NCBI GenBank assembly: GCA_015231925.1
Contig: JADGAQ010000015.1
Coordinates: forward strand, 1-37,694
Source of the DNA: Magnetococcales bacterium
GTDB lineage: Bacteria; Pseudomonadota; Magnetococcia; Magnetococcales; JADGAQ01
Reading direction: 5' to 3'
Length of the DNA: 37,694 bases
Part shown: positions 1-37,694 of the stretch, piece after piece
Numbering within the stretch: the stretch's first letter is position 1
Layout of the letters: each line of letters opens with the position of its first letter
The notes under the pieces: model-generated
What the model was told of the DNA's origin: nothing
The model's database searches: none
What the model saw: the letters and a program-made list of their open reading frames with translations, nothing else
Made by a program: the position numbers and the translations under genes

Positions 1-54
1 CCCGTATACCTGAACAGATACAGAAAAATTACGTATTCCAAAGTAGACGCGGTA
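1..54. repeat. Left arm of a 54-base inverted repeat bounding the window
   Basis: The reverse complement of 1-54 matches 37607-37660 at 51 of 54 positions by hand alignment. Both arms end outward in TATCTGTTCAGGTATACGGG. The inner boundary falls exactly where the T-tract of the ettA terminator begins. No gene lies in this arm. The likeliest reading is a dispersed repeat at both edges of an assembly contig; a transposon spanning the window is unlikely because the content is housekeeping genes. Confidence 0.85.
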
Positions 55-88
55 AAAAAAGCCAAAGGGGCAATAAATTGCCCCTTTT
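54..88 (-). terminator. Rho-independent terminator of ettA
   Basis: On the minus strand a perfect 10-bp stem (AAAGGGGCAA at 64-73 against 78-87) encloses a 4-base loop. After GGC it is followed by seven T residues (complement of A at 54-60). It lies 23 bases past the ettA stop, so it should end the glnE-ilvE-ettA transcripts. Confidence 0.88.
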
Positions 89-110
89 ACGGATAAACCC
101 GGAACGGAAC

Positions 111-1787
<1,677 letters not shown>

Positions 1788-1813
1788 GCTCCTCCAGTGC
1801 TCCAGAATGAACG

Positions 1814-1843
1814 CCCCTCGGGCAGACTTTTCCGCCCGAGGGG
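1814..1843 (-). terminator. Stem-loop between ilvE and ettA, weak terminator or processing site
   Basis: A perfect 10-bp GC-rich stem (CCCCTCGGGC at 1814-1823 against 1834-1843) with a 10-base loop lies just after the ilvE stop and 27 bases before the ettA start. No T-tract follows on the minus strand, so it may only dampen read-through or stabilise the ilvE 3' end. Confidence 0.45.
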
Positions 1844-1860
1844 TAAGACCGGTATTTTTG

Positions 1861-2784
1861 TCAGTCCACGAACTGCAGCCAGTCCAGGTGGTTGGGGTCG
1901 CGCCCCTGCACCACGTTGAAAAAGCGTTTTTGAATCTCCCGTGTGACGGGTCCGGCGATGCCGCCGCCGATGGGACGGCGATCCAGCTCCCGAATGGGGG
2001 TCAATTCGGCGGCTGTGCCGGTGAAGAAAGCCTCGTCGGCGATGTAGACCTCGTCACGGGGGAAGCGTTTTTCCACCACCTTCAACCCCATCTCGGCGGC
2101 CAGAACGAAGACCGTGTCGCGGGTGATGCCGTCCAGGGCGGAATCGAGGGGAGGGGTCCACAGTTCACCCTTGCGCAGGATGAAGATGTTCTCGCCGCTG
2201 CCTTCGGCCACATAGCCTTCCGTGTCGAGGAGCAGGGCTTCGTCGAAACCGCCGGTCAGCGCCTCCGACTTGGAGAGGATCGAGTTGGGGTAGTTGCCCA
2301 CCGCTTTGGCCCGGGTCATGATGATGTTGGGATGGTGCCGGGTGTAGCTGGAGGTTTTGACGCGAATGCCCTTCTCCATGCCCTCCTTGCCGAGGTAGGG
2401 ACCCCACTCCCAGGCGGCCACGATGCCGTGGACCAGGCAGGGTGCCGGGTTCAGACCCATGCTCTCCGCGCCGTAGAAGGCCAGCGGGCGGATGTAACAG
2501 GCTTTGAGCCCGTTGGCCCGCACCACGTCCCGACAGGCCTTGCTCCACTGCTCCTTGGTGTAGGTCATGGGCATGGCCAGAATGTGAGCCGAGCGGAACA
2601 GACGGTCCAGATGGGCATCGAGCCGGAATATGGCCGAACCGCGCTCGGTTTCATAACAGCGAATGCCCTCGAATACCCCCATGCCGTAGTGCAGGGTATG
2701 GGTCAGGACGTGTACCTTGGCATCCCGCCAGGGCACCATCTCGCCGTCGTGCCAGATGAAACCGTCTTTGTCGTACATGGTCAT
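1861..2784 (-). CDS. ilvE: Branched-chain amino acid aminotransferase
   Basis: A 307-residue class IV (fold type IV) PLP aminotransferase. The family moves the amino group between glutamate and 2-oxoacids in the last step of leucine, isoleucine and valine synthesis. Visible features are the N-terminal LHYGMGVFEGIR (31-42), the PLP lysine in RAKAVGNYPNS (K160), and the cofactor-phosphate segment near EGSGENIFI and GITRDT. Length matches E. coli IlvE (309). The ATG at 2784 has no strong Shine-Dalgarno; a second ATG lies two codons in. It lies 86 bases after glnE on the same strand, so co-transcription of two nitrogen-metabolism genes is plausible. A D-amino-acid aminotransferase is less likely because the sequence resembles IlvE throughout. 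Confidence 0.95.
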   Translation of the reverse strand: MTMYDKDGFIWHDGEMVPWRDAKVHVLTHTLHYGMGVFEGIRCYETERGSAIFRLDAHLDRLFRSAHILAMPMTYTKEQWSKACRDVVRANGLKACYIRPLAFYGAESMGLNPAPCLVHGIVAAWEWGPYLGKEGMEKGIRVKTSSYTRHHPNIIMTRAKAVGNYPNSILSKSEALTGGFDEALLLDTEGYVAEGSGENIFILRKGELWTPPLDSALDGITRDTVFVLAAEMGLKVVEKRFPRDEVYIADEAFFTGTAAELTPIRELDRRPIGGGIAGPVTREIQKRFFNVVQGRDPNHLDWLQFVD

Positions 2785-2870
2785 GGTTCAACCTTATTCA
2801 CTGGGGATTGCCAAGATCCGAACGCCAACCGTCGGGAATCGGGGAAGTATCCCTTTTTCACCGGACGGGC

Positions 2871-5800
2871 TCAAGCCGTTTTTTCCACATTCGTCGCGAA
2901 GATTCGTGCCACCACCTCGTGGGTCTCCTCCAGACGGCGGGTCAGGGTCTCCCAGAGCAGTTCCCCGGAAGCCATGCCGCACAGACGGGCCAGGCGGTTG
3001 TTCTGCACGGCGTTGCGCCGCAGGCTGTTTTCGGCGCGGTCGTAAAGCAGGCGCAGCCGGTTTTCCACGGTTCGCAGGAAGGCGTAGTTCTCTTCAAGCC
3101 GTTGGCCGTCGGTCGGACTCAGCAGACCCTGTTCGCGGAGGGCCCGCAGCGCGTTTCCCGCATGACGCTGCACGATTTTGGGGTACCTCTCCCCGTGGGT
3201 CAGAATGAAGTACTGCACCAGAAACTCGATATCGACCACGCCTCCCCGGCTTTGTTTGATATCGATGACCCCTTCCGCCGGGGCTTTTTCGTGCCAAAGC
3301 CTCTGGCGCATGTCGAGGATGTCACTGCGGACTTTGGCCTCTTCGCGGGGCTTTTGCAGTACGGTCAGGATCTCGCTGCGCAGCTTTGCTCCGAGCGCGG
3401 GGTCTCCCACCACCACCCGGGCCCGGGTCAGGGCTTGATGCTCCCAGGTCCAGGCCTCGGTGTTCTGGTAGTGAACAAACGAGTCCAGAGAGGTGACCAC
3501 CGGACCCGATTTCCCGGAGGGTCGCAGCCGCATGTCGAGTTCGTAGAGCTTGCCGGAGCGGGTCACGGTGGTGATGCCGACAATGATGCGCTGTCCCAGT
3601 TTGGCGAAATACTGACCGTTGGAGAGCGATTTTTCGCCGTCGCTCCAGGCGTCGTCCCCTTGGGAGTCGTGGATGAAGATCAGGTCCAGATCGGAGGCGT
3701 AGTTGAGCTCGCCACCGCCCAGTTTGCCCATGGCCAGGATGGCGAAAGCCGCCTCGCGGCGAACCCCGTGGTTATCGGTGCAACAGGGTTTGCCGTGTTT
3801 GGCCCGCATCTCTTCCACCGCGAGGAGAAAGACCTGGGTCAGCACCACATCCGCCAGGGCCGACAGTCCGGTCATGACCTCCGGCAGCTCCGCCAGCCCC
3901 GACAGATCCCGCAATCCCAGGCGCAGCAACTCCACGTTCTTGAATTCCCGCAAGGCGTCCAGACGCTCTTCATGGGTTTTCAGAGCCTCCAGTCGCTCGC
4001 TCAGGTCGCGGGACATCTGGCTGCGGTCGCGATACCGTTCCAGAAACTCGCGGGTCACCAGGGAGTCGAGCAGGCTGGGATTGCGAATCAGAAAACGCGA
4101 CAAGAAGGAGGAGGTGCCGAACAACGGCATGAGCAGGTCCAGAACCCGGGGGTTTTCCACCAGCAGGGCCAGATAATTGACCCGATTGCGTATGCCGGAC
4201 AGGAATTCCTGCACATGTCCCAGAGCCATATCGGGATCGGGAGCCCGCAAAATACGCTGCAACAGTTGCGGAATCAGCCGATGCCACCAGCGGCGCGCCG
4301 ACTCCCGCAGCACCAGGGAACCTCCGGCCAGTCCCGAGCGTAAAAAGCGCAGTCCGAGGATGGCCCCCTCCAGGTCGAGAAAGCCGGCCTTGGCCAGTTC
4401 GCCGGGACATTCGCCGGCCTCGATTTCACACTCCAGCAGGGCATCGACTTCCCCGAAATCCCCGGAGGAGACGGTTTCGTGGAACAGGGCCTGAAAGACG
4501 GCATGCACCTCGTCGGTGACTTCCCGCAACCGCTCCAGCAGGGTTGCCGCATCGCTCAGTTCCATGCGACGGGCCAGCCGTTGCAGGCGCTCCGGCTCTT
4601 CCGGCATCAGATGGGTCTGCTCTTCCCGTTCGATCTGAATCCGATGTTCCAGTCGTCTCAGGAATCGGTAGCCGCGAATCAGTCGCTGGCTGGTATCGGC
4701 ATCGATGAAGCCCAGTTCCTGAAGACGGGTCAGACCGGCGACGGTTTCCCGGCCCCGCAAACGGGGTTCCTTGCCGCCGTGAACCAACTGCTGGCACTGC
4801 ACGAAGAATTCGATCTCCCGGATGCCGCCCCGTCCCAGCTTGATGTTGCGCAAATAGTTGCCGCCTCGGCTGACCTTGTGGTCGATACGGCCTTTCATGT
4901 CCCGGATGGCGTCGAGGGCGGCGAAATCGAGAAAGCGGCGGTAGATGAAGGGGCGCAGCCGTTGCAGGAACCACTCGCCCAGGGCGATGTCTCCGGCCAC
5001 GGGACGCGCTTTGATCATGGCGGCCCGCTCCCAGGTCTGGCCCCAGGATTCGTAGTAGATCTCGGCGGAACGGCAGGAGAGGCATAGATCCCCCGATTCC
5101 CCTTCGGGGCGCAGGCGCAGATCGGTGCGAAAGACGATGCCGTCGGCGGTCTTCTCGTGCATCAGCTTCATCAGATCGCGGCCCAGGCGGCTGTAATAGC
5201 TCTTGACGGCCATGGCCTGGGGCCCGTCGGTGTGGCCGTTGTCCTCGTCGTAAAGAAAGATCAGATCGATGTCCGAGGAAAAATTGAGTTCGCCCGCACC
5301 GAGTTTACCCATGCCGAGGATGACGAAGCGGGCCGGTTGTCGTCCGCGTTCCGTTTCGGTCAGCGGTTGGCCGAAACGCTGCGACTGCTCCCGATGCAGC
5401 CACTGGAAACCGGCTTCCAGGGTCGCTTCCGCCACCCGCGTCAGATCCCCGGTCACCTCTTCAAGAGAGGCTTCGCCGCCCAGATCGCGCATGCCGATGC
5501 GAAAGAACTCCCGGTGTTTGAACCGGCGCATCAGGGATTTGACCACTTGGGCGTCGGCGCATTCCAGCACCTCCCGGATCAGGGCCTCTTTGCGCTCTGC
5601 CGGTCCGGGAGCGTAGGCGCCTTCCACCAGCCAGGGAAAAATTCCCGGCCAGCGCGCGAAAACCGTTCCCAAGTAGCTGCTGTTGCCCAGGGTGGCCGCC
5701 AGCCGCTGCCGCCAACGGGGATCTTCCAGCGCCTTGACCAGAATGGCGCGCCGTTGCGGATCCCCTTCCGCCTGGAACCAGTCCGCCAGGCGCTCGCGCA

Positions 5801-5888
5801 CCCGCTCCGGCCGGGCGGCGCCGGCGGCCAGATAGTCCAGGTGGTCCCAGGTTTCGGGGGAGAGAAAATCGGGAAAGGGGGTTTTCAT
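2871..5888 (-). CDS. glnE: Bifunctional glutamine synthetase adenylyltransferase/adenylyl-removing enzyme
   Basis: GlnE attaches AMP to, and removes it from, glutamine synthetase in response to PII proteins, setting ammonia assimilation. The 1005-residue product has two nucleotidyltransferase domains: LGMGKLGAGELN..SDIDLI at about 191-210 (adenylyl-removing half) and LAMGKLGGGELN..SDLDLI at about 718-736 (adenylylating half). Each is followed by a helical domain containing RGGIREIEF (353-361) or RGGVVDIEF (881-889). The reading frame is open 201 codons further upstream, but that part lies opposite the yhdP-like gene. I therefore place the start at the ATG at 5888, which opens MKTPFPDFLS. The upstream ribosome-binding site is weak (AAGG). 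It is divergent from the yhdP-like gene and upstream of ilvE. E. coli GlnE is 946 residues. Confidence 0.95.
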   Translation of the reverse strand: MKTPFPDFLSPETWDHLDYLAAGAARPERVRERLADWFQAEGDPQRRAILVKALEDPRWRQRLAATLGNSSYLGTVFARWPGIFPWLVEGAYAPGPAERKEALIREVLECADAQVVKSLMRRFKHREFFRIGMRDLGGEASLEEVTGDLTRVAEATLEAGFQWLHREQSQRFGQPLTETERGRQPARFVILGMGKLGAGELNFSSDIDLIFLYDEDNGHTDGPQAMAVKSYYSRLGRDLMKLMHEKTADGIVFRTDLRLRPEGESGDLCLSCRSAEIYYESWGQTWERAAMIKARPVAGDIALGEWFLQRLRPFIYRRFLDFAALDAIRDMKGRIDHKVSRGGNYLRNIKLGRGGIREIEFFVQCQQLVHGGKEPRLRGRETVAGLTRLQELGFIDADTSQRLIRGYRFLRRLEHRIQIEREEQTHLMPEEPERLQRLARRMELSDAATLLERLREVTDEVHAVFQALFHETVSSGDFGEVDALLECEIEAGECPGELAKAGFLDLEGAILGLRFLRSGLAGGSLVLRESARRWWHRLIPQLLQRILRAPDPDMALGHVQEFLSGIRNRVNYLALLVENPRVLDLLMPLFGTSSFLSRFLIRNPSLLDSLVTREFLERYRDRSQMSRDLSERLEALKTHEERLDALREFKNVELLRLGLRDLSGLAELPEVMTGLSALADVVLTQVFLLAVEEMRAKHGKPCCTDNHGVRREAAFAILAMGKLGGGELNYASDLDLIFIHDSQGDDAWSDGEKSLSNGQYFAKLGQRIIVGITTVTRSGKLYELDMRLRPSGKSGPVVTSLDSFVHYQNTEAWTWEHQALTRARVVVGDPALGAKLRSEILTVLQKPREEAKVRSDILDMRQRLWHEKAPAEGVIDIKQSRGGVVDIEFLVQYFILTHGERYPKIVQRHAGNALRALREQGLLSPTDGQRLEENYAFLRTVENRLRLLYDRAENSLRRNAVQNNRLARLCGMASGELLWETLTRRLEETHEVVARIFATNVEKTA

Positions 5889-5993
5889 ATGCCTTGGCTT
5901 GCCATACCATGTGTGAACGTTTTCATCGCCCTTGCAGGATAGGCTACCCCGGGAGCGGATGCCAGTGGGCTTGCCTGCCATTGATGGATCAGG

Positions 5994-8900
5994 ATGGAGC
6001 AGAGTTCGACACCGCAGGAAACCACACCCGACGGTCCACCGCAAGCGGCGGCGCCTGCCAGGCGCAAACGTCGCTGGCTGCGCCGGATCGTCGTTGCACT
6101 GATTTTGCTGCTGGGGCTCGGCTACGCCCGTCTGGAGTGGCGGCCTCTGGATGTCACCTGGGCCGCCAACTGGCTGGCTTCGCGACTCTCGGCGGAGGCG
6201 GGTTTGCTGCTTCGGGCGCGGGAGTTGCTCTTCACCCTGCGCGGCGTCACGCCCGGACTGGTGGTTCGCGGTCTGCATCTGGAGTCGGAAACGACCGCCG
6301 GCAGCCAGTTGGCCGTCCAGGATGTGGTTCTCCTCTTCTCCCCGTTGCGGTGGCGGGATGGGGGGCTGCCGCAACTGGAAAAGGTGGTTCTGGAAGATGT
6401 GGAACTCCGCCTGGACTCCCGGCGTTTTTCCAACTCCCTGGCAGATAAAAGTCCGATCGGTGTGTTGGGGGAGACGTTGCCCGCCACGCACCCGATCTTC
6501 GCCATTCCGACGGCCTCAAGTCTTGAGGTCCGACGCGGCAAAGTGACCTTGAGCGAGGGCCCGGTCTTTCAGGATATCCATATCCAGGCCACCCTTTCCC
6601 AGGGGGGACGGCTGGCCATCCGGGCGGAAGGGGTGATGCCCGGTCCCCGGGAAGCCGTGCAGCTTCAGGCCAAAGGGGAGGGAACTCTGCGCAACGGGGG
6701 CTGGGAAGTGTCGGCCTCTCTGCGCAACGGCCATCTGGAGGATCTTCTGCCCCTGCTGGGTTCGTCCGTTCCCTTCAAAAGCCAGGGCAATCCCCTGCAA
6801 CTCGATCTCGTCTGGTCCCAGACCAGGGAGGGCGGCCATCGCATCCAATGGAAAAGCCTGGTCGGCGCCGGTCAGTTGTTGTGGCCCGATCTCTTCAAAT
6901 ATCCCCTGCCCATCGGCACCCTCATGGCCCGTGGCGAGGTGGAAGGGCATGCCGAAACCTGGCGGGTCGGGGTCAAGGAGTTCCAGTTGACCTCCCCCCA
7001 CGGCAGCGCCTCGGGCGCGTTCGCCATCGAGGATATCGGACGGTCTTCCGGCACCATACTGGATCTCACCGCCCAGGCCAAGGGGGTGGCCACCCGTTTC
7101 GCCAAGGTCTACTATCCCTATGCCATCATGCCCCCGGAGCTGGTTGCCTGGCTGGAGGAGAGCCTCTCGGAAGGGGAGGTGATCCAGGCCCAGGCCCGCA
7201 TCCGCAAAAACCTCACCTTCTGGAAACCCGGCAAGGCCAATCCCACCCCCGCCGAAGCCGCTGCCGAAATCTTCCAGATCACCGGCACCACCTCGGGGGT
7301 CTCCATCCTCTTCTTTCCCGGCCTGCCCCCGGTCAGCAAGGTTTCCGCCAAGCTGCTCTTTTCGGACCACCACATGAGCGCCGAGGTGCAGAAGGCCAGC
7401 CTGCTGCACTCCCGCAACATTCGGGGCAACGTCGCCATTCCCGACTATTTCGGCGATACCAAACTCAATCTGCAACTGACCGGGGAGGGCGATCTGGAAT
7501 CCCTGTGGGGGGAGATCTTCTCCCACCCCAAGTTGCGCTGGGACCGCCAGGCCGGTTTGGCCGACAGCCGGATTGCCGGGGGAGGGGCCTTTCGCTTTAC
7601 CCTGGGCCTGCCCCTCTCCCATCCGGGGGACGCCAGCGTACAGGGTTCCATGGAGCTGCGGGATGCCCGTTTCGCCCTGGAAGGTTTCGAACCCGTGGAA
7701 AATATTCACGGCCAGTTGCGCCTGACCCGTGACCGCCGCCTGGAGGTCGAGGTTCAGGAGGCCCATGTGGCCGGTCTCGCCCTGGATGGCAAGGTGACGG
7801 TGGCCGATTTCCGCAACCCGCCCAAGGCCCATCTGCATCTGCAAACCCAGGGCTCGGTTCCGGAATCGGTCTGGTTGCCCCGGATGCGGGAACTATTCGG
7901 CAGACGGTTTCGTGGTCGAGGCGAACCGGCCTTCGAGCTGGTGCTGGACAAACCCCCAAAACAGGAGACCACCCACTTCCGCTTGAAAACCAACTGGCAG
8001 TCCACCGCGCTGCAAGGGCCGGCTGGTTGGGAGAAGGAGGGCGGCCAACCGGGGAGCCTCACTCTGGAAGGCGACTGGGAGGAGGGTAAACCGCTGGTGG
8101 TCCCCCTGCTGCGGGCGGAATTCCCCGATCTGACCGCAACCGGTTCGGCCACTTGGGACCGCGACAAGGAGACGGGCTCGTTGCGATTGGCCAAAATTCT
8201 CCACGCCGGCAATCAGGGCACCCTGAAAGTGGAGCGGCGCAAGAACTGGGTGGTCGATACCCACTGGCAGGAGGTCGATCTGCGTCCCCATCTGCCGGGG
8301 GGCGAGGAGTCTGCCCCGGAGGTCGAGACTCCCCGTGACGGCGACGAGGAGGAAAACGGGACGGCGGAAGATCTCCCCCCCGTGAAGCTGCATCTGACGG
8401 CGGATCGGGTGATCCTGCCCAAGGAGCCCCATGGGCGTTCGCTGCAGATGGATATGACCCTTGGCGGGCGTCAGTTCAAGATCGATCAGCTCTCCTTCGC
8501 TCAGGATTCGGCCATGGTGGAACTCCTCGACGGGGAGATGAACTGGCCCGAGGGTTTCTGGGTGGGGCCATATCAGGGACGGTTCCGGCTGCAGGCCACC
8601 GACTGGGGAGCCTTGCTCAAGGCCCTCGATTACCACGAGAACATGGAAAAGGGGGTGGGTTCCATCACCCTGGATCTGAAGGGCAATCTGCCTTACGGAG
8701 AACGGTTCGGCAGGCATCTTTCCGGGCGGGGCGAGCTGAACGGGCGGGACGGCACCTTGCGCAAGTTCAAGCTGCTCTCCAAGTTTCTGGGCCTGATCTC
8801 CCTGGGGGATTTGCCGCAGCTTCTCTCCGGGGATCGTCCGGATCTGGAGAGCAAGGGCTTCTACTTCGATAAACTTCACGGTGCTTTCCAGCTCAAGGAG

Positions 8901-9305
8901 AGCCGTTTCTCCACCGATTCGATCGTGCTGGCGGGGCCTTCGATGGAGTTGCACCTTTCCGGCAGTATCGATTTCCCCCGGGAGGAGATGACGATGCTGG
9001 CGGGTCTTCGGCCCTTGCAGACTCTGGACAAGATCGTCAACACGGTTCCGGTGGTCGGCTCGGTGGTTTCCGGCTCCCGTCAGACCCTGTTCGAAACCCA
9101 GTTCGAGATGTTGGGTTCGATCAGGGATCCGACCATTCGGGTCAAGCCGATGAGTTCCCTGACGCCGGGGATCGTGCGGGATATTCTGCATGTTCCGGCC
9201 CGGCTGCTGGAGCTTTCCAAACAGCCGTCGAACGAAGACGCCAACGGCGAGAAGAGGCCCTTGCCGGGCTCCGGCGTCGGGGTGGATGCCTCCAAGGGGG
9301 AGTGA
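5994..9305 (+). CDS. YhdP-like AsmA-family envelope protein
   Basis: A 1103-residue protein with a proline/alanine-rich cytoplasmic start, a basic cluster (RRKRRWLRR) and one membrane segment at about 32-44, then a long periplasmic region rich in beta-strand-like repeats. The C-terminal part (about 880-1050) has the AsmA-like layout, including [16 protein letters not shown] and [20 protein letters not shown]. coli YhdP (about 1266 residues) has this architecture. Family knowledge: YhdP and other AsmA-like proteins form long lipid-groove bridges that move phospholipids to the outer membrane; that role here is inferred. It is divergent from glnE with a 105-base gap in which I see no convincing promoter. 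It ends three bases before pdxJ, suggesting one transcript. Confidence 0.85.
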
Positions 9306-9307
9306 TC

Positions 9308-10045
9308 ATGATCATGTTGGGAGTCAACGTGGACCATGTGGCCACCATCCGTCAGGCGCGGGGGGGGCGGGAGCCCGATCCGGTGGCGGCGGCTCTGGCG
9401 GCGGAGATGGCGGGGGCCGACAGCATCACGGTGCATTTGCGGGAGGATCGGCGTCACATCCAGGATCGGGATGTGGAGCGGCTGCTGGAGGCCGGGCAGA
9501 CCAAATGCAATCTGGAGATGGCGGCCAGCCCCGAAATGGTCGCCAGGGCCCTTGTCTTGCGGCCCGCCGACTGTTGTCTGGTGCCGGAAAAACGCGCCGA
9601 GCTGACCACGGAAGGGGGGCTGGACGCCGCCGGTCAGGTGGAATCCCTCACGGAGGTGGTGGCAGCGTTGACCGGGGCGGGTATCCGGGTATCGCTGTTC
9701 ATCGATCCCGATCCGAGGCAGATCGAGGCTGCGCTGGCGGTGGGAGCGCCCGTGGTGGAGCTGCACACCGGACGCTATGCCGGGGAGCGGGACGGTCGAG
9801 GGGAGCTGCATCGCCTGCTGGACGGCGCGGCCCTGGCCCACACGCTGGGATTGCAGGTCAACGCGGGCCATGGATTGAACTATCACAACGTGCAGCCGGT
9901 GGCGGCCATTCCGGGAATGCAGGAGTTGAACATCGGCCACGCCATCATCGCCCGTGCGGTTTTCACCGGGATCGGGGAAGCGGTGCGGGAGATGAAGCGG
10001 CTGATGCGGGAGGCGGCCCGCGCCGGCTGGGACGGGCTGCCGTGA
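9308..10045 (+). CDS. pdxJ: Pyridoxine 5'-phosphate synthase
   Basis: PdxJ condenses 1-deoxy-D-xylulose 5-phosphate with 3-amino-2-oxopropyl phosphate to pyridoxine 5'-phosphate in the DXP-dependent vitamin B6 pathway. The product is 245 residues from the ATG at 9308. It opens with the family motif [17 protein letters not shown] and contains [38 protein letters not shown] and [12 protein letters not shown], the usual active-site segments of this TIM barrel. Three starts are possible (GTG 9302, ATG 9308, ATG 9314); 9308 has the best spacing, seven bases after GGGGG. The yhdP-like stop lies three bases upstream and the acpS start overlaps the end by four bases. The pdxJ-acpS pair is conserved in many Proteobacteria. 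Confidence 0.96.
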
Positions 10046-10497
10046 TTGTGGGGGTGGGTGGCGATCTGGTGGAAATCGCCCGCATCCGCCGGGCCATCGA
10101 GCGATACGGGTCGCGTTTTCTGGATCGGATCTTCACCCCGGAGGAGCGGCGCTGGTGTCAGGCCACCGCCGATGCGGCGGCCTGTTACGCCAAACGTTTC
10201 GCCGCCAAGGAGGCGCTGGCCAAGGCCATGGGCACCGGCCTGCGGGAGGGCCTCTGGTTCACCGACATGGCGGTGGGACGCACGGCCCTGGGTCAACCCA
10301 CCCTGGAGACGCAGGGCAAGGTGAAGGCCCATCTGCGTCAACTGGCGGGCAAGGGTTTCCGCCTGCATCTGAGCCTCTCCGACGACGGCGGCCTGGCGCA
10401 GGCCTGGGTGGTGGTGGAGAGAAGGGGAGGCAGACGAAAGTCACCCCCTGGCGGCGCTTGCAAACGAAACCTCCGTGAAACGCCTTCAGGCATTTGA
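10042..10497 (+). CDS. acpS: Holo-[acyl-carrier-protein] synthase
   Basis: AcpS transfers 4'-phosphopantetheine from CoA to the serine of acyl carrier protein; its substrate is probably the acpP product at 29747. It starts at a GTG that overlaps the pdxJ stop (GTGA), so translation is probably coupled. Visible motifs are [12 protein letters not shown] (Mg-binding D8), [11 protein letters not shown] and [18 protein letters not shown] (E57). Family members are about 125-130 residues and normally end near the LAQAWVVVE strand. Here the frame runs to 151, adding about 20 residues rich in Arg, Gly and Pro with no family resemblance. The extra tail runs up to the accessory DUF1016 gene and may have been acquired when that DNA arrived. 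Confidence 0.93.
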
Positions 10498-10507
10498 AGA
10501 GGTCCGA

Positions 10508-10579
10508 ATGGCACTGAACAACGGTGAGGATTACCAGGGGCTGGTGGAGGCGATTTCCCACACCTATACCCAAGGCCAA
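10508..10579 (+). pseudogene. Detached N-terminal 24 codons of the DUF1016 gene
   Basis: An ATG at 10508, preceded by GAAGAGG, opens MALNNGEDYQGLVEAISHTY, the typical start of DUF1016 (YhcG-type) proteins. The frame is lost after the CAA codon ending at 10579. The remainder continues one frame over as IQAVQAVNSRILETYWQ. Inserting one A at CAAT (10578) would restore a continuous protein from 10508 to 11520. This is a one-base deletion or a base-calling error. Confidence 0.8.
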
Positions 10580-10587
10580 TCCAGGCG

Positions 10588-11520
10588 GTGCAGGCGGTCA
10601 ATTCCCGGATCTTGGAAACCTATTGGCAGGTGGGGCGATGCATCGTCGAATTCGAACAGCAGGGCAACGTTCGGGCTGAGTATGGCAAGGCGCTTGTCGC
10701 CAACCTGGCCAGGGATCTCAGCCTGCGTCACGGCAGGGGGTTCAGTCGCAGCAATCTGGTGTACATTCGGCTTTTGTACCTGCGTTACCCAATAAGTCAG
10801 AAGCCTTCTCACCAATTGAGCTGGTCACATTATGTGGAGCTGCTCAAATTGGATGACGACCTGGAACGCAGCTTCTATGAAAAGCAGGCGCTGTCTGAAC
10901 ACTGGTCTGTGCCGGAGCTGAAAAGACAGAAGGCCTCCTCGCTTTTTCTCCGGCTGGCGGCGGGCAAGGATAAATCCGGCCTTCTGCAGCGTGCGTCCCA
11001 GGGGCAGATTGTCGAAGCGCCCGCCGATCTGCTGCGTGATCCCTATGTGTTCGAGTTTTTGAAAATTCCCGAGCCTTGGCAGGTATCGGAAACCCAGCTC
11101 GAAACCCTGTTGTGTGACCACCTGCAGCAATTTTTGCTGGAGCTGGGCAAAGGTTTCACCTTCGTGGGGCGGCAATACCGGGTGACGATCAACAACACCC
11201 ACTACAAGGTCGATCTGGTTTTTTACCACCGTATTCTGCGCTGCTTCGTACTCATCGATCTGAAGATCAACGAGGTGCAGCACCACGACATCGGCCAGAT
11301 GAATCTCTACCTGGGCTATTTCGCCAACGAGGAGAACGTCGAAGGCGACAACCCGCCCATCGGCCTGATCCTCAGCCGCAACAAGGACGAACTGCTGGTG
11401 GAATATGCCACGTACCAGATGAACAGCCAGCTCTTCGTGCAGAAATACCAGCTCTATCTGCCCGAGCGGGAAAAGCTGTTGCAAGAGTTGGAGCGTGCCT
11501 TGCGCGGGGCGGAGCGCTGA
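10588..11520 (+). CDS. DUF1016 / YhcG-type PD-(D/E)XK nuclease-like protein, 5' frameshifted
   Basis: A 310-residue product if read from the GTG at 10588. It is strongly DUF1016-like: an N-terminal helical domain (TYWQVGRCIVEFEQ, GFSRSNLVYIRLLYL, SQKPSHQLSWSHYVELL) and a C-terminal PD-(D/E)XK-like fold with YKVDLVFYH and CFVLIDLKINE (D209, D224, K226 as likely catalytic residues). The family is widespread, often near mobile or restriction-modification DNA; some members are linked to nuclease or phage-defence functions, but the activity of this one is unknown. The true start is probably 10508; a missing base at about 10579 disconnects the first 24 codons. Without a ribosome-binding site at 10588 the gene may be silent. 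No DNA methylase or specificity gene is nearby. It interrupts the run between acpS and the small membrane ORF. Confidence 0.85.
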   Translation: MQAVNSRILETYWQVGRCIVEFEQQGNVRAEYGKALVANLARDLSLRHGRGFSRSNLVYIRLLYLRYPISQKPSHQLSWSHYVELLKLDDDLERSFYEKQALSEHWSVPELKRQKASSLFLRLAAGKDKSGLLQRASQGQIVEAPADLLRDPYVFEFLKIPEPWQVSETQLETLLCDHLQQFLLELGKGFTFVGRQYRVTINNTHYKVDLVFYHRILRCFVLIDLKINEVQHHDIGQMNLYLGYFANEENVEGDNPPIGLILSRNKDELLVEYATYQMNSQLFVQKYQLYLPEREKLLQELERALRGAER

Positions 11521-11679
11521 TCGAACCGGGGAGTGGACGTAGACCGGGTCGCTGCCCCAGCCGCCACCCCGAAGGATCCGGATGGAGCCCGATGACGGAT
11601 TTCGAAAGTTATGCTTGGCGGAGTTGGCGTAACAGTTTCCATGGTATACGTCTTCAACCCATTCCCACGCATTCCCGCT
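11519..11679 (-). pseudogene. Relic of a formylglycine-generating-enzyme (SUMF1/FGE-sulfatase) domain
   Basis: Reading the minus strand from 11679 gives an uninterrupted frame with the C-terminal hallmarks of SUMF1/FGE-sulfatase domains in order: SGNAWEWVEDVYHGN, then NPSSGSIRILRGGGW, then GSDPVYVHSPVRSA. The usual forms are GNVWEWVEDVYHGN and RVLRGGSW. There is no start codon, and about 200 residues of the domain are missing upstream, where the sequence becomes unrelated just past an A8 run (minus strand). Downstream it runs straight into the antisense of the DUF1016 3' end. It is too short to be functional and is best read as debris from a deleted gene. Some SUMF1-domain proteins are signalling or accessory proteins rather than sulfatase activators, so the original role cannot be given. 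Confidence 0.75.
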
Positions 11680-11944
11680 CCTGGTTTTTTTTGCCGGAGA
11701 GGAAAGCCCGTGAGGTCAAATTATTCCGATAGGCGCTGTCAAAAATCGGCTTTACCACACTGACTGATTGTTGACATCTTCCCGCCGCAAGCCTCGGATT
11801 GACGGGGTTTCGCCGGTTTTGAAAAGGTGTGCGGGTACTGGTGCGAATTTTGCTTCGTGGACTCCCGGTCGGGGTGCGTTTTCCCCGTGGGCCGTTCCGA
11901 GAGTCGCATGCACTCATAAACACCAGCGAGAGAGGCAACCCGGC
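11680..11944. other. Non-coding stretch after the accessory patch
   Basis: These 265 bases hold no supportable gene on either strand. A TTGACA hexamer at 11770-11775 would make a good -35 box, but the sequence 17 bases on (TCGGAT) is a poor -10. AGCGAGAGAGG near 11930 probably provides the ribosome-binding site of the next small ORF. The stretch is visibly less GC-rich than the flanking core genes. Confidence 0.4.
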
Positions 11945-12097
11945 ATGATCCAACAAGCACAAACCGAGGAAAGAGTTCCCTCCTCCCGAGGCGTCCTCTA
12001 TAAATTCCTGGCCGCCATCTATATCGGTGGGGCCTATGGTTTGATCCTGATCTCTTTGGTTCAGGCGCTGGTCATCTTCTCCTGGCTGCGGACCTGA
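11945..12097 (+). CDS. Small single-span membrane protein, 50 residues, unknown function
   Basis: The ATG at 11945 follows GAGAGG at a spacing of about 10 bases and opens a 50-residue peptide. A charged/polar N-terminal half (MIQQAQTEERVPSSRG) precedes one strong hydrophobic segment from about residue 22 to 46 (FLAAIYIGGAYGLILISLVQ), ending in WLRT. The charge pattern suggests a single-span inner-membrane peptide. Its last 37 bases overlap the end of panE on the other strand. I do not recognise a family. Support is the ribosome-binding site plus a clean hydrophobic segment; it could still be chance. Confidence 0.55.
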   Translation: MIQQAQTEERVPSSRGVLYKFLAAIYIGGAYGLILISLVQALVIFSWLRT

Positions 12098-13071
12098 TCC
12101 CCGGCGGGGCGGGCGTTTTCCAAAGCCTGCAACAGGGCAAGAAGGGTCTCCATGCGCGGCAGGGTCAGGCCGCGCCGCCGGGCCTGTCGCAGAGGACGCT
12201 CCAGAATGGCTTGCCACTCCATCGGGCGTCCTTGACGGTAATCGAGAAGCATGCTGGTTTCATAAGGCAGCATCTTCTCGGTTTCCGCCAGATTGACGGC
12301 CACCACCTCGGCGGGCAGGGGAAACCCTTCGGCCTCCGCCAGAATCCGAACCTCCTCCATGAGACTCCCGGCCAGCTCCCGCAAGGCGGCGTCGGCCATG
12401 ATCCGCCGCGTATCCAAACCTCCTCCCAGAACCGATATCGGGTTGAAGGCCACATTCCACACCAGCTTGCGCCAGCGATCCCGCAGAATCTCCTCCGAAG
12501 CGTTACAGACCACCCCGGCGGATTGAAACAGGGCCACCAGCTCATCCAGTCGCGCCGAACGACCACGGGGATATTGCCCCAGGGTGAGTCGTCCGTAGCA
12601 CAGATGTCGCACCCGACCGGGTCCCACCTTCTGGGCGCAAATGAAGGCCAATCCGCTGATCAGCGGCTGCTGAGGGAAGGCCTGTAACCAGGGCTCCTCC
12701 ACCCCGATGCCGTTTTGCAGCAGCAGGATCACCGACTCGGCTCCCAGGGTGCAGGAGAGCAGCTCCCTGGGATCAAGGTCCGGCAGTGCCTTGACCGTGA
12801 TCAGCACAACATCCGGAATGCCCGGATAGTCTCGTGCATTCCGCAGGACGAGGCTTGGCTGAACCCGGAAATCGCCATGGATGCTTTCGACCTGCAACCC
12901 GTGCCGGGCCACCTCGTGGTAATCGCTGCGGCACACCATGGCGACTTCGCATTCCGTTTGCGCCAGTTTTGCCCCATAATAGCCGCCAACGGCCCCCGTG
13001 CCGATGACCAGCACCCGCAAACGGGCCTTGCCGGTCGGAGGGGCCGGAGAATGGCATGATGTCTGGTTCAT
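12061..13071 (-). CDS. panE: 2-dehydropantoate 2-reductase (ketopantoate reductase)
   Basis: PanE reduces 2-dehydropantoate to pantoate with NADPH in pantothenate/CoA synthesis. The 336-residue product has an N-terminal Rossmann fold (VLVIGTGAVGGYYGAKLA, GxGxxG at 24-29) and the segments VLITVKALPD and ILLLQNGIGVEE. The C-terminal helical domain contains RWRKLVWNVAFNPISVL, whose Lys and Asn are typical of the family. The N-terminal 17 residues before the Rossmann strand are longer than usual, so the real start may be an internal GTG; the ATG at 13071 has no strong Shine-Dalgarno. The open frame extends further upstream but there it lies opposite the cytochrome gene. Many ketopantoate-reductase-family members act on other 2-oxoacids, so the substrate is probable rather than certain. 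Confidence 0.85.
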   Translation of the reverse strand: MNQTSCHSPAPPTGKARLRVLVIGTGAVGGYYGAKLAQTECEVAMVCRSDYHEVARHGLQVESIHGDFRVQPSLVLRNARDYPGIPDVVLITVKALPDLDPRELLSCTLGAESVILLLQNGIGVEEPWLQAFPQQPLISGLAFICAQKVGPGRVRHLCYGRLTLGQYPRGRSARLDELVALFQSAGVVCNASEEILRDRWRKLVWNVAFNPISVLGGGLDTRRIMADAALRELAGSLMEEVRILAEAEGFPLPAEVVAVNLAETEKMLPYETSMLLDYRQGRPMEWQAILERPLRQARRRGLTLPRMETLLALLQALENARPAGDQVRSQEKMTSA

Positions 13072-13096
13072 GGTTGATTTTCCAAAGGAGTGGTCC

Positions 13097-13420
13097 ATGA
13101 AATATCGTCGTTTCACCGGCCTGGCCGTATCCGTGATGACCCTGGCCCTGCCTTTGTTCGCTGGAGCGGAGCAGGCTTCCCAGGGCAAGGCCCTGCACGA
13201 CCGGCACTGCATCGACTGTCACGCGGGCCGCTTCGGGGGGGATGCCAGCCGCATCTACACCCGGCCCGATCACAAAAAGAAGACCTACCACGAACTCCAG
13301 GCCATGGTGGCCTTCTGCAACAATCAGGTGGGCGCCCAGTGGTTCGATGAGGATGTCCAGGCAGTGACCGACTTCCTCAACGACAGCTACTACCACTTCC
13401 CGAAACCTGACGCCAAATAG
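13097..13420 (+). CDS. Small periplasmic monohaem cytochrome c
   Basis: A 107-residue protein with a clear Sec signal peptide: basic MKYRRF, a hydrophobic core (TGLAVSVMTLALPLF) and a likely cut after AGA near residue 24. One haem-binding CIDCH motif spans residues 38-42. A Met at about 70 (ELQAMVAFC) is a candidate sixth ligand. After export it would be a soluble electron carrier. AAAGGAG six bases before the ATG makes the start secure. It is divergent from panE and convergent with the macrodomain gene, one base apart at the stops. No oxidase or reductase gene is adjacent, so the redox partner is unknown. Confidence 0.9.
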   Translation: MKYRRFTGLAVSVMTLALPLFAGAEQASQGKALHDRHCIDCHAGRFGGDASRIYTRPDHKKKTYHELQAMVAFCNNQVGAQWFDEDVQAVTDFLNDSYYHFPKPDAK

Positions 13421-13431
13421 GTCAGTTGGCG
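13411..13431. terminator. Short hairpin across the two convergent stop codons
   Basis: CGCCAA (13411-13416) pairs with TTGGCG (13426-13431) around a 9-base loop containing the stop codons of the cytochrome and macrodomain genes. The stem is only 6 bp and no T-tract follows on either strand, so a bidirectional terminator role is weak inference. Confidence 0.3.
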
Positions 13432-13940
13432 CAGGCCCGGCGCAGAATGGCGGCGTCCGCTTCGCTGTAGGCCACCAGAATGACCCGTCGGGGAGGGGGG
13501 CCGTGGCGGGTCAACTCCGCCCGAAGGGTGGTCACGGCGATGCGGGCGGCCCTCTCCTTGGGAAAACCGTAGACCCCGGTCGATATGGCGGGAAAGGCCA
13601 CCTCTTCCGCGCCCAGTTCCCGGGCTTTTTGCAGACAGTTGCGATAACAGGCCTCCAGCCGGGCCGGTGGATTGTAGTCCTGATCGTAAATCGGCCCCAC
13701 GGTGTGAATCACCCAGCGGGCCGGCAGTTTCCCTCCGCCCGTCACCACGGCCTCTCCCGTGGGCAGTCCATCGGGGAACTTCTCCCGGCGCAAGGCGCGA
13801 CACTCTTCCAGAATGGCTCCTCCCCCCGCCCGATGAATGGCTCCGTCCACGCCACCTCCCCCCAGCAGGGAGGCGTTGGCCGCGTTGACGATGGCATCCA
13901 CCCGCAGTTGCGTGATGTCTCCAACCACCACTTCCAGCAT
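13422..13940 (-). CDS. Macrodomain protein, probable O-acetyl-ADP-ribose deacetylase
   Basis: A 172-residue single macrodomain. Motifs are VVVGDITQLRVDAIVNAANA, LLGGGGVDGAIHRAGG (ADP-ribose-binding glycine loop) and FPAISTGVYGFP (phosphate-binding loop), matching the YmdB/MacroD-type class. Such proteins hydrolyse O-acetyl-ADP-ribose or remove ADP-ribose from proteins. I choose the ATG at 13940, seven bases after AAAGGGA, over the GTG at 13946, which sits too close to that site. Length equals E. coli YmdB (177). No ADP-ribosyltransferase or toxin gene is adjacent, so there is no sign of a toxin-antitoxin pair here. Confidence 0.92.
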   Translation of the reverse strand: MLEVVVGDITQLRVDAIVNAANASLLGGGGVDGAIHRAGGGAILEECRALRREKFPDGLPTGEAVVTGGGKLPARWVIHTVGPIYDQDYNPPARLEACYRNCLQKARELGAEEVAFPAISTGVYGFPKERAARIAVTTLRAELTRHGPPPRRVILVAYSEADAAILRRACAN

Positions 13941-14035
13941 GGTCACATCCCTTTCTCAAGAAAAGGAACAATAATTGCTTCCACCAAGACATTCAGAGAG
14001 TTGGAACAGGAAAGCAACCAGAATACGGGGTTCCC

Positions 14036-15016
14036 ATGATCAAATCCATGCCCTTCAACACGATGTCGCCCCTGCAACGTGGTGGTTTGCGGAGTACATC
14101 CCTGCCCGGCCAGATGCCCATGGGCAACCTGCGATTTCAGGACCAGTTGGCCCGCACGCTGCTCTCTCTGGGGGGGCTGCCGGATCAAACCCAATCCTGG
14201 GTTCTCGATTCCCAGGCGGTCAGCAGCCTCAACGAGGCGGTGCGCCCCATGGTGGACCAGCCGGGAAACGGCGTTTTCGGCAATCAGGGCATGTTGGGGC
14301 TGTCCACGACCTCGGGTGGGCACCTGGGGGGGGTGGAACAGGCCTCCGACAGCCTGACCCTGGATGACGAACGGCCCTTCCTGCCCATGGCCGCCGATTC
14401 CCAGGACCATCTGTTGGGTGAATCGGAAGTGGTGCCGGGGCCGCTGCTCATGGCGGAAAACGGCTTGGGCGGACTGCTGCCCCAGACCCCCGGCCTCAAC
14501 AGCAACAGCACCCTGGCCCGCGCCCGCCTGGAGGTGATGCAGGCGGCTCGCGGTCGCATGAACATGGGCCAGCAGACGGCGGCGGCCCGGCAGAATGCCC
14601 CGGCAGGCGGGGTTTCCCCCGCACGCAACGACGGTTCCAAACCGTATGAGGCCATCATTCGCCGTGCGGCGCAGGAGTACGATCTGGACGAGAACCTGAT
14701 CCGGTCGGTCATGAAGGTGGAGAGCGGTTTCAATCCCAAAGCGGTCTCGCCGGCCGGGGCCCAGGGTTTGATGCAATTGATGCCCGCCACCGCCAAAGAG
14801 CTGGGCGTGACCAAACCCTTTGATCCCGAACAGAACATCATGGCCGGAAGCCGCTACTTGAAAGGCCTGATGGAACGCTATCGCGGCAACGTCAACCTGA
14901 CCCTGGCCGCCTATAACTGGGGCATGGGCAATCTGGAGCGCAATCCCAAGGCGATGCCTGCCGAAACCCGTCAGTACGTCGCCAAGGTGAAGTCGGCCAT
15001 GGTCGCCGCAGCTTGA
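14036..15016 (+). CDS. Lytic transglycosylase with C-terminal SLT domain
   Basis: A 326-residue protein whose last ~115 residues form a soluble-lytic-transglycosylase domain: YDLDENLIRSVMKVESGFNP (catalytic E229), SPAGAQGLMQLMPATAKELG, MAGSRYLKGLM and LAAYNWGMGNLER. It would cleave the MurNAc-GlcNAc bond of peptidoglycan to give 1,6-anhydroMurNAc. The first ~200 residues are low in recognisable structure, rich in Gly, Leu, Gln and Met, and show no signal peptide or membrane segment. That resembles transglycosylase domains attached to flagellar or secretion machinery, which use other export routes, but the link is inference. The start is the ATG at 14036; another ATG lies 12 bases later. Its stop overlaps the next gene by four bases (TTGA). 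Confidence 0.85.
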   Translation: MIKSMPFNTMSPLQRGGLRSTSLPGQMPMGNLRFQDQLARTLLSLGGLPDQTQSWVLDSQAVSSLNEAVRPMVDQPGNGVFGNQGMLGLSTTSGGHLGGVEQASDSLTLDDERPFLPMAADSQDHLLGESEVVPGPLLMAENGLGGLLPQTPGLNSNSTLARARLEVMQAARGRMNMGQQTAAARQNAPAGGVSPARNDGSKPYEAIIRRAAQEYDLDENLIRSVMKVESGFNPKAVSPAGAQGLMQLMPATAKELGVTKPFDPEQNIMAGSRYLKGLMERYRGNVNLTLAAYNWGMGNLERNPKAMPAETRQYVAKVKSAMVAAA

Positions 15017-15678
15017 GCCAGAGGCAGACAAATATCTTCCTTAGCGGGTTGACCGTCTGCCTTGTACTTTACCTGTCGGATCAACCTCCGGGTTGGACGG
15101 ACACGGCCCATCCCCCGGCGGAGTTGGAGCATCTGCTGCCCCACTTGCGTTCCACCCTGAAGATGCCCCTGAGTCGGGATATCGTGCTGCAATGGCAAGA
15201 GGAGGGGGGCGAACCACGCTATTTTCCCGAATCGCGCCGCATTCTCTTCTGCGGCGATTTCGTGCGTCAACTGGAGGAGCTGCTGGCTCGCAACCGCTCC
15301 TGGTTGGCCGAGTCGGAACGCCTGGACGTGCGGGACCGTTTTCTGCGCTTCAGCCTGCTGCACGAAGTGGCCCACGTTCTGATCGGCGACCGGAATTCCC
15401 CGCCGGGTGAGGATGAGGAGTCGGCTGCGGACGGGCTGGCGGTCTGGTTGGCCCTGAAGGGGTTGACGGACGGAGAGGCGGTGGTTGCCGGGGCGGTGGA
15501 ACTCTTTTCCCTGCCGGGACTGACGCCGGTTTCGACTCACTCGTCGCCCGTGGAGCGGGCCTCCCGGCTGGCCTGCCTGCTGCAGGGCTTTCAAGGTTCC
15601 TCAACGATCTGTCGGCCCGCCTTCCAGGAGCTTGACCGTCTCTGGAGAGGGCTTGCGGCTTCCGAGGTTCAGGAGTAG
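15013..15678 (+). CDS. DUF4344-like putative zinc metallopeptidase
   Basis: A 221-residue protein with a hydrophobic N-terminal segment (about 8-21, a signal peptide or anchor) and the zincin motif HEVAH (117-121). A downstream acidic cluster DEESAADG (134-141) could give the third metal ligand. The layout fits the DUF4344 putative metallopeptidases; the substrate is unknown. The start is a TTG overlapping the transglycosylase stop (TTGA), so the two are probably translated together, suggesting a shared role at the cell wall. The 3' end overlaps the convergent DUF423 gene by 10 bases. If the TTG is not used, a TTG or GTG further in would remove part of the hydrophobic segment. Confidence 0.7.
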   Translation: MSQRQTNIFLSGLTVCLVLYLSDQPPGWTDTAHPPAELEHLLPHLRSTLKMPLSRDIVLQWQEEGGEPRYFPESRRILFCGDFVRQLEELLARNRSWLAESERLDVRDRFLRFSLLHEVAHVLIGDRNSPPGEDEESAADGLAVWLALKGLTDGEAVVAGAVELFSLPGLTPVSTHSSPVERASRLACLLQGFQGSSTICRPAFQELDRLWRGLAASEVQE

Positions 15679-16070
15679 GAGCGGCTCTCCCAGCCTGCCA
15701 CAGCCAGCGTGAGCCATCCCGCCATCAGCAAGGCGCCCCCGAAGGGCGTGGCCAGGCCCATGGGCCATGCCAACAGGGCCTTGAGGTAGAGGCTGCCGCA
15801 AAACAGGATCAGGCCGAGAAGGAGCAGTACCCCCGCCGCCACTCCCCAGCGCAGGCCGGGGTGGCGCAGCAGCAGGATTCCCACCGCCACCAGCGCCAGG
15901 GCGTGGCTCATGTGAAAGCGTTGCGCGGTATCGAAGAGATGGCCGGCATGGCCTTCCAGACGGGCCGCCAGGGCATGGGATCCCAGGGCGCCGAGAAGCA
16001 CCGCCAGAAAGCCGTTGATGCCGCCAAGGGCCAGAAACAGGCTGCCGGAAGCCTTGGGAGCGCCGTTCAT
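15669..16070 (-). CDS. DUF423 (YgdD-type) small membrane protein
   Basis: A 133-residue, four-span inner-membrane protein. Recognisable DUF423 features are GGINGFLAVLLGALGSHAL, the HLFDTAQRFHMSHALAL segment, FCGSLYLKAL and ATPFGGALLMAGWL. The function of the family is unknown. I start it at the ATG at 16070, which overlaps the stop of the upstream LamG-like gene (ATGA) and is preceded by GGAAG; an ATG seven codons earlier lies inside that gene. The coupling implies co-transcription with the LamG-like gene, an uncommon partner. Confidence 0.88.
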   Translation of the reverse strand: MNGAPKASGSLFLALGGINGFLAVLLGALGSHALAARLEGHAGHLFDTAQRFHMSHALALVAVGILLLRHPGLRWGVAAGVLLLLGLILFCGSLYLKALLAWPMGLATPFGGALLMAGWLTLAVAGWESRSYS

Positions 16071-17335
16071 CGGGCTTCCACAATGCGCCATTGACCGTTT
16101 TCGTTGGCGAGCTGAAACTCACCTTTCCACATGACCACTTCCGAGGCCTTCTGTTCCCCCAGGATCTGGGCGTATCCCGAGGCCTTCACCCAGGTGGCGC
16201 CGTTTTGGCTGACGGGAGGCTCGATATCGGGTCGCCCCATGGCCAGCCGGGTCAAGGTCGAATAGGGTTTGGACCAGCCTTCCGGGGCACCGGTCAGTTT
16301 GCCGGCCAGTTTGCGGCTCGCCAGACGACGCATGGTATCGAACTCGCCCATCTGGGCGGCTTCCAGGAACTGCAGCACGGTTTCCTCGGCGGAAGAGGCG
16401 GGTGCGGGGGCCGGGGTCTCGACCGCCACCGGGCGGGTGGCCGGAGCAGGCCCGGCTTGAACCGATGCCGGGGCGGGCGGTTGAACCCTGGCTACGGCAG
16501 GGGCGCCGGGCTTGCGCGGATAGCCGTAGAGCAGCAGATCGTCGATGCTGCCGGTAAAGTGGGGGGAACCCGGATTGGAGCCCCCGATGCGCAGCACGTT
16601 GATACGCTGCCGGGGCAGGACGAAGGAGCGGGCTTCGGAACGTCCGGCGGCTACGCCGTCCACATAAAACAACCCGCCTTCACGGGAATCGAGACTCACT
16701 GCCAAACGGCTCCAGCGATTGGGCGGCAAGGTCACGGTGGCTGTCCATTCCAATAGGCGGTTGCCATCCTTCAGCAGGGCTTTTGGACGCCAATGGGTGG
16801 CTTCGCCCACCTTGACGGGCAGCAGAAAGAGGTGAAGCGGCTCCAGGGCGGCCAGGGGTATGGGCAGCCCGGAGGAGGCGGAGAGGGCCGGATCGGGTTT
16901 GATCCACAACTCAAGCATCATGCCGGTGGAAAACTGGATACGTTGATCCAGCACCACAGCCAGAGAGGCCTTCTCCCCGTCGACGACCAGGGACTCCTGG
17001 TCGATGCCCTCCATGTAGCGGGGGATGCCCGAGGGCGACTCCGCCTTGAGAGCCAGGGGGGCCGTGTCCTCCAGGTGTCCATCGAAGCTCAAGTGCAGTA
17101 ACGGGGGCGCGTTGACTTGCCTGGCCACCGTTTTGGGCACCTCCTGCGGGATGTAGAGTTCGAAGATCCGGTCGAAAATCAGCGGACTCTGGATCAACAA
17201 CCCGAAGAAAATGCCCGCGAAGATAGGCCGCACCAGCCGGGTGACCGGCTCGCGCGCCTGGCTCTCGGTGCCGAACAGGGCATCCTGAATTTGCAGGATG
17301 GGCTTGAGGAGTTCATCGAATAAGGGTGCGGACAT
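16067..17335 (-). CDS. Membrane-anchored LamG-like (concanavalin A fold) protein with NTF2-like tail
   Basis: A 422-residue protein of unknown role. A short cytoplasmic start and one membrane segment (about 37-56) precede a ~190-residue beta-rich region resembling LamG/concanavalin-A-like domains: LLHLSFDGHLEDTAP, MMLELWIKPDP, RWSRLAVSLDSREGGLFYVD, INVLRIGGSNPG and FTGSIDDLLLYGYPR. A Pro/Ala-rich linker (about 275-325) follows. The last ~100 residues (ETVLQFLEAAQMGEFDTM ... GQWRIVEAR) look like an NTF2-like/DUF4878-type domain. The start is the ATG at 17335 after GGGAGG; the frame extends 35 codons upstream but over a promoter. Domains are assigned by eye. LamG folds often bind carbohydrate or protein, so an envelope-binding role is inferred. 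Confidence 0.75.
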   Translation of the reverse strand: MSAPLFDELLKPILQIQDALFGTESQAREPVTRLVRPIFAGIFFGLLIQSPLIFDRIFELYIPQEVPKTVARQVNAPPLLHLSFDGHLEDTAPLALKAESPSGIPRYMEGIDQESLVVDGEKASLAVVLDQRIQFSTGMMLELWIKPDPALSASSGLPIPLAALEPLHLFLLPVKVGEATHWRPKALLKDGNRLLEWTATVTLPPNRWSRLAVSLDSREGGLFYVDGVAAGRSEARSFVLPRQRINVLRIGGSNPGSPHFTGSIDDLLLYGYPRKPGAPAVARVQPPAPASVQAGPAPATRPVAVETPAPAPASSAEETVLQFLEAAQMGEFDTMRRLASRKLAGKLTGAPEGWSKPYSTLTRLAMGRPDIEPPVSQNGATWVKASGYAQILGEQKASEVVMWKGEFQLANENGQWRIVEAR

Positions 17336-17384
17336 GCATCCTCCCAAAAGCGCCTGGCGAATGGAAAATTGTCTCGATTTTCTT

Positions 17385-17413
17385 ATTATCGGTCGACTCC
17401 TCTTGACTGACAA
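17385..17413 (-). promoter_or_regulatory. Sigma-70-type promoter for the LamG-like/DUF423 pair
   Basis: On the minus strand a TTGTCA -35 (17413-17408) and a GATAAT -10 (17390-17385) are separated by exactly 17 bases; each matches the consensus at five of six positions. The expected start point, near 17378, leaves a leader of about 43 bases before the ATG at 17335. Confidence 0.65.
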
Positions 17414-17432
17414 GCGGTAATTCCCCGATAAA
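17403..17432 (+). promoter_or_regulatory. Candidate distal promoter of the HU gene
   Basis: TTGACT (17403-17408) and GATAAA (17427-17432) are separated by 18 bases. Its -35 shares a base with the -35 of the divergent minus-strand promoter, so the two could compete for RNA polymerase. The -10 matches only four of six positions. Confidence 0.4.
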
Positions 17433-17476
17433 AGTGGCAAGAAGGGGCGGCCCGGGATAATTCCCCATTGCGGCCC

Positions 17477-17506
17477 TTGAATTGCCTGGCATTCCTTGGG
17501 TACGAT
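17477..17506 (+). promoter_or_regulatory. Candidate proximal promoter of the HU gene
   Basis: TTGAAT (17477-17482) and TACGAT (17501-17506) lie 18 bases apart, each matching the consensus at four of six positions. A start near 17513 would give a leader of about 90 bases that includes the hairpin at 17533-17565. Confidence 0.4.
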
Positions 17507-17532
17507 CCCAGACCAGTCGGTTAAGGGATTTT

Positions 17533-17570
17533 CCGGAGTGGGAGGGTATCCCGAACCCTCTCCGGTTTTT
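17533..17570 (+). terminator. Terminator-like hairpin in the HU gene leader (possible attenuator)
   Basis: CCGGA (17533-17537) pairs with TCCGG (17561-17565), and GAGGGT (17542-17547) with ACCCTC (17555-17560), with a 4-base bulge on the left and a 7-base loop. Five T residues follow at 17566-17570, and the HU ATG is 34 bases downstream. No plus-strand gene ends upstream, since the nearest is 1.9 kb away and faces a minus-strand gene. It therefore sits inside the HU leader and could attenuate transcription. Confidence 0.5.
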
Positions 17571-17603
17571 CGAGTGTTACCGCTCTGCTACAGGAGGTTT
17601 TGC

Positions 17604-17876
17604 ATGAACAAATCGGAACTGGTTGCGCAAATGGCCCAAGGGTCCGGATTGACCCAAAAACAGGCCGGGGAGGCACTGAACGCGGCGGTAGACGCCATCA
17701 CCAGCGCCCTGAAGGAAGGCGATGCCGTCACGCTGGTCGGCTTCGGCACCTTCTCGGTGGCCACCCGGGCCGCACGTACCGGGCGCAATCCCCAAACGGG
17801 CAAGGAGATCAATATCCCGGCCTCCAAAACCCCCAAATTCGTACCCGGCAAAGTGCTGAAGGACGCAGTCAAATAG
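17604..17876 (+). CDS. hup: DNA-binding protein HU
   Basis: A 90-residue HU-family nucleoid protein: [20 protein letters not shown], then [21 protein letters not shown] and the beta-arm [18 protein letters not shown]. It binds and bends DNA non-specifically as a dimer and helps shape the nucleoid. The tip of the arm carries the Pro (INIPA) used for intercalation. The ATG at 17604 follows AGGAGG closely, so translation should be efficient. The gene is monocistronic with its own terminator, in contrast to the common lon-hupB arrangement. IHF subunits differ in the arm and are longer, so HU is the better assignment. Confidence 0.95.
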
Positions 17877-17898
17877 TTTTTGTGCGCCTTTTTGAGTA

Positions 17899-20800
17899 TT
17901 AAACAACCCGGGAAGAGTTTGCTTTTCCCGGGTTTTTTGTTGGTGTCGGCGCGGTGGTTCCCTGTTTGGCCCGGGCCACCTGCTTTTGCAGGCGTGCCTC
18001 GGAAACCACCAGGCGGGTGCCCAGCTCCTGGGCGAAGAGGGAGACGCGATACTCCTCGATCATCCAGCGCAGCTGGGCCACCTCGCCCTGGGGATCGGCG
18101 GCTTCCGGGCGTTTTTCCAGTTGGGCCAGCTCCTGAAGGAAGGGAGCGAGGCTGGCGGCCTTGCGGCTATCCTTGGCGGGGTCGTTGCGATAGCGATCCA
18201 CCCGGATGCGGCCGGCCTCCACGTAGCGGGCCAGCTCGTGCCGCCAGGGCAGGGGGGTGGTGAAGGGAAAGTCGGGCCGCAACAGTCCCTTCATGTGCCC
18301 CAGAATCTCCTCCCGGAAGGGGTGGGGTAATGGCCGGTTTCCCGGCTCGTTGACCATTTTGGCCAGATTCTGCAGATCGGTGAGCAGCTTCCGCAGTCGC
18401 TCACCCTGGCGCTGGGCCTCGGCGAAGAGTTTGGTCCGTCCGCTGTCCAGATGTTTCAAAAAGGTCTCCCCCGATCGGATAGGCTCCTCCCCCAGAAAGA
18501 CCTCCTCTACCAGGGCGTCCAGCAAAGCGTTGACCAGGACCGGGATGCTTCCGTAGGGACGAAAGGCCAGGCCAAGGGCCGGGGGCGGCGTCAGTCGCCG
18601 TTCCAGATCCTTGATCATGGCGGCGAGTTGCAGGCGAAAGAGCTTGACCAGGCCTGAACGATGACAGGCGCGGGCGCTTTCCGGACTGTCCAATATCACC
18701 TGTCGCACCCCCTCCGCTTCGGCCTGAAGAGCGGGGTAACCCGTCAGGGCGATACCTTTCGGGCCTTTGCGTTCGCACGACTCCGGCAGCGGTGGAAAGG
18801 TCCATTGCCGGTGCAGCGCGCCGGACTCTTCCGGGGCTTTGAAACTCTCCTGGAAACTCTGGCTGGCCTCTTTGGCGAGCCGGGAGCGCAGACTTTTCAG
18901 ATCGCGTTGCGCCTCCACCTGGCGGCCGCTGCCGTCCACCACCACCAGCATCATGCGCAAATGGTCCGGCAGATCGACCGCCTGGAAGAGGGCCGGCTCC
19001 ACCGGCACCTCCTTCAGGACGTGAACCGTTTGGGCCAGGGCAATGTGCAGATTGCCCTCGCCGAAGCGCATCACCTCGGCGCAATCGCGGGCCAGGGCGG
19101 GCAGGGGCACCAGCAGGCGACGCACCGATTGGGGCAGTCCCTTGAGCAGATGCAGCAGTTTCTCTTCCAGCAATCCCGGCACCAGCCAGTCGAACAGCTC
19201 CTCCGGCACCTGATTGAGCAAGGCGACCGGCAGGGTGACGTGTATGCCGTCGCTGCCGCTGCCGGGTTCGAAACGGTAGGTCAAAGGCAGGCTGAAGGCC
19301 CCCGCTTCCAGGGAGCCGGGGAAAAGGCGGGTGACATCCTGGGCGGCGTGACGCATCAGGAAGGCCTGATCCAGGAAGAGGCGTCGTGCTTGCCCCACGG
19401 ATTGGGAATGCAGCCAGGTTTCCAGCTCCTTGCGGGTGGCGATGCCCGGCGGCAGACGCTCCTCGAAAAAGCTTTCCAGAGCCTCGGGTGCCACCAGAAT
19501 GTCGCGGCGACGGGCGCGGGCCTCCAGTTCCGTCAGCTCGCGGATCAGACGCTGGTTGTGGCTGAGAAAGTCCTTCGGACCGCCGTGCAGGGAAGCAGAA
19601 AGGCGCATCTGACCCGCCGCCAGCGCTTCGCGCACGAAGATCAGGCGCGATTCCACGGCATCGATGGGATCGTAACGCACACTGCGACCCGGAACGATGA
19701 CCAGTCCCAGCAGAGTCACCCTTTCCAGGGCCACCACACAGCCCCGATCCGCTTCCCAGTGGGGATCGCGATAACTGCGGCGCAGCAGATGGGGGGCGGT
19801 CTCCTCCAGCCATTCGGGTTGAATGCGGGCGCAGCAGCGGGCGTAGAGGCGACTGGTCTCCACCATTTCGGCGCACATCACCCAGGAGGGCGGTTTGGCG
19901 TGCAGACCGGAGCCGGGAAAGAGGTGAAAACGCTGTTGATGGGTGCCCTGAAACTCCCGCTCCTCGCCCTTCTGCCCCACCAGGTCGACGAAACCCCGCA
20001 ACAGGGCCTTGTGAAGGGTGATGTAGGGAGCGGCCACCCGGTTGACCTCCTGACCCTCTTCCCGGACCAGATCCTTGAGTTGCCGGTGCAGGTCGAACCA
20101 CTCCTGCACCCGCAGCACCGACAGCTCCTCGGCCTTCAGCCTCTGGCGGAACTGGTTCCCGGAGGGGGCGCCGTGTTTCAGTTCCTGCAGGTGGTTCCAC
20201 AACTTGAGCCAGCCGGAAAAGTCGGACTCGGCGTCGGCGAAGGGCTTGTGGACCTCCGGCAGACGTTGCGGTCCCGCCTGGGGGCGTTCGCGGGGATCCT
20301 GCACCGACAGCGCCGTGACCAGCACCAGCATTTCGCTCAGACAACCGCCGTCCCGACCCGCCAGGAGAATGCGCGCCAGGCGGACATCCAGGGGCAGCAG
20401 AGCCATTTCGCGCCCCAGGGGGGTCAGGTTGCCGTCGGCGTCGAGGGCCTGCAACATCTCCAGCAGGCGCATGCCGCTGCCGATGGCCCGGGAGGAGGGG
20501 GCGTCGATGAAGGGAAACTCCTCGACATCGCCCAGCTCCAGCGCCTTCATGCGCAGAATCACCGAGGCCAGGGAGGTGCGCAGGATCTCCGGATCGGTGA
20601 AGGGAGGGCGATTCAGATAGGATTCCTGGCTGAAAAGCCGGATGCAGACCCCCGGCGCGAGGCGACCGCAGCGCCCGCTGCGCTGGTTGGCGGAGGCCTG
20701 GGAGACATCCTCCACCGGCAGACGCTGCACCTGGGTGCGCCCGCTGAAACGGCTGACCCGAGCCAGTCCCGAATCGATGACATGACGAATTCCCGGAACC

Positions 20801-21879
20801 GTCAGGGAGGTTTCCGCCACGTTGGTGGCCAGGATGACCCGTGGTTGCCCGCGAGGATGGAAGATGGCCTCCTGGCGTCCGGCGGAGAGGCGGGCGAAGA
20901 GTGGCAGAATCTCCAGATCCCGACTGGCCTGGCGGCGCAGCACCTCCGCCGTGTCGCGTATCTCCCTCTCCCCCGGCAGAAAGACCAGAATGTCGCCCCC
21001 CTCGGCATGCAACTCGTTCACGGCGTTGACCACCGCCTGTTCCAGATCCGGGGTCTCGTCGCGGGAAGACTCCCAGGGGCGGTAACGGATTTCGACGGGA
21101 TGGACCCGTCCCTGGGCTTCGAGAATCGGGGCTTGGCGAAAGTGGCGGGAGAACTTGTCCACCTCCAGGGTGGCCGAACTGATGATCAGGCGCAGATCGG
21201 GGCGCAACGGCAGGATGCGTTGCAGATAGCCCAGCAGAAAATCGATGTTGAGGCTGCGTTCGTGGGCCTCGTCCACCACCAGGGTGTCGTACTCCTCCAG
21301 CAGGGGATCCTGGTGGATCTCCGTGAGCAGGATGCCGTCGGTCATCACTTTGACCAAAGTATCCGCCGAAGTCTGATCGGCGAAGCGGATTTTGCAGCCG
21401 ACAAGGGATCCCAGGGCCGTGCGGGTTTCGGCGGCGAGGTAGGAGGAGATGCCCCGCGCCGCCAGGCGTCGCGGCTGGGTGATGCCGATGCGTCCGTGAA
21501 CGCCGCGTTCCGCCTGCAGACAGATTTTGGGGGTTTGGGTGGTCTTTCCCGAACCGGTGGAACCGCAGAGGATGACCACCGGATGGTCGTTCAGCAGGCG
21601 GGTGAACTCCTCCCGGATGGCCGAAACCGGCAGGGCTTCGTCGAAGGTCAGGGGGGGAACCAGTGCCTTGCGGCGCAGCACCTGGGCCCGGGAGTGGGCC
21701 ACCGCCCCTTCCAGGGCGCACAGGGTCGACTCCTCCAGCCGGCGCCGATACCAGGCCGACTCCAGCAGACGAAACCGGCTGTCCAGAACGCGGCGATCCC
21801 GGATCAGGGTCTCCGGCAAGGCCTGTCCCAGGGCGATCAGGCGTTGTCGCAAAGATGAAACGTCGGGACCGGCATCCAT
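17899..21879 (-). CDS. hrpA: ATP-dependent RNA helicase HrpA (DEAH box)
   Basis: A 1326-residue DEAH-box helicase; E. coli HrpA is 1300. Numbered from the TTG four codons upstream, motifs include Walker A GSTGSGKTTQ (110-119), DEAH (207-210) followed by ERSLN, SATLE (239-243), and the motif VI region QRSGRCGRLAPG. A helicase-associated domain, an OB-like region and a long HrpA-specific C-terminus follow. Known role: HrpA acts on mRNA processing and rescues collided ribosomes in E. coli. I take the ATG at 21879; the TTG at 21891 in the same frame sits too close to rsmJ for a ribosome-binding site. It follows rsmJ by 15 bases. Its final 12 codons are read through the HU-gene terminator on the opposite strand, so the C-terminal GKANSSRVV is shaped by that hairpin. 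Confidence 0.95.
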   Translation of the reverse strand: MDAGPDVSSLRQRLIALGQALPETLIRDRRVLDSRFRLLESAWYRRRLEESTLCALEGAVAHSRAQVLRRKALVPPLTFDEALPVSAIREEFTRLLNDHPVVILCGSTGSGKTTQTPKICLQAERGVHGRIGITQPRRLAARGISSYLAAETRTALGSLVGCKIRFADQTSADTLVKVMTDGILLTEIHQDPLLEEYDTLVVDEAHERSLNIDFLLGYLQRILPLRPDLRLIISSATLEVDKFSRHFRQAPILEAQGRVHPVEIRYRPWESSRDETPDLEQAVVNAVNELHAEGGDILVFLPGEREIRDTAEVLRRQASRDLEILPLFARLSAGRQEAIFHPRGQPRVILATNVAETSLTVPGIRHVIDSGLARVSRFSGRTQVQRLPVEDVSQASANQRSGRCGRLAPGVCIRLFSQESYLNRPPFTDPEILRTSLASVILRMKALELGDVEEFPFIDAPSSRAIGSGMRLLEMLQALDADGNLTPLGREMALLPLDVRLARILLAGRDGGCLSEMLVLVTALSVQDPRERPQAGPQRLPEVHKPFADAESDFSGWLKLWNHLQELKHGAPSGNQFRQRLKAEELSVLRVQEWFDLHRQLKDLVREEGQEVNRVAAPYITLHKALLRGFVDLVGQKGEEREFQGTHQQRFHLFPGSGLHAKPPSWVMCAEMVETSRLYARCCARIQPEWLEETAPHLLRRSYRDPHWEADRGCVVALERVTLLGLVIVPGRSVRYDPIDAVESRLIFVREALAAGQMRLSASLHGGPKDFLSHNQRLIRELTELEARARRRDILVAPEALESFFEERLPPGIATRKELETWLHSQSVGQARRLFLDQAFLMRHAAQDVTRLFPGSLEAGAFSLPLTYRFEPGSGSDGIHVTLPVALLNQVPEELFDWLVPGLLEEKLLHLLKGLPQSVRRLLVPLPALARDCAEVMRFGEGNLHIALAQTVHVLKEVPVEPALFQAVDLPDHLRMMLVVVDGSGRQVEAQRDLKSLRSRLAKEASQSFQESFKAPEESGALHRQWTFPPLPESCERKGPKGIALTGYPALQAEAEGVRQVILDSPESARACHRSGLVKLFRLQLAAMIKDLERRLTPPPALGLAFRPYGSIPVLVNALLDALVEEVFLGEEPIRSGETFLKHLDSGRTKLFAEAQRQGERLRKLLTDLQNLAKMVNEPGNRPLPHPFREEILGHMKGLLRPDFPFTTPLPWRHELARYVEAGRIRVDRYRNDPAKDSRKAASLAPFLQELAQLEKRPEAADPQGEVAQLRWMIEEYRVSLFAQELGTRLVVSEARLQKQVARAKQGTTAPTPTKNPGKANSSRVV
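17905..17938 (+). terminator. Rho-independent terminator of the HU gene
   Basis: A perfect 10-bp stem (AACCCGGGAA at 17905-17914 against 17925-17934) with a 10-base loop runs into six T residues at 17933-17938, 28 bases after the HU stop. It lies wholly within the coding sequence of hrpA on the minus strand. Confidence 0.9.
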
Positions 21880-21894
21880 TGAAGCAGTCAACTT

Positions 21895-22683
21895 TCAGGC
21901 AGTGGTGCAGTGGACATCGAAGCGGATCGAACGGCCCGCAATGTGGAAGTCGGGACGTATCCCTCCGAGACAGGGGCCGTGCCGGGATCGTTTCACCACC
22001 ACCCGTTTCAGGGCAAGGCGACGGCACAGGGTGAGCAGTTGGATCTCCTCTTCCGCCGGGGGACCATCTCCCGCCAGGCGTTGCAACAGCCGGGCCTCCT
22101 TGCTCACCAGGGCCGTTTTGTCCCGCGGCGGGAACATGGGATCGAGCAGAATCACCTCCGGTTCGAAGGGCAGGGGGCCTTGCAGCAGGGTGAGGGCCTC
22201 CCCCTGCCGTAAACTGGCCCGATCCATGGTTTTCGCCAGGTCAGGCCGGCTGGCCGCCCGCGCCATGGCCTCCTCCAGCAGGGCGAAGATCACCGGGTGG
22301 CGCTCCAGGATATGGACCCGGCAGCCCCAGTTCAACAGTTGCAGACTGTCGACCCCGAAACCCCCGGTGCAGTCCAGCACCCGGGGCGGGGCCGAGTCGC
22401 TCCAGGCCACCGCCCGCCCCAGCAGTTCGCGGCGAATCGAGGTCGCCGGGCGGGCACGGGTCAGATCGAGCCTCACCTGACTGCGCTCCCGTCCCTGACG
22501 CTCCTGGACCCGATAACCGCTATCCGTGACCACAAGTTGCCAGGGATGGTCGGGAGAGGGGGTCAGGGGCAAACCCAGGCGCAGGGAGAGGGCCAGCGCG
22601 GCGGGCAGAAAGCGCTCCTCTTCCCAGCCGATGGTCAGTTCGCCGGGGGATGGGGCGGCATATGTGCAAAAGGGTGTGGACAT
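21895..22683 (-). CDS. rsmJ: 16S rRNA (guanine-1516 N2)-methyltransferase
   Basis: RsmJ (YhiQ) methylates G1516 of 16S rRNA with S-adenosylmethionine. The 262-residue product has the SAM-binding LDCTGGFGVDSLQLLNWG (103-120), the acidic loop ILERHPVIFALLE, and the RsmJ signature LLDPMFPPRDKTALVSKEAR (179-198), followed by KRVVVKRSRHGP. I start it at the ATG at 22683 (MSTPFCTYAA); the frame is open to 22800 but that part overlaps the region in front of pheA. The ribosome-binding site is weak. It is divergent from pheA and 15 bases upstream of hrpA, forming an RNA-maintenance pair. Confidence 0.9.
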   Translation of the reverse strand: MSTPFCTYAAPSPGELTIGWEEERFLPAALALSLRLGLPLTPSPDHPWQLVVTDSGYRVQERQGRERSQVRLDLTRARPATSIRRELLGRAVAWSDSAPPRVLDCTGGFGVDSLQLLNWGCRVHILERHPVIFALLEEAMARAASRPDLAKTMDRASLRQGEALTLLQGPLPFEPEVILLDPMFPPRDKTALVSKEARLLQRLAGDGPPAEEEIQLLTLCRRLALKRVVVKRSRHGPCLGGIRPDFHIAGRSIRFDVHCTTA

Positions 22684-22766
22684 GGCGCGGATATGGTAGA
22701 AGAAAAGCCACCGGTATGGCCAGTGCCGAAGGAGGGGGAATGGGATGAGCGCAGTCGGAATACGGG

Positions 22767-23627
22767 ATGGGAGCCATGGACGACAATAGAAGCATTGCAT
22801 TTCAGGGAATGCGCGGGGCCTACAGCGAACAGGCCTGCCGCGAAAAGATGCCCGACTATCGGGTTTATCCCTGCAAGACCTTCGAGGATGTTTTCAGCGC
22901 GGTGGAAGAAGGCCTCTGCCGCTACGGCATGCTTCCGGTGGAAAACAGCATGGCCGGGGTGGTCTCCGACAGTTACGACCTGTTGGCGGTGCATCGCCTT
23001 TCGGTGGTGGGCGAGTACTTTCTTCATGTGCGTCACTGTCTGCTCGCCAACCCCGCCGCCACATTGCCGCAGATCACCACGGTTTTCAGCCATCCGCAGG
23101 CCCTGGCCCAGTGTCGCTCCTTCATCCGCCGTTTCGGGTGGAACCACCTGTCGGTTTACGACACGGCGGGATCCGCCGCCGAACTGGCCCAGCGGGCCAT
23201 TCCGCAGGAGGCGGCCATCGCTTCGGAACTGTGCGCCTCCCTCTATGGCCTGACCGTTCTGCAGCGGGATATTCAGGACAGCCGCATGAACACCACCCGT
23301 TTTCTGGTCATCGGCCGGGAGCCCTGCTCCCCGGATCCCTCGGAACCCTGCAAGACCAGCGTGCTGTTCACGGTGCGGGATATCCCGGCGGCGCTGTACA
23401 AGTGTCTGGGCGGTTTCGCCACCAACGGCATCAACCTCACCCGTCTCGAATCGCGACCGGTGCCCGGCAAACAGTGGACCTACAACTTCTATCTCGATTT
23501 CCAGGGCCATCCCGAGGAGGAACGCTGTCGCCTGGCTCTGGAGGAGCTGCGTTTCTTCACCACCAGTTGCAAGGTTCTGGGATGTTACCCGGAAGGCACC
23601 AAACCCCAATGGGATGAGACACCATGA
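22767..23627 (+). CDS. pheA: Prephenate dehydratase with C-terminal ACT domain
   Basis: PheA converts prephenate to phenylpyruvate in phenylalanine synthesis. The 286-residue monofunctional form has the catalytic PDT domain (about 9-185: IAFQGMRGAYSEQA, YGMLPVENSMAGVV, MNTTRFLVIG with T177-R178-F179). An ACT domain follows (about 197-275), whose GINLTRLESRP (221-231) binds phenylalanine for feedback inhibition. No chorismate mutase domain precedes it. Two starts are possible: the ATG at 22767, used here, and the ATG at 22776; neither has a perfectly spaced Shine-Dalgarno. It heads a four-gene overlapping run pheA-lgt-uvrC-pgsA. Confidence 0.95.
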   Translation: MGAMDDNRSIAFQGMRGAYSEQACREKMPDYRVYPCKTFEDVFSAVEEGLCRYGMLPVENSMAGVVSDSYDLLAVHRLSVVGEYFLHVRHCLLANPAATLPQITTVFSHPQALAQCRSFIRRFGWNHLSVYDTAGSAAELAQRAIPQEAAIASELCASLYGLTVLQRDIQDSRMNTTRFLVIGREPCSPDPSEPCKTSVLFTVRDIPAALYKCLGGFATNGINLTRLESRPVPGKQWTYNFYLDFQGHPEEERCRLALEELRFFTTSCKVLGCYPEGTKPQWDETP

Positions 23628-24415
23628 TCGCCTTTCCCCAGATTGATCCGATTCTGGTTCAGGTCGGCCCCCTGGCGGTGCGCTGGTACGGGGTGATGTA
23701 CTCCCTGACCTTTCTGGGCGGCTGGTTCCTGTTGCTGCGCCGCGCCCGCCGTTTTCAACCCCATCTGCATCCCGATCTGCTGGGCGATTTGCTGGTGTGG
23801 ATCATTCTGGGGGTGATACTGGGGGGGAGGTTGGGTTATATCCTCTTTTATCAGCCCGCCTTTTACCTGGAACATCCCGGGAACATCTTCCATATCTGGG
23901 AAGGGGGCATGTCCTTTCACGGCGGGTTGCTGGGGGTGGTGACCGCCATCGTGGGTTTTTCCTGGCGACGGGGCATTCCGCCGCTGGTCATCGGGGATCT
24001 GGTGGCCCCCATCTCCCCCCTGGGGCTGTTATTGGGGCGGATCGGCAACTTCATCAACGGGGAGTTGTGGGGTCGGGCCAGCGACGTGCCCTGGGCCATG
24101 GTCTTTCCGGGGGCCGTCCCCCCGGTACCGCGCCATCCCAGTCAGCTTTACGAAGCCTTCCTCGAAGGCATTCTTTTGTTTGCCCTGCTCTGGTGGGTGG
24201 GACGAAAGGCACGTCCGCCAGGGGTGTTGCTGGGTCTGTTCCTGAGCGGATACGGTCTGGCCCGCTATGCCGTGGAATACTTTCGCGAGCCCGATGCCCA
24301 TCTGGGGCTGCTGAACCTGGGGCTCAGCATGGGTCAGTGGTTGAGCCTGCCCATGATCTTTGCCGGTCTGATACTGGCCGTTTGGGCCTGGCGAAAGGGG
24401 GAGGGTCCGCGGTGA
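23624..24415 (+). CDS. lgt: Prolipoprotein diacylglyceryl transferase
   Basis: Lgt moves diacylglycerol from phosphatidylglycerol to the lipobox cysteine of prolipoproteins in the inner membrane. The 263-residue product has several membrane spans and the signature segments SFHGGLLG (H99) and GRIGNFINGELWGR (138-151, containing R139, N142, N145, E147). The C-terminal RYAVEYFREPD is also typical. The start overlaps the pheA stop by four bases (ATGA) and the stop overlaps the uvrC start (GTGA). The PgsA product three genes on makes the precursor of the phosphatidylglycerol that Lgt uses. Confidence 0.96.
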   Translation: MIAFPQIDPILVQVGPLAVRWYGVMYSLTFLGGWFLLLRRARRFQPHLHPDLLGDLLVWIILGVILGGRLGYILFYQPAFYLEHPGNIFHIWEGGMSFHGGLLGVVTAIVGFSWRRGIPPLVIGDLVAPISPLGLLLGRIGNFINGELWGRASDVPWAMVFPGAVPPVPRHPSQLYEAFLEGILLFALLWWVGRKARPPGVLLGLFLSGYGLARYAVEYFREPDAHLGLLNLGLSMGQWLSLPMIFAGLILAVWAWRKGEGPR

Positions 24416-26289
24416 CCATCGAAAACTCCAGAGGGGTGATCAGCCACCTGCCGGAGACTCCGGGTTGCTATCGCTTCATGGACCGGCAGGGCGGAACCCT
24501 GTATGTGGGCAAGGCCCGCAACCTGCAGCGGCGGGTGGCGAGCTATTTCCATCGGGGGGACCACCCTCCGCGCATTCTCAACATGCTGGAACTGGCCCAC
24601 GCCCTGGACTACACCATGACCCGGAGCGACAACGAAGCCCTGCTCCTGGAAGCCAACCTGATCAAGACCCTCAAACCCCGATTCAATATTCTGCTGCGTG
24701 ACGACAAATCCTACCCCTACATCCATCTTTCCGCCCATAGCCGTTTTCCCCGGCTCTCCCTGCGGCGGGGTCTGCCGGCGGAAGGGGGCTTTCTCTTCGG
24801 ACCCTATCCCTCCAGCGTGACGGTTCGGGAGACTCTGCGCTGGTTTCAGAGCCTCTATCCGGTGCGCCAATGCACCGATCAGCAGTTCAACAGCCGCAAG
24901 CGCCCCTGTCTGCAGTACCAGATCAAACGCTGCAGCGGCCCCTGTTGCGACATGGTGGAGGAGAAGACCTACCGCTCCTGGGTGGAGGATATCCGTCGCT
25001 TTCTGCAGGGCGGAGGGCGCAGCCTGTTGCAGCAGTTGGAACAGGCCATGAAGGAGGCCTCCGAAACCTGCCGCTTCGAGGAGGCGGCTCTGCTGCGGGA
25101 TCGCCTCAAGGCGTTGCGACTGGTTCAGGAAAAGCAGAGCATCGATTTCCGGCGGGAGACCGATTTCGATGTCATCTGCCTGCTGCAGGAGGGCGTTACC
25201 ACCGCCGTGCAGGTGATGGTGGTGCGGGGCGGGCTCAATCTGGGTACCCGTGGCTATTTTCCGGACAACTCCGCAGACCAGGGGCCCGCCGATGTTCTGC
25301 ATGCCTTCATCGCCCAGTTCTATCTGGACAAGGAGCCCCCGCCCATCATTCTGGTGGAGCCGGATCCCTCGCAGCGCAAATGGCTGGAGGAGGCGCTGGG
25401 TGAAAAAAGGAGGGGCCGGGTGGATATCACCGTGCCGCAGCGGGGACCCCGGAGACGGGCCATGGAGATGGCCCTCGACAATACCCGCAATCAACTGGCC
25501 TTGCGCATCGATTCGGACGAGAGCCGCGCGCGCCTGCTGGATGCCTTGAGTGAGGCGCTGGGTGTGGAGAGAAAAATCCGCTCCATCGAGGCTTACGACA
25601 TCTCGCACTTCCAGGGCGCGGAGCCGGTGGGTTCGCGGGTCTACTTTTCTCACCAAGGCTTTCAAAAAGGGCGTTATCGGAAATACACCCTGCGCAATCC
25701 CCTGCTGCAGGACGACGCCAAACGCATGCATGAAATTCTCGCCCGTCGATTCCGGGGCGGGGAGGAGAACCGGGAGGAGAATCCCTGGCCCGACCTGGTC
25801 CTGGTGGATGGCGGGCTGGCCCAGCTCGGCGCGGCTGTTCAAGCCCTGGAGGAGTGTGACCTCCACACCATGCCGCTCTGCGCCATGGCCAAAGGTGAGG
25901 AGCGCAACGCCGGCAGGGAACGCCTTTTTCTCCCGGGTCGGAAAGATCCACTTGTTCTGGCGGAGAGGTCTCCGGTATTGTTTCTTTTGCAGACCATTCG
26001 CGATGAGGCTCACCGCTTTGCCGTCGGTTTTCATCGCAACCGGCGGGATCGCCATCTGATGGAGTCGATTCTGGACCGGATTCCCGGTATGGGGCCCCGG
26101 CGTAAAATGGCCCTGCTGCGCCACTTCGGTTCGGTGGCCGAAATTCGGGCCGCCGCAGTGGAAGATATCGCCCAGATCGCCGGTTTTCCAAAGGCGCTTG
26201 CGGCGGAGGTGCATCGGTATTTGCACCAGGAGATAAACGTTCTTTCGGAAGATGATTCGGAATGCAGTGGAACCTCCCCAATCTCTTGA
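24412..26289 (+). CDS. uvrC: UvrABC excinuclease subunit C
   Basis: UvrC makes both incisions around bulky DNA lesions in nucleotide excision repair. The 625-residue product contains an N-terminal GIY-YIG nuclease domain (PETPGCYRFMD..GTLYVGKA), a Cys cluster (RPCLQYQIKRCSGPC), a UVR motif that contacts UvrB (CRFEEAALLRDRLKALR), an RNase H-like second nuclease domain (RSIEAYDISHFQGAEPVGSRV, LVLVDGGLAQLGAAV) and C-terminal helix-hairpin-helix motifs (DRIPGMGPRRKMALLRHFGS). It starts at a GTG overlapping the lgt stop, with GGAGGG upstream. The frame extends upstream through lgt but that part is a shadow. It overlaps pgsA by 28 bases. Confidence 0.97.
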   Translation: MTIENSRGVISHLPETPGCYRFMDRQGGTLYVGKARNLQRRVASYFHRGDHPPRILNMLELAHALDYTMTRSDNEALLLEANLIKTLKPRFNILLRDDKSYPYIHLSAHSRFPRLSLRRGLPAEGGFLFGPYPSSVTVRETLRWFQSLYPVRQCTDQQFNSRKRPCLQYQIKRCSGPCCDMVEEKTYRSWVEDIRRFLQGGGRSLLQQLEQAMKEASETCRFEEAALLRDRLKALRLVQEKQSIDFRRETDFDVICLLQEGVTTAVQVMVVRGGLNLGTRGYFPDNSADQGPADVLHAFIAQFYLDKEPPPIILVEPDPSQRKWLEEALGEKRRGRVDITVPQRGPRRRAMEMALDNTRNQLALRIDSDESRARLLDALSEALGVERKIRSIEAYDISHFQGAEPVGSRVYFSHQGFQKGRYRKYTLRNPLLQDDAKRMHEILARRFRGGEENREENPWPDLVLVDGGLAQLGAAVQALEECDLHTMPLCAMAKGEERNAGRERLFLPGRKDPLVLAERSPVLFLLQTIRDEAHRFAVGFHRNRRDRHLMESILDRIPGMGPRRKMALLRHFGSVAEIRAAAVEDIAQIAGFPKALAAEVHRYLHQEINVLSEDDSECSGTSPIS

Positions 26290-26813
26290 CGGCTTTGCGA
26301 ATCGTTCTGATCCCCGTCTTCATCGCCCTGGCCCATCTGCCGGGACGCTGGGGCTTTCTCCTTTCCACGGCCTTTTTCGGCATCGCGGCCCTGACCGACT
26401 GGGCCGATGGCTATGTGGCCCGCAAGCGGGGTCTGCTGACCCCCTTCGGACGCTTCTTCGATCCGGTGGCGGACAAACTGCTGGTTCTTTCGGCGCTGCT
26501 GCTGCTGGTATCCGAGGCTCGGGCCCCGCTTTTCCTGGTGCTGCTCATCATGGCCCGTGAGATCACCGTCATGGCCCTGCGGGAATTCATGTCGGGCCGG
26601 GGTCTCGCGGTGCCCGTCTCCCGTACCGCCAAATGGAAAACCGGTTTTCAGATGACCGCCATCCTGATGCTGATGGTGCAGGACAGCCTCTTCGGCATTC
26701 CGTTTCAGGCTCCCGGACTGGTTTGCCTCTTCGTGGCCGCCGCTTTGGCGGTCTTCAGCGCCAGCGAATACTTCCGCCAGGCCTGGCCCGCCATTCGCAA
26801 TCTGGCGGCCTGA
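26262..26813 (+). CDS. pgsA: CDP-diacylglycerol-glycerol-3-phosphate 3-phosphatidyltransferase
   Basis: PgsA joins CDP-diacylglycerol and glycerol 3-phosphate to phosphatidylglycerophosphate, the committed step to phosphatidylglycerol and cardiolipin. The 183-residue membrane protein carries the complete CDP-alcohol phosphotransferase motif, with D46, D49, G50, A53, R54, G63, D67 and D71 in their expected spacing. MNLPN-like opening residues and RIVLIPVF are typical of PgsA. The start lies inside the end of uvrC, as in many Proteobacteria. Other CDP-alcohol phosphotransferases are possible on motif alone, but the uvrC-pgsA pairing and length support PgsA. Confidence 0.95.
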   Translation: MQWNLPNLLTALRIVLIPVFIALAHLPGRWGFLLSTAFFGIAALTDWADGYVARKRGLLTPFGRFFDPVADKLLVLSALLLLVSEARAPLFLVLLIMAREITVMALREFMSGRGLAVPVSRTAKWKTGFQMTAILMLMVQDSLFGIPFQAPGLVCLFVAAALAVFSASEYFRQAWPAIRNLAA

Positions 26814-26843
26814 AAAAGTTCAAAAAGGGCGCGACGGAATGGG

Positions 26844-26872
26844 TTGACGAGTGCGTCGAATGTCGCTATAAA
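26844..26872 (+). promoter_or_regulatory. Near-consensus sigma-70 promoter for the tRNA cluster
   Basis: TTGACG (26844-26849) and TATAAA (26867-26872) are separated by exactly 17 bases; both match the consensus at five of six positions. Transcription should start near 26879, a few bases before the first tRNA. The GC-rich stretch after the -10 (GAGCGGATCGGGC) resembles the discriminator of stable-RNA promoters under stringent control; that regulation is inference. Confidence 0.8.
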
Positions 26873-26883
26873 GAGCGGATCGG

Positions 26884-26958
<75 letters not shown>

Positions 26959-26986
26959 ATGTTTGAGCCTGTGTTCTGATTTTCCC

Positions 26987-27063
26987 GGCCGGGTGGCGAA
27001 GTGGCCTAACGCTGAGGTCTGCAAAACCTTTATCCGTGGGTTCAAATCCCACCCCGGCCTCCA
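26987..27063 (+). tRNA. tRNA-Cys (anticodon GCA)
   Basis: The acceptor stem GGCCGGG (26987-26993) pairs with CCCGGCC (27053-27059), with discriminator T and encoded CCA at 27061-27063. The anticodon loop CTGCAAA gives GCA on a GAGGT/ACCTT stem, and the T-loop is GTTCAAATC. It lies 28 bases after the first tRNA-Gly in what looks like one transcript. Confidence 0.95.
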
Positions 27064-27092
27064 GATTCGCCGCATGCGGGCGCAAAGCGCAA

Positions 27093-27167
<75 letters not shown>

Positions 27168-27400
27168 AAACATTCCGCCCCACCCACCAAGCGCATTCCG
27201 GCTGAATCCTGCTCCTCTCGTGACAGCGCACCTGTCGGTCGAACCGCAAAATATGGCAGATTATTGCGAAAAAGCGTCACACTCAGCCGCGAAGAACATT
27301 TCAGCCATGGTAATGGCTGGAAAATCTGCTACAAAGAGAGCGTTGTATCCATTGGCGGATGCCGTGATGACGGCGATATCTCAATTTTAAGGTGAGTCCC

Positions 27401-27964
27401 ATGTTCTACAAGGATGAGAGGGTGGCCATCTTTATCGATGGCTCGAATTTGTACGCAGCCATTCGGGCGCTGGGTTTCGAGTTCGATTATCGCAAGCTGC
27501 TGGAATACTTCCGCAACCGCTGCCGACTGGTTAGGGCCTACTACTTCACCGCCCTGGGGGATGAGCAGGAGTATTCGCCGATCCGGCCCCTGGTGGACTG
27601 GCTGGCCTACAACGGCTATGCGGTGGTGACCAAGCCGATCAAGGAGTACTTCGACGTACACAGCGGTCACAAGCGGACCAAGGGCAACATGGATATCGAA
27701 ATCGCGGTTTCCATGTTGAGCATGGCGCCCCATTACGATCATGCCGTACTCTTTTCCGGGGATGGGGATTTCAGGAGCGTTGTCGAAGCGATCCAGAACC
27801 TGGGCAAACAGGCCACCGTGATCAGCTCCCTGAGGACCTCACCCCCGATGATCGCCGATGAACTGCGCCGTCAGGCGGACGAATTCATTGAATTGAATGA
27901 TTTGAAAGATGCCCTTACCCGGGACATGGATCGCTATCAGCAGGAAAATACCGGCAATCAGTAA
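27401..27964 (+). CDS. NYN-domain protein (LabA-like, PIN-fold)
   Basis: A 187-residue single NYN domain, related to PIN-fold RNases. Acidic residues expected to hold a divalent metal appear in VAIFIDGSNLYAAI (D13), KGNMDIEIAVSML and AVLFSGDGDFRSVV. The LabA/DUF88 class covers putative RNases; targets are unknown. I use the ATG at 27401, five bases after AAGGTGA, over the in-frame GTG at 27392. It lies 10 bases before fabD, so it is probably transcribed with the fatty-acid cluster, in the place where fabH or plsX would often be found. Confidence 0.88.
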   Translation: MFYKDERVAIFIDGSNLYAAIRALGFEFDYRKLLEYFRNRCRLVRAYYFTALGDEQEYSPIRPLVDWLAYNGYAVVTKPIKEYFDVHSGHKRTKGNMDIEIAVSMLSMAPHYDHAVLFSGDGDFRSVVEAIQNLGKQATVISSLRTSPPMIADELRRQADEFIELNDLKDALTRDMDRYQQENTGNQ

Positions 27965-27974
27965 GGTGTTGTCG

Positions 27975-28919
27975 ATGGGCGAACTCGCAGTGGTTTTTCC
28001 GGGACAGGGTTCCCAGTCGGTGGGTATGGGGCGCAGCCTCATGGCTCTGGGCGGGCCGGTGGCCCAAACCTTCGAGGAGGCGGACGCGATACTGGGCATG
28101 CCGCTCTCCCGTCACTTGTTGGAGGGGCCGGAGGAGTTTCTCACCCGAACGGAGAATACCCAGCCGGCCCTCTTGACCACGGGTGTGGCGGCGTGGCGCA
28201 TGCTGCAGCGGGAGAGGGCGGTCCAGGTCTCCTGTACCGCCGGCCACTCCCTGGGGGAGTATGCCGCTCTGGTGGCGGCGGAAGTCCTCTCCTTCGCCGA
28301 TGCTCTGCGCCTGGTCCGCCTGCGGGGGCTTGCCATGCGGGATGCGGTGCCTTCGGGGATCGGCGCCATGGCGGCCATGCTCAATATGGCCGAAGAGGAT
28401 GTGGTCGCCGTCTGTGAAGAGGCCTCCCGGGAGACCGGGCAGGTCTGCGTCGCGGCCAATTTCAACTCCCCGGTGCAAATTGTCATTTCGGGCCATCGCC
28501 AAGCCGTTGAAAAGGCGGTTGAGCTGGCCAAGGGCAAAGGGGCCAAACGCTGCATCATGCTGGCGGTTTCCGGACCGTTCCATTCCCCCCTGATGCAACC
28601 GGCGGCGGAGAAGATGGAGGCGGCCTTCGCGGAGGTGGTGTTTCGCGATCCGGTCATCCCCGTGGTCTGCAACGTCACCGCCTCGGCCGTCACCTCCGCC
28701 ACGGAGCTGCGGGCGCGTCTGGTGCAACAGATCACCCATGCGGTACAATGGCAGAAGTCCATGCAGTATATGGTGTCTCTCGGGGTGGACCGGGTGGTGG
28801 AACTGGGTACCGGCAAAGTGCTTTCCGGGTTGATGAAACGGATCGATGGACAGGTGGCGAGCGTATCGGTGCAGGGGCCCGAGGAGCTGGCGGCCTTCGA
28901 CGCCCTGGGCAACGTCTGA
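27975..28919 (+). CDS. fabD: Malonyl-CoA:ACP transacylase
   Basis: FabD moves malonyl from CoA to acyl carrier protein, supplying the extender unit of fatty-acid synthesis. The 314-residue product shows VVFPGQGSQSVGMG at the start, the nucleophile motif GHSLGEYAALVAA (S92), and SGPFHSPLM with the catalytic histidine. ATG at 27975 follows AAGGTG; the frame continues upstream over the NYN gene but that part has no family similarity. fabG follows after 21 bases. Confidence 0.96.
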   Translation: MGELAVVFPGQGSQSVGMGRSLMALGGPVAQTFEEADAILGMPLSRHLLEGPEEFLTRTENTQPALLTTGVAAWRMLQRERAVQVSCTAGHSLGEYAALVAAEVLSFADALRLVRLRGLAMRDAVPSGIGAMAAMLNMAEEDVVAVCEEASRETGQVCVAANFNSPVQIVISGHRQAVEKAVELAKGKGAKRCIMLAVSGPFHSPLMQPAAEKMEAAFAEVVFRDPVIPVVCNVTASAVTSATELRARLVQQITHAVQWQKSMQYMVSLGVDRVVELGTGKVLSGLMKRIDGQVASVSVQGPEELAAFDALGNV

Positions 28920-28940
28920 AACGAAAACGAGGATAGCGCA

Positions 28941-29690
28941 ATGACGATCATGTCTGGCCGTGTGGCCATGGTAACGGGATCCACCAGCGGGATCGGACGG
29001 GTCATCGCTCTGGAGCTGGCCCGCCTCGGCGCCGTTCCCGTGGTGGTCAGCATCGAAGGGGCCAAGATTCCCGAAACCCTGGAGGAGCTGCGCGCCGTGG
29101 CGCCCGCCGCCGAGGGATTCGAGGCCGACGTCTCCTCCCAGGCGAGTGTGGAAGCGGCCATGGATCAAACCTTGGCCAAATTCGGCAGACTCGATATCCT
29201 GGTGAACAATGCGGGCATCACCCGCGACAACCTGGTCATGCGCATGAAGGATGCCGAGTGGGACCAGGTTCTGGCCATCAACCTGACCAGCGTCTTCTAC
29301 ATGACCCGGCTGGCTCTGAAACCGATGCTGAAGGCCCGTTACGGGCGCATCGTCAACATCGCTTCGGTCGTGGGCCTGACGGGTAATCCGGGGCAGGCCA
29401 ACTATTCCGCTTCGAAAGCCGGGGTCATGGGGCTTACCAAGAGTACCGCCCGTGAAGTGGCCTCCCGGGGCATCACGGCAAACTGCGTGGCTCCGGGATT
29501 CATTGCCACGGCAATGACTCATCGCTTGAATCCCAAAGCACAGGAGGCTATCCTCTCGCAGATTCCCATGGGGGAGATGGGTTCTCCTCAGGATGTGGCC
29601 AATGCGGTGGCTTTTCTGGCTTCCGAAGAGGCCCGTTACATCACCGGCGAGACCCTGAATGTCAATGGGGGCATGTACATGGGATTTTGA
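28941..29690 (+). CDS. fabG: 3-oxoacyl-[acyl-carrier-protein] reductase
   Basis: FabG reduces 3-oxoacyl-ACP to 3-hydroxyacyl-ACP with NADPH. The 249-residue short-chain dehydrogenase has the cofactor motif TGSTSGIG (12-19), NNAG (89-92), and the catalytic S142, Y155 and K159 in ASVVGLTGNPGQANYSASKA. The C-terminus VNGGMYMGF is typical. ATG at 28941 follows GAGGA at good spacing. Its place between fabD and acpP marks it as the housekeeping FabG rather than another dehydrogenase. Confidence 0.96.
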   Translation: MTIMSGRVAMVTGSTSGIGRVIALELARLGAVPVVVSIEGAKIPETLEELRAVAPAAEGFEADVSSQASVEAAMDQTLAKFGRLDILVNNAGITRDNLVMRMKDAEWDQVLAINLTSVFYMTRLALKPMLKARYGRIVNIASVVGLTGNPGQANYSASKAGVMGLTKSTAREVASRGITANCVAPGFIATAMTHRLNPKAQEAILSQIPMGEMGSPQDVANAVAFLASEEARYITGETLNVNGGMYMGF

Positions 29691-29746
29691 TGTGTTCCCG
29701 AATGGGAATGAAGCACGTTGCAACCACCGAACAAGGATAACGAAAC

Positions 29747-29995
29747 ATGGCTGACAGTGTCATCGATAAGGTCAAGAAAATTGTGGTGGAAAAGCTGGGT
29801 GTCGATCCGGCCCAGGTGACGGACGACGCCAATTTTACCGAAGATCTGGGTGCCGATTCCCTGGACAACGTCGAGTTGGCCATGGCTTTCGAGGAAGAAT
29901 TTGGTTTTGATATTCCGGAAGAGGTGGTGGAAAAGATCGCCACCGTGCGCCAGGCGGTGGACTACATCGAAGCGCAAATGAAAAAGGGCGGTTGA
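29747..29995 (+). CDS. acpP: Acyl carrier protein
   Basis: An 82-residue acidic four-helix protein that carries growing acyl chains on phosphopantetheine. The attachment serine is S38 in [10 protein letters not shown]. Compared with the common DSLDTVELVMALE, this protein has Asn at the Thr position and reads [14 protein letters not shown], a mild variation in the recognition helix. ATG at 29747 follows AAGGA. It sits 56 bases after fabG and is followed by a 222-base gap with two palindromic structures before fabF. Confidence 0.97.
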
Positions 29996-30004
29996 TCCCG
30001 GGGC

Positions 30005-30138
30005 GTGTCGGCGTTTGCCCGATTTTGGATCCTGGCAAGGCGCAAGACGGTGAGGAAGCGGAGTGCAGATCCCCTGCATGAGCCTTCCGAGCCGGATTGC
30101 AGCGCCGTCAGGGGCCGAGAGCCGGTGAAGGCCGACAC
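30005..30138. repeat. Long imperfect palindrome between acpP and fabF
   Basis: Nested complementary segments span the gap. GTGTCGGC (30005-30012) pairs with GCCGACAC (30131-30138). CTGGCAAGGCGC (30032-30043) pairs imperfectly with GCGCCGTCAG (30102-30111). GGAAG (30054-30058) pairs with CTTCC (30084-30088), and GTGCAG (30063-30068) with CTGCAT (30074-30079) around a short loop. There is no open frame with support. It may be a copy of a dispersed palindromic repeat or a structured RNA in the acpP-fabF message. Confidence 0.6.
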
Positions 30139-30160
30139 CTCCTATCGCTCCATGGCAGTG

Positions 30161-30200
30161 AGACGGCAACCCCGGGAGACCGGGGTTGCCGTCTTGTAAT
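30161..30200 (+). terminator. 13-bp hairpin just before fabF
   Basis: AGACGGCAACCCC (30161-30173) pairs perfectly with 30182-30194 around an 8-base loop, followed by TTGTAAT. The stem is very stable but the T-tract is poor. It could partly end acpP transcripts, which would suit the high ACP demand, or protect the acpP 3' end. The fabF ATG is 23 bases past the stem. Confidence 0.55.
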
Positions 30201-30217
30201 CGAGAGGTCGAGACCCG

Positions 30218-31456
30218 ATGAAGCAACGAGTCGTCATCACCGGTGTGGGGCTGGTGACGCCCCTGGGAACCGGCACCCAGAAGACCTGGGAAGGTTTGGT
30301 CGCCGGTCGATCCGGTATTGGTCCCATCACCCGTTTCGATGCCACGGAATACTCCTGTCGCATCGCGGGGGAGTGTCGTGACTTCAACGTGGCGGACTGG
30401 GTCGTGGCCAAAGAAGTCAAGAAGATGGATCTCTTCATCCAGTTCGGAGTGGCCGCTGCCCACATGGCCTGGCTCGATTCAGGCCTGGAAGTGAGCGAAG
30501 AGCGCGCTCCCCGCATGGGTGTCCTGATCGGATCGGGTATCGGCGGGCTGGTGGCCATCCAGAACCAGGCCATGGCCATCAAGGAGAAGGGGCCACGCCG
30601 CATCTCGCCCTTCTTCATTCCCATGTCGCTGATCAACCTGATTTCGGGCCATGTGGCCATTCGCTACGGGCTGAAGGGACCCAACCACGCGGTGGTGACC
30701 GCCTGCGCCACGGGTACCCACGCCATCGGCGACGCCGCCCGCCTCATCGCCCGGGGTGAAGCCGATGTCATGCTGGCCGGCGGTGCGGAAGCCGCCATTT
30801 GCGAGTTGGGCATCGGCGGTTTTGCCGCCGCCAAGGCCCTTTCCACCCGCAACGAGGAGCCCGAAAAGGCCTCGCGTCCCTGGGATCGCAACCGGGACGG
30901 TTTCGTGGAATCCGAAGGGTCGGGCGTCGTCGTTCTGGAAAGCCTTGAATCGGCCACCCGGCGCGGTGCGCGCATCTACGCCGAGGTGCTGGGCTACGGC
31001 ATGTCCGGAGACGCCTATCACATCACCGCGCCCGAGCCAACCGGGGACGGTGCTTCCCGCTGCATGAGCGCCGCCCTGGCTGATGCCGGGGTCGCCCCCG
31101 AAGCGGTGGGTTACATCAACGCCCACGGCACCTCCACCCCACTCGGCGATGCCATCGAAGTGGATGCCATCAAACGGGTCTTCGGGCCGGACCATTCCGG
31201 CAAGCTGATGATCTCCTCCACCAAATCGATGGTCGGGCACCTGTTGGGCGCGGCAGGGGGAGTCGAAGCCATCTTCACGGCCTTGACCCTCTACCACGGC
31301 ATCGTTCTGCCGACCATCAACCTGGATGATCCGGAAGACTTCGGCCTCGATTTCGTGCCGCATACGGCGCGTCAGGCAACCGTGGACGTGGCCCTTTCCA
31401 ACTCCTTCGGGTTCGGGGGCACCAACGCTTCCCTGGTGCTGAAACGCTTCCGTTGA
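30218..31456 (+). CDS. fabF: 3-oxoacyl-[acyl-carrier-protein] synthase II
   Basis: FabF condenses malonyl-ACP with acyl-ACP in chain elongation. The 412-residue product carries the Cys-His-His triad: C163 in VVTACATGTH, H303 in YINAHGTSTPLGD and H341 in GHLLGAAGG, with K336 nearby. The C-terminus SNSFGFGGTNASLVL is typical. ATG at 30218 follows GAGAGG. The stop overlaps the mltG start (TTGA). Length and sequence match FabF better than FabB. Confidence 0.96.
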   Translation: MKQRVVITGVGLVTPLGTGTQKTWEGLVAGRSGIGPITRFDATEYSCRIAGECRDFNVADWVVAKEVKKMDLFIQFGVAAAHMAWLDSGLEVSEERAPRMGVLIGSGIGGLVAIQNQAMAIKEKGPRRISPFFIPMSLINLISGHVAIRYGLKGPNHAVVTACATGTHAIGDAARLIARGEADVMLAGGAEAAICELGIGGFAAAKALSTRNEEPEKASRPWDRNRDGFVESEGSGVVVLESLESATRRGARIYAEVLGYGMSGDAYHITAPEPTGDGASRCMSAALADAGVAPEAVGYINAHGTSTPLGDAIEVDAIKRVFGPDHSGKLMISSTKSMVGHLLGAAGGVEAIFTALTLYHGIVLPTINLDDPEDFGLDFVPHTARQATVDVALSNSFGFGGTNASLVLKRFR

Positions 31457-32478
31457 ACAGACGCCTGCTCCTTTCCCTGGCGGCAGCCACGGGTTTCGGA
31501 CTCCTCAGCCTTGGTGGATGGGGGTGGTGGAGCTATCAGCAATTTTTGGAACGGCCAATACCGCAAGCCATCTCCCTGACGGTCGCCAACGGCTGGTCTT
31601 TCAACCGTGTCGCCACGGAACTGGAGGAGGTGGGGGCCATCACCTCCTCCGAGTGGCTTTTCCTGCTCAACCGGCTGGAGCCGGGGGGATTCCTGCAGGC
31701 GGGTGAATATCTCTTTCCGGCCCGTTCCACCCCGCGCACCATTCTGAACCAGTTGCGCAAGGGCGAGGTGGTACACCATCGTTTCACCATTCCGGAGGGT
31801 TGGACGGTTCCGGAAGTGGCCCGGCTGCTGCAACAAACCGCCTGGCCGGAAGCGGTCGAGCTGTTGCGGGATCCCACTCTCCCCGCCCGGCTGGAACTGA
31901 CCGAAAACCATTTGGAAGGCTGGCTCTTTCCGGCAACCTACGATTACCGCAAGGGGGAAGGGCTCTTGTCCATTTTGAAGCAAATGGTTCACCTGTCCCG
32001 ACGCAATCTGGAGGAGGTTTGGTCCAAACGTCCGTCCAGCCATGCCCTGACCCCCTATCAAACCCTGATTTTGGCTTCCATCGTCGAGAAAGAGACCGGG
32101 CAGGATGCGGAACGTCCCGCCATTGCCGGGGTGTTTTACAACCGGCTGTCGCGTCACATGCGCCTGCAGAGTGATCCCACGGTGATCTACGGCGTCTCCG
32201 GGTTCGATGGCAATCTGACCCGTCTGCATCTGCGCACCGACACCCCTTATAACACCTACACCCGTGAAGGGTTGCCGCCCACCCCCATTTGTAATCCGGG
32301 ACGCGAGGCGCTGGAAGCGGTGGTGCATCCTCTGCCGTCGACCCATCTCTATTTCGTGGCCAAAGGGGACGGCAGTCACATCTTCGCCTCCTCCCTGCCC
32401 GAGCATCAGGGCAACGTGCAACACTATCAGAAGGCTGCCCCGACGTCCCGGACGCCATCCACCGCGGCGAATCGATAG
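31453..32478 (+). CDS. mltG: Endolytic murein transglycosylase MltG
   Basis: A 341-residue YceG-family protein. MltG cuts nascent glycan strands inside the inner membrane's periplasmic face and sets glycan length. It has one N-terminal membrane segment (about 5-28), a LysM-like region (SLTVANGWSFNRVATELEE) and the catalytic segment LASIVEKETG with E212, plus FYNRLSRHMRLQSDPTVIYG and YNTYTREGLPPTPICNPG. The start is a TTG overlapping the fabF stop, implying translational coupling. In many genomes pabC lies between fabF and mltG; it is absent here. tmk follows directly. Confidence 0.95.
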   Translation: MNRRLLLSLAAATGFGLLSLGGWGWWSYQQFLERPIPQAISLTVANGWSFNRVATELEEVGAITSSEWLFLLNRLEPGGFLQAGEYLFPARSTPRTILNQLRKGEVVHHRFTIPEGWTVPEVARLLQQTAWPEAVELLRDPTLPARLELTENHLEGWLFPATYDYRKGEGLLSILKQMVHLSRRNLEEVWSKRPSSHALTPYQTLILASIVEKETGQDAERPAIAGVFYNRLSRHMRLQSDPTVIYGVSGFDGNLTRLHLRTDTPYNTYTREGLPPTPICNPGREALEAVVHPLPSTHLYFVAKGDGSHIFASSLPEHQGNVQHYQKAAPTSRTPSTAANR

Positions 32479-32487
32479 GTGGTTGCC

Positions 32488-33126
32488 ATGCCGGGGCGGT
32501 TCATCACCTTCGAAGGTGGCGAGGGCGGCGGAAAGAGCAGCCAATTGTTGCGTCTGGCCAAACGGTTGCGGGAGCGGGGCATCGGGATCCTCTGCAGTCG
32601 GGAACCGGGTGGCACGGAACTGGCGGAAGAGATTCGCAAGCTGCTGGTGCGCCGTAGCGGCGCGGACTCTCTGGCCGCCGAAACCGAGTGGCTGCTGGTG
32701 ACGGCGGCCCGTTTCGAACATGTGCGCCGGGTGATCCGGCCTGCTCTGCAGGAAGGATCCTGGGTGCTGTGCGACCGCTTTTTCGACTCGACCCTGGCCT
32801 ATCAGGGTTTCGGGCGGGGGCTGAATACGGAGATGTTGCAGCGGTTGCAGACCATGCTCTTTCCCGATCTCCGGCCCGACCTGACCCTGCTTCTCGATGT
32901 GAGCCCGGAGGTGGGACTGGCCCGCAGCCGGGGTGGGGAAAAGGGGGAAGACCGGTTCGAGACGGAATCGCTGCTGTTTCACCAAAGGGTGCGTCAGGGC
33001 TTTTTGACCCTGGCGGCGGAAGAATCCCGGCGCATTCGGGTCATCGACGCCGCCCTTTCGGAAGAGCAGGTGTCCACGGCCATTTGGCAACAGGTGACGG
33101 ATGTCTTCCTTTCCGACCTTTCATGA
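32488..33126 (+). CDS. tmk: Thymidylate kinase
   Basis: Tmk phosphorylates dTMP to dTDP for DNA synthesis. The 212-residue product has the P-loop FEGGEGGGKSSQ (8-19), SREPGGTELAE, the DR(Y/F)-type motif LCDRFFDSTLAYQG and LLLDVSPEVGLARS; the lid region RGGEKGEDRFE is also typical. I use the ATG at 32488, five bases after AGGTGG, rather than the GTG at 32479. It overlaps holB by 26 bases, the common mltG-tmk-holB order. Confidence 0.95.
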   Translation: MPGRFITFEGGEGGGKSSQLLRLAKRLRERGIGILCSREPGGTELAEEIRKLLVRRSGADSLAAETEWLLVTAARFEHVRRVIRPALQEGSWVLCDRFFDSTLAYQGFGRGLNTEMLQRLQTMLFPDLRPDLTLLLDVSPEVGLARSRGGEKGEDRFETESLLFHQRVRQGFLTLAAEESRRIRVIDAALSEEQVSTAIWQQVTDVFLSDLS

Positions 33127-34069
33127 CCATGTCGGGCATGCGTCGCAGGTGGCCGGCTTGCATCAGCAGTTGGCCCGTGGGCAGCTTGGCCATGCCTATC
33201 TCTTCACCGGACCGGCAGGTGTCGGCAAGAAGCATCTGGCCCTGGCCCTGGCCGGCGCGGTGTTTTGTCCCCGGCCCGCTCCGGATGGAGGGGCCTGCGG
33301 GGCGTGCAAATCGTGTCGCCAACTCGCTTCCGGCAACCATCCCGATCTGCTGCACCTGCAGGTGGAGGAGGGGCGCACCCGCATCAGTATCGATCAGGTG
33401 CGGGATCTGATCGCTTTTCTGCAGTTGACCCCCACGGAGTCCCGCCGCAAAATCGGTCTGATCGACGAAGTCACCCTGATGAACGAACAGTCGGCCAATG
33501 CCCTGTTGCGTACCCTGGAGGAGCCTCCCGGAGAGGCGCTGCTCTTTCTGGTGACGGAACGTCCGGGGATCCTGTTGCCCACCATTCGTTCCCGCTGCCA
33601 GATTTTGCATCTGGCCCCGCTCTCGGCGGCGGAGATGGAAGCCTTCGTGGCAGGAGCGGTGGATGAGGCGCAACAGGTAACCGCCCGGAGTTTTCTGGCA
33701 CTGGCGGAGGGGGCTCCCGGTCGTCTGCGACAATGGCTGGAGGGCGATATGGCCGAGCTTTGGGCACGCTGGAACCAGGATCTCGATACGGTGGATGCCG
33801 GCAACATCGGTGACTTGTGTCTGCGCGCCGAATTCTGGAGCCAGCCCGAGCGATTTTCCCGAACCGGCGAGTTTTTGCGCATGTGGTTGAGAAAGCGTAT
33901 TCATGCGTTGCTCGGAAAAACCTGTTATGCTGATACGGTCCGAATCTGGTTGCAGGGGGCTTTTTGGAGTTTGCAGCTCTGGCAACGCAGCAGTGTTTTC
34001 AATCTCAATCGAAACCTGGTGATGGAATGCCTTTTCATCCATCTGGCGCGGATCAAAAACCATGAATGA
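33101..34069 (+). CDS. holB: DNA polymerase III subunit delta'
   Basis: Delta' is a stator subunit of the clamp-loader complex. The 322-residue AAA+ protein has a Walker A-like GPAGVGKK (37-44), the zinc-binding cysteines C56, C66, C69 and C72, NEQSANALLRTLEEPPG and TIRSRCQ (SRC motif). It starts at the ATG at 33101 inside tmk, preceded by CAGGTGACGG. Its end overlaps ricT by eight bases. The C-terminal third is weakly conserved, as usual. Confidence 0.93.
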   Translation: MSSFPTFHDHVGHASQVAGLHQQLARGQLGHAYLFTGPAGVGKKHLALALAGAVFCPRPAPDGGACGACKSCRQLASGNHPDLLHLQVEEGRTRISIDQVRDLIAFLQLTPTESRRKIGLIDEVTLMNEQSANALLRTLEEPPGEALLFLVTERPGILLPTIRSRCQILHLAPLSAAEMEAFVAGAVDEAQQVTARSFLALAEGAPGRLRQWLEGDMAELWARWNQDLDTVDAGNIGDLCLRAEFWSQPERFSRTGEFLRMWLRKRIHALLGKTCYADTVRIWLQGAFWSLQLWQRSSVFNLNRNLVMECLFIHLARIKNHE

Positions 34070-35267
34070 GACACCCGAAAGGGAAGAGGTTGCCGCGCCG
34101 CCGGTCGGTTTCCCGGAGAGTGGCGAGACGCGAAACAAGCGGCTGATCGGTTTGCGTATCCACGACTCCTGCATGGTTTTCCGCCTGGCCGTCAACGATC
34201 CTCGCATTGTCCAGGGGGACCAGTTGCTGGTGGAAACCCGCAGAGGTGAGACCGTCGGGCATGTCATGTATGTTGCCGAGGGTCTTTCGGCGCAGGAGGC
34301 GGCGGAGCGCCTCCATCCGGGATGCGTGGTGCGCATCGTGCGCCGCCTGACCCGCAGGGACCGGGAGGCGCAGAACGGGGGTGGGGAGAAGGAACGACAG
34401 GCCAAACAGATCTGCCGGGAAGCCATTCGCGAACTCGGGCTGGAGATGCGGTTGGCCCGTGTCACCTACTTTTCCGCCGGCAACAAGGCCATTTTCTACT
34501 TCACCGCCGAGAACCGGGTCGATTTCCGGGAGTTGGTCAAGCGCATCGTGGCGGAGATGCACATTCGGGTGGAGATGCGCCAGATCGGGGTGCGGGACGA
34601 AAGCCGTCTGCTGGGGGGCATCGGGATGTGCGGACAGGTACTCTGTTGCAATGCCCATCTGCAATCGTTTCACACCGTTTCGGTGCGCATGGCCAAGAAC
34701 CAGGAGATGGCCCTCAATCCTGACGCCATTTCGGGTCTGTGCGGGCGTCTGATGTGTTGCCTGGCGTATGAAAACGACGCTTACAATCAGTTGCGCAAGG
34801 AGCTTCCGCCCCCCGGTTCCCGGTTCAGCACCGAGGATGGTCGCGAAGGGGTGATCAAGTCGGTCAATCCGGTGCGCAAGAGTGCCGACGTGGTCTGTTC
34901 CACGGGAGAGAAGGCCACCCTTGCCCTGTCCGAAATGACCATACTGGATGGTGCGGCGCCCGTTGTGGTGAATGGGGTTGCTGAGGGAGAGGGGGGCGAT
35001 CCGAAGCCTGTGGCGGCGCTCCCTCCCCGGGGAGGTCGGGCCCCCGCCGCCGGACACCCCCCTTCTCCCCGCCGGGAACGCCCCGGCGGAGAACGCAAGA
35101 GAGCGGAGACGCCTCCCCGAGTTGCGGCTCCGCCACCACCCGCTGCCGAAAAGGCAGCCCAACCGCAACCAGCGGAAGGGGAAGCTCCGGCGGCGCGCAA
35201 GCGCCGTCGCCGCCGTCGTCGCAGTGGCGACGGAAACACGCCCCCGACCGAAGGACAACCAACCTGA
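34062..35267 (+). CDS. ricT: PSP1-domain protein, RicT/YaaT family
   Basis: A 401-residue protein whose central PSP1 domain (about 28-245) has the family's paired cysteine clusters MCGQVLCC (C190, C195, C196) and LCGRLMCC (C227, C232, C233), plus YFSAGNKAIFYFTAE. In Bacillus, RicT works with RicA and RicF in an iron-sulfur complex that helps RNase Y process mRNA; the role in Proteobacteria is not settled. After about residue 300 the chain becomes a long Pro/Ala/Arg-rich tail ending in KRRRRRRRSG, which may bind RNA and is not part of the PSP1 core. It overlaps holB by eight bases. In many alphaproteobacteria metG stands between this gene and tatD; here tatD follows after 10 bases. Confidence 0.9.
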   Translation: MNETPEREEVAAPPVGFPESGETRNKRLIGLRIHDSCMVFRLAVNDPRIVQGDQLLVETRRGETVGHVMYVAEGLSAQEAAERLHPGCVVRIVRRLTRRDREAQNGGGEKERQAKQICREAIRELGLEMRLARVTYFSAGNKAIFYFTAENRVDFRELVKRIVAEMHIRVEMRQIGVRDESRLLGGIGMCGQVLCCNAHLQSFHTVSVRMAKNQEMALNPDAISGLCGRLMCCLAYENDAYNQLRKELPPPGSRFSTEDGREGVIKSVNPVRKSADVVCSTGEKATLALSEMTILDGAAPVVVNGVAEGEGGDPKPVAALPPRGGRAPAAGHPPSPRRERPGGERKRAETPPRVAAPPPPAAEKAAQPQPAEGEAPAARKRRRRRRRSGDGNTPPTEGQPT

Positions 35268-35277
35268 CGGTGATGGC

Positions 35278-36666
35278 ATGTTTTGGGACAGTCACGCCCA
35301 TCTGACCTTTGCGGATTTCGCCGGCGAGAGAGAAGCGATTTTGCAGCGGGCTCATGCGGCCGGTGTGGAGGGTATCATCAGTATCGGCACCCGGAAGGCC
35401 GAGGTGCCGGAGCTGGTTGCCCTGTGTCGCCAGAGCCCGTCGCCACTTCTGGCCGTAACGGTGGGAATTCATCCCCATCATGCCGCCGAGGAGGCGTTGA
35501 GTGTGGAGGAGTTGGTGGAGCTGGCTTCCCGGCCGGGAGTGGTGGCCATCGGGGAGACCGGTCTCGACTTCTTTTACAACCACAGCGATACCGCCAGTCA
35601 GGAGGCCTCTTTTCGCCGTCATATCCGGGCGGCCTGCCGTATGGGCCTGCCCCTGGTCATTCATACACGAGATGCCGAATCCCGCACCCGCGCCATCCTC
35701 GAAGAGGAGGACGCCGCTGCCGTCGGTGGGGTGCTGCACTGTTTTTCGGCATCCCGTGATATGGCGGATTGGGCGGTGGAGCAGGGTTTCCACCTCTCCC
35801 TTTCGGGCATGGTGACCTTCAAGGCCGCCGGGGCCTTGCGGGAGACCGTGGCCGGTTTGCCACTGGAGCGGTTGCTGCTGGAGACCGATTCCCCCTATCT
35901 GGCGCCGGTTCCTCACCGGGGGCGGCGCAACGAACCTGCCTTCGTGGCGGAAGTCGCTGCTGCGGTGGCAGCCATTCAGGGGCGCCGTCTTGACGAAGTC
36001 GCCGAGGTGACCAGCGCCAATACCCGGCGATTGTTTCGTCTGGAAAACGGATTGCCGGGGTCTCCCTCCCATCGGGAGGTGCTGGCCTATGTCTTGAGAG
36101 GTTCGCTCTATCTCAACATCTCCCGGGGCTGCACCCTGCACTGCGCTTTTTGCCCCAAGTGGCAGGCCCCGGTCATCGGTGATTTCGACCTCTCCTTGCG
36201 AAAGAACCCCCGTGCCGAAGAGGTTATTCAGGCCATGGGCGACATTGGCTCTTATCGGGAAGTGGTTTTTTGCGGTTTTGGCGAACCTACTCTGCGCCTG
36301 GGGGTGCTTCTGGAAGTGGCGCGTGAGGTCAAGCGTCAGGGCGGTCGGGTGCGCATCAATACCGACGGACTGGCCAATCGGGTGCATCGTCGGGATGTCA
36401 CACCCGAGTTGGCCGGTTTGATCGACGAGGTTTCCGTTTCGCTCAACGCGCAAAACGCCGTGGTTTATAACCGGCATTGTCAGCCGGCTTTTCCGGATGC
36501 CTGGGAGGAGGTGCAGGATTTCATTCGTAAAGCGGTGCGTTTTGTACCCACGGTGACCGCCACGGCCATCGACGGTTTACCCGGTGTGGACATGGAGGCC
36601 TGCGAATCATTGGCCTTGTCCCTGGGGGCGCGTTTTCGGGCACGATTCTTGAATGATGTCGGGTGA
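35278..36666 (+). CDS. TatD hydrolase fused to a TatD-linked radical SAM domain
   Basis: A 462-residue two-domain protein. Residues 1-257 form a TatD-type metal-dependent hydrolase: DSHAHL (H6, H8), IGETGLDFFY (E93), LVIHTRDA (H129), GGVLHCFS (H154) and LLLETDSPYL (D204). TatD enzymes are 3'-5' exonucleases/DNases. Residues 270-462 form a radical SAM domain with the iron-sulfur cysteines C285, C289 and C292 in RGCTLHCAFCPKW, followed by VVFCGFGEPTLR and RINTDGLANR. Radical SAM proteins linked to TatD, adjacent or fused, are a known family (TIGR04038-type); their reaction is not established. The start is the ATG at 35278; the frame upstream lies over ricT. The joining linker is only about 12 residues with no internal stop. 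Confidence 0.93.
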   Translation: MFWDSHAHLTFADFAGEREAILQRAHAAGVEGIISIGTRKAEVPELVALCRQSPSPLLAVTVGIHPHHAAEEALSVEELVELASRPGVVAIGETGLDFFYNHSDTASQEASFRRHIRAACRMGLPLVIHTRDAESRTRAILEEEDAAAVGGVLHCFSASRDMADWAVEQGFHLSLSGMVTFKAAGALRETVAGLPLERLLLETDSPYLAPVPHRGRRNEPAFVAEVAAAVAAIQGRRLDEVAEVTSANTRRLFRLENGLPGSPSHREVLAYVLRGSLYLNISRGCTLHCAFCPKWQAPVIGDFDLSLRKNPRAEEVIQAMGDIGSYREVVFCGFGEPTLRLGVLLEVAREVKRQGGRVRINTDGLANRVHRRDVTPELAGLIDEVSVSLNAQNAVVYNRHCQPAFPDAWEEVQDFIRKAVRFVPTVTATAIDGLPGVDMEACESLALSLGARFRARFLNDVG

Positions 36667-36717
36667 GATCGCTCGGAAAGAGGCTACCCAGGACCACTGC
36701 CAGGGGAATTTGCTGCG

Positions 36718-37515
36718 ATGAACAAGGGGGTAAAACAACTTTTTCAGAATCTGCTGGGGCTGAAGGGATCCTCCTCGACACCCTCCGGAATGGTGCGGGA
36801 ACGGGGGCCGGACGTTATTCGGGATCCTGCGAGAATTACTGATATCATGACACAGGCCATGACTCAGGAGTTACCTCTTCAGCTTCATCTCGACAAGTTG
36901 CCGTTGACCTATTATTCCGGTTTTCAGTCTCCCGAAGAGGACGATCCAAAAGCCTTGTGGATTTCTCCGCTGGATCCCCAGGAGGGAAATGCCCAATTGG
37001 CGGTGGTCAGCCAGGTGGAGATCTCCTTCTTCGCGGAAAAAGGCACCATGCGGGCTTTACTGCGGGTGGAGGAACAGGCTGCCGATGGTTCCATCCGTCT
37101 GAACTGGCCCGAAAAGCTGTTACACGACACCCAGAAGCGTTCCCTTTACCGGGTGGATGTCGATTCTTCCTGCGGCATTAAAATCCAGTTGTGGGACAGT
37201 CAGGGGAAAAGATTGCCCATCAACCCTCTCGACATCAGCACCGGGGGAATCTCCTTTTCCAGCCAGACGGTCCACGAAACCCTGGCCAAGGGTAATCGGG
37301 TGCGTGTGCAGTTTCTCCTGCCGGAAGGGGAAGAGTCCTTTGGTATCGACGGCGTCATGTTGGGCAGTGTGGCCAAGGACCGCATACACCATATTTATCG
37401 CCTTCGTTTTCTGATTGCCTCTTACGAGGTGGCGCGGCGGGTGGAAGAGCTGGTGGCCATGCTGCAACGCCGTATTTTGCAGAAACGGAGCCGGATTTCC
37501 CAGTCCAGGGCTTGA
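36718..37515 (+). CDS. PilZ-domain protein (YcgR-like), c-di-GMP receptor
   Basis: A 265-residue protein with an N-terminal ~90-residue region resembling the YcgR N-terminal (flagellar brake) domain after a variable lead-in, then a PilZ domain. The c-di-GMP motif is visible: RSLYR (R141 and R145, RxxxR) and DISTGGISF (172-180, D/NxSxxG). YcgR-type proteins slow the flagellar motor or redirect adhesion when c-di-GMP is high; which output applies here is unknown. The ATG at 36718 follows AGGGGA at a long spacing of about 11 bases. It lies 51 bases after the TatD fusion gene and could be co-transcribed. No flagellar gene is in the window. Confidence 0.85.
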   Translation: MNKGVKQLFQNLLGLKGSSSTPSGMVRERGPDVIRDPARITDIMTQAMTQELPLQLHLDKLPLTYYSGFQSPEEDDPKALWISPLDPQEGNAQLAVVSQVEISFFAEKGTMRALLRVEEQAADGSIRLNWPEKLLHDTQKRSLYRVDVDSSCGIKIQLWDSQGKRLPINPLDISTGGISFSSQTVHETLAKGNRVRVQFLLPEGEESFGIDGVMLGSVAKDRIHHIYRLRFLIASYEVARRVEELVAMLQRRILQKRSRISQSRA

Positions 37516-37542
37516 GGGGGCGGTCAATTTCTTTCTAATCTT

Positions 37543-37571
37543 TTGACTTTCAATATATTATCTTTTATAAA
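37543..37571 (+). promoter_or_regulatory. Near-consensus sigma-70 promoter facing off the right edge
   Basis: TTGACT (37543-37548) and TATAAA (37566-37571) are separated by exactly 17 bases; both match the consensus at five of six positions. It lies in a strikingly AT-rich 90-base stretch after the PilZ gene. Transcription would start near 37578 and run through the right repeat arm. A 9-bp inverted repeat (AATCAAAAA at 37570-37578 with 37597-37605) follows at once. AT-richness alone raises the chance of a false match. Confidence 0.5.
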
Positions 37572-37606
37572 TCAAAAAAATGTTCTATCCTTTGAGTTTT
37601 TGATTA

Positions 37607-37660
37607 TACCGCGTCTGCTTTGGAATACATAATTTTTCGGTATCTGTTCAGGTATACGGG
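37607..37660. repeat. Right arm of the 54-base inverted repeat
   Basis: This arm matches the reverse complement of 1-54 with mismatches at 37617, 37629 and 37639 only. It begins where the AT-rich stretch ends and points outward in the same sense as the left arm. Confidence 0.85.
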
Positions 37661-37663
37661 GGT

Positions 37664-37685
37664 TTGGGGGGATTATCCCCCCCAA
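37664..37685. other. G6/C7 hairpin next to the right repeat arm
   Basis: TTGGGGGG (37664-37671), loop ATTAT, then seven C and AA (37677-37685) form a near-perfect stem with one unpaired C. It directly follows the repeat arm and probably belongs to the same dispersed element, whose remainder lies beyond the window. Confidence 0.6.
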
Positions 37686-37694
37686 CGGGTCCAG

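Follow-up and report, generated by a model that had tools for sequence, protein, structure and literature searches.

A TatD nuclease and a radical SAM enzyme in one chain: a Magnetococcales member of the TIGR04038 family and its fused, adjacent and lone relatives

Introduction

Radical SAM enzymes cleave S-adenosylmethionine (SAM) bound to a [4Fe-4S] cluster, yielding a 5′-deoxyadenosyl radical. Individual families are told apart by what surrounds this core: RlmN and Cfr place a catalytic cysteine just ahead of the cluster motif and in their C-terminal part carry a cysteine that is methylated, and SPASM and twitch enzymes carry an auxiliary-cluster domain at the C-terminus. One family, TIGR04038 (tatD_link_rSAM), takes its name from a link, by fusion or adjacency, to TatD nucleases. 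A sequence-only reading of the DNA studied here held that the reaction of this family had not been described, and we likewise found no reported reaction in the literature searched under the family identifier and related terms; papers that pair TatD with radical SAM proteins do so incidentally, to judge by their listing.

TatD enzymes are better characterized. They are 3′-end-trimming enzymes; the E. coli members TatD and YcfH also cleave AP sites, YcfH being a 3′-exonuclease that prefers single-stranded DNA and an AP-endonuclease on double-stranded DNA (PMC10085689). E. coli TatD degrades single-stranded DNA and RNA, and cells that have lost it are less resistant to H2O2 (PMC4176340). Here we analyze a gene that encodes both kinds of domain in one predicted chain, in a 37,694-nucleotide stretch of Magnetococcales DNA that we refer to as the window, and compare it with its relatives.

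Results

The two domains lie in a single uninterrupted frame (Table 1). All 462 codons are read through, and the open frame as a whole spans positions 34972 to 36666, with neither a stop nor a frameshift near 36060, where the domains meet; the unbroken chain proposed by the sequence-only reading was thus borne out. Long open frames are also present on the opposite strand of this GC-rich locus, so frame length alone is no proof of a gene, and proof comes from the domain matches. Both domains share one frame in 26 of 26 loci fetched from the window's own and same-order genomes, the window's included, these being the best-scoring among 41 such genomes above the TIGR04038 cut-off. The fusion architecture is real and conserved, and the family to which it belongs is already catalogued, with the TatD link in its NCBIfam name. 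The spacer between the domains, described earlier as short, is about 14 residues in the window protein and 7-37 residues, mostly 7-17, across 90 fused loci measured with custom profiles, a set that includes repeats of the same gene. In one of the other 15 of these 41 genomes (G053; C169:1608-2057) only model positions 44-191 of TIGR04038 are matched, in a 156-aa frame, which may reflect a contig end, a frameshift or a split gene. Six same-order loci (L017, L022, L023, L024, L034 and L036) share identical radical SAM domains with Magnetococcales MAGs (L038, L042, L037, L050, L039 and L049, respectively), in line with placement of the order as Magnetococcales.

Table 1. Features of the fusion gene and its surroundings in the window.
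Feature	Position	Strand	Basis or remark
mltG, endolytic transglycosylase	31453..32478	+	NCBIfam/Pfam
tmk, dTMP kinase	32479..33126	+	NCBIfam/Pfam
holB, DNA polymerase III delta'	33101..34069	+	NCBIfam/Pfam
ricT / PSP1	34062..35267	+	directly upstream of fusion, 10-bp gap; NCBIfam/Pfam
tatD::rSAM fusion gene	35278..36666	+	462 aa + stop; translation, NCBIfam and Pfam matches
TatD (YcfH-like, HxH group II) nuclease domain	35284..36039	+	residues 3-254; NCBIfam/Pfam, 1yix
Linker	36040..36081	+	residues 255-268; library matches; model confidence <50 at 259-264
TIGR04038 radical SAM domain	36082..36648	+	residues 269-457; NCBIfam
CxxxCxxC cluster motif	36130..36153	+	residues 285-292; alignment of relatives
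C-GxGEP motif with extra Cys332	36271..36288	+	residues 332-337; alignment of relatives
C-terminal tail, end -VG	36649..36663	+	ending shared by most of the fused and the gammaproteobacterial forms
PilZ-domain gene, just after fusion	36718-37515		PF07238, 5.5e-05, 23.9 bits, cut-off 22.5

The N-terminal half is a TatD domain by both PF01026 (residues 4-254, 1e-78, 264.7 bits) and TIGR00010, the NCBIfam model for TatD nucleases (residues 3-254, 264 bits against a cut-off of 206). Residues H6, H8, E93, H129, H154 and D204, which correspond to the metal ligands of TatD enzymes, are invariant in 32 of 32 fused rows (alignment A3) and align with their counterparts in E. coli YcfH (PDB 1yix), the closest solved relative (5e-57). 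Since the score against the YcfH equivalog model NF008075 (PRK10812.1) is 218.1 bits, below the cut-off of 438, we call the domain YcfH-like and make no claim of strict equivalence. The HxH motif places it in group II alongside YcfH, following the classification in PMC10085689. From its family, the TatD half would belong to the metal-dependent 3′-5′ exonuclease/AP-endonuclease class. It falls short of QatD of the Qat defence system, scoring 76.8 bits against a cut-off of 230, and 61.4 bits with the PADLOC QatD model. The window's genome has one further TatD (L119, G000:C60:3038-3778), which stands alone and sits on a distant branch of the TatD tree; L109, L085 and L111 come from genomes in which the fusion is the sole TatD match, and the genome of L113 has two weak extra matches.

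The C-terminal half is assigned by TIGR04038, 'TatD family nuclease-associated radical SAM protein', which matches residues 269-457 over model positions 2-190 of 192 (8.8e-76, 254 bits, cut-off 129.7), and by PF04055 on residues 280-445 (2.6e-15). The TatD partner that the family name calls for, fused or adjacent, is here in the same chain, and the CxxxCxxC motif and predicted barrel fold are those of the radical SAM superfamily. In an alignment of 165 distinct relatives (residue counts and tree exclude L002 and L005, which score 27-32 bits and belong to other families), C285, C289 and C292 are present in 164 rows, the remaining row being gapped there. The earlier claim of two intact active-site sets in one chain, comprising six TatD ligands and three radical SAM cysteines, stands, coordinates included. 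As a family member, the radical half would be expected to bind a [4Fe-4S] cluster and cleave SAM.

Beyond the cluster motif, the alignment points to further candidate active-site residues. A near-invariant extra cysteine, C332 (36271-36273), directly precedes GxGEP in 164 of 165 rows, and residue patterns raise the prospect that it may be part of the chemistry or of metal binding; C401 is kept in 153 rows and C442 in 147. R359 is present in all 165 rows, R454 in 148 (lysine in 12) and R456 in 163 (two gaps), and Y271, Y278, N280, G333, G335, E336, P337, T362, G364, D383, S388, N390 and Y397 are also conserved across the family. The pairs R359/N361, S386/S388 and R454/R456 alternate on strands of the predicted structure and, judged by this alternation rather than by coordinates, should face the barrel lumen; arginines 359, 454 and 456 pointing into the barrel would suggest an anionic substrate. 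A (V/L/I/A)G chain end is found in 72 of 77 fused rows, in 47 of 47 lone or near rows outside the set from Clostridia, plasmid and Acidobacteriota, and in 2 of the 39 rows of that set, counts that leave out L011 and L067, both cut by contig ends.

Structure prediction of the radical SAM half alone gave pLDDT 95.5 and pTM 0.91. The full chain reached pLDDT 92.9 and pTM 0.70, with residues 259-264 below 50, which leaves the relative placing of the two domains uncertain. By predicted fold and chain length the radical half is no more than a minimal barrel of the superfamily, lacking additions of the SPASM or RlmN type. Its fold neighbours are NifB (Z 16.3), pyruvate formate-lyase (PFL) activase (3c8f; Z 16.2, 177 aligned, rmsd 2.7, level with NifB), viperin (14.8), RlmN (14.3) and TYW1 (14.3), with identities of 14-20% to the best of them. 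The top 13 rows lie within Z 2 of one another and include enzymes for peptides, nucleotides, metal clusters and RNA; with so many families tied, the fold comparison does not pick a reaction, and families outside the list stay in play. Searching the PDB by profile, with E of 0.01 as the limit, gave only seven sequences, representing a sactipeptide-type enzyme (5wgg), RlmN, MoaA and TYW1 (2yx0), the labels of 5wgg and 2yx0 being taken from entry titles.

Matches to TIGR04038 above its cut-off are spread over several phyla. They were found within the window's phylum in 45 of 398 genomes (41 of 48 listed from its own or the same order, 4 of the 350 others), in 71 of 299 genomes from the phylum of a Clostridiales genome, in 35 of 199 from that of a Planctomycetota genome and in 7 of 199 from that of an Acidobacteria genome; among 14 control genomes the only one was the archaeon Methanosarcina acetivorans. 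Surveying fused versus adjacent forms, as had been proposed, we classed 181 loci, of which 90 are fused, 14 have TatD directly upstream, 2 have it near and 75 have none in the stretch. These stretches cover 1.5 to 6 kb on each side, less at contig ends; the loci fetched are the best-scoring rather than a random draw, and they include repeats of the same gene as well as L002 and L005.

The fusion occurs in Magnetococcales, Planctomycetota, Nitrospinota, one Omnitrophota genome and one genome of the Acidobacteriota phylum. By draw, the window's phylum gave 27 fused and 3 lone loci (n = 30), the Planctomycetota phylum 30 fused of 30 (the TatD of L171 being cut by the end of its stretch), the Acidobacteria phylum 1 fused and 6 lone (n = 7), and the Clostridiales phylum 12 with tatD directly upstream, 1 near and 17 lone (n = 30), with none fused. 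A further set of 80 loci that includes proteobacteria contained 31 fused, 46 lone, 2 adjacent and 1 near. In Gammaproteobacteria the radical SAM gene stands alone. A TatD gene was present elsewhere in each of 13 lone-form genomes searched, which says little since 14 of 14 control genomes have a TatD too. The sequence-only reading had argued that fusion strongly implies linked action. Recurrence of the pair, fused or adjacent, in several phyla does support a link beyond chance, but the inference was worded too strongly: 45 of the 46 unfused proteobacterial loci in the 80-locus set lack TatD in the stretch (mostly 6 kb each side, less at contig ends), the remaining one (L065) having it ~0.7 kb downstream.

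Several apparent extensions of this distribution were set aside. Frames of 695-925 aa in Planctomycetota looked like triple fusions; in the two scanned (L099 and L115) the NCBIfam matches are TatD and radical SAM only, so the rest of the frame looks like read-through. In the Clostridia draw, the 493-aa frame of L206 suggested a fused member, yet the TatD profile finds nothing there, and we regard it as read-through, a reminder that a long open frame is no proof of fusion. A scan of viral contigs matched six stretches, none of them confirmed, and 0 PHROGs families matched. Two unannotated faecal 'Bacteriophage sp.' records, MT835993.1 (L187) and MT836245.1, carry radical SAM relatives at 31-32% and may be bacterial DNA. 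A 176-kb plasmid of Monoglobus pectinilyticus (NZ_OY725742.1, L117) encodes a relative annotated as TIGR04100.

The history of the pairing was approached through trees of both halves. On the radical SAM tree (109 rows less than 80% identical: 53 fused, 49 lone or near, 7 adjacent), fused versus not fused requires 5 changes. The gammaproteobacterial lone group (27 rows, SH-aLRT 99) lies beside the fused Magnetococcales, with 98 for the joint group. In the TatD tree, too, the Magnetococcales fusion has as its neighbours the unfused proteins from 12 lone-form genomes (joint group 90). Because Magnetococcales and Gammaproteobacteria are neighbours in both trees, both halves seem to have been inherited together, and the history would seem to be either one of splitting in Gammaproteobacteria or one of joining in Magnetococcales; the trees are unrooted and quick, so gain and loss of the fusion look the same in them. 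In L072 and L081 the radical SAM part falls inside the Magnetococcales group (96), and the TatDs of their genomes (L209, L218) fall inside the gammaproteobacterial group (97); here the radical half seems, by tree position, to have moved alone. Since the radical SAM enzyme also exists without an attached nuclease, TatD is an old but not obligatory partner.

Gene order around the fusion also recurs. In the window, mltG, tmk, holB, ricT and the fusion follow one another on one strand; most Nitrospinota loci read holB-ricT-metG-fusion and two Clostridiales loci metG-tatD-rSAM (the identities of the metG, holB and ricT clusters were confirmed on one member each). Lone forms share no common neighbour, no neighbour family occurring in more than 9 of 50 loci. 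Close to lone proteobacterial loci (51 neighbours) the most frequent Pfam families are cytochrome c' (8) and CXXCH (7), followed by several with 5 (L005 was left out, its radical SAM protein being of another family), and among 33 neighbours at Clostridia, plasmid and Acidobacteriota loci DUF3792 is commonest (8). With wider flanks (up to 6 kb each side), the 18 loci of the Clostridia draw classed as lone or near include 5 that adjoin ksgA or a yabE-like DUF348/G5/3D gene and just one, the near locus L189, that has TatD within the stretch. At L190, L191, L195, L198, L200-L203 and L205 the lone gene is divergent from a DUF3792 gene, and in several of them an HMA (heavy-metal-associated) domain gene is nearby.

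Discussion

We consider it probable that the architecture, the partnership with TatD and an intact radical reaction of some kind all hold for this protein. The chain would then consist of a minimal TIGR04038 enzyme carried by a YcfH-like TatD through a short flexible linker. By analogy with the two families, the TatD half would hydrolyse phosphodiesters of damaged or single-stranded nucleic acid, and a [4Fe-4S] cluster on C285, C289 and C292 would cleave SAM to a 5′-deoxyadenosyl radical, which would in turn abstract hydrogen from a bound substrate.

As to the nature of that substrate, we favour a nucleotide or a compound derived from nucleic acid, on the grounds that the steady partner is a nuclease and that the conserved arginines fit an anionic ligand. 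This reading may well be right, and we hold it tentatively. The sequence-only reading had named DNA or nucleotide repair as one possible role. Set against our reading are the small size of the radical half (~195 residues with no nucleic-acid-binding addition, a build no less reminiscent of activases or QueE-type enzymes), a fold equally compatible with peptide enzymes, and the free-standing forms, those of Gammaproteobacteria among them, for which no common neighbour emerged. That both halves act successively on one substrate is possible, though we lean against it. A specific tandem is improbable as a whole: TatD would open or trim nucleic acid where it is damaged or modified, and on the nucleotide thereby exposed or released the radical half would repair, remove or install a group. 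C332 and the arginine-lined pocket would serve a chemistry without precedent among known radical SAM families, and Gammaproteobacteria would run the same pathway with separate chains.

It is a serious possibility that the two halves have unrelated substrates and share only their regulation, the radical SAM gene having stood downstream of tatD in an old housekeeping row and been joined to it by loss of a stop. The Clostridia gene lies just downstream of tatD in 12 of 30 loci, and lone or near Clostridia loci adjoin ksgA or the yabE-like gene in 5 of 18 cases with TatD in one; the lone forms' lack of a common neighbour, the predicted flexibility of the linker and the mixed types L072 and L081, in which the radical half seems to have moved by itself, point the same way. 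What this account explains less readily is that several phyla have kept the fused state, with the residue sets of both halves intact and the linker short.

A role like that of a small activase, placing a radical on a partner protein or otherwise modifying it, is unlikely. The fold is close to that of PFL activase, tied with NifB, but viperin, TYW1 and RlmN fit nearly as well, and neither a glycyl-radical enzyme nor a steady protein partner appears among the 25 commonest Pfam families (51 neighbours) and the further 19 (33 neighbours) at the loci surveyed. An artefact from a missed stop, frameshift or chimeric contig, which the draft state of the assembly (358 contigs, 4.5 Mb), the read-through frame of L206 elsewhere and the partial frame of G053 in the same order might bring to mind, was dropped as practically refuted, given the uninterrupted translation and the same domain order with a short linker in separate assemblies, comprising all 26 fetched same-order loci and those of other phyla.

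The family is present in several bacterial phyla and one archaeal control genome, often fused to or beside a nuclease of housekeeping type, and should the two halves work one after the other, the fusion would be a nucleic-acid processing enzyme of a new type. The lone gammaproteobacterial proteins, for instance that of Neptunomonas japonica (L075), are natural forms in which the radical enzyme is open to assay with no TatD attached, and C332, C401, C442, R359, R454, R456 and the -VG end are conserved candidates for variants outside the cluster motif.

Compared with radical SAM enzymes of known structure, the window protein shares the barrel of RlmN, TYW1, viperin, NifB and PFL activase (Z 14.3-16.3), and the extra domains and clusters of those enzymes are not seen in its short chain. 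Residues 258-284 contain no cysteine, in contrast to RlmN/Cfr, and the chain ends at residue 462, five residues past the matched core, which also leaves no room for a SPASM or twitch domain. TIGR04100 (rSAM_pair_X) is a related radical SAM family that matches the same residues at 150.4 bits, below its cut-off of 262, and ten lone relatives scanned with this profile also fall below it. E. coli YcfH shares the TatD domain over its whole length, with the ligand residues and the HxH motif, but is a 265-residue chain without a radical SAM domain, unlike the fusion. With TIGR04038 itself we found no difference of substance: the window protein is one more fused member of a known family. To the catalogued family our analysis adds the YcfH-like type of its TatD partner, the gene-row setting, the spread over phyla, and the adjacent and lone forms.
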